IMG/VR virus record: IMGVR_UViG_3300025669_000092 | Location: 1 to 38,515 of that record | Origin: a virus | Direction: 5' to 3' (one strand) | Length of the DNA stretch: 38,515 bases | Part shown: positions 1-38,515 of the stretch, piece after piece | Layout of the letters: each line of letters opens with the position of its first letter | Numbering within the stretch: the first letter of the stretch is position 1 | Program-made: the position numbers and the translations under genes | Notes under the pieces: generated by a model | Database searches by the model: none | Told to the model about the DNA's origin: nothing | Seen by the model: the letters and a program-made list of their open reading frames with translations, nothing else

Positions 1-102
1 TGTTATGAGATAAACGGCAAATTAGAATGGTTCAGTAATAAACTTGCTTGGAGTGGTAAACGTATACCCAGCCTTGATAAGATTGTAGAGGAGGGGTTAT
101 GA
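1..102 (+). CDS. C-terminal fragment of a gene entering from the left edge
   Basis: The frame is open from the first base to TGA at 100-102 and encodes 33 residues ending in IPSLDKIVEEGL. The stop overlaps the next start in an ATGA (99-102), the coupling style used throughout this operon, so this is very likely a true gene end. No family is recognised. If the contig is circular, this frame continues without a break from the repeat-bearing gene at 37994-38515. Confidence 0.6.
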   Translation, partial: CYEINGKLEWFSNKLAWSGKRIPSLDKIVEEGL

Positions 103-410
103 CAGCTAAAGAAGTGATAAAAGAATTGAGGGAGGTTTATACAGACCCTGCTAATTATGAAATGGGGTGTATAAATGCTAATGACCCTGAACTTGCAGAG
201 AGTATTAAGTATTTTGAGGTTAAAAAATTATTAAACCATTTAGACAAACTAGAGCAAGAACAGAAAGATGTTGAAGTGATAGAAGGGGACAATATTCTTG
301 ATATATTACTAAGGGGCAAAGGTGAAGAAGCTAGTTTAGACGACCATTACCCGACAAGTAACATTGAAAAAATAATTATAATAGTCAAAAAGGAGGTCAA
401 AAATGATTAA
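99..410 (+). CDS. Hypothetical acidic early protein (103 aa)
   Basis: This is an unrecognised soluble protein with an acidic, largely helical composition (KEVIKELREVY near the N-terminus, a Leu/Glu/Lys-rich stretch at about residues 40-60) and an Ile-rich C-terminus. The start is supported by GAGGAGGGG at 88-96 and by the 4-bp ATGA overlap with the preceding gene. Its last 8 bp overlap the next gene. No catalytic motif, signal peptide or membrane segment is visible. Confidence 0.75.
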   Translation: MTAKEVIKELREVYTDPANYEMGCINANDPELAESIKYFEVKKLLNHLDKLEQEQKDVEVIEGDNILDILLRGKGEEASLDDHYPTSNIEKIIIIVKKEVKND

Positions 411-561
411 GAGATTGATGTGTTATATACTAGGGCATAAGTGGGTTGAGATAACAAAAGATAACTTTATGGGTATATTGGGGATGGAGATACTACTCAG
501 ACATAGATACCTAGACCCAAATGCAAAAGCGATATGCTCACGCTGTGGGAGGGTAAGATGA
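403..561 (+). CDS. Small zinc-ribbon-like protein (52 aa, DUF1660-like)
   Basis: The ORF starts ATG ATT AAG at 403 with AGGAGG at 391-396 and ends in the ATGA shared with the next gene at 558-561. The N-terminus carries C7 in MCYILGHKW and the C-terminus has CSRCG (C45, C48). A CxxLxGHKW start followed by a terminal CxxCG is the pattern of small phage zinc-ribbon proteins of the DUF1660 type. Metal binding is inferred from the Cys/His spacing and the function is unknown. Confidence 0.7.
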   Translation: MIKRLMCYILGHKWVEITKDNFMGILGMEILLRHRYLDPNAKAICSRCGRVR

Positions 562-749
562 ATATAGAATATATAAAAAAAACATTATTTATAATAGCTG
601 TGGATTTAAAAGGTGATGACGAAGGGCAACACTCGGAGCTAGATGACCTTTATATAGCTGTATTAGAACACCTTGCAAGTGAAGGCAACGAACTAGCCAA
701 AGAAGCCATAAAAGGTGAGCAAATAATGTTCTCTAGGTGGTGTGCGTGA
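558..749 (+). CDS. Hypothetical early protein (63 aa)
   Basis: The ATG at 558 is preferred over an upstream in-frame start at 534 because GGGAGG (548-553) lies 4 nt upstream and because ATGA at 558-561 couples it to the preceding gene. The protein has a hydrophobic N-terminal stretch (TLFIIAVDL), an acidic middle (DDEGQHSELDD) and a helical segment with ASEGNELAKEAIKGE. It ends at 747-749, overlapping the GTG of the next gene. No family is recognised. Confidence 0.65.
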   Translation: MNIEYIKKTLFIIAVDLKGDDEGQHSELDDLYIAVLEHLASEGNELAKEAIKGEQIMFSRWCA

Positions 750-850
750 AGTTACTATACATGGTATTTATAATAACAATAGCTATTATAGCCAGTCCTT
801 TTATTGTAGGCTGGTGTTTGATAGATGGATTGGTAGAGAGGTATAGATGA
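746..850 (+). CDS. Very small membrane protein (34 aa, GTG start)
   Basis: GTG at 746-748 overlaps the preceding TGA, and its own TGA (848-850) overlaps the next ATG, so the ORF fills a gap exactly between two coupled genes. The product begins with KLLYMVFIITIAIIAS and continues as a single hydrophobic helix of about 25 residues, followed by a short charged tail (LVERYR). AGGTGG at 735-740 can serve as ribosome binding site. It is probably a single-span inner-membrane peptide of unknown role. Confidence 0.55.
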   Translation: MKLLYMVFIITIAIIASPFIVGWCLIDGLVERYR

Positions 851-1098
851 CTTACCCAAAGACCAGGTTTGGTACTTGTGCAAAGTGTGGCAAGCCTGGT
901 TTTATTTCAACTCATCATAGATTTAAACAAAAAAAATGGGCTAGAAAACTATACGGAGATTTATTAGATGACCCTAAAAACCTAGTGTATAATGCTTGTG
1001 CTGGTTGCCACGCTTGGCTAGATGCCAATGATACTTTAACCGAGAGAGAGTTCTGTAAAAAACTTGGCATATCAATACGAAGTAAAACTGGAAAATAA
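847..1098 (+). CDS. HNH-type endonuclease / YbcO-like nuclease (83 aa)
   Basis: A compact beta-beta-alpha-metal nuclease pattern is visible: CAKCG (C11, C14), the HH pair at residues 23-24, DDPKNLV with the family Asn at 45, and CAGCH (C51, C54, H55). The two CxxC pairs would hold a structural zinc and the His/Asn residues the catalytic metal. Length and layout resemble small phage HNH and YbcO-type recombination nucleases, which cut branched or nicked DNA. It is coupled by ATGA to the upstream gene and is the last gene before a promoter-like gap. Confidence 0.75.
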   Translation: MTYPKTRFGTCAKCGKPGFISTHHRFKQKKWARKLYGDLLDDPKNLVYNACAGCHAWLDANDTLTEREFCKKLGISIRSKTGK

Positions 1099-1132
1099 TT
1101 GCAAAATAATTAAACTACTGTAAAATACAAAT
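1099..1132 (+). promoter_or_regulatory. Promoter with leaderless output to the gene at 1133
   Basis: TTGCAA (1099-1104), a 16-nt spacer and TAAAAT (1121-1126) form a sigma70-like promoter. Only 6 nt separate the -10 element from the ATG at 1133, so transcription should start at or next to the start codon. The 30 nt upstream of that ATG contain no GG dinucleotide that could act as ribosome binding site. The layout matches the two promoters at 25016-25089. Confidence 0.5.
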
Positions 1133-1348
1133 ATGGAAAGGAATGAATGTGGAAACTGTAAACACTGTGAGGGGGCGACCGTCTTGCAATTCCTTGTTAT
1201 TGATAAGTTTACACATGAAGTATTAACTATCGAAGAAGAACCTCGTTATCAATGTGAACTATTTGGGTTGATTAAAGAAGCAGATGAATGTTTTAACTTC
1301 AAGCCAATAAAGGAAGTAACTAACTACTTACAAGAGGTGGAGCATTGA
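1133..1348 (+). CDS. Cysteine-rich hypothetical protein (71 aa)
   Basis: The N-terminus reads NECGNCKHC, and further Cys occur in YQCELFG and DECFNFKP. Small phage proteins with CxxCxxC, a central C and a terminal CxxF occur widely and probably bind zinc, but their function is unknown. The start has no Shine-Dalgarno site and sits just behind a promoter, so the mRNA is probably leaderless. The stop (1346-1348) overlaps the TTG start of the next gene. Confidence 0.7.
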   Translation: MERNECGNCKHCEGATVLQFLVIDKFTHEVLTIEEEPRYQCELFGLIKEADECFNFKPIKEVTNYLQEVEH

Positions 1349-1695
1349 AGCATGAAATGATAGAACAAGTTACATTTATTGAGTACTTAACTCTGCGTGG
1401 AGCATTGTTTACAGCTACTGTTGGTGGTGTTAGGCTATCAATAGGTCAAGCTACAGCATTGAAAAGACAGGGGTATAGTAAGGGTGTACCAGATATACTA
1501 ATATTCGAGCCTAGAGGTAAGTATCACGGGCTTATGATTGAGATGAAAAGACAACGTATTAAGGGTGAACCAAGAGGGCGTGTATCGCCAGACCAAGAGA
1601 GATGGAAAGAACAACTATTAGCAAGGGGTTATCGCTCCGAGGTATGTGAGGGGTTTGACGAAGCTAAGGGGGTATATGATGCGTATATGGCGTAA
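1345..1695 (+). CDS. VRR-NUC family PD-(D/E)XK nuclease (116 aa)
   Basis: A VRR-NUC nuclease core is visible: GVPDILIF (P49, D50), LMIEMKR (E66, K68) and SPDQERW (Q84), in the order and spacing of the PD-(D/E)xK fold. Stand-alone phage VRR-NUC proteins are usually structure-specific DNA nucleases acting in replication or recombination. The TTG at 1345 is chosen because AGAGGTGG (1333-1340) lies 4 nt upstream and the codon overlaps the preceding stop; an in-frame ATG at 1357 is the alternative. The length is typical of the family. It sits in the early operon with an HNH nuclease. Confidence 0.88.
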   Translation: MKHEMIEQVTFIEYLTLRGALFTATVGGVRLSIGQATALKRQGYSKGVPDILIFEPRGKYHGLMIEMKRQRIKGEPRGRVSPDQERWKEQLLARGYRSEVCEGFDEAKGVYDAYMA

Positions 1696-1924
1696 ACTGA
1701 TACACAAGAGGCTTAGTAGTGCCAAAAACGGGGTATGGTGTCATACGGTATTACCAGTATTAACAAGCCCTAGATGGGGCAAAGTAACGTGTCCTATGTG
1801 CTTAGAACATATCCCTGCAAGGACTAAGGTTAATCTACATAGGAAGGCTAACGGTTATCCAAAGCTAAAAGTGAATTGTTTTCCAAAGCTAAAAAGGAGT
1901 GATGGTCATGTCTGTACAGCATAA
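1676..1924 (+). CDS. Basic zinc-finger-like hypothetical protein (82 aa)
   Basis: Tandem ATG codons at 1676 and 1679 follow AAGGGGG (1666-1672); an upstream in-frame start at 1646 lacks a good site. The product is strongly basic and carries CPMCLEHIPA plus further Cys residues near each end (VWCHT, VNCF, HVCTA), compatible with a small zinc-binding fold. It overlaps the VRR-NUC gene by 20 bp and the next gene by 17 bp. No named family is recognised. Confidence 0.6.
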   Translation: MMRIWRKLIHKRLSSAKNGVWCHTVLPVLTSPRWGKVTCPMCLEHIPARTKVNLHRKANGYPKLKVNCFPKLKRSDGHVCTA

Positions 1925-2189
1925 TACCAGGTGGGGATTTCTGGATATTACTGCATTTTTCAAGGGTAGCACATCAGATACTAACGATAATCTAACTGCA
2001 TATAAGAATAGTATGCACAAACAAAGAGAGATAATAGAACCAATAACCTGTTTATGTGGTTGTAAGGATTTTAATATTAAGAAGTACAAAACTCTAGCTA
2101 ACTTCTTTTGCCTGTCTTGTGGGAATAAAATAACAATTAGAAAAACACAATGGCATAACTTCTGTGTAAGTAAGGTGCCAGATGAATAA
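1908..2189 (+). CDS. Zinc-ribbon hypothetical protein (93 aa)
   Basis: ATG at 1908 is the best start because AAGGAG (1894-1899) lies 8 nt upstream; earlier in-frame codons at 1899 and 1902 overlap or crowd that site. The second half has CLCGCKDF and FFCLSCGNKI, two Cys pairs about 20 residues apart, typical of a zinc ribbon that contacts nucleic acid or a partner protein. The function is unknown. It overlaps the acetyltransferase gene by 8 bp, so the two are translationally linked. Confidence 0.65.
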   Translation: MSVQHNTRWGFLDITAFFKGSTSDTNDNLTAYKNSMHKQREIIEPITCLCGCKDFNIKKYKTLANFFCLSCGNKITIRKTQWHNFCVSKVPDE

Positions 2190-2625
2190 GATTATAACTA
2201 AAAGACTAGAGATATTTAAGGCAAATGACAAGTATGTTGATGTTTTTCTGCAATTATTGTTAGATTTTGATAGAGAGATACCAAATAACTCAGTTTATAT
2301 GAAGGATATGTCAGAAAATACACTTAGATGCCTTATAGAAGACTCAATAGAGAATGGTGTCTTTTACGTTGTAAGAGAGAGAGAAACCCATACTGTTGTT
2401 GGGTCGTTCTCAATAGAGGACAAGGAAGCAGGTGGTTGGATACGACCTGATAAACATGGATTGGGTTACGGTAGAGAGGGGTTTGGTCCGTTCATTGACG
2501 CCTGTCTTAAAGAGTTATCATATGTAACAGCTAGACACCATGACCAGTTAGTATGTAATACATTTAAAAAATGTGGTATGGAATATATCGGTAACAATAG
2601 AAGCCTAATGGTTTATTCTAAGTAA
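2182..2625 (+). CDS. GNAT-family N-acetyltransferase (147 aa)
   Basis: The protein opens with ITKRLEIFKAN, the RimJ/RimL-type N-terminus, followed by VVGSFSIED (central strand) and a glycine-rich acetyl-CoA loop at about residues 84-100 (GGWIRPDKHGLGYGREG), then a helix and the C-terminal strand pair ending NRSLMVYSK. These are the elements of a GNAT fold transferring acetyl from acetyl-CoA to an amine. The substrate is unknown; phage GNAT enzymes may modify host proteins or DNA. It is the last gene of the plus-strand operon and converges with the lysis genes, only 1 nt separating the stops. Confidence 0.8.
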   Translation: MNKIITKRLEIFKANDKYVDVFLQLLLDFDREIPNNSVYMKDMSENTLRCLIEDSIENGVFYVVRERETHTVVGSFSIEDKEAGGWIRPDKHGLGYGREGFGPFIDACLKELSYVTARHHDQLVCNTFKKCGMEYIGNNRSLMVYSK

Positions 2626-2626
2626 G

Positions 2627-2851
2627 CTATTCTTCTATCCCGTAATACAGGCAATACGCTTCATACAATAAGTCATAGTCTACCATGGGCATACAAATAT
2701 GGTCTCCATCACCAGTTACTATAACGTGTGAACCCTCATTGTCGTACTTATAATAACCACTGAAGCCATGTGATGGCTGAGGAGGTGTCGCACAGCTAGC
2801 GACTAATACGCTTATTAGCAGCATCAAGATTACGAGTGCGCTTAACTTCAT
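2627..2851 (-). CDS. Small lipoprotein, candidate outer spanin (74 aa)
   Basis: A lipoprotein signal is clear: a basic start (MK), a hydrophobic core of about 15 residues, and lipobox VASC with the modifiable Cys at 20. The mature part is about 55 residues and starts with the Pro-containing ATPPQPSHGF. The gene begins inside the preceding 54-aa gene in another frame with AAGGAGGTG as ribosome binding site. Rz1-type outer spanins are short lipoproteins encoded this way beside endolysins, hence the suggestion. The upstream partner lacks an obvious membrane anchor, so the spanin role is inferred only. Confidence 0.6.
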   Translation of the reverse strand: MKLSALVILMLLISVLVASCATPPQPSHGFSGYYKYDNEGSHVIVTGDGDHICMPMVDYDLLYEAYCLYYGIEE

Positions 2852-2960
2852 CTAGCACCTCCTTGATTTGTTTCTTAATCTTTCTATCCTTTGCACCAGT
2901 AAGCCAGTTATAAACCTGCTTACCATAGTCAATAATAGTAGTTATTGAACTTAGTGTCAT
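2796..2960 (-). CDS. Small lysis-cassette protein overlapping the lipoprotein gene (54 aa)
   Basis: ATG (2960-2958) overlaps the holin-like gene stop in an ATGA, and the TAG is at 2798-2796, so the ORF bridges the gap to the lipoprotein gene and overlaps it by 56 bp in another frame. The product has a mildly hydrophobic start (LSSITTIIDYGKQVYNWL) and then a charged helical region (KDRKIKKQIKEVLDEVKRTR) that could form a coiled coil. This is the gene position of an inner spanin, but no convincing transmembrane helix is visible. The function is not established. Confidence 0.6.
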   Translation of the reverse strand: MTLSSITTIIDYGKQVYNWLTGAKDRKIKKQIKEVLDEVKRTRNLDAANKRISR

Positions 2961-3139
2961 TTTTTTTTAACGCTAAACTTCGACAACCAAGCAACTATAG
3001 CTTTCAAAGTCTTATCAGGTTGTTCGCCTGGGATTAGGCTTGACAATACAACTAACGCTGCAAATACAGCAGTAATCGCACCAAGTAATCCTTGCCAGTT
3101 TGCCAATAGCCATTTCCCTACTTCAATAATTGTTCCCAT
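2957..3139 (-). CDS. Holin-like small membrane protein (60 aa)
   Basis: One long hydrophobic segment covers about residues 10-37 (LLGAITAVFAALVVLSSLIPG in its core), followed by a basic C-terminus ending KFSVKKK. Such short proteins next to an endolysin usually act as holins or holin-like membrane proteins that time lysis. AAGGAGGAGG lies just upstream of the ATG at 3139. The gene follows the endolysin by 15 nt and is ATGA-coupled to the next gene. Identification rests on topology and context, not on a family signature. Confidence 0.65.
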   Translation of the reverse strand: MGTIIEVGKWLLANWQGLLGAITAVFAALVVLSSLIPGEQPDKTLKAIVAWLSKFSVKKK

Positions 3140-3154
3140 AATGTCCTCCTCCTT

Positions 3155-3532
3155 TTAATATACCCACACTACGTCTTGGTCGTGGTATGGACTAAAATCT
3201 AAATGCACAAAACTTTTAGTATATGCCCATCTATTACAGCCAACTCTTACCGCAGCCGTTATAAAGTCGTGCCTATCCCTAGAATTATCAATAGCTATAT
3301 CTAACGCATAAGTATAGCCATCTTCCTGTGGAGTATGCGGAGATTTTTTAGCACCGCCTATCTTTATGTTGTGTTCCTTGCATCTACAGCCCGAAGTTAC
3401 AATCATTGGCTTACCATATACTTCTCTGATGCGGTCAAAGAAAAACAAAGCGTTATCATGGATGTTTGATAACCCACAACCACAAGGACATTGATACTCT
3501 GATACTTTAAAATACTTTGCTTTATAGCTCAT
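3155..3532 (-). CDS. Endolysin, M15-family zinc peptidase (125 aa)
   Basis: This is a Peptidase_M15-type catalytic domain covering nearly the whole protein: zinc ligands H66 (in SPHTP), D78 (in YALDIA) and H110 (in FVHLDF), with the VTSGCRCKEHN segment (residues 45-55) typical of the family. Such enzymes cut peptide bridges in peptidoglycan (L-Ala-D-Glu or D-Ala-D-Ala bonds). The N-terminal SEYQCPCGCG matches the short zinc-binding lead of phage M15 proteins. The ribosome binding site AAGGAG overlaps the end of the preceding gene. The next genes downstream are holin-like and lipoprotein genes, forming a lysis cassette. Confidence 0.88.
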   Translation of the reverse strand: MSYKAKYFKVSEYQCPCGCGLSNIHDNALFFFDRIREVYGKPMIVTSGCRCKEHNIKIGGAKKSPHTPQEDGYTYALDIAIDNSRDRHDFITAAVRVGCNRWAYTKSFVHLDFSPYHDQDVVWVY

Positions 3533-3535
3533 TAT

Positions 3536-5161
3536 CTACTCCTTGTAAGGATTATCCTGCTTTGCAAATGGAAGTCCAAGTCTTGAGAATTTAGGCGACA
3601 TATTACCCATTTTTCGACCTAATCTTATAGCATTTCTAACCCCTAATTGACTTGTTATAGGTAATCCTGCTGCAAAACCAACTAAAGCACCTTTACCTGT
3701 ATCACCACTTATAGACCCTATACCAGCTCCAAGAGCAGTAGTAGTAGCAACGCCTGGCATCCTAGCTAGAACAGAGTATGGGTTAAATGTTGAAAAATCT
3801 GGTAGCCTTTTACTCATTATTCTTTCAATACCTTCAGGATACAACAAGTTATTTTTTAAGTTAGACTCAGGAATAACATCACTAATTCTGTCTATAACAG
3901 CTCTGTCTAATGTGTTTTGTGCTGTACCTCTTTCACCTGCTGATGCACCAAATTTATAAAAATCACTACTAGATTTTATTTTATCTTTTAACGGCTCTAA
4001 ATCATTACTTAAATCCTCAAATGCTTTCCTAGCAACTTTGTTTTTAGGTAGTTGTATATCGATAGCATTGTTTAATTCTTTATAAGCTCGATTTGCAACA
4101 TCAGCTTCAACTTTACTTAATACAGTACCATCAGGTAAAGATTGACCAATACCTGTTTTTTTATCATATTTTGCATAGTTACCTAATGTTTGTTTTTTAA
4201 ATAAAACCTCGTCACCTGGGAATATATACGCACTAGATGACATATTCTTTTTCTCAACTACAAGGTTATTCACTTCATTTAAAAGAGAGGCTTTTCTTTT
4301 GTCAGTTTGTGACATTTTACTTATTGCATTATTATATACCTTAATCTGCTCATCTATTGCATCCATAGCTCTTTCAGTAGCTTCTGGTATATATTGCCTT
4401 TTTAATTTTTTTAATTTCTCTACTACAGTTTTTACGTCATCTGTCTGCACATACTTACTAAATTTCAATATTTCATCATCCATAACCTTAACAGCAGCAG
4501 AAACATCTATTGGTTTTTTACCCATAGTTTGAGAAACCTTACTGCCTAGTACATCTCTTGTTTTTGATAAGGCATTACTAATGTCTTTATATAATTCTTT
4601 ACTTTTATCTAATATTGCACCAGTTTTACTCTTGCTAACTGCATACATCTCTGGAAAGTTTTTTCTTGTATAATCAGTAACTTCTTTTCTTATACCTGCA
4701 CCCCATCCACCAATTCGTGGAACTAATACTTCTCCACCTTCTTGTATCAACTTACCAGCAATAGGAGCAGCAAGACCATAAAGACCACCAAGACCTACAT
4801 CACCTGCTACACCCTTAGCTGTCTTTTGCTTGCTTGTTAAACCACCATATAGACTACCAATACCCATCTCTCTAAGAGCAGGAGTAATAAAAGGTTTTAT
4901 ACGGTTTGCTACCTTAGCAAGACCAACACCACCTTTAATTGCGGCTGGAACTGTAGCCATTGGAGCCATCATAGCTGCTCCAGTAAAGAAAACATCATTT
5001 GCTATAGGTTTAACTATTTTTTTCTGTTCAGGTGTTAGACCTGCAAAGGCATCTGTTCTGCGACCTGCAAGAGAGAGCCAGTCTGTTCCTGCTGGTGCTT
5101 TGCTAGATTGTCTTTTGTCACGGATAAAACCTGTCTGTTTTTTATCTCTTATAAATGGCAT
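3536..5161 (-). CDS. Internal virion / DNA-ejection protein (541 aa)
   Basis: This is a large structural protein at the end of the virion operon. It opens with a duplicated motif (FIRDKKQTG then FIRDKRQSS), followed by a Gly/Ala-rich amphipathic region at about residues 58-140, a long charged helical middle (about 170-400, many Lys/Glu/Asp with coiled-coil character) and another Gly/Ala-rich stretch near residues 465-500 (TTTALGAGIGSISG). Alternating hydrophobic low-complexity and helical blocks are typical of podovirus ejection proteins that leave the capsid with the DNA. No lytic transglycosylase motif is visible. The role is inferred from composition and position. Confidence 0.6.
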   Translation of the reverse strand: MPFIRDKKQTGFIRDKRQSSKAPAGTDWLSLAGRRTDAFAGLTPEQKKIVKPIANDVFFTGAAMMAPMATVPAAIKGGVGLAKVANRIKPFITPALREMGIGSLYGGLTSKQKTAKGVAGDVGLGGLYGLAAPIAGKLIQEGGEVLVPRIGGWGAGIRKEVTDYTRKNFPEMYAVSKSKTGAILDKSKELYKDISNALSKTRDVLGSKVSQTMGKKPIDVSAAVKVMDDEILKFSKYVQTDDVKTVVEKLKKLKRQYIPEATERAMDAIDEQIKVYNNAISKMSQTDKRKASLLNEVNNLVVEKKNMSSSAYIFPGDEVLFKKQTLGNYAKYDKKTGIGQSLPDGTVLSKVEADVANRAYKELNNAIDIQLPKNKVARKAFEDLSNDLEPLKDKIKSSSDFYKFGASAGERGTAQNTLDRAVIDRISDVIPESNLKNNLLYPEGIERIMSKRLPDFSTFNPYSVLARMPGVATTTALGAGIGSISGDTGKGALVGFAAGLPITSQLGVRNAIRLGRKMGNMSPKFSRLGLPFAKQDNPYKE

Positions 5162-6163
5162 TTATATCCTCGTGTATTTATCGGCAACTTCAGGCAAAGC
5201 CAATTCTTCTTCAGGTATTTCGCCTGTGTCGCCTGTTTCGTTTTCTCTTACTTTAACCATAGTGGACGTTGTAACTGGCTTAGAATATTGCCCTGGTGTT
5301 GCTTCTGGTACTGCTACTGATGTTGCTTCTTGTGTTACAGCACCTTGTTGTTGTTCAGGAGTTATTTCTGTCTTTTTGTTTTCCATTAGGTTTTCACCCA
5401 TTCTATTACCTGTAAAATTGTTAAGCGCCCTGTATGCAGTAAATTGTGGTATTCCATACATATCTTCTGATACAGAAACATAACCATCTGCTACTTTACC
5501 CATTGTTCTTTTTGCGTTTTCCTCTATAGCTTTTGCTACACCAATTATAACATCTGCGTTTTCTTCTGTAAAATTACCATCAACACCCGCAGTTTGCCAC
5601 GCCTGTTTAGCCTTCTCTGCTATCAATGGACTTGCATTAGATAGCTTGAAATCAGTATCTGATAATCTCTGCCTATTCTCTAAGAACCTTGCGTATAGTT
5701 TCTGTACTGCATTTTTAGTACCTTTTAAATCTTTGTTTTCTGCAACGGCTCGTAAATTCTGCAAATCTATTATGTTGTTCTCTGCAAAAAGTATCTGTTT
5801 ATCTTTTCTGAAATCAGTTAAAAACTTTTGTGTGTCTTTAAAGTTTCTTTTTTGCTTTTGGTCTTGAGCAATTACAGCCATTTTAGATTTATATACGTCT
5901 TCAATTCCACCACTAGGGATTTGTCCAGCCATTGTAGCTTTTACTATCTGGTCCTGTTGTTGTGTTGGAAAAGCACCCGATACATTAACCTTGTTCATGC
6001 CAGGTCTATCTGTAAAAAACTCAGCATACTGACCAGCAGCTCGTAATGGAGCCATCTTGTCCTGCATCGAAGTTACAGAGTTTATTAACTGGTCTTTTAA
6101 TGAGTCGTTCTTTGTAGAACGGGCTGCTATCATCTGTTCAAGTTGTTTTATATCATAAGCCAT
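5162..6163 (-). CDS. Internal virion protein (333 aa)
   Basis: The protein is mainly helical and charged. Residues 1-60 include KNDSLKDQLINSVTSMQDKM, and the C-terminal 70 residues are Pro/Glu/Thr-rich and probably disordered (EATPGQYSKPVTTSTMV, ETGDTGEIPEEELALPEV). It abuts the 541-aa gene directly, and its start overlaps the stop of the upstream gene (TAATG near 6163). The position between the Gly-rich protein and the large ejection candidate suggests it is one of the set of proteins packaged inside the head. No enzyme motif is seen. Confidence 0.55.
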   Translation of the reverse strand: MAYDIKQLEQMIAARSTKNDSLKDQLINSVTSMQDKMAPLRAAGQYAEFFTDRPGMNKVNVSGAFPTQQQDQIVKATMAGQIPSGGIEDVYKSKMAVIAQDQKQKRNFKDTQKFLTDFRKDKQILFAENNIIDLQNLRAVAENKDLKGTKNAVQKLYARFLENRQRLSDTDFKLSNASPLIAEKAKQAWQTAGVDGNFTEENADVIIGVAKAIEENAKRTMGKVADGYVSVSEDMYGIPQFTAYRALNNFTGNRMGENLMENKKTEITPEQQQGAVTQEATSVAVPEATPGQYSKPVTTSTMVKVRENETGDTGEIPEEELALPEVADKYTRI

Positions 6164-6966
6164 TATACTACCCCTTTATTTGAAGCCATAGCTGCCGTAA
6201 ACTGGTTCATACCACCTTGCTTTTTGAATAATTCTAACATTTTCTGCCATTTTGGGTCATTAAGGTTTATAGAGGCTTGTGCATTACCCATTCCACCCTG
6301 CTGTGGAGGTTGTCCTGGTTGTTGTTGGTTTTGTATGCTTGAATATATATTAGCTAATGAAGATGGATACTGTTGCGTAGCTGGCATATATTGTTCGCCC
6401 ATTGGAGCATCTGCACCTGGTACGCCACGAGCCATTGTCCTAGAAGTCTGTGGGTTTTCTATCAGAGCAGCTTGGTTTTCAACAGGATTTCTTGCTAAAA
6501 ATTGCTCCCAACTCTCATCTGACCCACCTTGTGGCTCTATCATTTTACTTGAGTATTGGTCAAAATGTGGAGAATAATAACTCTCCTGTTCCTGTCCTGG
6601 AACTTTGATGTCATCTGTTTTACCTATAACATCATCTACTGCTCCAGCTATACTAGCACCTTTACCAATACCTTTACCTATCTTCTCTGTAAGAGAGGTT
6701 TGTGCTTTTATTAACTTGTCTTTAGCTAATGCACCCCTACCTGCCATACCTAGATTTGCACCACCTACAGCACCACCAAGAACTTCACCAAACATTGATG
6801 AGCCTGGTGTTGATGCTCTAACATCTGTGCCACCAAATGGTTTATACCTTAATTCCTGTAATCTTGCTTTGTTTTGTTTATCAGCGTATTGGTTAGCTCC
6901 GTGTGCCTTTGCTGCACCACCTATCGCCCCTGCTGCTGCTAAACCTGCTACTACACCCCAAGGCAC
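6163..6966 (-). CDS. Gly/Ala-rich virion protein, ejection-type (267 aa, GTG start)
   Basis: The N-terminus is a hydrophobic Gly/Ala helix (VVAGLAAAGAIGGAAKA), then KANQ-type charged helix, a second Gly-rich region at about residues 60-80 and 95-110, and a Gln/Pro-rich linker (NQQQPGQPPQQGGMG) before a short C-terminal helix. This composition matches phage proteins that insert in or cross the host membrane during DNA delivery. Start is GTG at 6966 with GGAGGTG close upstream; the codon overlaps the preceding stop by one base. The function is inferred from composition and order. Confidence 0.55.
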   Translation of the reverse strand: MPWGVVAGLAAAGAIGGAAKAHGANQYADKQNKARLQELRYKPFGGTDVRASTPGSSMFGEVLGGAVGGANLGMAGRGALAKDKLIKAQTSLTEKIGKGIGKGASIAGAVDDVIGKTDDIKVPGQEQESYYSPHFDQYSSKMIEPQGGSDESWEQFLARNPVENQAALIENPQTSRTMARGVPGADAPMGEQYMPATQQYPSSLANIYSSIQNQQQPGQPPQQGGMGNAQASINLNDPKWQKMLELFKKQGGMNQFTAAMASNKGVV

Positions 6967-7244
6967 TAGACACCTCCATTACTGGTTTTACCAGCGTTTC
7001 TTTTTGCTGCATATTCAGACCATGCGTTATGAAGTTTGACAACTTGCTTCATTTCATCTTCGTTAGGATTTTCAGCAATTCTCAAATATTCATCAATAGT
7101 CATAGGTTCTGGTCCAGCTTTTAAGTCCTCGTTCCTGTATGGATTAACTGGCGGTTGCATTGGTGCCAACCCTTGTGCTTGACCTAATCCTTGTCCTGTC
7201 ATTGGTCCATTTCCCATAGGTCCTGTTCCGTCAAATATTGGCAT
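6966..7244 (-). CDS. Small virion-operon protein with a DUF5320-like N-terminus (92 aa)
   Basis: The N-terminus has DGTGPMGNGPMTGQGLG, closely resembling the Gly/Met-rich opening of DUF5320 proteins of anaerobic prokaryotes (pattern DGTGPxGxGPxTGRG). It continues with a Pro/Gln-rich linker and a charged helix (PMTIDEYLRIAENPNEDE, about residues 47-64) ending in EYAAKRNAGK. The role is unknown. It is embedded among ejection-type genes, with GGGGGAGAG ahead of its ATG at 7244. The similarity is from memory of the motif. Confidence 0.6.
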   Translation of the reverse strand: MPIFDGTGPMGNGPMTGQGLGQAQGLAPMQPPVNPYRNEDLKAGPEPMTIDEYLRIAENPNEDEMKQVVKLHNAWSEYAAKRNAGKTSNGGV

Positions 7245-7255
7245 AGTCTCTCCCC

Positions 7256-8230
7256 CTATTGGTATAAATCTTCTGATGCCTGGTCACTATTACCAGCCTC
7301 TGCGTATCCAGTTCTTGCCTGACCTTGAAGCTGTTTTTTTGTCTGCCATTTGTCCATCTTGGAACCATATATATTCTCGTCATAACCACGTTTCTGTTCA
7401 AGGTCCCTAATCTGTGAGTCAATATTGTATTTACTCGTATCGTATGTTCTCTGCTGTTCTTCACCCATCTGGTCCATATATGGATTATAAAGATTTGCAC
7501 CAGTTGATGCCATCTTGTTATAAGCATCAGGCATCGTAGTAAGAAGGTTATATTTCCTACCTAAATCCTGTGACCTTATACCAAGTCTTTCTCCCATACC
7601 CTGTCCTGCTATGCCCTGTCTGCCCATCATTGAGCCTAGCATACCAGCTCTAGTCATAGAGTTTCTAGCACCTGAGTCTAGTCCACCACTTTGAGCAAGA
7701 GAGGAATATGCGTTCTGCATTTCGCCAGTTGCAGCTCTACCCTGTTTTCCTATTGCCATCTGTTCTTGTAATCCCTGTTCGTCCATTAACGCCTGAGCGT
7801 AAGGAGTCATTTCAGTATCTCTAGCCATGCCCTCAAGACCCTGTAAGTTCCTTTGTGCATCGCCGTAATTAGGCATATAATTACCCATGACATCTGTCAT
7901 ACCAGGTAGTATTGAGTTAGGGTCTTCTAGTGTACCAGCATAAGGGTTAGTTTCCCATTGTAAACCCTCGCCTTTTGGGTCATACGGCTGACTAGAGTAA
8001 CTAGCACCTGGAGCATCTGCCATCTGGCTTTCAGCATAGTTTTCAGCACCCTGCTGTTCTAATGTTGTCCCCTGATAGCCTCCTTGACGAGCCATGTCCA
8101 CGCTGTCTTTATCAGGAGCTACACCTTTAATATTAACAGCCTCAGAAACAGGTGTAGGACCCTTGCCAGGGATACCATATATAATTCCGCCGTATTCTTC
8201 TAGTTGTGAACCATTATAATAAAAAGACAT
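7256..8230 (-). CDS. Gly/Gln/Met-rich internal virion protein (324 aa)
   Basis: Low-complexity Gly, Gln, Met and Ala dominate: residues about 150-215 carry repeated Gly-Met-Gly/Gln turns (GSMMGRQGIAGQGMGERLG), and the C-terminal third is helical and polar (QIRDLEQKRGYDENIYGSK). There is no signal peptide or catalytic motif. Position directly after the head-tail adaptor and before the other ejection candidates, plus the composition, suggest an internal or DNA-injection protein. AGGGGGAGG precedes the ATG at 8230. A 98-residue ORF in another frame (7231-7527) is treated as spurious. Confidence 0.55.
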   Translation of the reverse strand: MSFYYNGSQLEEYGGIIYGIPGKGPTPVSEAVNIKGVAPDKDSVDMARQGGYQGTTLEQQGAENYAESQMADAPGASYSSQPYDPKGEGLQWETNPYAGTLEDPNSILPGMTDVMGNYMPNYGDAQRNLQGLEGMARDTEMTPYAQALMDEQGLQEQMAIGKQGRAATGEMQNAYSSLAQSGGLDSGARNSMTRAGMLGSMMGRQGIAGQGMGERLGIRSQDLGRKYNLLTTMPDAYNKMASTGANLYNPYMDQMGEEQQRTYDTSKYNIDSQIRDLEQKRGYDENIYGSKMDKWQTKKQLQGQARTGYAEAGNSDQASEDLYQ

Positions 8231-8241
8231 ATTACCTCCCC

Positions 8242-8916
8242 CTAAATCATATCTTCGTAAAAAGAGAAATCCGCAACAACGTCTGTCTGGTCGTTAGGTT
8301 CTCTGTTTGTTAGACTCTGTATCATTAACGCTTTCTGTTCGTCCATCTCTTGTTTTAATTCCTGTCTAATAGGATTAGCAAAATCTTTAAATAAAACTCT
8401 GTACTTTGCATCTGCTAATACAAAATCCTCAAACTCTGGTATATCACACTCATCAGCGTCTAAAGTTAGCTCCTTTGTCTGTCTTATGTGGTATACTTTT
8501 ATGTTTGTACCTGAAGTAACCCTTATGGTTGGATAGAAAGTTATCAAAGGAGCTATAGCATTGAATAGAATATATTTGTAATCATCGCTAATACAAACAT
8601 TTGGTATCTCATTTACATTATACATTCTATCTACTCTGTAAGAGAGAGAGCCATCGTCGTAAAGTATTCTTCTTATTTTATTTGCGTAGATACCAGCAGG
8701 TAAAGCATACGATTGAGTCGCTGCGACTACTGGCAATACCACCCACGTTAAATAATAGTCTTCATATAGGTTATGTATTATAGAAGAACACTTATTAACT
8801 GAGCTTCGTATATGACGCTTAATCTCGGAGTTACTTATAAACGGATGTTCGCCGTCTGGAGTATCTAAATCCAAATCAGCTTTAACATAGTTCATTAGTT
8901 CAAGTAGAGTTGACAA
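8242..8916 (-). CDS. Head-tail adaptor (phage adaptor / P22 gp4-like position, 224 aa)
   Basis: The helical N-terminus (LLELMNYVKADLDLDTPDG then ISNSEIKRHIRSSVNKC) followed by a beta-rich middle (YYLTWVVLPVVAATQSYALP) and a helical C-terminus is the usual layout of podovirus connector adaptor proteins that sit under the portal ring. It lies between ejection genes and the nozzle protein, as in other short-tailed phages. The start is TTG at 8916, preceded by GGGAGG with 8-nt spacing; the TTG follows a TAA with no gap. Fold-level identification only, no catalytic role. Confidence 0.65.
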   Translation of the reverse strand: MSTLLELMNYVKADLDLDTPDGEHPFISNSEIKRHIRSSVNKCSSIIHNLYEDYYLTWVVLPVVAATQSYALPAGIYANKIRRILYDDGSLSYRVDRMYNVNEIPNVCISDDYKYILFNAIAPLITFYPTIRVTSGTNIKVYHIRQTKELTLDADECDIPEFEDFVLADAKYRVLFKDFANPIRQELKQEMDEQKALMIQSLTNREPNDQTDVVADFSFYEDMI

Positions 8917-9246
8917 TTACAAATCCTCCCTGTAGCTACCAACTAAGCAGTTGATTTCACACGCTGCTGTGGTCGTAAGCTGAAAATCTTTAGTAGTGAA
9001 TTCTTCGTAATCAGTAGTGATTACTGTAGTAGAAGGTAATACATATAGTATTATTACAGACTTTGGAACAAAATTCAAGTTATGTTGTAAAGTATTAACA
9101 CCAAGAGCTAAATCAAACTCAAACCAATAGAGGTCTTGTAGCCTTTCTGATATTAGAAGGATTTTGTTTAATCTCTCTAGTTCGCCTTTAAGTGCCACGT
9201 TATCTATGCTCCCGTCTTGTTTGAATATTTTAGCAATTTCTATCAT
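8917..9246 (-). CDS. Hypothetical tail/head-completion protein (109 aa)
   Basis: The N-terminal helix (NVALKGELERLNKILLISER) is followed by a beta-rich half including HNLNFVPKSVIILYVLPST. The H-x-L-x-F-x-P-K-x-V pattern resembles a beta-strand segment common in small phage virion proteins that bind at the tail. Its ATG (9246-9244) overlaps the nozzle gene stop in an ATGA, so the two are translationally coupled, which supports a shared assembly. No family name can be given with confidence. Confidence 0.6.
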   Translation of the reverse strand: MIEIAKIFKQDGSIDNVALKGELERLNKILLISERLQDLYWFEFDLALGVNTLQHNLNFVPKSVIILYVLPSTTVITTDYEEFTTKDFQLTTTAACEINCLVGSYREDL

Positions 9247-11531
9247 GCGTTCTCACCACTACTTGACCTTAAATAAGGCTCAAGAGAGGGGCTTCCATCA
9301 CCATAATATAACGTCATAGACACAAAATCTAAATATTCGTCTTTTGGATAGCCCTTTAGCATCCAATTAAATGATACATTTGGTAATGTAAAGACACCAG
9401 TTGGGTCAGTTACGATTATCTGGCTATCATTAGCCCTTTGTATTACTGGCAAGCCTACAGCATAATCATCTATATCTGTGTATAGAAAGAAGTCCTGGCA
9501 AGCTGCTGCCCAATTATAAGTAGCAGGTTCATCAAGTGTTACTGTTATTGGAAATGCTAATGCACCAACAGTAGCAGTACATCTATCATCTGACCTTTCA
9601 ATTACTGTAAAAGAAGGCGTTAGTTTTAACTGTTTAGTATAAAAACGTATAGTTCCCTGGCTAGGTAACCAACGCATTTCGTTAATGTCTTTAGTATATG
9701 ACCAATAAGGTAATGCACCTTCCCAATAGTGATATGGAGCAGTCCATGTCATATTATCTCGTCTGCGTATCTCTGGCAATTCCTTCCAGTTCTTGTATCC
9801 ATCATTAGCTGAAAATAGTTGCACTGATACATTACTTGTGGTTTTAAGTCTGCAACCTACTTTAGAGCCATATTTCTGTACTGAGTTACTATCGCCCAAT
9901 AATTCAGAAGTAGTTATGTCCCAAGGAATATGAGAAGTTGCCCATAGGTTCGGGTCACCAACAGTTAAATCGACTTTAGGGTCTGCTCTTAGCCCTTCTT
10001 CATGGACAAATATAAAACCCCTAGTATCACCCCTAACTAACTGGTCAGAAGTATTGAAGTATATTGCACATGGCTGAAAGTCATTAGCATTATCTCTAGT
10101 TGTAAAACAACTTTCTTTCTTTATGCCCTTATCTTCGTGTAGTATAAAAAAAGCATCATTATCTACAGAAGTTTTATTTCTCTGGCAAGCGAAATAGACA
10201 AGTTTGTTTTTAGGGTCGTATGTTGCGTGTATTCTTGATTTCTTGGCATCACTTGAGATTATATCAAAATAACTCGTAGTCATGGTATCTGATATATTAT
10301 AAACTTGGTATCCATCTGTAAAGCAAAACCCTTTTGAGCCAGCAAATACTACTCCATTACCTATGATAGCAATAGAGTTATGATTAACCGACCCTTCTGA
10401 TGAGCTTATTAGTATCTTCTGTGGTGTACCCCTACCATAGCTATCGTAATGTCCAGTTACAGAATATGTCTGGTATAGAGTTCCGTTCTTTACAAAGTAT
10501 ATCATCTTTTCTCTGTATGGTACTTGTCCAGTTATATCACCATCAAAATCAACAGTGAAGTCAACAGGACAGCTATCAATATCATTAGCTTTAGACATTC
10601 TAGCACGATAAGATTTATATACTCCGTCCTCATATACTCCACCATAGTATCCTACACCATTTAGTATAGACACATAGTTACTTGGCGGTGGGCTATCATT
10701 ATCTAGTATTCCACCATTTGTATATAGTCTGATATTCGTTGTCTGTATTGTTGCATCTGCTAGCACATCATTATATATAGCGGTACCGTTTGCAACTTCT
10801 CCCACATAATAAAACGTCTGCTGACCTGCTAGTGTACGCCATATTTTAACAGTAATAGTAGTAGTATCGTAGTTACCAGTACCTGCATTTGCAAGTGTTG
10901 GTATTGCTGCAATAGCTACAGCACTTACGTTTGGAGCATTTATAGCTGCAACCTGAACATAAGTACATGGTCCAAAGTCCTCAAATACTGTGGCACCAAC
11001 TGTGTAAGTATAGTAATGACAAAATGCGTAGATATAAGTTAATGCTCCAGCTACACCTGTAACCGTAGGGTCACTAGCAAGGTCTGGTAGTCCAGCAGTT
11101 CTTACCTGCCAATCACCAGCAGCATCTTGATATATCTTTATTGGTAGAGCATAACTGTTATTTGTGTATATTATGTGATTTCTCCACATAGCTGATGAGT
11201 ATATAGAACTATCAGCTAGACCTGTTGAATATGCGTGATTACCAGAAGGACCAGTAATTTCTGTTATTGCAGTAGTATCAAACTCATATAGTCTTCTACC
11301 TGCTGAAACAAAATTCGTATCCTGCATCTCTGAGAAATAATTAGTCTTCTCACCAGAAGGTGTTGTGTATACAGTTGGGGAGAATATTTTAGACCCCCAA
11401 ACCTTAGTACCACCATTTTCTGGATTTACTATTATGTTATTTAGTATTTCAAACTGGTTAGTTTTGGATAGCTTTACGTTATCTGTCATTCCACCAGAAA
11501 TATCATCAATAGTAAGTGTCTTATAGCTCAT
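9243..11531 (-). CDS. Tail nozzle / stabilisation protein, beta-propeller type (762 aa)
   Basis: The longest virion protein, rich in beta strands throughout. It opens with LTIDDISGGMTDNVKLSK and then NNIIVNPENGGTKVWGSK, a pattern shared by podovirus tail proteins that form the beta-propeller nozzle below the adaptor (P22 gp10 and T7 gp12 equivalents). A region around residues 395-470 (VVFAGSKGFCFTDGYQVYNI, YDPKNKLVYFAC) reads like propeller blades. The role is to plug and later open the DNA channel. The start overlaps the upstream stop as ATGA, and the stop overlaps the next ATG. This is the main evidence for a short-tailed phage. Confidence 0.7.
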   Translation of the reverse strand: MSYKTLTIDDISGGMTDNVKLSKTNQFEILNNIIVNPENGGTKVWGSKIFSPTVYTTPSGEKTNYFSEMQDTNFVSAGRRLYEFDTTAITEITGPSGNHAYSTGLADSSIYSSAMWRNHIIYTNNSYALPIKIYQDAAGDWQVRTAGLPDLASDPTVTGVAGALTYIYAFCHYYTYTVGATVFEDFGPCTYVQVAAINAPNVSAVAIAAIPTLANAGTGNYDTTTITVKIWRTLAGQQTFYYVGEVANGTAIYNDVLADATIQTTNIRLYTNGGILDNDSPPPSNYVSILNGVGYYGGVYEDGVYKSYRARMSKANDIDSCPVDFTVDFDGDITGQVPYREKMIYFVKNGTLYQTYSVTGHYDSYGRGTPQKILISSSEGSVNHNSIAIIGNGVVFAGSKGFCFTDGYQVYNISDTMTTSYFDIISSDAKKSRIHATYDPKNKLVYFACQRNKTSVDNDAFFILHEDKGIKKESCFTTRDNANDFQPCAIYFNTSDQLVRGDTRGFIFVHEEGLRADPKVDLTVGDPNLWATSHIPWDITTSELLGDSNSVQKYGSKVGCRLKTTSNVSVQLFSANDGYKNWKELPEIRRRDNMTWTAPYHYWEGALPYWSYTKDINEMRWLPSQGTIRFYTKQLKLTPSFTVIERSDDRCTATVGALAFPITVTLDEPATYNWAAACQDFFLYTDIDDYAVGLPVIQRANDSQIIVTDPTGVFTLPNVSFNWMLKGYPKDEYLDFVSMTLYYGDGSPSLEPYLRSSSGENA

Positions 11532-11905
11532 ACTAATGTTGCCAAAATGTCTAGTGAACTATCGTTACACAAAACATTACAAAGGCTAACTCCTGTTTTA
11601 TTGCTTTCTAGCAGTATAAAATCACCGCCCACTTCCTGAAATACTATCTGTGAATTAGCATATAGAGCTGGGGCAATATTCATCGCCTGTGAGTATATGC
11701 CATTTGCAACAAGCGCCCAACCAGCCGCAGCTAGTAAAAACGTAGTCTTTGGTAATACAGTTGGTGATAATGCCGCAGAATTTACACCATCATGGTTATG
11801 TGTATCAACCTGAACCCAATTAGCTCTTTGGTCTATACACCATTCTATCGAGCTCTCATCACCTGTATCAGGTACTATAAATCCGTATGTTCCTATTGTT
11901 GCCAT
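11528..11905 (-). CDS. Small tail-associated protein with HNHDGxNS motif (125 aa)
   Basis: THNHDGVNSAAL (residues about 35-46) is the His-rich HxHDGxxS segment found in many phage fibre and baseplate-like proteins, where it often binds metal or marks a trimeric beta region. The rest is beta-rich (FLLAAAGWALVANGIYSQ, VFQEVGGDFILLES). It is ATGA-coupled to the nozzle gene, which suggests it caps or decorates the tail tip or links the nozzle to the adhesins encoded upstream. GGGGGAGG precedes its ATG at 11905. Confidence 0.6.
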   Translation of the reverse strand: MATIGTYGFIVPDTGDESSIEWCIDQRANWVQVDTHNHDGVNSAALSPTVLPKTTFLLAAAGWALVANGIYSQAMNIAPALYANSQIVFQEVGGDFILLESNKTGVSLCNVLCNDSSLDILATLV

Positions 11906-11915
11906 ATCCTCCCCC

Positions 11916-12371
11916 TTATAACGTCTGCCAGGTCGTATCTGCTACTGTAGCTCTTAGAACCACCGTATGCCCTGGTAATACTTGTACTGCTAAATTTACA
12001 GCCATAGCGTTGATATTTGTACCTAAAAACGGGAATATATCAGCGTATTCTGCACCTTGATTTATAATTGTATATGTAGTCCCTGGATAGAATAACTCTG
12101 GTAATTTAATACTATCACCTGCTGTAGCACATACCGTTATTATAGATGTTAAATAAGACAACTGGTAGGCATTAACTTGACCACCTGTTGCAAAAGCTGT
12201 TATTGTATTCTCTGTTCGTTCATTCTCTGGAAAATAAGCAACACCATCAGTATAGTAGTTTATCTGGTCTGCTGTAGAACGCATAAATCTACCAGTTTCT
12301 GCTACTGCAATTGGGGGGCAAGCAAGATTTTCGTACTGCGCCTTTTTACATTCTCCGTATATTTTAGCCAT
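11916..12371 (-). CDS. Virion/tail-tip protein, paralogue of 14396-14890 (151 aa)
   Basis: The C-terminal ~95 residues (ITAFATGGQVNAYQL, ITVCATAGDSIKLPE, NLAVQVLPGHTVVL) match the C-terminal half of the protein at 14396-14890 strand by strand, so the two arose by duplication. The domain is a compact all-beta fold of unknown name. Its N-terminus differs (residues 1-50, ECKKAQYENLACPPI), suggesting different attachment points. It lies between adhesin genes and the nozzle, so a structural tail role is likely. AAAGGGGGAC precedes its ATG at 12371. Confidence 0.65.
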   Translation of the reverse strand: MAKIYGECKKAQYENLACPPIAVAETGRFMRSTADQINYYTDGVAYFPENERTENTITAFATGGQVNAYQLSYLTSIITVCATAGDSIKLPELFYPGTTYTIINQGAEYADIFPFLGTNINAMAVNLAVQVLPGHTVVLRATVADTTWQTL

Positions 12372-12382
12372 TTAGTCCCCCT

Positions 12383-12640
12383 TTACTTCTCGTGCCTCAT
12401 TCTACATTCGCTCTTGATTTCATTTCTTATAGACTCTCTTTTATGGTCGCAATTTTCCTTGCAGTCATTGAGTTCATTCCAACACTCGTTGAGACGTCTT
12501 TCCACTCCGTCAGTCCGCTTTTCCGATGTGTCAATCTCTCTGTGGAAAGATTTAATGATAAGAATAGTAACAAACTGCATAATAGCAAGCACACAGCCAA
12601 CGACAACTGCAACCAATTCAATGTGTTTAATAACTTCCAT
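12383..12640 (-). CDS. Membrane-anchored coiled-coil protein (85 aa; holin- or spanin-like)
   Basis: The N-terminus carries one transmembrane helix (about residues 8-30, VAVVVGCVLAIMQFVTILII) followed by a fully charged helical tail (residues 32-85) with Cys at heptad-like spacing (NECWNELNDCKENC). One membrane span plus a coiled coil fits an inner spanin or a holin-superfamily accessory protein, but it lies about 9 kb from the endolysin. AGGAG (12651-12655) is 10 nt upstream of this ATG and 6 nt from an ATG at 12645 in another frame, so the start region is ambiguous. Confidence 0.55.
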   Translation of the reverse strand: MEVIKHIELVAVVVGCVLAIMQFVTILIIKSFHREIDTSEKRTDGVERRLNECWNELNDCKENCDHKRESIRNEIKSECRMRHEK

Positions 12641-12656
12641 TTCATGCTAATCTCCT

Positions 12657-12998
12657 CTAATAAGGATATTTGTCCTTAACTTTCTGTACTGCTTCCTTCC
12701 ACTCTTTCTCTGTAGCCTCGCCTCTTTGGTATTTAAAGAATACAGCGTCTGCTTCTTTTGTATATTCAGCAGCTCTTTTAGCTTTCTGGTATGCTAAGTA
12801 TTCAGGTTCTGCTTTTAGTTCTTTGTCTGTTTTCTTATGGACTTCACCGTTTTTAACACAAAATCTGCTCTGGTTACTTCCATCTATAAACACAACTTCA
12901 TTACTAAAATTATGGTCTTTAACCTCAACTTCACAACCAGCGGACTTATAAATAAAACCTGTTACATCATTTGTGTTTTTATCTATTGCTACTATCAT
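12657..12998 (-). CDS. Tail-fibre-associated hypothetical protein (113 aa)
   Basis: The N-terminal half is beta-rich (FIYKSAGCEVEVKDHNF, EVVFIDGSNQSRFCVKNGEV) and the C-terminal half is a charged helical region with FFKYQRGEATEKEWKEAV near the end, a sequence style common at the C-termini of small proteins encoded beside phage tail fibres. A chaperone-like or attachment role is possible but unproven. ATAGGGGGAAC precedes the ATG at 12998. It sits inside the adhesin cassette. Confidence 0.6.
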   Translation of the reverse strand: MIVAIDKNTNDVTGFIYKSAGCEVEVKDHNFSNEVVFIDGSNQSRFCVKNGEVHKKTDKELKAEPEYLAYQKAKRAAEYTKEADAVFFKYQRGEATEKEWKEAVQKVKDKYPY

Positions 12999-13006
12999 TG
13001 TTCCCC

Positions 13007-13390
13007 CTATACCCCATCAGGCAAATATGCCGTTGGTTTTTCTGTTAATATAAAATCTCCAGTAACAACACATACTGTTGAAGCACCTACCCATGTTTGT
13101 ACAAGGTCGGTCGCAGAACTATTTGTGCAAGCTACAGCAGTTGAGCCGCCTGATAAACCACCTGTTCCCTGACAAGGAGAGCGAAGCATAGAAACACCAG
13201 CTATTGTAATAGTAACTGTTGTTCCATATGTTAGAGTTGAGGCTGTGTTAAATCTCATACACCAAATATTATTAAGTGTCTTATAGAAAATAGCTTGTGC
13301 AAGATTATTTGCATAACCAGCCGTTGCACTACTTACTGTTAAGTTGACTAATGGTGACATATACAAATACCTGTTTTCTAAATTACGCAT
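13007..13390 (-). CDS. Hypothetical beta-rich virion protein (127 aa)
   Basis: This is a Thr/Ser/Gly/Ala-rich, beta-strand composition without charged clusters (LTYGTTVTITIAGVSML, GGLSGGSTAVACTNSS), ending TEKPTAYLPDGV. Such sequences are typical of exposed virion or fibre proteins. The start at 13390 directly abuts the stop of the LamG-like gene, and a GGGGGGC tract lies just upstream. No family is recognised, and its place between two adhesin-type genes is the only functional hint. Confidence 0.55.
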   Translation of the reverse strand: MRNLENRYLYMSPLVNLTVSSATAGYANNLAQAIFYKTLNNIWCMRFNTASTLTYGTTVTITIAGVSMLRSPCQGTGGLSGGSTAVACTNSSATDLVQTWVGASTVCVVTGDFILTEKPTAYLPDGV

Positions 13391-14380
13391 CTAACGCCCC
13401 CCTTCAAGTCGTAAATAATCAGTTGTTCTTAATACTCCGCCTGCTCTGTATATTGTACTCGTATCTCTTTCTACTTCGCTGAATGTTGTCTGTCTTGGGC
13501 TAGCTGCTACTGCTAATTTCTCAAATGCCCTGATATTAAACTCTGTGTTGCCAAAAACTGCTGGTGTTGTGTAAGGAGTTGCATACAACCAATCAACGTC
13601 TGCTTGTGTTAGTGTGTAGTCCATAGCTATAAAATTAGCCATCTTAGCTGTAGCACCTCCACCAAACCATCCAGATATTGCTCCTGCTGGATAATTATCA
13701 GCACCAATTATAAAATCCTGAATATCTCCAGTCCATAACGTAGTAGCTGTTGGGTCTTGAGCTTCTAATATGCTATTAACCCAAAGTCTTGTACCATTTA
13801 CTGTGTCCCAGTTTATAGTTGCCATATACCAATCAGTCACTCCATTGGGTAAAATAGTAGAGGAAATTAAGTCGGTTCCTATACTGTTTTGTTGTCCAGC
13901 AAAAATAATCTGTCCAGTAGTGTTAACATAAAAACTTGCATAATCAACAGTTCCACCAGTAGCATCCCCTGCCTTAATAAATATTGATGAGGTAGCTCCT
14001 GTTTGCCCGTCTGTCATTTTAATCCAGCAATTCACAGCCATAGCTGTTGGTGGTGTTGACCAAAATGTAGTGTGAGTCATATACTCAGTAGCACCATCTA
14101 AATCCACACCAAAGTTAGTACCCATTATTCCTGTGGTATTGTCTGCGTCTGCTACGTTTACGCCTGTTAGGTCTATCGCATTGGCACTTGCATCATTAAC
14201 TATGTTTGTATCTGTGAAGTTCCAATAACCATTAACCCCTGCACCTGTACCAGCTATACCTGTACCAAATCTTGCAACCAGTTCTGCGTTAGTGTAATTT
14301 CTACCAGCGAATTGCTGTAGAGCATCGCCCACACTTCCAATGACTGTGTAATCTTGTATCTGTTGCACCAAATTACTCAT
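13391..14380 (-). CDS. LamG/concanavalin-like adhesin (329 aa)
   Basis: A concanavalin-like lectin/LamG jelly roll spans about residues 45-255: VNGYWNFTDTNIVNDAS, then VDLDGATEYMTH, WIKMTDGQTG, WYMATINWDTVNGTRLWVNS and the closing ANFIAMDYTLTQADVDWLY. The segments W-Y-x-x-x-x-x-W/Y, 'LWVNS' and 'x-F-x-x-G' are the usual landmarks. Such domains bind carbohydrate and are frequent in phage receptor-binding proteins. The N-terminal ~40 residues are likely a virion anchor. A ribosome binding site GGAGG lies upstream of the ATG. Confidence 0.75.
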   Translation of the reverse strand: MSNLVQQIQDYTVIGSVGDALQQFAGRNYTNAELVARFGTGIAGTGAGVNGYWNFTDTNIVNDASANAIDLTGVNVADADNTTGIMGTNFGVDLDGATEYMTHTTFWSTPPTAMAVNCWIKMTDGQTGATSSIFIKAGDATGGTVDYASFYVNTTGQIIFAGQQNSIGTDLISSTILPNGVTDWYMATINWDTVNGTRLWVNSILEAQDPTATTLWTGDIQDFIIGADNYPAGAISGWFGGGATAKMANFIAMDYTLTQADVDWLYATPYTTPAVFGNTEFNIRAFEKLAVAASPRQTTFSEVERDTSTIYRAGGVLRTTDYLRLEGGR

Positions 14381-14395
14381 TTTTATCTCCTCCTT

Positions 14396-14890
14396 TTATC
14401 CTATTATTACCCATTCTGAATTTGCTACAATAGACTGTAGCCACACCCTGTGTCCTGGTAGTACCTGTATTGCTATATTCGCTCCTAAACCGTTAAGCGT
14501 ATCACCACTTGCAGGGAATAAGTCCATAGCAGTTGCCCCATTATTTATTATAACCCTGTTTATACCAGTACCGAATACAGCCTCTAGTTTACAACTATCA
14601 CCTTCAGTAGCACAAACTGTGACCCTGTTTATATCTGTTGTTAGTTCAACAGCGTTAGCTTGACCACCAGTAGCATAAGCAGTAATAGCGTCAGTTGCAG
14701 TCCAGTCACCTGCTGAAGTAATATAATCAACTCCAGGTGTAGCAGTAGAAGTAGTAGCCTCGCCACCTGCTACTGTTATTTTTAATAATCCTGTTGTCAG
14801 CGCACCTAAATCTTGCTCGTTCTCTAATACTGGGTCAGCCGTAGCTGTTACAAACTTTGCTTGTGGAAACTTCTGTTCTAAATCTTTCAT
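14396..14890 (-). CDS. Virion protein, paralogue of 11916-12371 (164 aa)
   Basis: The C-terminal ~95 residues (ITAYATGGQANAVELT, RVTVCATEGDSCKLEA, NIAIQVLPGHRVWLQS) align with those of the protein at 11916-12371 at the same strand order. The N-terminal 70 residues differ and contain the Thr/Gly-rich TTSTATPGVDYITSAGDW. All-beta structure with no enzyme motif. It is flanked by the two LamG genes, so a fibre or adapter role in the receptor-binding cassette is inferred. Confidence 0.65.
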   Translation of the reverse strand: MKDLEQKFPQAKFVTATADPVLENEQDLGALTTGLLKITVAGGEATTSTATPGVDYITSAGDWTATDAITAYATGGQANAVELTTDINRVTVCATEGDSCKLEAVFGTGINRVIINNGATAMDLFPASGDTLNGLGANIAIQVLPGHRVWLQSIVANSEWVIIG

Positions 14891-14904
14891 TACGCTACCT
14901 CTCT

Positions 14905-16152
14905 TTAACCTATGTAATATCTCTTTTGAGAATTATAATCTCTTACAACTTCTTCTAAGGACAATGCTTTCTTATAAAACTTAACTCTACCAACATTCCC
15001 TTTAAAGAAGTTTCTATTAGCTGCATCATGTCTTGCTCCAGAGTTTATACCTCTAGGACCAGACATAGCCTCACCAGTTCCAGTGTCATCTAGTACTCCA
15101 TTTATGTATAATTTACCTGTAGTCCCTTCTGAAGTACCTACTAAGTGATACCATCTACCTAAAGTTGGTACGACTCCACTACCTATTGCTTGCCAAGCAG
15201 CAGAAGCCCATACTCCAAATGTAAGTGCGTTATCAGTACCTATTGGATTTTGTACTCCAGTTCCCAATGTTGCTCTATCACCACCACCTACTGTGCCTAA
15301 TGACATAGCTGACTGTAGTGTTGCTTCTGTGAACTTACACCAGCAAGAAAGTGAATATGCAATTTCTTCATAACTATCTGTAGACTGAACAAAAGCTGTA
15401 GTACCATTATAAAGACCAGTATATAACCCGCCTTCAATAGCTACTACTGCATCAGTGTTAGTAAGTGTAGCTCCAAACCTATCATATATAGTCCCAAGTC
15501 TAGGGTCTATGTCCAATAAAAGATAATTCATATCTGGTTCTATAAATAAGTTGTTATTAGCTAATGCACTTGCTTCTTCTGCTGTAATAGCCCAATCTCT
15601 AATCTCTATCATATCTAAGTCATTTTCTAATACAGCAGTACCGTCAGCTTTAGCGCCAATTTGTAATGCTGTTTCTTCTATATCTACTCCTGCTCCAAAC
15701 GAGAAGTCAGTGCTAGATACCAACACACCATCTGCATACATAGCAAAACTAGCAAGTCCTGCTCCTATTACAATCGTAAGGTGGTTACAGCCATGAGCTG
15801 CGGAATATGTAAAAGTCCTACCCTTGTAGTTTCCTACACTTGATGTTGCTATAACAAAGAAATTAGTTCCAGACCTATAGAACGATAGAGAACTACTAGC
15901 AGCATCACCATGAGAAAGTAAATATCCACCTGAAAACTCTAGGTTTAATCCATCATCTATCTTAAATGAATAGCTTATACCACCAGAAGTTCTCATCCTT
16001 TTAGTATATACTGCTTTACCTGTATCAAACTTAGCCAAGCCATCAGTTATAGTAACACCAGTTAGAACACCACCATTACTGGTGACTTCTGCTGTTGAGT
16101 TGAATGTCTCTCTCCAAACTCTGTTATCTATGTGTACTATACTTTCTTTCAT
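14905..16152 (-). CDS. Double-LamG-like receptor-binding protein (415 aa)
   Basis: Two jelly-roll lectin modules are apparent. The first (about residues 10-195) has LNLEFSGGYLLSHGDAA, HLTIVIGAGLASFAMYADG and LDMIEIRDWAITAEEASAL. The second (about 220-410) has YNGTTAFVQSTD, YSLSCWCKFTEATLQSAMS, GRWYHLVGTSEGTTGKLYIN and GNVGRVKFYKKALSLEEVV. 'RWYHLVGT...LYINGV' and the final 'x-x-F-Y-K-K-A-L-S' are standard LamG_3 landmarks. It most likely binds a surface polysaccharide. It is the next gene downstream of the beta-helix spike gene. Confidence 0.8.
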   Translation of the reverse strand: MKESIVHIDNRVWRETFNSTAEVTSNGGVLTGVTITDGLAKFDTGKAVYTKRMRTSGGISYSFKIDDGLNLEFSGGYLLSHGDAASSSLSFYRSGTNFFVIATSSVGNYKGRTFTYSAAHGCNHLTIVIGAGLASFAMYADGVLVSSTDFSFGAGVDIEETALQIGAKADGTAVLENDLDMIEIRDWAITAEEASALANNNLFIEPDMNYLLLDIDPRLGTIYDRFGATLTNTDAVVAIEGGLYTGLYNGTTAFVQSTDSYEEIAYSLSCWCKFTEATLQSAMSLGTVGGGDRATLGTGVQNPIGTDNALTFGVWASAAWQAIGSGVVPTLGRWYHLVGTSEGTTGKLYINGVLDDTGTGEAMSGPRGINSGARHDAANRNFFKGNVGRVKFYKKALSLEEVVRDYNSQKRYYIG

Positions 16153-16160
16153 CTTTTCCC

Positions 16161-17639
16161 CTAGTCTTGGTATATTGCTGTAATATCATACCCTGTACCG
16201 TTATTTCCATCTGTACCGTTTTGCGCTCTTACTATTACCCCGTCATTTCTCTGCATACCTCTTGCTTTGTGCCAGACAAATCTTGTAAAATCCTTAGCTG
16301 AACCAGCAGAGAAATCAAAACAACCATGATGGTATTTTTCATCATCTCTACTACAAAGATACATAACTTCGTTACCTGCATCATTAGTTGTGTGGTTCCA
16401 CCTTAAACCAGTATTAGGTGCGCCAAATTGAGAAGCCTCTCTTGCTATAGTTATTACAGCACCAGTTACATCTGTTACTTTTACAATCTCTCCATTTGGT
16501 TTATAACCTGGACTTGCTATCCACACTTTATCATTAACTGCAAACAAAGCTGCCTCTGTAGCATCAGTTACCGTTAATACTGTAGCACCCTCGTCCCAAG
16601 CGTTGCCTGCATTTCTTGTTGCGGTCTTAGATGCAACTAGCCTTAAATAACAAGACCTTATCTCTTTATTAGTTGTACTTGCATATACATTTATACCTAT
16701 AAAGTCCCATCTATCTGTAAATGTAGCTACTGGAACTAAAACTAAAGGCTCGCCCCAATAGTTAGCTGTAGTTTCAGCACCGTTTGTTTCGTCACTTGCA
16801 TCTGAAGTTACAGATATTGCGTCACCTGCTGTACCCTCGCCATCTGGCGTTGGGTATATTTCTCCGTGTTGTTCTCTCCTTAATGTATCATGAAAATTAG
16901 CCCACATATTGTTTTCGCCATCATCTACTCTAGTTCCATCTCCACTACCTGAAGAACAATCTATAATAGTCCAGCCTGATGAACCTGCCCCTGCATAAAA
17001 ACCAGCAGTACCATGACCTGCTGAAGTGCAATTTCTTAATATTCCTGCTGATACTGCACCAATTTTAAAACCATACGTTGCGGTTCCTACTCCAACAGTA
17101 CCACATTCAAAATATCTACCTTGAACGCCCATTATGTCCCATGAAATATCAGTTTGTAGTCCTGCTACATAATTAGAAAAAGTAGTACCTAGACCTGTTA
17201 CACTTACACCAGTTGCTCCACCTGCTATTTTACCATCTGATATTTTAGCCTCAATACCACTAATAATCATACCAGTAGATAATGCTACTGGTTCTATCTT
17301 ATGTGGTCCTTTAATGCTACAATAATCACCACTAATCGTAAGAGACGTTGTTAAAGCACTACCTGTTGCTGGTATAATTATTACACCTGTTTCAAATGTA
17401 ACCTCAACTGAGTCAGCAGTTAAATCAAGGTCTATTTCAGTGTATGTAGCAGCTCTAACTGTTATTGCATCACCATCGCTTACCGCCAGGAACGCTGCTC
17501 CTATAGTTAGAAAAGCATTATCAGGACTTCCGCCAGTGTTTGTGTCAAGACCATTAACACCATCTACAAAATACTGTTCACCACCATAAGCTGGTACATG
17601 AAACAAGTAGGCATCAGTCTGTTGTCTTAGCTCTCTCAA
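16161..17639 (-). CDS. Right-handed beta-helix tail spike-like protein (492 aa, TTG start)
   Basis: Residues about 20-240 read as a parallel beta-helix: the opening EQYFVDGVNGLDTNTGG followed by AFLTIGAAFLAVSDGDAITV is the typical entry of phage pectate-lyase-like spikes, and later coils show short strand/turn repeats (ISGDYCSIKG, GFYAGAGSSGWTIIDCSSGS). The C-terminal third is a separate beta domain. Spikes of this type bind or degrade host polysaccharide. The start codon TTG (17639-17637) follows the upstream TAA without a gap, with GGAG 7 nt upstream. Catalytic residues cannot be assigned. Confidence 0.75.
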   Translation of the reverse strand: MRELRQQTDAYLFHVPAYGGEQYFVDGVNGLDTNTGGSPDNAFLTIGAAFLAVSDGDAITVRAATYTEIDLDLTADSVEVTFETGVIIIPATGSALTTSLTISGDYCSIKGPHKIEPVALSTGMIISGIEAKISDGKIAGGATGVSVTGLGTTFSNYVAGLQTDISWDIMGVQGRYFECGTVGVGTATYGFKIGAVSAGILRNCTSAGHGTAGFYAGAGSSGWTIIDCSSGSGDGTRVDDGENNMWANFHDTLRREQHGEIYPTPDGEGTAGDAISVTSDASDETNGAETTANYWGEPLVLVPVATFTDRWDFIGINVYASTTNKEIRSCYLRLVASKTATRNAGNAWDEGATVLTVTDATEAALFAVNDKVWIASPGYKPNGEIVKVTDVTGAVITIAREASQFGAPNTGLRWNHTTNDAGNEVMYLCSRDDEKYHHGCFDFSAGSAKDFTRFVWHKARGMQRNDGVIVRAQNGTDGNNGTGYDITAIYQD

Positions 17640-18779
17640 TTATGCACTCCATGATTTAACTACATACAATGTTTCAATCTGACCAGTTCCAGCAGCAGCA
17701 TCTTTAGCCTGTAACTGAATATAAGGAACTCCGTTACCTGTAGGTATAGTCAACTTAAACTTCTGGTCTGCATCAGAGTCTACCATGTAGTCACTCAAGT
17801 TAATCGTTACTGAATTAGATGCAGGGTTGCCGAGATAGATTTCTCTATATTCGCCAGCACCAGCACTTTCGTGTTTAAACAACACCCTTAATTCTACATC
17901 TGTAGAAGTATTGATGTCTATATCAATATATAATGTTATCTGATTATACCCTAGCATTGACTGTTCACCACCAACGTCTGCAAAAGCAGCAGTTAGTTCG
18001 TATGGTGTACCACTTAGTATTTCAACAGGAGAAGTATATCTGCTCCATACAGGACTTTGCTCTGCCGTCTTAGTTAAGTCTAATGACACATCATAACCAC
18101 TTGTTATAACAGCACCAGCAGCATTTACCTGAGTAGGAGCGTAATCTCCATCAGTAGTAGCAAGTGCCGTAGCTGCGTCGTTTCTAACTGCTAAGGACTG
18201 TAGCCCTAAATCACCAGTAGTATGTGCTGCATCTTCTGAGTACATTCCAGCCGTTACTAATCTACCATTTAAGTCAAAGTAAGCATTTACTCTGTCTCCA
18301 TCACCAACAGCAGCAGGTAGAGCAGCCGAAGCCTTACCACCTATCTTGACTGGTTTAGTTGCGCCATCAGCAGTATCATGTAAAATGTTACCCTGTATTT
18401 CGTCAGCAGCGACACCTGCACCAATTGGCTGTGTGTGTAGAGCGTTGAGAACAAATGTTGAAGCAACTGTACCAGCGGCACCAGCCTGTAGAACACCGTT
18501 CATATTTTGTACATATACATAACCACTTGCTGCGCCTACTGCTACAACTCTAAAAGTACCGTCATTTGCAGCGTTAGTACAAGTAGCAAATGTTATGTCT
18601 ACGTTTATTAAATTTCTAATATCATGTGAAAGAGTGCCTAGAGTGTATCTCGTTGTGTTTAGAGTAGCACTATAAGCCTGAATTGCGGATACTACCGCTG
18701 TAAAGCCAACCGAAGTTATTTCTGCGGTTACACCATTTAGATTTCCATCTTTTATGTCTTGTTTTGCTAGGAATTCCAT
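17640..18779 (-). CDS. Virion surface/tail protein (379 aa)
   Basis: The sequence is Ala/Thr/Asp-rich and beta-strand type, with few Lys/Arg clusters. Blocks such as HDTADGATKPVKIGGKAS, AYFDLNGRLVTAGMY and VNAAGAVITSGYDVSLDL resemble the linker-like regions of virion proteins encoded between capsid and fibre genes. The C-terminal ~130 residues form a compact beta domain (ITLYIDIDINTSTDVELRVL, GVPYIQLQAKD). A decoration or tail-base role is plausible but not shown. Canonical AAGGAGG precedes the ATG at 18779, just downstream of a terminator-like hairpin. Confidence 0.55.
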   Translation of the reverse strand: MEFLAKQDIKDGNLNGVTAEITSVGFTAVVSAIQAYSATLNTTRYTLGTLSHDIRNLINVDITFATCTNAANDGTFRVVAVGAASGYVYVQNMNGVLQAGAAGTVASTFVLNALHTQPIGAGVAADEIQGNILHDTADGATKPVKIGGKASAALPAAVGDGDRVNAYFDLNGRLVTAGMYSEDAAHTTGDLGLQSLAVRNDAATALATTDGDYAPTQVNAAGAVITSGYDVSLDLTKTAEQSPVWSRYTSPVEILSGTPYELTAAFADVGGEQSMLGYNQITLYIDIDINTSTDVELRVLFKHESAGAGEYREIYLGNPASNSVTINLSDYMVDSDADQKFKLTIPTGNGVPYIQLQAKDAAAGTGQIETLYVVKSWSA

Positions 18780-18801
18780 ATTACCTCCTTTTTCCTATAG
18801 A

Positions 18802-18829
18802 AAGGGGGCAGCCTTTAGCCGACCCCCTT
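18802..18829 (-). terminator. GC-rich hairpin downstream of 18842-20074
   Basis: AAGGGGG (18802-18808) pairs with CCCCCTT (18823-18829), and on the transcribed minus strand the stem is followed by TTTCTATAGG. A similar stem sits on the other side of the gene at 18842-20074. It could be a weak terminator or an RNA-processing/stabilising hairpin between virion genes; the T tract is short, so full termination is doubtful. Confidence 0.5.
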
Positions 18830-18841
18830 GTATTTATTCTG

Positions 18842-20074
18842 TTACAGTAGTCCGACTTCCCAATTTTGTAGTGATAGAACTGATGCGGCACTTGCTGTGT
18901 GTAGTTGCCTAAAGAAAGGTACTACAGTCAAAGCTGCTGTAAAAGTGTATCCTGGGTTTGTTGAAACTTCTGTTAAAGTGGTCGTGTTTGCACCAACTTT
19001 TAATGTCATAGAACCAGCTGCTCCCAATGAAGGAGTATGAAGGTCCTGTAATGCGTGTGATGTTGCGTCTGCTTCGTGAAGTATGTAATGCGCTCTAAAA
19101 TCATTCAATCTTGTTCCGCAAAGAGCAAGAGTGGTAGGTGCTGTTGTATCTGTAAGAGAGTCATCACCAGTTTCCTGAGCAGCATGGTATAACCAAGTTG
19201 CAGCAAGTTCACTGTCGCCTTCGTGTGCATCGTACTGTATCTGTTGGTCTGTTATGAGTGCTATCAAGGTTGTAAGGTCAGTAGCTGCTGGAGCAGTTAT
19301 TACGTTAGTTGCGTCTGCTGCCGTTGTGTGCATTGTTACATCAGCACAATGGGCTACATAAGCTGCTGTCATTTCGTTAGCTAGTGCGCACATTTTTGTA
19401 AGACCTACTGTTTCGTCATACTCAAGACGAGAAATAAGATACTGCCCATCTGTTATAGCATCGGTACAAGCTGTTACAACGTCGGCTGCGCCAACTGCTG
19501 TATCAATGTTTACAGTACCAATATTTGAGTTAATCGTACAGTAATCTGTATAAGTTCTAATGCTGCGGTCACAAGCCTCTACTGCTCTAAATCCAAACAT
19601 ACACTCATCATAAACAGAAACATCTGCTACGCTTATTTTTGCCTGCATAAAGAAAGGTGCATCTGTACCTATAACTTTTGCGTGTTTTGAATAAGCTGCA
19701 ACGCCCTGATGTAGTTCTATACCCTCATCATCTACTGCGTCTAATGTTACGTCTATACCTGTTGATGTTTTAGGGAAAGTTCTTATTGTCTGTCCTGCTC
19801 CAAGTACAAAGTATTCAAATATGTTACCACTTTCGGCAATAACAGTAATACTTTCGCCTGTTGCTCCAGTTGCAACTCCGCCTGTTCCTGTGATACCAGT
19901 ATAAGCCAACAAACCATTAAAGTTTTCGTTGGTATAAGTCTGGTCTACGTTATCCTGTTGTAAGTTTTTTGGTTCTAAAATCGCATCACCTAATGTTGGT
20001 ATTCCGCCCTGTGAGCCGAATGAGTTAGTTAGGTAAACAGCATTAGCACCAAATTTGTTGTTTCTTGCTGACAT
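18842..20074 (-). CDS. Virion protein following the major capsid gene (410 aa)
   Basis: This is an Ala/Thr/Asp-rich acidic protein. The N-terminal half is beta-type (ESITVIAESGNIFEYFVLG, GIELHQGVAAYSKHAKVIG), and residues about 225-350 are helical with regularly placed His (YVAHCADVTMHTTA, YDAHEGDSELAATWLYHAA, HYILHEADATSHALQDLH), a pattern seen in virion proteins but of unknown function. It is isolated by hairpins on both sides, so its level may be set separately from the capsid gene. It might be a minor capsid, decoration or tail protein. AAAGGAG precedes its ATG. Confidence 0.6.
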   Translation of the reverse strand: MSARNNKFGANAVYLTNSFGSQGGIPTLGDAILEPKNLQQDNVDQTYTNENFNGLLAYTGITGTGGVATGATGESITVIAESGNIFEYFVLGAGQTIRTFPKTSTGIDVTLDAVDDEGIELHQGVAAYSKHAKVIGTDAPFFMQAKISVADVSVYDECMFGFRAVEACDRSIRTYTDYCTINSNIGTVNIDTAVGAADVVTACTDAITDGQYLISRLEYDETVGLTKMCALANEMTAAYVAHCADVTMHTTAADATNVITAPAATDLTTLIALITDQQIQYDAHEGDSELAATWLYHAAQETGDDSLTDTTAPTTLALCGTRLNDFRAHYILHEADATSHALQDLHTPSLGAAGSMTLKVGANTTTLTEVSTNPGYTFTAALTVVPFFRQLHTASAASVLSLQNWEVGLL

Positions 20075-20097
20075 TTTTTAGTTTCTCCTTTCAGAAA

Positions 20098-20118
20098 GGG
20101 GGTTTGTTTCAACCCCCC
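20098..20118 (-). terminator. GC-rich hairpin downstream of the major capsid gene
   Basis: GGGGGTT (20098-20104) pairs with AACCCCC (20111-20117) across a 6-nt loop; on the minus-strand transcript it lies about 12 nt after the capsid stop and is followed by TTTCTGAAAGGAG. Hairpins directly after a major capsid gene commonly terminate part of the transcription or protect the capsid mRNA end. The 3' sequence shared with the hairpin at 18802 (CCCCCTTTCT) suggests a common function. Confidence 0.55.
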
Positions 20119-20130
20119 AACCGAATAAAA

Positions 20131-21420
20131 TTAGTAGCTTATTCCGTAAACAATACCGTTAGCGCAAGGTGGATTTATTACAAGGTCTCCAGCAACTGCA
20201 ACGTCAACTATGTAAGAATAGCCAGTTGTAGCTCTAGTTTCGTAGTATCCTACTTCGCCAGGTCTGTTTGGGTTCTCTCTGAACTTAAAGAAGTTATTAG
20301 ATGCAAACTTGATAGTTTCCATGTTAATACAAGGAATTATGTCATCATCCATTTCTGGTAGACATACAAATTCCAACTTCATACCGTGTGTTGAGCCTAT
20401 TACTACCTTATCCCAATAGTATGATTTAGCAGTCTGTGAACCTGGGTCTACATAGAAAGCACCCTTATTGTTCTGAACAGCTATCAAGATGTTTCCAAAG
20501 TTCTTTTCAGATACTAGGAAAGTATTAGGTGATTTACCTGTCTTTTTGAATTTAGCTTTTCTACCAACTTCTGTTGAGTAGATGTAGAATAATTTTTCAA
20601 GTATGTTAGCAGCAGTTATGCCAGCACCATCAGCGTTTATAGCCTGTAGTTCAGGATATGTCGTTTTGGTCTGTCCATAAACAGTTGCGCCACCACCATT
20701 AACTAATGAAAGAAGAACACTTCTCATTGAAGTAAAGTTGTTCTGTATTGCAGATGTACCTGCGTTAATCGTTCCATCAAAGTATGCTTTAGCTGAAAGA
20801 GCAGTAGTCATAACTGACAAATCGTCATCTACAACTCCGCCTCTTGCTGTAACTATGTGTAATACGTTTGTTGACATATTAACTGTGTCTACATAACCTA
20901 TTGAGTTAGCAGGAGTTGTATTTCTAAATATAACCTTCTGTCCTTTTGTAAACATTTCAGGTCTGTCAACTGTTATAAGCCCACCTACAGTACCATCAGC
21001 CGTAACTGTAGCAAAGTGTGGTCCTGCTGTAAGAACAACTGACAATGCAGTTTTAGCCCAAGTAACAAATGAAGGAACTAAGTCCTTTAGGTTTGTTAAA
21101 AAAGCCTGTTCTCTTTTCTTTCCCTGATGTTGAGCAAAATCTCTGTCGTTAAACAACATAGAACCCCACATTTCAGGTTGAGTCGTGATTTCACCTCTTA
21201 CTGCTGAGTATTCAGCAATATCGGTAGAACCTGACAATGAACCAAACGCTATTGAACTTGCATTTGAACCAAAGAAAGGTACAACGTAAGTTCCGCCAGC
21301 CCAGGTATTGTCTTTTTTACAGTTACTAAGTAGATAATCTCTACCAAGTAAATCATTCATGAATAAATCTTCTGCCAAATATTCGTTTAGCATATCGCCA
21401 AAACTTCTGGTTGTTGCCAT
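20131..21420 (-). CDS. Major capsid protein, probably HK97 fold (429 aa)
   Basis: Position immediately after the scaffold, size, and composition (balanced, few Cys, many beta/alpha alternations) fit a major capsid protein. Landmarks include a hydrophilic N-arm (TRSFGDMLNEYLAEDLFMND), a central region with FNDRDFAQHQGKKREQAFLT (spine-helix-like) and TNVLHIVTARGGVVDDD, and a C-terminal beta region ENPNRPGEVGYYETRA. Phages with this organisation build HK97-fold shells. The fold is inferred and not read from a diagnostic motif. AAGGAG precedes the ATG at 21420, and a hairpin follows the stop. Confidence 0.75.
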   Translation of the reverse strand: MATTRSFGDMLNEYLAEDLFMNDLLGRDYLLSNCKKDNTWAGGTYVVPFFGSNASSIAFGSLSGSTDIAEYSAVRGEITTQPEMWGSMLFNDRDFAQHQGKKREQAFLTNLKDLVPSFVTWAKTALSVVLTAGPHFATVTADGTVGGLITVDRPEMFTKGQKVIFRNTTPANSIGYVDTVNMSTNVLHIVTARGGVVDDDLSVMTTALSAKAYFDGTINAGTSAIQNNFTSMRSVLLSLVNGGGATVYGQTKTTYPELQAINADGAGITAANILEKLFYIYSTEVGRKAKFKKTGKSPNTFLVSEKNFGNILIAVQNNKGAFYVDPGSQTAKSYYWDKVVIGSTHGMKLEFVCLPEMDDDIIPCINMETIKFASNNFFKFRENPNRPGEVGYYETRATTGYSYIVDVAVAGDLVINPPCANGIVYGISY

Positions 21421-21442
21421 GATATTTTCTCCTTAAAAATTT

Positions 21443-22495
21443 TTAATCGCTTGAAGCTAACTCTGCTAACTTCTTGTCGATGTCGTCCATAGTAGAAATT
21501 TTGCCCTTTTTAGGCGCTGAACCAGAACTTTTTAGGTTCGGTATCGTCGTCGTTTGCACTTTTGGTGCTACAGTAGTGGTATTTGGAGTTTTTGTAGTTG
21601 AAGTTGTATCTGTTACATATCTTTTCACAAGTGGTGCATATTCGTCAAGTGTTTTTTGAACACATTGAATTGGGGAAAGGCGATTGCCTCTATCCCATTC
21701 TGACTCACCTGTGGTAAGAACCTTATTCCTAAAGTAACCTTTGCCATAAGCATCATCAATTTTAGATGCTATATCTAAAACATCTGGTCTTTGCATGGCA
21801 AAATCTACTTCTGAATGAACTCTAGTACCCATTTCAGTTGCCTGGTTATTTAACATTGTGCGTTCTCTTTGAGCAAACTGTTCGTTTTGTGCTTCTAGTG
21901 TTCTCTGTCTATCTATCTGTGCTTTTTGATTTGGTTCCATCTCTTGATAGTTGTATATTTCTATAGCTGCGTTTATTATATCTTCATCTTTAGCCAAGCC
22001 TCTTAATGCCTCTGTTACTTTACCTTCTTGATATAATTGCACAGGTTTTTGAAAAATTTGCTCGTATTGGTCAACTACTTTCTGTGTTTCTTCAGTCTTA
22101 GCCTTCCAGTTATCACGAACTTTCTGGATTACTTCTACACCTTGTGCTTTTGCGTGTAGAGTCCTGAATTTTTCTTCAACTTCTTTGTTTGTTATCATAG
22201 GTGTGAAAATCGGGTCCATATCATACTCTTGGTCATGGACACTAAATTTTAAATTAGGGGTGTAGGCTTCTGCTACACTAACGTCTTCTTCTTTAACTTG
22301 TGCTACTGGTTCTTCAGTAGCTTCTTCTTTAATTTCTGGTGTTTCTTCTTTGATTTCTTCTTTAATTTCTTCTTTTGGTTCTTCAATAACTTTTTCTTCT
22401 TTTACTTCAGGTGTTGCCTCAATAGTTTCCTCTACTGTACCTAAATCTTCAATTTCCTTGTCAAGCTGTTCAAAACTTTTGATTTTTTTAGCCAT
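21443..22495 (-). CDS. Capsid scaffold protein (350 aa)
   Basis: Residues about 20-65 are a highly acidic Glu/Lys/Pro/Val repeat region (KEEIKEEIKEETPEIKEE), followed by a folded helical middle with coiled-coil character (about 120-240, QKVRDNWKAKTEETQKVVDQ) and a Thr/Lys-rich tail ending DDIDKKLAELASSD, whose basic helix would contact coat subunits. Acidic N-terminus plus helical core plus short C-terminal helix between portal and coat genes is the scaffold signature. The start lies inside the portal gene end with CGGAG upstream. It is expected to leave the prohead before packaging. Confidence 0.75.
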   Translation of the reverse strand: MAKKIKSFEQLDKEIEDLGTVEETIEATPEVKEEKVIEEPKEEIKEEIKEETPEIKEEATEEPVAQVKEEDVSVAEAYTPNLKFSVHDQEYDMDPIFTPMITNKEVEEKFRTLHAKAQGVEVIQKVRDNWKAKTEETQKVVDQYEQIFQKPVQLYQEGKVTEALRGLAKDEDIINAAIEIYNYQEMEPNQKAQIDRQRTLEAQNEQFAQRERTMLNNQATEMGTRVHSEVDFAMQRPDVLDIASKIDDAYGKGYFRNKVLTTGESEWDRGNRLSPIQCVQKTLDEYAPLVKRYVTDTTSTTKTPNTTTVAPKVQTTTIPNLKSSGSAPKKGKISTMDDIDKKLAELASSD

Positions 22496-24662
22496 TTCTT
22501 ACTCCGTTGGGATTTTGTCCCATGTTATTTCCAGCACCTTCTTGTGGTGCATTTGGATTTTGTCCAAGTTTCTGTGCTTGCTCCATTATATCCAACTTAG
22601 CTTGTGGATTATCAACAGAGTCAACCTTTTCCATCGCAGAACCCTGCTCACCAAGTCTTTCAAGGAACCACATAGCAGATGTTTGGTCTACCGTGGCTCT
22701 TATAGTTCTTTTTGGGTTTTTAGGGTCTGCGACATACATATCTATCTTTATTTGAGGTCCGCCAGTAGGTATTATACCTGCATTTGCGTCTTGTTGTGCT
22801 TTTACCTTACGAGCTATCTCAATATCTCTCTGTCTGTACTGCTCCATATAGTTTTGGTAAACTTGTGGGTTTTCCTCTACTAAGAATTTAAAGTCAGGTT
22901 CTCTCATACGTTGTGTTATACCTTCTACGATACGTTCATTACCGTCAAATTTACTAATTGTTGGCATTTCACCCCTATCCAGTGCTAGAAGTATGTTCTT
23001 AACTTCTGTTTCAGGTAGGGTCTGATGACTAAACGCAGCTTTACCATCTATAAACGGCATTTGCCCTGCTATTTTACCAACTGCAATCTCATCTAGTTTT
23101 CCGTATTGAAGCATATCTCTGAATACTAGGTATTTACCCATAGTAGACTCAATATCATCAGACATTGGTACAACCTTGATGTCATAACAGTTATCTTTTG
23201 AGTTTTTAAACTCTGCAACATTGATTTCTTGATTTTTACCAACTGCTTTTACAACAGTTTCAGGGTTCCAGTAGGCTTTTGCAAGGGCGATGTCTTTTTC
23301 ACACCATTCCTTTAGCCACATTTCAATCTTATCACTATAATATGTAAATTTCTTCTTGTTCTTTAATGAATGGTATAATGTCTGCTGTAAATCGCCTGAA
23401 TTTTGCCTCTCCTGACCACTTTCCATTACGTCCATTACCTTATATAACTCATCAATTTGACCGTTCATATAGGCTAAATACTGCTCTCCAGACCTACCAG
23501 GTATAACCTGATACTGTATAGAGTTTAATACCTTTAACTGCCTAATACCAGCCATCTTGTCGCCTTCAGTCAGTCCTCCGCCGTGCATAGTAACAATCTT
23601 GTCATCACCTAGTGTAATCTGCGTCTCTGCAATCTTACTAGCGGCTCTATTTATCTCAGTTTGAATTGGTCTGCCTTGTTTAATTGGGCTAAAACCTCTA
23701 GGGCAACCCTCAAATTCGTCACATAACGTATAAGTAAGTGGGAATATTGGGTCTCCTGCTTTATCTTTTTGTAAAACACCTTCAAATAATATCTCTCCTT
23801 CACATACGAAATAAAAATATCCTTCAGGGTATTTTGCACTTGGTCTGAAATAAAATTCTTTTAATAACGCAAGCCCTTCTGAAAATGATACTGGTGCATT
23901 TGCTCCATTAAAAGTTGTGTACTGTGCAGAGGCACTTTTCTTGACCATAGCTTTTTTTTCTTCTTTTTGTTCTGCATCAAGTGTTGGGTCTGCTTTAATC
24001 ATGCGATATAATTCTTCAGGTACTACTAATTTTCTAACACCAATAAATTCACTCTCATCAAATGTTAGTGCGTTTTTATCTCTGAATATATCATAAGGTA
24101 CTACTAAGTCATCTATATGTTTACCAGCATACATTGGACTTTCTTTATCGTCAATAGGTTGACCTTCAGCATCGTAAACTGGCTGACCATCATCATCTAC
24201 CTGTGGTTTGTATCCAACTATCTTACCATCATTAGGGTCAAATAATTGTTTAAGCCAAACTTCTCCAATTAGAGAAAAATGCTCAACACCTTTTCTAACT
24301 TTCTTTTTATAATTACCAACTTCTCTAATATACTCCCAAGAATTTCTGCACAGTTCAGCGTCTATCTGGTCATGTACGTTTTCAGTTCTTGGTAGGATTG
24401 TTGCACCTGGTGAATATGAAACTATATTATTGATATACAATTTCATAATTTTATTTAGGTGATTTTTTGTTAGGCGGATTTTTTGGTCACTAGGAACATT
24501 ATCTGTTCTTCGTAATCTGTCTTTGAATTTTTTTGAAATCTTTGAGTAATGCTCGCCGCTGAATATCAGGACGTTATGCTTCATCTCATCAAAAACTGGT
24601 TGGTCTATTTGTATACCATCATCGTATTTACTTTCTAACTGACTACCCGTTAGTTTTTGCAC
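22488..24662 (-). CDS. Portal protein (724 aa, GTG start)
   Basis: A large portal protein of the P22-like size class. After a charged N-terminus come LTKNHLNKIMKLYINNIV and the 'VEHFSLIGEVWLKQLFDP' segment (clip/stem region), then a long helical stem and C-terminal helices ending in a Gln/Asn/Gly-rich tail. It forms the dodecameric ring through which DNA enters and leaves. The GTG at 24662 is preferred: GAGGA lies 8 nt upstream and the overlap with the preceding gene is 20 bp. A GTG at 24701 would add 13 residues but has a weak site. It overlaps the scaffold gene by 8 bp. Confidence 0.82.
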   Translation of the reverse strand: MQKLTGSQLESKYDDGIQIDQPVFDEMKHNVLIFSGEHYSKISKKFKDRLRRTDNVPSDQKIRLTKNHLNKIMKLYINNIVSYSPGATILPRTENVHDQIDAELCRNSWEYIREVGNYKKKVRKGVEHFSLIGEVWLKQLFDPNDGKIVGYKPQVDDDGQPVYDAEGQPIDDKESPMYAGKHIDDLVVPYDIFRDKNALTFDESEFIGVRKLVVPEELYRMIKADPTLDAEQKEEKKAMVKKSASAQYTTFNGANAPVSFSEGLALLKEFYFRPSAKYPEGYFYFVCEGEILFEGVLQKDKAGDPIFPLTYTLCDEFEGCPRGFSPIKQGRPIQTEINRAASKIAETQITLGDDKIVTMHGGGLTEGDKMAGIRQLKVLNSIQYQVIPGRSGEQYLAYMNGQIDELYKVMDVMESGQERQNSGDLQQTLYHSLKNKKKFTYYSDKIEMWLKEWCEKDIALAKAYWNPETVVKAVGKNQEINVAEFKNSKDNCYDIKVVPMSDDIESTMGKYLVFRDMLQYGKLDEIAVGKIAGQMPFIDGKAAFSHQTLPETEVKNILLALDRGEMPTISKFDGNERIVEGITQRMREPDFKFLVEENPQVYQNYMEQYRQRDIEIARKVKAQQDANAGIIPTGGPQIKIDMYVADPKNPKRTIRATVDQTSAMWFLERLGEQGSAMEKVDSVDNPQAKLDIMEQAQKLGQNPNAPQEGAGNNMGQNPNGVRNG

Positions 24663-25008
24663 GTTCTCTTTCCTCTTTTTCAAGTTGACTAAAATACTCA
24701 CTAGGATTTTCCATACCGACTAATTCTAAATCCAATTCGTCGTCTAACTGTTCCTGTGACTGTGTAGAAGTATTTAATTCTTGATTAAGGGAAGGGGAAA
24801 CTTGTGGTTCCGCCTGTAGTGGTGTGTTTTCTTCTCGCTGTTGACCATTATCTAATTGATAAGGGTTCCGAGTTAAGTATGGGTTAAGTCTTATGGACAA
24901 GTCCCCATACTTTAATTCGGTTATACTTCCACTACATAATTCTAATATTTTAACAATATCTTTGATTTGTAAAGACATTTTTTCTTTTTTCTTTTCAACC
25001 TTTGGCAT
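24643..25008 (-). CDS. First gene of the late operon, hypothetical (121 aa)
   Basis: The N-terminal region is basic (MPKVEKKKEK) followed by a short helix-rich segment SLQIKDIVKILELCSGSIT, then YGDLSIRLNPY and a long Gln/Asn/Glu-rich acidic, probably disordered tail. Small proteins of this type precede portal genes in several phages; the function is unknown. ATG at 25008 is chosen because a promoter -10 lies 7 nt before it; candidate ATGs at 25026 and 24978 also exist. No ribosome binding site is visible before 25008, which suggests leaderless translation. Confidence 0.6.
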   Translation of the reverse strand: MPKVEKKKEKMSLQIKDIVKILELCSGSITELKYGDLSIRLNPYLTRNPYQLDNGQQREENTPLQAEPQVSPSLNQELNTSTQSQEQLDDELDLELVGMENPSEYFSQLEKEERERAKTNG

Positions 25009-25015
25009 AATGGGA

Positions 25016-25043
25016 TTTTTACACATAAGTTTAATTAGTGCAA
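25016..25043 (-). promoter_or_regulatory. Late-operon promoter (minus strand, leaderless)
   Basis: On the minus strand, TTGCAC (25043-25038), a 16-nt spacer and TAAAAA (25021-25016) precede the ATG at 25008 by 7 nt. This places transcription start close to the start codon of the first late gene. It is arranged head to head with the terminase promoter at 25061-25089. It would drive the whole virion and lysis operon unless other promoters exist downstream. Confidence 0.5.
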
Positions 25044-25060
25044 CAGAAAAAAAATTGTCG

Positions 25061-25089
25061 TTGCATTTTTATGTTATTAGGGCTACTAT
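25061..25089 (+). promoter_or_regulatory. Terminase promoter (plus strand, leaderless)
   Basis: TTGCAT (25061-25066), a 17-nt spacer and TACTAT (25084-25089) are followed after 7 nt by the ATG at 25097. No Shine-Dalgarno sequence is in range. The inverted pair TGCAAC (25039-25044) / GTTGCA (25060-25065) gives the divergent region dyad symmetry, since the two -35 elements are mirror images; a regulator could also bind there. Confidence 0.5.
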
Positions 25090-25096
25090 ACCTCTT

Positions 25097-25738
25097 ATGG
25101 AATTAGATTTTAGAACTCCAGAATTGTTGGATTATTGCTCACAGCCTCTAGTAAAACGCATATCATCACTAAGTCCAGAGCTAACAAAGCTATCATTTGA
25201 GGAATTAAAGCTCCTTGCCAAGCCAGATGAGAGGGTTGAGTTATTGCGTGAGGCGTTTTGGGTAGAGTACGAGAGGTCTATAGCTCAAGACCGAAAGGTT
25301 CAGGCGTGTAATGTCTATGACGGGATATGTAATCGTGACCAATGGTATGATATTAACAGAAATGATTACCGAATGGCTTACATTATAACTCCTACTGCAA
25401 AGTACGAGGCAAGAATACAAATTATCCTTAAAGAAAAAGCCGTACCGATATTAAACCAGATACTTGATGCACAGATGATGACAGAGGACGGATTATTAGA
25501 TATTGGTATTGCAACATTAAAGGTAAGAGTAATTAAGCAGTTAGAGGACAGGTTGAAAGGCACGCCGATACAAAGGTCTGAAAACAAAGAGTTTAGAGTA
25601 AACGCCAACATTAAAACACCTGATAGTATGGAAGACTTAAAGAAAAGGATTGAGGACTTGGACGGTAAGTTAGCTTCTGTAGCTACTACTAATAGTTATT
25701 TAGAGTTTAAAAAGAACGAAAAGGAGGACAACGAATGA
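25097..25738 (+). CDS. Terminase small subunit (putative, 213 aa)
   Basis: Its position two genes before the large terminase, and its mostly helical fold with a central oligomerisation-like region (RMAYIITPTAKYEARIQIIL, residues about 95-115) and a charged C-terminal coiled coil (DLKKRIEDLDGKLASVATT), support a small terminase subunit, which recognises the packaging site. The N-terminal ~60 residues (LSFEELKLLAKPDERVELLR) could be a helix-turn-helix region. ATG 25097 is the first start behind the promoter; an open frame continues upstream to 24893 but would run through the promoter. The stop overlaps the next gene by 4 bp. Confidence 0.65.
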   Translation: MELDFRTPELLDYCSQPLVKRISSLSPELTKLSFEELKLLAKPDERVELLREAFWVEYERSIAQDRKVQACNVYDGICNRDQWYDINRNDYRMAYIITPTAKYEARIQIILKEKAVPILNQILDAQMMTEDGLLDIGIATLKVRVIKQLEDRLKGTPIQRSENKEFRVNANIKTPDSMEDLKKRIEDLDGKLASVATTNSYLEFKKNEKEDNE

Positions 25739-25998
25739 TTATCCTAGACAAAAACAATGTTAAGATGGGTATTAACCCAAGACATTACGTTAAGGCAACA
25801 GCTACAAAGGTTGGTGGTTGCATTATTCAGTTATTTATTGATGGTATGGAGGGTTCTATCCAGAGCAGTCAATCAGTTGAAGAAATTGATGCTATTATGT
25901 CCTGCTGCACACCTAATGTTGTGGCAATAGACAGTCCAGTTTTGGAATTAAACCAAGTAGTTAAGAATAAAGGCGGAAGACCTAGAAAAAATGGCTGA
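25735..25998 (+). CDS. Small hypothetical protein with AT-hook-like tail (87 aa)
   Basis: The protein starts with a beta-type segment (IILDKNNVKMGINPRHYVK) and ends KNKGGRPRKNG, where GRPRK resembles an AT-hook that sits in the minor groove of AT-rich DNA. Placed between the terminase subunits and overlapping both (4 bp upstream, 8 bp downstream), it is probably produced with them. A packaging-associated DNA-binding role is possible; the middle has CC in IMSCCTPNV. AAAGGAGGA precedes its ATG. Confidence 0.6.
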   Translation: MIILDKNNVKMGINPRHYVKATATKVGGCIIQLFIDGMEGSIQSSQSVEEIDAIMSCCTPNVVAIDSPVLELNQVVKNKGGRPRKNG

Positions 25999-27472
25999 TG
26001 AACTATCCTTATTAAAGGAAAAGGTCAGATTACAGCAGAAGATGGTCGAACTCCAAGAGGGTTTGCCTCATTTATACAGGCATAAGTTCTATAAATGGCA
26101 GAGTGATTTCATCAATTCAACTAACACAATGAACTTAATAACCGCTGGAAATCAGTTAGGAAAGAGCGTATGTAACCTAATCAGGTGCATCAGACACGCA
26201 ACTGACACGAGTATTTGGGCTAACCTATGGGATATTGACAGGTTGGGCAAGCCTGATTTATTTTGGTATTTATACCCTGATGGAATAACTGCAACTATTG
26301 AATTTGAAACTAAGTGGAAGAAGTATTTACCTAGTGATAAGTACAAGGACCATCCTGAGTATGGCTGGAAGGCTGAATATCACGATAGGAAGATATACTG
26401 CATAAGGTTCAATAGTGGTGTAATGGTGTTGTTCAAGACATACGAGCAGAAGGAAGCGAACATACAGGGTAATTCCGTTTGGGAAATGTTCGTAGATGAG
26501 GAATTGCCTGAGAGTAGGTACGATGAGTTACAGGCTAGGCTAGTTGCCACACAGGGTTCGTTTAACATGGTCTTTACTGCTACGCTAGGACAGGAGATGT
26601 GGCGTAAAGCGATGGAAGGTCGTGGTGTAAACGAGTTATTTAAAAACGCATTTAAGCAACAGGTATCAATGTATGACTGCAAGGCTTATGAAGATGGCAC
26701 AAAGGGTGTATTTGACGATGCACGAATTATTGCCTTTTCGAACTCCCTTCGGTCAGAGAATGAGATACAGAAAAGGGTATATGGTAAGTTCGTACAGGAT
26801 ACTGGTCTAATATACGAGTCATTCACTCCGAGCCGTAACATTGTTCAACCATACAATATTGACAATAAATGGACAATATACGCAGGGATTGACATTGGTA
26901 TGGGTGGTAAAAACCACTGTTCAGCTATTGCACTCCTTGCGGTATCTTCAGACTATAAGCGTGGTGCGATATTCTCAATGTGGAAGGGAGACCAGTACGC
27001 AACTAACGAACTTGACGTAATTAGACAATACAAGAAGATGACAAATGGCTTAGATGTAAATGGTATATTCTATGATTGGGCAGCTAAGGATTTTGAAAAC
27101 ATGGCAACTAATTACGGTCTGCCAATAATAAAAGCCGAAAAAGGACACGATATTGGTGAAGGGGTGTTGAACGTACTATGGAAGAACCAAATGCTAGATA
27201 TATTCGATATACCAGAAACAACAAAATTAGTCTCGGAAATAAATCAGTTCAGAATTGGCGCACCGAAACATAAAGCTAAAGACGATTTAATCGATGCAGT
27301 TAGATACGCTTGTTCGAAAATACCATGGGATTTGTCAGATATTGACTCTACTAAGTTAATCGTGATTAAAAAGGATAAGACAGAAATGCAATTAAGAAGG
27401 GGGGAACTAGATGAAGAACCTGCTGTATTTTCCATTGAAGACGAATGTGAAGAATGGAATGACCTGTATTGA
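25991..27472 (+). CDS. terL: Terminase large subunit, packaging ATPase-nuclease (493 aa)
   Basis: All landmarks are present: Walker A AGNQLGKS (residues 52-59), Walker B MFVDEE (D169, E170), motif III FTATLG (195-200), then an RNase H-like nuclease with D301 (GIDIGMGG), D362 (YDWAAKD) and the C-terminal Asp cluster DDLIDA (431-436). It powers DNA translocation and cuts genome ends. Length is typical. It lies on the strand opposite the portal and late operon, which is unusual. Gene start overlaps the AT-hook protein gene by 8 bp. The C-terminal ~60 nt overlap a small downstream ORF. Confidence 0.92.
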   Translation: MADELSLLKEKVRLQQKMVELQEGLPHLYRHKFYKWQSDFINSTNTMNLITAGNQLGKSVCNLIRCIRHATDTSIWANLWDIDRLGKPDLFWYLYPDGITATIEFETKWKKYLPSDKYKDHPEYGWKAEYHDRKIYCIRFNSGVMVLFKTYEQKEANIQGNSVWEMFVDEELPESRYDELQARLVATQGSFNMVFTATLGQEMWRKAMEGRGVNELFKNAFKQQVSMYDCKAYEDGTKGVFDDARIIAFSNSLRSENEIQKRVYGKFVQDTGLIYESFTPSRNIVQPYNIDNKWTIYAGIDIGMGGKNHCSAIALLAVSSDYKRGAIFSMWKGDQYATNELDVIRQYKKMTNGLDVNGIFYDWAAKDFENMATNYGLPIIKAEKGHDIGEGVLNVLWKNQMLDIFDIPETTKLVSEINQFRIGAPKHKAKDDLIDAVRYACSKIPWDLSDIDSTKLIVIKKDKTEMQLRRGELDEEPAVFSIEDECEEWNDLY

Positions 27473-27635
27473 AATACATAAAACAATGGGCGGCTCATCA
27501 TACGCTATGTGTGGCGATACTACCAATCCAAACAATAGAACAAACACCTGGGAACTAACCACCTGTAAACGATGCCTAAAACACATAACTAACTATACTA
27601 AAAAAAGAATAGCTAAAAAAACTAAAACTCCGTGA
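27411..27635 (+). CDS. Small zinc-ribbon-like protein (74 aa)
   Basis: IHKTMGGSSYAMCGD followed by TTCKRCLKHI is the pattern of small phage proteins with one Cys early and a CxxC later, likely zinc-binding. The ATG at 27411 has GGGGGG 6 nt upstream but makes a 62-bp overlap with the large terminase; an in-frame ATG at 27459 (14-bp overlap) would remove 16 residues that are not conserved-looking, but its ribosome binding site is weak. The C-terminus is highly basic (KKRIAKKTKTP). It converges with the minus-strand gene, overlapping it by 14 bp. Confidence 0.55.
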   Translation: MKNLLYFPLKTNVKNGMTCIEIHKTMGGSSYAMCGDTTNPNNRTNTWELTTCKRCLKHITNYTKKRIAKKTKTP

Positions 27636-27936
27636 AATTACCATCTACATCATAATCTCCTATCGCCTCACCACACTCATCATACCTGTAAGCATGACCA
27701 GTCTGAACTATGCTCTTTCTAATCTTATCTAGCCAAATCTCATCATCTATGCTCATAACACTCATAACACCATTATTACTACCATTATCACCCTTATTAA
27801 CACTCTTTCCACTACCTCTACTACCATAACCAACTGCCAAACTCCTGCAACTACCAGAGCAGTACCTCTTGCCCCTAGCGACTTCTGAGGGTTTACACCT
27901 GAATTCCTTACCGCAAGTAATACACTTAATAACCAT
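27622..27936 (-). CDS. Zinc-finger protein, possible regulator (104 aa)
   Basis: The N-terminus has CITCGKEF followed by a basic stretch and YCSGSC (C5, C8, C26, C30), a treble-clef/zinc-ribbon pattern common in small phage DNA-binding proteins. A Gly/Ser/Asn-rich linker (GSRGSGKSVNKGDNGSNNG) leads to an acidic C-terminal domain (DDEIWLDKIRKSIVQ, ending DGNFTEF). It is the only minus-strand gene of the right half, has GAGG 9 nt before its ATG, and its promoter is overlapped by 9-bp repeats, so autoregulation is a fair guess. Confidence 0.65.
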   Translation of the reverse strand: MVIKCITCGKEFRCKPSEVARGKRYCSGSCRSLAVGYGSRGSGKSVNKGDNGSNNGVMSVMSIDDEIWLDKIRKSIVQTGHAYRYDECGEAIGDYDVDGNFTEF

Positions 27937-27948
27937 ATTTAATTACCT

Positions 27949-27984
27949 CATAACACTTATAACACTCATAACACGTTTATGCAA
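27949..27984 (-). promoter_or_regulatory. Promoter with overlapping 9-bp repeats for the gene at 27622-27936
   Basis: On the minus strand, TTGCAT (27984-27979), a 17-nt spacer and TATAAG (27961-27956) form a promoter. It is covered by three head-to-tail 9-mers on the plus strand: CATAACACT (27949-27957), TATAACACT (27958-27966), CATAACACG (27967-27975). Two more copies occur inside the gene at 27753-27770. Repeats over the -10 element look like operator or iteron sites. Confidence 0.5.
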
Positions 27985-28236
27985 CCATTTTACTCTTTTA
28001 TTTTTTTTTCGTTTTTATTTTTTAATGAATATTTGGTATTATTTGTCTGTGTGTAACCGAGCCCCTGCCCCCCCTTCAAAATAACGCTGTCTTAAAGGTA
28101 CTAAATCAAGGCTTTCTATACTGGGCTTAATGCTTACTATGTCTTTATGGGTACGGCTCTTTAAACGGGCTTTAAATGCTTTAAAAGGTTGTTTACTAGG
28201 CAATTGCCCCTAGGTTAGTGTGTGGACGGTTATAAG

Positions 28237-28276
28237 TGACAGTACCACGTATGACTTAAAAATGACAGTACCACGT
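28237..28276. repeat. Two exact copies of TGACAGTACCACGT
   Basis: The 14-mer occurs at 28237-28250 and 28263-28276, period 26 bp (about 2.5 helical turns). Both lie in non-coding DNA, which points to a protein-binding site pair such as iterons or an operator. Confidence 0.75.
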
Positions 28277-28330
28277 TAGCATTATAATTGCTTTGTATGG
28301 TAATAATCTAAGTAACACACCCCGCGATTT

Positions 28331-28416
28331 TAACTATGGTTATTATTAGGTAATTGCTGGGTAAGGTAAAACTATTCCAATTCGCCGCTTTTGTAACTAT
28401 CGTTATTGTTAGGTTA
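28331..28416. repeat. 23-bp imperfect direct repeat (two copies)
   Basis: The segments 28331-28353 and 28394-28416 agree at 20 of 23 positions and share TAACTAT, GTTATT and TTAGGT in the same register; their starts are 63 bp apart (six helical turns). They fit a pair of protein-binding sites in the putative origin. Confidence 0.7.
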
Positions 28417-28459
28417 CTATAATTGACTGGTCCATTCACGCCATTTTAACAACCCTAAA

Positions 28460-28517
28460 TTGTAGGCATTTATCCTAGCTCCTTCATATATAGGCGAGCT
28501 TTATTTTTGTAGGCATT
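28460..28517. repeat. Two exact copies of TTGTAGGCATT
   Basis: Copies at 28460-28470 and 28507-28517, 47 bp apart; a shorter TTGTAG follows at about 28527. They flank short TAGCT/GAGCT motifs and lead into an AT-rich block just before the early promoter. Confidence 0.6.
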
Positions 28518-28568
28518 ATTTAGCTTTTGTAGTGTAAATAAATAAATAATAAATAATAAAAATAAATG

Positions 28569-28598
28569 TTGACAATATATTTATTGGTGTGCTATTGT
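28569..28598 (+). promoter_or_regulatory. Early promoter (rightward)
   Basis: TTGACA (28569-28574), 18-nt spacer, TATTGT (28593-28598). A consensus -35 in front of the first early gene, whose ATG is 40 nt further on, with a GGGGG-type ribosome binding site in between. Confidence 0.6.
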
Positions 28599-28637
28599 AT
28601 CTTTATGGAATTAAATAAAATAACACAGGGGGCTACA

Positions 28638-28865
28638 ATGAAAAAATGTTACAACAAGTTTAACGTCGTTACTTGCTCGAATTACAAGGGTACAATCGAA
28701 CTTGATTACATTACAAGTGATGTTTTATGGAACGCATTTTGCGATGCAAAAACTGGGTCAAAAACAGCTGATACTCTTGAAAAAGTGCATACGTTAATAT
28801 GCTGTCTTATGAATGGCGAGGTTACGCCAGTTGATGATGTTGATGATAAAGAACTAGCAAAATAA
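28638..28865 (+). CDS. First early protein, hypothetical (75 aa)
   Basis: ATG at 28638 follows CAGGGGGCTACA; an upstream in-frame TTG at 28566 overlaps the promoter and is rejected. The product begins KKCYNKFNVVTCSNYKG, with several Cys and an acidic C-terminus (VDDVDDKELAK). No domain is recognised. As the first gene behind the strongest-looking promoter it is probably expressed immediately after infection, a position where host-takeover or anti-defence proteins often lie. Confidence 0.65.
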   Translation: MKKCYNKFNVVTCSNYKGTIELDYITSDVLWNAFCDAKTGSKTADTLEKVHTLICCLMNGEVTPVDDVDDKELAK

Positions 28866-28922
28866 GGTACTAAACTGGTTTTGCCGTATATCCATAAAAA
28901 CGGCATTAAAAAGGGGGCTAAT

Positions 28923-29177
28923 ATGAACAAAAAAGAATTAAGAATTGCAAGGCATTTTGGCATCAAGTTTTGTAGGTTATTAAGAGAATTATCTCCTCAT
29001 AGCTTTAAAATTAACGGCTGTCCTAGGAGTACAAAAAGGGCTGTCCTTGAGCTTAGTAGATTATCACTGTTAAAAAAGGCTGGCTATGAAACTTATTGCA
29101 GGGCTGTCAATCGCTTGACGTGGCAAGAAATAAAAAGCGATGTAGTTTTGTCTAATTTGTGGACTAAGAGTTTATAA
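28923..29177 (+). CDS. Basic early protein, hypothetical (84 aa)
   Basis: ATG at 28923 follows AAAAAGGGGGCTAAT. The product is basic and helical (KKELRIARHFGIKFCRLL, RAVLELSRLSLLKKAGY, ending SNLWTKSL) and could bind nucleic acid, but has no recognised motif. A hairpin TGCCGT (28882-28887) / ACGGCA (28900-28905) lies just before its ribosome binding site. It is followed 37 nt later by the gene broken by the insertion element. Confidence 0.65.
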   Translation: MNKKELRIARHFGIKFCRLLRELSPHSFKINGCPRSTKRAVLELSRLSLLKKAGYETYCRAVNRLTWQEIKSDVVLSNLWTKSL

Positions 29178-29357
29178 AGCCAATGCAAGGCTATAAAATG
29201 CAAAGGGGGCTAATATGATTACAAAGGCAATATTTAAAGCTGGTAAAGATAAAAAAGGTCAATGGCGTATGTTTGTTCGACAAGGTGATAAAGGTCATTA
29301 TATAGTTGGTTCCTTGTCCAGACAAATTTTTCATTGTGTTAAGGTGTAAAACCTCCT

Positions 29358-30203
29358 TCATGCTACCATTACCTTTTCTTCTTCTTTATTTTTACATTCA
29401 AAGTATTTCTCATCCGGAGTCTTGTACTTCAGAGACTGATGTGACCTCTCGTTGTTGTAGAAATAGAAATATCTGTTTATCCCAGCTCTGAGCATTGGAA
29501 GTGTTTGATAATCGTTGAGATAAATATCCTCGTATTTTACAGTTCTCCACAGTCTCTCTATATAGATGTTATCGTAGACCCTGCCTGTGCCGTCCATGCT
29601 GAGCTTTATATTACGAGACAAGACATAGGACGTAAAATCATTTGATGTAAACTGACTGCCCTGATCTGTGTTCAGTATGTAGGGTATTCCGTACTTCTTT
29701 ATCGCTGCGCCTACGACTCTATGACAGAAAAAAGAGTCCATCGTGTTTGATACTTCCCATGACAATACCTTTCTGCTGTAAAGATCCAACATCGCCATCA
29801 AATAAACATGACCTCCAGGAATCTTTAAATACGTAATATCCGTTGCCCAAACGTGATTAGGGTATGATGCTGTAATACCACTGAGCAAGTATGGGTACTT
29901 CTTATGCGCCTTATTCGGGCTACTTAAATATGGTTTTGGGAAAAGTGCCGCTATATTTAATTTCTTCATAAGACGACGTACTCGACCCTCACCAAGTTCA
30001 TAGCCTTTTTTTGTTAATGCATCTGCAAGTTTTATGCGACCGTAAAATGGTGTCTTGCTATGTTGCAAAAGAACAAGGCTACCGTCTATCTTGTCCTGCT
30101 CTGCTCGCAAAGTTCTAGGCACATGATAGTAATGATGACGACCAATGTTCAACAGCTCACACTGCCTTTTTATCGTTATCTCTTTATGTTTAGGCTCTAA
30201 CAT
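29358..30203 (-). CDS. IS3-family transposase OrfB, DDE integrase domain (281 aa)
   Basis: The catalytic triad is complete: D122 (WATDITYL), D180 (NTDQGSQF) and E216 (YIERLWR), giving the D-35-E spacing of retroviral-type integrases. The N-terminal part has the HTH_21-like region (KEITIKRQCELLNIGRHHYY) and the C-terminus the usual YNNERSHQSL. Functional transposase is made as an OrfAB fusion by -1 frameshifting near 30243-30251; the frame of orfB is open from there. ATG 30203 is the first in-frame start. Confidence 0.92.
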   Translation of the reverse strand: MLEPKHKEITIKRQCELLNIGRHHYYHVPRTLRAEQDKIDGSLVLLQHSKTPFYGRIKLADALTKKGYELGEGRVRRLMKKLNIAALFPKPYLSSPNKAHKKYPYLLSGITASYPNHVWATDITYLKIPGGHVYLMAMLDLYSRKVLSWEVSNTMDSFFCHRVVGAAIKKYGIPYILNTDQGSQFTSNDFTSYVLSRNIKLSMDGTGRVYDNIYIERLWRTVKYEDIYLNDYQTLPMLRAGINRYFYFYNNERSHQSLKYKTPDEKYFECKNKEEEKVMVA

Positions 30204-30217
30204 CTTTACTCTTTCCC

Positions 30218-30505
30218 TTACTTCCCGAATATCTGTCGGCTCTTTTTTTTTAGAAACTCATTCTCTATTTTAAGTTTGCCAACTTCCTTATAAAGCACTT
30301 CCTCTAGTTTTGATGCATCTTTCTCTTCTTGACTCTTACCTCGCTGAAATGCTTCTGCCGCAAATTCTATCAAATGCTTTTTCCACTCGCTCACCATGTT
30401 AGAATGTACCTCGTAAATTGCTCCAATCTCGGCAGCTGTCTTTTCTTCCTTCAATGCTTCCAACGCTACTTGAGCCTTAAATTCTTTACTGTGCTTTTTT
30501 CTCAT
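30218..30505 (-). CDS. IS3-family transposase OrfA (95 aa)
   Basis: Residues about 5-50 form the helix-turn-helix that binds the element ends (HSKEFKAQVALEALKEEKTA, then EIGAIYEVHSNMVSEWKK). A leucine-zipper-like region follows (KLEEVLYKEVGKLKIENEFL). It ends KKKSRQIFGK just after the slippery A-tract. AGGAGG precedes its ATG at 30505. OrfA alone usually acts as an inhibitor, and OrfAB is the active enzyme. Confidence 0.9.
   Translation of the reverse strand: MRKKHSKEFKAQVALEALKEEKTAAEIGAIYEVHSNMVSEWKKHLIEFAAEAFQRGKSQEEKDASKLEEVLYKEVGKLKIENEFLKKKSRQIFGK
30239..30251 (-). other. Probable -1 ribosomal frameshift site in the transposase
   Basis: On the minus strand a run of nine A is followed by GAGCC (CTAAAAAAAAAGAGCC). 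A -1 slip on A-AAA-AAG takes ribosomes from FLKKK in orfA to EPTDIREVRERVKMLEPKHK in the orfB frame with no intervening stop, as in other IS3 elements. Confidence 0.75.
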
Positions 30506-30737
30506 CTTTTCCTCCTATTCAGACTTTTTTATTGCCCTTTCAGAGGTTTTGCCACCTTAATCTATGCCAGCCTTTTGTCCGAATTTTTCAACCAACTATA
30601 TTATACTTGGACTAGCTATAGACCAGAAGTTTACAAGTCAAGACAAGCGGTAATCAATGCTATGCCAGCAGAAGTTAAAAAATGGAATGATAGCAGCAAA
30701 CGAAGTTTTACAATTATTATATAAAAAGGGGGCAATT

Positions 30738-31070
30738 ATGAAAGTATTAAGAAAAATAAGTAAAAAGGGATTGAGTGAAGTTATCAAAGGGGGCTTTGAC
30801 TTGTTTATGATAAACAATGCCCTATATCAAATTGATGAGTACGACATGGCGGGTAAAAACCTGTCCATTGTGTCGCTTGATAAAGGCATAAGGGTCTTTA
30901 TATCAACAAATAATAGGTATAAAAGCCTTAAAGACTTAGATTTTGAGATTTGCAAGCTCGATTATATCAGGAATGACATACAGTATTATTATAGTCAAAA
31001 CCAAGCTATCAATTTTATGAAACGATTTGATAAAAGGGTAACAAATTATTCAAAGTACGATACTAAATAA
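30738..31070 (+). CDS. Early hypothetical protein (110 aa)
   Basis: ATG at 30738 follows AAAAAGGGGGCAATT, the early-gene leader; an earlier in-frame start at 30657 lies in the 3' remnant of the broken gene. The protein is basic, mixed alpha/beta (LRKISKKGLSEVIKGGFDLF, DMAGKNLSIVSLDKGIRVFI, YYYSQNQAINFMKRFDKRV). No known domain. Because it lies downstream of the insertion in the same operon, its expression may be lowered by polarity. Confidence 0.65.
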   Translation: MKVLRKISKKGLSEVIKGGFDLFMINNALYQIDEYDMAGKNLSIVSLDKGIRVFISTNNRYKSLKDLDFEICKLDYIRNDIQYYYSQNQAINFMKRFDKRVTNYSKYDTK

Positions 31071-31106
31071 AGCTATGCCAAGCTATAAATGGCAAGGGGT
31101 TAAATT

Positions 31107-31526
31107 ATGAATAGAAAAGAACTAAAAGAACTAAAAGATTTTGGCTTTGAAAAAGACGAACTAAAAGAAATTTACACAGAAGCACAAGGCAATGACAATT
31201 TTGAGATTGGCAATTACCGCTTTGTCTCTGATGATAGCATAGACAAGACACAGCAAGATGAATTAAAAGATGATTTGTATATGCTAGGTTGTTTTAATGC
31301 TTGGTTTATAGCTGACATTTTAGAAATGGATACAGAGATAATCGAAACGCTACAAAAATCAGAAGCATTTGAAGGTATAGGTAAAATGTTATTGCCCCAT
31401 ATTGACGAACTACAAGACAAATACTCCAGTATGGACGGCTACGGTCATCACTTTGCGTGTTATGACGGTTGTGATAATGAATTTGACCTAAATGGAGAGC
31501 TATATCATTGTTTTAGAACTAATTAG
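31107..31526 (+). CDS. Acidic early hypothetical protein (139 aa)
   Basis: A strongly acidic protein: N-terminal charged helix (ELKELKDFGFEKDELKEIYT), middle helical region with LGCFNAWFIADILEMDTEII, and the C-terminal DGYGHHFACYDGCDNEFDL and LYHCFRTN. The motif YGHHFAxYDG followed by YxxFRxN recurs in small phage proteins of unknown function. Acidic small early proteins sometimes mimic DNA, but nothing here proves it. ATG has AAGGGG upstream, after a TGCCA/TGGCA hairpin (31076-31094). Confidence 0.65.
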   Translation: MNRKELKELKDFGFEKDELKEIYTEAQGNDNFEIGNYRFVSDDSIDKTQQDELKDDLYMLGCFNAWFIADILEMDTEIIETLQKSEAFEGIGKMLLPHIDELQDKYSSMDGYGHHFACYDGCDNEFDLNGELYHCFRTN

Positions 31527-31534
31527 GGGGCTTT

Positions 31535-31645
31535 ATGAGAATAATACAATATGTTTTTGGGTCTATATCTATGGTTTTTATGGGATTAGGCTGGATATTC
31601 GCTATTCCAGCAATATATATTAAAAATAAAAAAAGAGGTGATTAA
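31535..31645 (+). CDS. Single-span membrane protein (36 aa)
   Basis: ATG at 31535 follows TTAGGGGGCTTT. The product is almost one hydrophobic helix (YVFGSISMVFMGLGWIFAIP, about residues 6-25) with a basic C-terminus KNKKRGD, oriented C-terminus inside by the positive-inside rule. It abuts the next ATG with no gap. Function unknown; small early membrane proteins can alter superinfection or host membrane processes. Confidence 0.6.
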   Translation: MRIIQYVFGSISMVFMGLGWIFAIPAIYIKNKKRGD

Positions 31646-31813
31646 ATGAAAGTAAAAGAACTAATTAAAGAACTTAAAAAGTTTAAAAAAGACAACGATG
31701 TTTTTGTAGCTATTTTCTTTAAAAAGTATGCAGAGGTATGCGAAGTAGAGCAAGTTGACAGTAATAGGGGGCATGCTCAATTAGTAGTTACATCACAAGC
31801 GAAGACAAGATAA
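31646..31813 (+). CDS. Small phage protein of the MKVxELIxEL type (55 aa)
   Basis: The N-terminus KVKELIKELKKFKKDNDVFV and the following beta region match a widespread small phage family whose members start like MTVKELIEELKKLDPEAEV; function unknown. AGAGGTG lies 5 nt before the ATG, which immediately follows the preceding stop. It ends before an AT-rich promoter region. Confidence 0.65.
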   Translation: MKVKELIKELKKFKKDNDVFVAIFFKKYAEVCEVEQVDSNRGHAQLVVTSQAKTR

Positions 31814-31831
31814 ATAAAAGGGGTGTAAAAA

Positions 31832-31893
31832 TGATATAATTATAATAATAAAATATAAATAAATTAGTAAAAACATTATTATTATGGTATGAT
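31832..31893 (+). promoter_or_regulatory. Two extended -10 promoters ahead of the RHH/nuclease operon
   Basis: TGATATAAT (31832-31840) is a perfect extended -10 element, and TGGTATGAT (31885-31893) is a second. Neither has a good -35. Between them ATAATAATA and TATTATTAT form an inverted repeat that could be an operator for the ribbon-helix-helix-like protein encoded next. The 112 bases 31814-31925 contain no gene. Confidence 0.5.
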
Positions 31894-31925
31894 AAAATAT
31901 ACATAAATAAAACGGGGGTATTAAA

Positions 31926-32126
31926 ATGGCAAGAAGTAAAGGAAAAATCGTACAAGCTCGGAATATCGACCCAGATATTTACGAACTTTACAAGAAAAAT
32001 CTCGAGAGCCAAAACAAAATGATTGTTTGGGAATTAGGCGAGTTGCTAAACAAAGCTATGGAATTAGAAAATGACAGATTTGAGATGATACCTGAAAATA
32101 AAGGGGGTGTAAATGCTAAAGGATAA
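31926..32126 (+). CDS. Ribbon-helix-helix-like DNA-binding protein (66 aa)
   Basis: After a basic arm (ARSKGKIVQ) comes ARNIDPDIYELYKKNLESQN and WELGELLNKAMELEN, i.e. a short strand followed by two helices, the layout of CopG/Arc-type repressors. Such proteins are dimeric and bind inverted repeats, often their own promoter; two extended -10 promoters and an AT-rich inverted repeat lie directly upstream. ATG has CGGGGG upstream. It overlaps the nuclease gene by 14 bp. Assigned by pattern only. Confidence 0.6.
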   Translation: MARSKGKIVQARNIDPDIYELYKKNLESQNKMIVWELGELLNKAMELENDRFEMIPENKGGVNAKG

Positions 32127-32919
32127 ACTTCTAAAGCTATACAACGATATAGCTAAAGAACGAAGCGAAAAACAAGACAATAATGTCTTTAGGGCGTCAA
32201 GTGCTGGCAGGTGTGCAAGGGCTTTGGCGTACCAATGGCATGGCTTTAAACGTGAACCTATGCAAGCTCGTGGCATTAGAGTTTTCAAACATGGTGATGT
32301 AATTGAAGAAGCTGTCGATAGAGATTGCGATGAGTATAAAGAACGGTACGGAGAAGATATACTTACTGATAGACAACTCGAGGGGCAATATATACTACCG
32401 CAGACCGAACAACCTATAACAACTCACATTGACGGGATTACAAAACACGAAGGCGAAGAAGTGATAGCCAATATCAAAACTTCGGCTGACGGAGGTTTTA
32501 ATATGGCTGAGCGTGGTATGTTTGAATATTCACACGCTTGTCAAGCTCATGTCGAGATGAAAGCCATAAATGCAACACACAATAAAAACATCAATAAGGC
32601 TTTGTATTACTACTATAGAAAACAGACTTCACACGACGCTGAGATAGTATGCCAATTTGACGAAAAGATAATGCTTGAAATTGAGAATAGATTTAGGAAA
32701 GTTTTAGCTTCTACACCTGAAAATCTACCAGACAGAGAGCTAGAACAGTACGGGGGCATTAAAGAAGAACAGAGCTTTCCTTGTACTTACTGTGGTTATA
32801 ACAAATATTGTTATCCTGATAGAGTTACAATGATAATAAAAGGCAAGCCAAAACTATGCAAGACTGATTATGTTCCTGCAATAGTAAAGCCTAGAAAAAA
32901 AAAGGGGGAGATTAAATAA
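32113..32919 (+). CDS. Cas4/RecB-like PD-(D/E)XK nuclease with Fe-S cysteines (268 aa)
   Basis: SSAGRCARALAYQWHGF (C34), H60 in FKHGDVIEE, D107 in HIDGI, then IANIKTS (N120, K122) and Q144, with C224, C227 and C233 (CTYCGYNKYC) at the end. One N-terminal plus three C-terminal Cys is the Fe-S arrangement of Cas4/AddB-type exonucleases. In phages these proteins process DNA ends for recombination or replication. The usual catalytic Glu of the ExK motif is Asn here, so activity is uncertain. It overlaps the RHH-like gene by 14 bp and the next gene by 1 bp. Confidence 0.75.
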   Translation: MLKDKLLKLYNDIAKERSEKQDNNVFRASSAGRCARALAYQWHGFKREPMQARGIRVFKHGDVIEEAVDRDCDEYKERYGEDILTDRQLEGQYILPQTEQPITTHIDGITKHEGEEVIANIKTSADGGFNMAERGMFEYSHACQAHVEMKAINATHNKNINKALYYYYRKQTSHDAEIVCQFDEKIMLEIENRFRKVLASTPENLPDRELEQYGGIKEEQSFPCTYCGYNKYCYPDRVTMIIKGKPKLCKTDYVPAIVKPRKKKGEIK

Positions 32920-33242
32920 TGCAAGAAAAATTACTAATTGAAAAACTAAACAGAACAGATAAAGATAGGGACGGAAACGAGCTAGTTAATAAACTAGGCA
33001 AGCCATACACAAGGCTTGGAGTTTATGCAAATGGTAAATGGTATTCTGGCTTTTCTGATGATTGGAACTCAGCTTGGGTTATTGGTGATACTATAGAAGT
33101 AACAACTGAGAAAACTACTGGCAGAGATGGCAAGACTTACTACAATCTTATAGCACCTGAAAGCAAAAAAGCTCAATCTATAGGTATGCAAGAACAGCTT
33201 GATAGAATAGAAGCCAAAATCGATAAAATATTGGGGGCGTAA
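32919..33242 (+). CDS. OB-fold-like protein, possible ssDNA-binding (107 aa)
   Basis: A beta-rich segment (LGKPYTRLGVYANGKWYSGF, WVIGDTIEVTTEKTTGRDGK, YYNLIAP; residues about 25-80) reads like an OB barrel: strand with Gly/Trp/Tyr exposed aromatics, then a helix, then strands. The C-terminus is a short coiled coil (EQLDRIEAKIDKILGA) that could oligomerise it. Gene order after a recombination nuclease and before the replication initiator supports a single-strand DNA-binding function, but this is inference. The start overlaps the preceding stop (TAATG). Confidence 0.55.
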   Translation: MQEKLLIEKLNRTDKDRDGNELVNKLGKPYTRLGVYANGKWYSGFSDDWNSAWVIGDTIEVTTEKTTGRDGKTYYNLIAPESKKAQSIGMQEQLDRIEAKIDKILGA

Positions 33243-33524
33243 ATGAAAAAACCAACAAGTATAAACGGTTTTATTACAGACCAAGCCGACAAGGTACTTA
33301 GGGAGAGTGCTGTCGTTGCCAGAGATAAACACGCTAATAATTTAGGCGAACAACAAGCGTTATATTGTCATATTGGGTCACAAATTACTGCTAATATTCT
33401 GTTCTCGCTATGGTGTTCTATTAAAATTATGGGTGGTACAGACCACGCAAATGACTGGATAGATGAACTGACTGTAAAGATTAAAGATAAAATAAATCAA
33501 AAAGGTGATAAAGATGAAAAATGA
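33243..33524 (+). CDS. Hypothetical protein (93 aa)
   Basis: The middle (ANNLGEQQALYCHIGSQITA, ILFSLWCSIKIMGG) is a hydrophobic helical core, and the C-terminus is charged (VKIKDKINQKGDKDEK). No domain recognised. It starts directly after the stop of the preceding gene, with TTGGGGGCG overlapping it, and overlaps the next gene by 11 bp, so it belongs to the same transcript as the replication/recombination genes. Confidence 0.6.
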   Translation: MKKPTSINGFITDQADKVLRESAVVARDKHANNLGEQQALYCHIGSQITANILFSLWCSIKIMGGTDHANDWIDELTVKIKDKINQKGDKDEK

Positions 33525-33912
33525 AGAAACTAAAATCAATAACCTTAACAAAGTATTTGATGATATTTTTAAACAGTTTTCTAAGCCAGTACCAGAGATT
33601 ACACCTGAAAATTTTTCAAGGGGTATGTTACAGGAATATCTTAGAGAAGTTTTAGATATATCGCCATTAACATTAGAGCAGGAAATTTATAAATTCGTTT
33701 GCAATAACAACGAAGCAATCGAGCCTGTTTTATCCGCTGTCCGTATGAAAGAAGGCGAGATGAACGACGGCTTAGAGCTGGCTGGTGAGTATGAAAAAAA
33801 AAAGGTAGATACTAGCGTAAAGGTTGCGAAGGTTAAAACCTATACGACAAAATCAGGAATAACGAGGAGAGCTACAACAAGAAGGTCACATAAAAGAAAG
33901 TTGAGTAAATAA
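33514..33912 (+). CDS. Hypothetical protein with basic tail (132 aa)
   Basis: ATG at 33514 is preferred because AAGGTG (33502-33507) is 6 nt upstream; an in-frame GTG at 33505 overlaps it. The N-terminal two thirds are helical and acidic (NLNKVFDDIFKQFSKPVPEI, YLREVLDISPLTLEQEIYKF), and the last ~40 residues are strongly basic and Thr-rich (TTKSGITRRATTRRSHKRKL), likely contacting nucleic acid. It is the last gene before a new promoter. Function unknown. Confidence 0.6.
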   Translation: MKNEETKINNLNKVFDDIFKQFSKPVPEITPENFSRGMLQEYLREVLDISPLTLEQEIYKFVCNNNEAIEPVLSAVRMKEGEMNDGLELAGEYEKKKVDTSVKVAKVKTYTTKSGITRRATTRRSHKRKLSK

Positions 33913-33922
33913 TTATTTTTTG

Positions 33923-33951
33923 TTGACAGTTTTATTTTATTAGGAGATTAT
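33923..33951 (+). promoter_or_regulatory. Promoter for the structured leader and replication genes
   Basis: TTGACA (33923-33928), 17-nt spacer, GATTAT (33946-33951). Transcription should start near 33958, directly at the beginning of the structured RNA described below. Confidence 0.55.
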
Positions 33952-33957
33952 TATTTT

Positions 33958-34080
33958 ATGCTAACGGTAACAAAATGTATTATTATTGGTTATAACGACA
34001 CTGGGATTTCTAATCCGTTAGCAACAGTGTCTTGTAATAGCAGGGTTGGGTTTTATGAGCCTAGCCCTGTTTATATTTTA
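33958..34080 (+). ncRNA. Structured leader or small RNA with predicted pseudoknot and terminator-like hairpin
   Basis: Four pairings are visible: GACACTG (33997-34003) with CAGTGTC (34025-34031); GGATT (34004-34008) with AATCC (34012-34016), stacked directly inside the first; CTAAC near the RNA 5' end (33961-33965) with the bulge GTTAG (34017-34021), a pseudoknot; and a separate 10-bp stem (34041-34050 with 34060-34069, two G-U pairs) followed by TTTATATTTTA. A small 43-codon ORF (33958-34089) also lies here but looks unlike a protein. It could be a cis leader controlling the initiator gene, or a free small RNA ended by the last hairpin. Confidence 0.5.
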
Positions 34081-34094
34081 AAGGAGTGATTGTT

Positions 34095-34862
34095 TTGGAT
34101 AAAGACAAACAGGTTTATTACTGGATTATGCTTAAAGATGACTTCTTTGAAGATGAAGCGATTAAGGTAATTGAAAGTATGGACAATGGCAAAGACTATG
34201 TTTTATTTCTGCTAAAGCTCTATATCAAATCTGCTAAAAAAGATGGTTATTTAAAACTAACAGAAGCTATCCCTTATAGTCCTAAAACATTAGCAAGTAT
34301 CACCAGCACAAATATAGATATAGTTGATAAAGCTATTAAAATATTCCAAGACTTTAATCTTCTAAGTGTTTGTGATGATGGAACTATTTACTTAAACAGG
34401 ATTAAGGAAATGGTTGGTAGCGAAACTCATTCTTCAGTTAGAAAAAGAATATATAGAGAGAAACAAACGGCAATAGAAAACAATAAACAACAAGGTGTTT
34501 TGGGACAAAGTCCCAGTGATGTCCCGCCAATGTCGCACAGAGTTAAGAGTAAAGAGATAAGAGATAAGAATATAATACCAGCAGAACTGGTTAGTAAGTT
34601 TGAACTAATATGGGAGAAATATCCTAAGAAGCTAGGAAAGAAAGCTGCGCTTAAACACTACTCTGCTACTGTTAAAAGTTTAGATGACTTTACCCTAATT
34701 GAAAAAGCATTAGTTAATTACACAGACAGTTTACGCAAAAATGGTACGGAAGATAAATATATCCAGAATGGGTCAACATGGTTTAATAATTGGCATGATT
34801 GGATAACTATAAATAAAAAACAAGAAATTAACGTATGGGGGGGCTTAAAAGATGTGGAATAG
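34095..34862 (+). CDS. Replication initiator, Phage_rep_org_N type (255 aa, TTG start)
   Basis: The N-terminal ~90 residues (YYWIMLKDDFFEDEAIKVIE, YVLFLLKLYIKSAKKDGYLK, ALASITSTN-like) match the phage replisome-organiser N-terminal domain, a winged-helix DNA-binding module. A linker is followed by a C-terminal domain (KFELIWEKYPKKLGKKAALK, ending NGSTWFNNWHDW) common to phage initiators that load the helicase. TTG at 34095 is chosen because AAAGGAG (34080-34086) is 8 nt upstream; in-frame GTG at 34086 overlaps that site. It overlaps the helicase gene by 11 bp. Confidence 0.8.
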   Translation: MDKDKQVYYWIMLKDDFFEDEAIKVIESMDNGKDYVLFLLKLYIKSAKKDGYLKLTEAIPYSPKTLASITSTNIDIVDKAIKIFQDFNLLSVCDDGTIYLNRIKEMVGSETHSSVRKRIYREKQTAIENNKQQGVLGQSPSDVPPMSHRVKSKEIRDKNIIPAELVSKFELIWEKYPKKLGKKAALKHYSATVKSLDDFTLIEKALVNYTDSLRKNGTEDKYIQNGSTWFNNWHDWITINKKQEINVWGGLKDVE

Positions 34863-35862
34863 TTTTAACTCACAAGCAAGTACAGAATATAGAGCTATGA
34901 ACAGGGGTAATATTATACCTTATCCTGTTGAGTTCCTGAACAGGTCTTTGACAGGCATTAGACCAACGGACTTGATATTTATAGGTGCTAGGAGTGGTGC
35001 TGGAAAGACAGAGTTTGCTGCTATGCTTGCACAGAATGTATCTAAGCTAGGTAAGCAGGTATATTACTTTGCACTTGAAGCAGACAGGGGTGAGATTGAA
35101 AGCAGGTTGTTATATCGTGAGTTTGCTAAGATATATTATACTGGCAAGAATTATATTCCTATTAACTACCGAGATTTTAGTGATGGTAATTATGATGGTA
35201 CATTAAGGGATTATATCAAACAAGCTGGTGCAAACTGTAACAAGGTAATGCAAAACGTAAATATTCTATACCGAGAGGACAATTTCACAGTAGATAGTTT
35301 TGAGGAGCAGGTTGGCAGTGTAAAAGAATATGCAGACCTAATCCTATTAGACCATGTCCACCATTTTGATATGAATACTGACAGGGAAACGCAAGAACTT
35401 AAAAAAATAGTTAAGCGGTTAAGGGATATAAATATCCTAATCAAAAAGCCAATAGCCTGTATTGCACACTTTAGAAAGTCAGATAGAAAGACCCAAGAGC
35501 TTGTACCAGGGTTTGAGGATTTGTACGGTAGTAGTGAGATTTCCAAAGAAGCCACACAGGTTATAACACTAGCCCCGATAACACACGAGGGATTGTGTCA
35601 AGCACTCAACGCAACCATAGATGTTAAAGATATGCCGTTGGCTCACGAAGCTCCTACACTGTTTAGAATACCAAAGTTTAGAAAGTTAGGGTCTGTAACA
35701 AAATATGTCGCTTTGGTTATGTATAACAATAGGACTAATAGTTATAACACAGGTTTTAAATTATTTAGGTTTAAAAAGAATGGCATGGAGTTAGAAGCTG
35801 TGGACACCCCTGATTTTATGCAAGAGTTTAGAGCGGAGGACTTTGATAATGGAAGTATTTAA
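34852..35862 (+). CDS. DnaB-like replicative helicase core (336 aa)
   Basis: A RecA-type ATPase: Walker A GARSGAGKT (residues 45-53), E77 in YYFALEADRGEIE, Walker B LILLDH (D167), and a downstream sensor region PIACIAHFRKSDRK. The protein lacks the N-terminal DnaB primase-binding domain, consistent with compact phage helicases. It unwinds the fork after loading by the initiator encoded just upstream, with which it overlaps 11 bp. The C-terminal ~90 residues (TLFRIPKFRKLGSVTKYVAL) are less typical. No polymerase is visible in the window, so host polymerase is probably used. Confidence 0.82.
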   Translation: MWNSFNSQASTEYRAMNRGNIIPYPVEFLNRSLTGIRPTDLIFIGARSGAGKTEFAAMLAQNVSKLGKQVYYFALEADRGEIESRLLYREFAKIYYTGKNYIPINYRDFSDGNYDGTLRDYIKQAGANCNKVMQNVNILYREDNFTVDSFEEQVGSVKEYADLILLDHVHHFDMNTDRETQELKKIVKRLRDINILIKKPIACIAHFRKSDRKTQELVPGFEDLYGSSEISKEATQVITLAPITHEGLCQALNATIDVKDMPLAHEAPTLFRIPKFRKLGSVTKYVALVMYNNRTNSYNTGFKLFRFKKNGMELEAVDTPDFMQEFRAEDFDNGSI

Positions 35863-36103
35863 TGGCACACTAGCTGATATTAAGAAAGTCTATCCTAAAG
35901 AACTTGATGAATGGGGTTATAATATTGTAGTTGTTAACAAGATGGGTTGTAGTTCTTACGATAGTGATTGTAATACCTATCCTAACAGAGAGCCTTACTT
36001 ATGTCAGACACGAAGTCAAGCCGATGAATATTGCAATATGATTATTGACGGACTAGACGCTTATGAAACAAGCATTAAGAACTCGGGGGGGGAAAATGAC
36101 TAA
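35849..36103 (+). CDS. Hypothetical protein (84 aa)
   Basis: ATG at 35849 has GGAGG (35835-35839) 9 nt upstream; an in-frame TTG at 35843 is possible. The product has FNGTLADIKKVYPKELDEWG (N-terminal), several Cys (MGCSSYDSDCNTYPN, YLCQT, YCNM) and an acidic end. The Cys pattern could form a metal site. No family recognised. It overlaps the helicase gene by 14 bp and the next gene by 8 bp. Confidence 0.6.
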   Translation: MEVFNGTLADIKKVYPKELDEWGYNIVVVNKMGCSSYDSDCNTYPNREPYLCQTRSQADEYCNMIIDGLDAYETSIKNSGGEND

Positions 36104-36824
36104 ATCAGAGTTAAAAGAAAAACTAATCAAATCAATGGATAGGTTCAACTTGCTACCACATCCCACTGAGAACAGAATTATCAGCACCACACAGTTTAGG
36201 CTTTTGAGTACTATTCTAAACGACATAACCGAAAAAGACTTAATAGCACACAGTAGTGCAATCTATACACTACAGGCAATAAAAAACAAAAAGATAGTAG
36301 CAGGGTTGTTTAGGCGTTACCCATTACTACCGATAAGTGACGAGCTAGAACAACATGATAATTACATAGCAATAGCGTGTTCATTTCCTAATTATGCTGA
36401 GGACATATTGATATATGGTCTCACCCATTTCTGTCATTATGCCAATAGAAAGCCAGTGTCATTTAGGGAATGGCTATCATGCTTTAGACAGCCATACCAG
36501 ATGATGATATTTACACTTTGTTCTGGTCCTAGATGGACAATCGTGTCGTTTTTAACCATATTTGGCTTTATAGGCTTAATTCACCTTTATTTGACCATAA
36601 TCATAGAGTCACATAAAAGTAAAGGGGCAACAAGCGGTAAGCTATTATTGTGGATTTTTGATAGGTGTGAGGCGTTTAAATGTCCAATCCTACCTGCATT
36701 GTGGTACTACAGATACCGAATGAAAAAGATGTATGGTCCTAATTATACACAGGAATTGTTTAATATATACTATGGTAATGGTACTGGTATGGAAGACCTT
36801 GCCAAGTATGCCGAGGGACTATGA
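36096..36824 (+). CDS. Hypothetical protein with one membrane segment (242 aa)
   Basis: ATG at 36096 follows a run of eight G (36085-36092). An upstream in-frame start at 36063 is inside the previous gene. The soluble N-terminal ~145 residues are followed by a hydrophobic helix (TIVSFLTIFGFIGLIHLYLT, about 147-170) and a basic C-terminal part with ALWYYRYRMKKMYGPNYTQE and FNIYYGNG. The pattern W-Y-x-x-R followed by YG and FNIYYG recalls a family of phage proteins of unknown function. It overlaps the next gene by 4 bp. Confidence 0.55.
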   Translation: MTKSELKEKLIKSMDRFNLLPHPTENRIISTTQFRLLSTILNDITEKDLIAHSSAIYTLQAIKNKKIVAGLFRRYPLLPISDELEQHDNYIAIACSFPNYAEDILIYGLTHFCHYANRKPVSFREWLSCFRQPYQMMIFTLCSGPRWTIVSFLTIFGFIGLIHLYLTIIIESHKSKGATSGKLLLWIFDRCEAFKCPILPALWYYRYRMKKMYGPNYTQELFNIYYGNGTGMEDLAKYAEGL

Positions 36825-37129
36825 ACTGCGAAACAAATCTATGTAGAGTTATAGAAACCTTCTATCAAGACGGGTATAGGACCACCAGGTATATCTGTGA
36901 TGACTGTGAGGGGATATTGCGTACAGATTATTCAGAAGGCGATAGTCACCCTGCAAAGTATGTTATGCCATTTGGTAAGTATAAGGGTCAGGCTCTTTTT
37001 GAAATCAACAAGATTGACCACCCTTATTTAGATTGGGCTAGTAATAAACTAAACAATGACGAAGTAAAAAAAGCTATAAGGGCTTATCTCTATCCTGTTA
37101 AAATACTTTATGGAGTAGAAGGAAAATGA
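36821..37129 (+). CDS. DUF3820 / ExoX-C-like protein (102 aa)
   Basis: MPFGKYKGQALFEINK (starting at residue ~49) followed by HPYLDWASNKLNNDEVKKAI is the signature of the ~40-residue DUF3820 module, also found as a C-terminal domain of exonuclease X, where it may bind DNA. The N-terminal part has CDDCEG and another Cys, possibly a zinc site. The role is probably nucleic-acid processing. It is coupled by 4-bp overlaps on both sides. Confidence 0.7.
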   Translation: MNCETNLCRVIETFYQDGYRTTRYICDDCEGILRTDYSEGDSHPAKYVMPFGKYKGQALFEINKIDHPYLDWASNKLNNDEVKKAIRAYLYPVKILYGVEGK

Positions 37130-37416
37130 AACACAAACCTATTGTTAAAAATGGCGTTTATTTTAAAAAAGAAGTTGATAACAATTTCTTGTTCAAGAAA
37201 ACAAAAAGCATATCTATCAGAGCAAGTGAATTAGAAAAAGCTGAAAAAATAGTTATTAACCTAGTGCATCTAGGTACGATAATATCCGCAACAAAAGAAG
37301 AAATTAAAAACTATAGGGATGTAAGGACATATAACGGTGAAGTTAAGTATTACTATCCAATAATAAAATGGAACATAGATAGTGGTAATGTAAACTGGAC
37401 TGAGAGGTTTATGTAG
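37126..37416 (+). CDS. Hypothetical protein (96 aa)
   Basis: Basic N-terminus (KHKPIVKNGVYFKKEV) and beta-rich C-terminus (NGEVKYYYPIIKWNIDSGNV). The middle is a helix (IRASELEKAEKIVINLVHLG). No known domain. It starts inside an ATGA-type overlap with the DUF3820-like gene and directly abuts the next ATG at 37417, so it is translated from the same transcript. Confidence 0.6.
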   Translation: MKHKPIVKNGVYFKKEVDNNFLFKKTKSISIRASELEKAEKIVINLVHLGTIISATKEEIKNYRDVRTYNGEVKYYYPIIKWNIDSGNVNWTERFM

Positions 37417-37836
37417 ATGAGAAAGAAAGAACTATTTGTGCATAAAAATACTATTGAAGAAAAGCTAAAAGACATACGCTACTATATACAAAACCATATT
37501 AAGCCTAGTTTTTGGGTTAGTATAGTACCAGTATCTACATCAAGGACAGCACAACAGAACAGTTTTTTTCATGGACCACTTATTGACGCATGGATAAGAC
37601 TATCTGGTTATTCAGAAGAAGAACAGAAAGGTGTTCTTAAAGACCACTTCCTAAAAACAGAAGTCGCTCCAGGAACGTACTATGTTAAAGACACAAAAGA
37701 CTTAACAGTTGCCGAGATGTCTGAGTTTATAGATAAGTGTATTGACCTGCTGTTTCAAGAGGGGGGAAACCTTACAGATAACGAAGGTCAACACTTTGGG
37801 GAGTACAAAAAACTAAAAGTAGGAGGTGGGAAGTAA
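37417..37836 (+). CDS. NinB-like recombination protein (139 aa)
   Basis: PVSTSRTAQQNSFFHGPLID (residues ~38-57) followed by a helix with GYSEEEQKGVLKDHFLKTEV and then DLTVAEMSEFIDKCIDLLFQ is the order of conserved elements in phage NinB/Orf-type proteins, which bind single-stranded DNA and assist recombination. Length matches the family. Similarity is by pattern and not exact. The gene is coupled by TAATG to the next one. Confidence 0.6.
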   Translation: MRKKELFVHKNTIEEKLKDIRYYIQNHIKPSFWVSIVPVSTSRTAQQNSFFHGPLIDAWIRLSGYSEEEQKGVLKDHFLKTEVAPGTYYVKDTKDLTVAEMSEFIDKCIDLLFQEGGNLTDNEGQHFGEYKKLKVGGGK

Positions 37837-37997
37837 TGGACAGAACTATCTTTACTATGGGAGCATTGATACTGGTGTTATTACTGGTCGTTATCGGTAC
37901 AGGGATAGAGAAGGAAGAACTAAGTAAGGAGTTAAACGCTTACAAGACTATGGTTAAGAGAAGTTGTAACTGCCACCCTTACAGGAGTGCAAAATGA
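37836..37997 (+). CDS. Small membrane protein (53 aa)
   Basis: ATG (37836-37838) overlaps the preceding stop, AGGAGGTGGG is upstream, and the stop overlaps the next ATG (ATGA at 37994-37997). The product has one hydrophobic helix (ALILVLLLVVIGTGI, residues ~10-24) and a charged helical tail with CNC near the end (SCNCHPYRSAK). Unknown function; topology fits an i-spanin-like or regulatory membrane peptide. Confidence 0.6.
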   Translation: MDRTIFTMGALILVLLLVVIGTGIEKEELSKELNAYKTMVKRSCNCHPYRSAK

Positions 37998-38515
37998 AAA
38001 AATATAAAGTATTAAACAAAGACAAGACTAGCCCGTTTCAAAACTTCAAGTATAAGCTAGGCAAAGAATACCATTGTCCAGAGATTGATATGTGTGAAAA
38101 CAATGGTTGTTCTAACGGGCTGTATGCCACTGATTTAGAGGGTATATTGTATTCTAATCTGTCTAGTGGCAAGCAAGTTTATGAGTGTGAGGTGAGGGGT
38201 AAAGAGGTTGTTATAGACCAATTTAAACAGAGATTTGAATACTTAAAATTGATTAGAAAAATCTCGCTAAAAGAATTAGAGCCGTTGCTTAAAAAGGAAA
38301 GCAAGAAACTTGGCTATGATTTAAATAGGGCTTTAGTGCCAGTTAATCCCTTAGCTTCCAAGCCAAGTAAGCCTACGAAAAAAGATATAGCAAACCTTAA
38401 AAAGTGGGACTCTGTGCGGGACTCTGTGTGGGGCTCTGTGCGGGACTCTGTGTGGGGCTCTGTGTGGTACTCTGTGGGGGACTCTGTGGAGAACTCTGTG
38501 CGGGACTCTGTGTGG
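37994..38515 (+). CDS. DUF7666-like protein with C-terminal xDSV tetrapeptide repeats (partial, 174 aa)
   Basis: The N-terminal ~75 residues (KYKVLNKDKTSPFQNFKYKL, then CPEIDMCENNG and YATDL) recall the DUF7666 domain of phage and bacterial proteins. A helical spacer (LKLIRKISLKELEPLLKKES) follows, then from residue ~138 nine tetrapeptides of the form (W/R/G/E)(D/G/Y/N)SV: WDSV, RDSV, WGSV, RDSV, WGSV, WYSV, GDSV, ENSV, RDSV, ending in W at the edge. Regular 4-residue periodicity suggests a solenoid. It is truncated by the window; if the contig is circular it continues at position 1. Confidence 0.7.
   Translation, partial: MKKYKVLNKDKTSPFQNFKYKLGKEYHCPEIDMCENNGCSNGLYATDLEGILYSNLSSGKQVYECEVRGKEVVIDQFKQRFEYLKLIRKISLKELEPLLKKESKKLGYDLNRALVPVNPLASKPSKPTKKDIANLKKWDSVRDSVWGSVRDSVWGSVWYSVGDSVENSVRDSVW
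38405..38515 (+). repeat. 12-nt tandem repeat encoding xDSV
   Basis: About nine copies of a 12-nt unit close to TGGGACTCTGTG run to the window edge, varying mainly in the first two codons (TGG, CGG, GGG, GAG; GAC, GGC, TAC, AAC) while TCTGTG is constant. The unit keeps the reading frame, so copy number can change without frameshift. Repeats are far richer in G than the rest of the genome. Confidence 0.9.

Follow-up and report, generated by a model that had tools for sequence, protein, structure and literature searches.

A previously undescribed pseudoknotted RNA, possibly an attenuating leader, at the head of a phage replication module

The DNA analysed here (the window) is 38,515 nt long and comprises positions 1-38,515 of the virus record IMGVR_UViG_3300025669_000092, a phage with few relatives from an environmental metagenome. 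A structured RNA of about 120 nt (33958-34078) is predicted between a hypothetical 135-aa gene and the gene of a phage replisome organiser, which has a TTG start (34095-34862; PF09681 Phage_rep_org_N, E 7e-26) and is followed by a DnaB-like helicase gene. All features of this locus given below are on the plus strand. Protein and DNA-pattern scans of viral contigs yielded, among the matches listed, only L118, L139 and the near-identical L110 as homologues. The DNA-pattern scan supplied L118, a 41.4-kb contig, and a protein-alignment search supplied L139, a 22.4-kb contig; L110/L002 is essentially the window's own phage and does not count as independent. The order in L118 is a small repeat-rich protein, the RNA, a hypothetical 118-aa gene, a weak primosomal-protein match and a DnaB-like helicase that is homologous to that of the window, the two helicase genes differing by 27% of bases. 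In L139, the RNA stands immediately before a DUF6291/Phg_2220_C protein. The replication genes beside the RNA are non-orthologous across the three phages; the RNA and its position are retained. Two other features of these genomes were recorded. A strong promoter-like site at 1644-1672 of L118 (TAGACA-N17-TATAAT, 11/12, with TG before the -10) precedes the repeat-rich protein upstream of the RNA. At 37994-38515 of the window lies a gene whose N-terminal part is conserved and whose tail consists of tandem DSV/GSV-type repeats; its DNA is 86-88% identical in the L118 and L139 phages, with little else alike.

The segment 33961-34080 on the plus strand gave a fold z of -5.75 against dinucleotide shuffles and ranked first among 1280 segments of 120 nt taken from both strands. 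The minus strand at the same place gave z = -1.96, so the extreme fold is strand-specific. A preliminary description of this DNA had proposed a compact pseudoknotted RNA followed by a terminator-like hairpin; the stretch 33955-34090 gave z = -3.58, and all the proposed elements were present in the sequence.

A promoter-like site, TTGACA (33923-33928)-N17-GATTAT (33946-33951), lies upstream. It was described earlier as the promoter and is indeed the best local match, at 10/12 of the consensus, although such matches are no commoner than in shuffles. All three sequences have a TTGAC(A/T) motif ahead of the 5' arm of the pseudoknot, at a distance of 36 nt in the window and in L118 and of 37 nt in L139; a consensus-like -10 follows in the window only, the -10s of L118 and L139 being poor. 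Because the -10 is consensus-like in the window alone, we consider a promoter upstream of the RNA to be plausible only. From the position of this site, transcription would probably start near A33958. No antisense promoter-like site was found on the minus strand within the RNA.

The central stem of the model, P1, has 14 bp and one bulged C (C33996): its 5' arm, GTTATAA-C-GACACTG (33989-34003), pairs through 33989-33995 and 33997-34003 with the 3' arm CAGTGTCTTGTAAT (34025-34038). The 5' end of the RNA is paired with the 3' part of the P1 loop in an H-type pseudoknot, S1, whose 5' arm TGCTAACGG (33959-33967) and 3' arm CCGTTAGCA (34015-34023) form a 9-nt perfect inverted repeat. None of 2000 shuffles reached the duplex energy of S1. 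The 5' end had been described before as pairing with five bases in a bulge of the hairpin; the pairing exists, but over 9 perfect bp. A coaxial hairpin of 12 bp had also been put forward. Its stem is there, in a P1 longer than that description allowed, but its P2 part (GGATT-TCT-AATCC, 5 bp, 34004-34008/34012-34016) is not conserved in L139. P2 belongs to the minimum-energy fold and has its CC in common with S1; it may be optional or not real. Between the S1 5' arm and P1, an AU-rich linker, L1 (33968-33988), is single-stranded in the model. Its sequence is conserved, with one change in L118 and AAAxTGT.TTATT.T.GG retained in L139.

To ask how the fold fares in the homologues, the three sequences were aligned. 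L118 is 96% identical to the window over 121 nt, with five changes; three of the four that fall in or adjacent to stems preserve pairing, and the fourth is on an outer G-U pair at the foot of the second hairpin. L139 is 75% identical over 109 nt. Over the 27 pairs of P1 and the second hairpin, 98.8% of cells in the three-way alignment were paired, compared to 34-49% when the partners were slid, and six pairs were changed on both sides. The covariation score was 0.370, compared to 0.212 in shuffles and at most 0.148 with the partners slid. In P1, 100% of cells were paired, and L139 keeps all 14 pairs via four two-sided changes (in part, GGCGGUG/CAUCGCC in L139 against GACACUG/CAGUGUC in the window). 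Because the pseudoknot arms of L139 escape the aligner, S1 was assessed in that phage from its duplex energy and not from counts over alignment columns. There S1 consists of GGCA-AA-GGGGAG with CUCUCC-G-UGCC, arms that are wholly different from those of the window and still complementary. Its energy was reached by 2 of 2000 shuffles, and crossing the arms between the window and L139 lost most of the pairing energy. Compensating changes are thus present for P1, for the pseudoknot and for the second hairpin. As only three distinct sequences are available and two of these are closely similar, the covariation support comes mainly from L139, and this small sample is the one point in favour of a chance folding of coding or intergenic sequence; that reading is highly improbable, contradicted as it is by the compensatory changes in all three helices and by the extreme fold energy. 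Since two related phages hold the same fold with different letters, we take this previously undescribed phage RNA, as judged from its sequence, to be real.

The second hairpin (34041-34069) is terminator-like and is present in all three phages. It has a stem of 13 bp, or 15 bp with flanking pairs (34039-34071), where 10 bp had been described, and one of its pairs covaries as G-U/A-U/G-C. The T-rich tail expected after it is there as well: TTTATATTT (34070-34078), identical in all three homologues. This U-tract is the end of the conserved block, and the homology of the window to L118 stops at 34078. The ribosome-binding site of the initiator gene, AAGGAG (34080-34086), follows. In each of the three phages, 0-3 nt separate the U-tract from the downstream Shine-Dalgarno sequence (SD), and in L118 and L139 the two touch. 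The anatomy of an attenuator leader was thus found, with promoter-like site, leader, terminator-like hairpin plus U-tract and gene start, the promoter being at consensus in the window only. A clear antiterminator was not found: the L2/S1 region pairs weakly with the 5' arm of the second hairpin, near chance, with 4%, 4% and 22% of shuffles giving a candidate pairing as good.

A 43-codon ORF with its ATG at 33958 (33958-34089), which the preliminary description had missed, overlaps the RNA. A small protein of 43 aa, translationally coupled to the initiator, could be the conserved product, with the RNA fold incidental or autoregulatory. The ORF is open in the window and in L118, a 37-codon ORF is found in L139, the stop falls in or at the next start region, and an SD-like AGGAG (33942-33946) precedes the ATG. 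That AGGAG is, however, upstream of the presumed transcription start. The codon score was ambiguous, below 96% of real gene segments and above 83% of out-of-frame segments, and a family search gave no match. Of the changes between the window and L118 in the conserved part of the ORF, four are nonsynonymous and one is synonymous, while their helicase genes differ by 27%. The L139 ORF starts elsewhere, and its frame is shifted midway by an insertion of 2 nt and, further on, a deletion of 2 nt. Given the mostly nonsynonymous changes in L118, the frame shifts in L139 and the ambiguous codon scores, coding selection does not appear to be supported; we judge the ORF not conserved as a protein, and the coupled-protein reading to be quite improbable.

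We then compared the RNA with described systems. A search of Rfam 15 at the gathering cut-off gave no match in the whole window, and relaxed searches of stretches of the window and L118 gave chance-level matches only, which agrees with the earlier statement that no described RNA family comes to mind. By eye, CTAATCCGTTAGCAAC resembles a portion of the Cas9 tracrRNA; this likeness was rejected, since no Rfam tracrRNA match was obtained even at a relaxed threshold and the segment is not conserved in L139. In pT181 and in pIP501 repR (antisense RNAIII), a structured leader carries an intrinsic terminator just before the replication-initiator gene. The phage locus is similar in having a structured leader and a terminator-like hairpin before a replication initiator, and differs in having a pseudoknot and no antisense promoter-like site opposite the leader. 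In IncI-type repY/repZ, the leader before the replication initiator forms a pseudoknot and is overlapped by a short ORF; that pseudoknot pairs beside the initiator SD and depends on an antisense RNA and on translation of the leader peptide. The phage RNA shares the pseudoknot in an initiator leader and the overlapping short ORF, but its pairing involves the 5' end of the RNA itself, a long way from the SD, and its ORF is not conserved. These plasmid replication leaders (pT181, pIP501 and IncI repZ) are the nearest known functional analogues.

Pseudoknots are also found in the type III antitoxin RNA ToxI, a tandem array of 36-nt pseudoknot units before a toxin gene, of which phages can carry mimics (PMC3475682). 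ToxI and pseudo-ToxI have the same order of pseudoknot RNA, stem-loop terminator and gene (PMC3475682). In contrast, the RNA described here is one pseudoknot of ~80 nt with replication genes downstream, and a ToxI-like antitoxin was rejected: tandem ~36-nt pseudoknot repeats are missing, a ToxN-family endoribonuclease gene is absent downstream, and no toxin match was obtained with PADLOC, Pfam or PHROG. An HDV-like ribozyme was rejected as well. In HDV-like (delta/theta) ribozymes, the catalytic cytosine is at the first position of junction J4/2 (PMC10879173). Such ribozymes form a nested double pseudoknot with P1, P2 and P3. In the window and L118, the strand order S1-P1-P2 matches that of P4-less HDV-like ribozymes; a P3-like hairpin is missing in L139. 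The catalytic cytosine is missing in the phage RNA, the junction before the last strand being A/AA (window, L118) or AAA (L139), and the phage RNA is without a tRNA, unlike the HDV-like/theta ribozymes of phages.

Further members were sought more widely. A covariance model found one copy of the RNA per phage in the three phage records, which may be fragments. Searches with blastn in the GenBank phage and PLSDB plasmid collections gave no homologue, and genome contigs gave chance matches only. With the same model, no match was obtained in 7 single genomes or in two sets of ~400 genomes from the phyla of a Peptococcaceae and a Bacteroidales genome, which may not be the phyla of the host.

A second, different repeated element was seen in these phages, a mini H-type pseudoknot touching the SD. 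In the window, it lies at 31070-31099 (before the ATG at 31107) and at 29176-29209 (before the ATG at ~29215), and in the L139 phage (G005, L197) at ~15781-15810 and ~16208-16236. Its sequence is AGCU-A-UGCCA-AGCU-AUAAA-UGGCA-AGGGG; other copies have AGCC..GGCU with UGCA..UGCA, and the arms co-change between copies. The element resembles a translational operator or a small riboswitch common to several genes. Just downstream of the 29176-29209 copy is an IS3-family insertion element (window 29358-30505), whose transposase is nearest to ISVpa4 at 49% identity; it may interrupt the gene that formerly followed the mini-pseudoknot.

For the ~120-nt RNA, we put a cis-acting leader first, because an attenuator leader has this same order of promoter-like site, pseudoknot, terminator-like hairpin, U-tract, SD and replication gene. 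According to this proposal, which we hold tentatively and at a little less than an even chance, the RNA would represent a small, new family of phage leaders that combine a pseudoknot with a terminator, and would attenuate the replication operon in cis. Transcription would start at 33958; as the RNA emerges, P1 would fold and the 5' end would close onto the loop, giving the H-type pseudoknot S1. Next, immediately ahead of the first replication gene's ribosome-binding site, a strong hairpin with a U-rich tail would form. Most transcripts would end at 34072-34078, freeing a pseudoknotted RNA of ~120 nt, while a controlled fraction would read through into the replication operon. The pseudoknot, or its binding partner, would set the level of replication-gene expression. 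Promoter use, termination and the control of readthrough are here what we infer. Control of replication, the role suggested in the preliminary description, is also the one that we consider most likely; what supports it is position only, the RNA standing at the front of the replication module in the three phages.

The conserved boundaries, exactly at the presumed start and at the U-tract, fit a free small RNA equally well and count against a cis leader. So does the non-orthology of the downstream genes, which leaves no common regulated protein to account for the conservation, and so do the lack of a clear antiterminator and the poor -10s of L118 and L139. The main rival is a free phage small RNA that has a promoter and a terminator of its own and acts in trans, as a host-factor or antitoxin mimic or as a base-pairing regulator; it would have inherited its place without function there. 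We rank it a close second, because conservation ends at the U-tract, the antiterminator is unconvincing and the sequence of the second hairpin and linker is conserved to a degree that a terminator would not require; that the neighbours change and the RNA stays, and that the terminator is strong, also suit it. A conserved target was not found, however: the sites in the phage genomes that best complement the linker differ from phage to phage and are scattered. In addition, none of the three phages has the RNA anywhere but at the front of the replication module. This reading is a possible one, clearly short of an even chance. Position bears on a further explanation, namely that the RNA is part of the replication origin. 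In some replicons, terminated RNAs near origins act as primer or R-loop RNA, and the RNA here is structured, presumably terminated and adjoins the replication module. Non-orthologous initiators make a single origin-recognition partner unlikely, though, and iteron-like repeats around the RNA were not found, which leaves an origin RNA very doubtful.

Control of replication genes by structured RNA is classic in plasmids and, to our knowledge, little described in phages. It is conceivable, though again less probable than an even chance, that the RNA belongs to a new class of pseudoknot RNA in phages which, by sensing a ligand, a protein or the state of RNA polymerase, gates the expression of the adjoining replication module or is released to act in trans, and which is kept while initiators are swapped. 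Together, these results describe a covariation-supported pseudoknot RNA that persists at the head of the replication module while unrelated initiator genes replace one another, and they provide a defined sequence with testable arms for asking whether phages time their replication by RNA attenuation.
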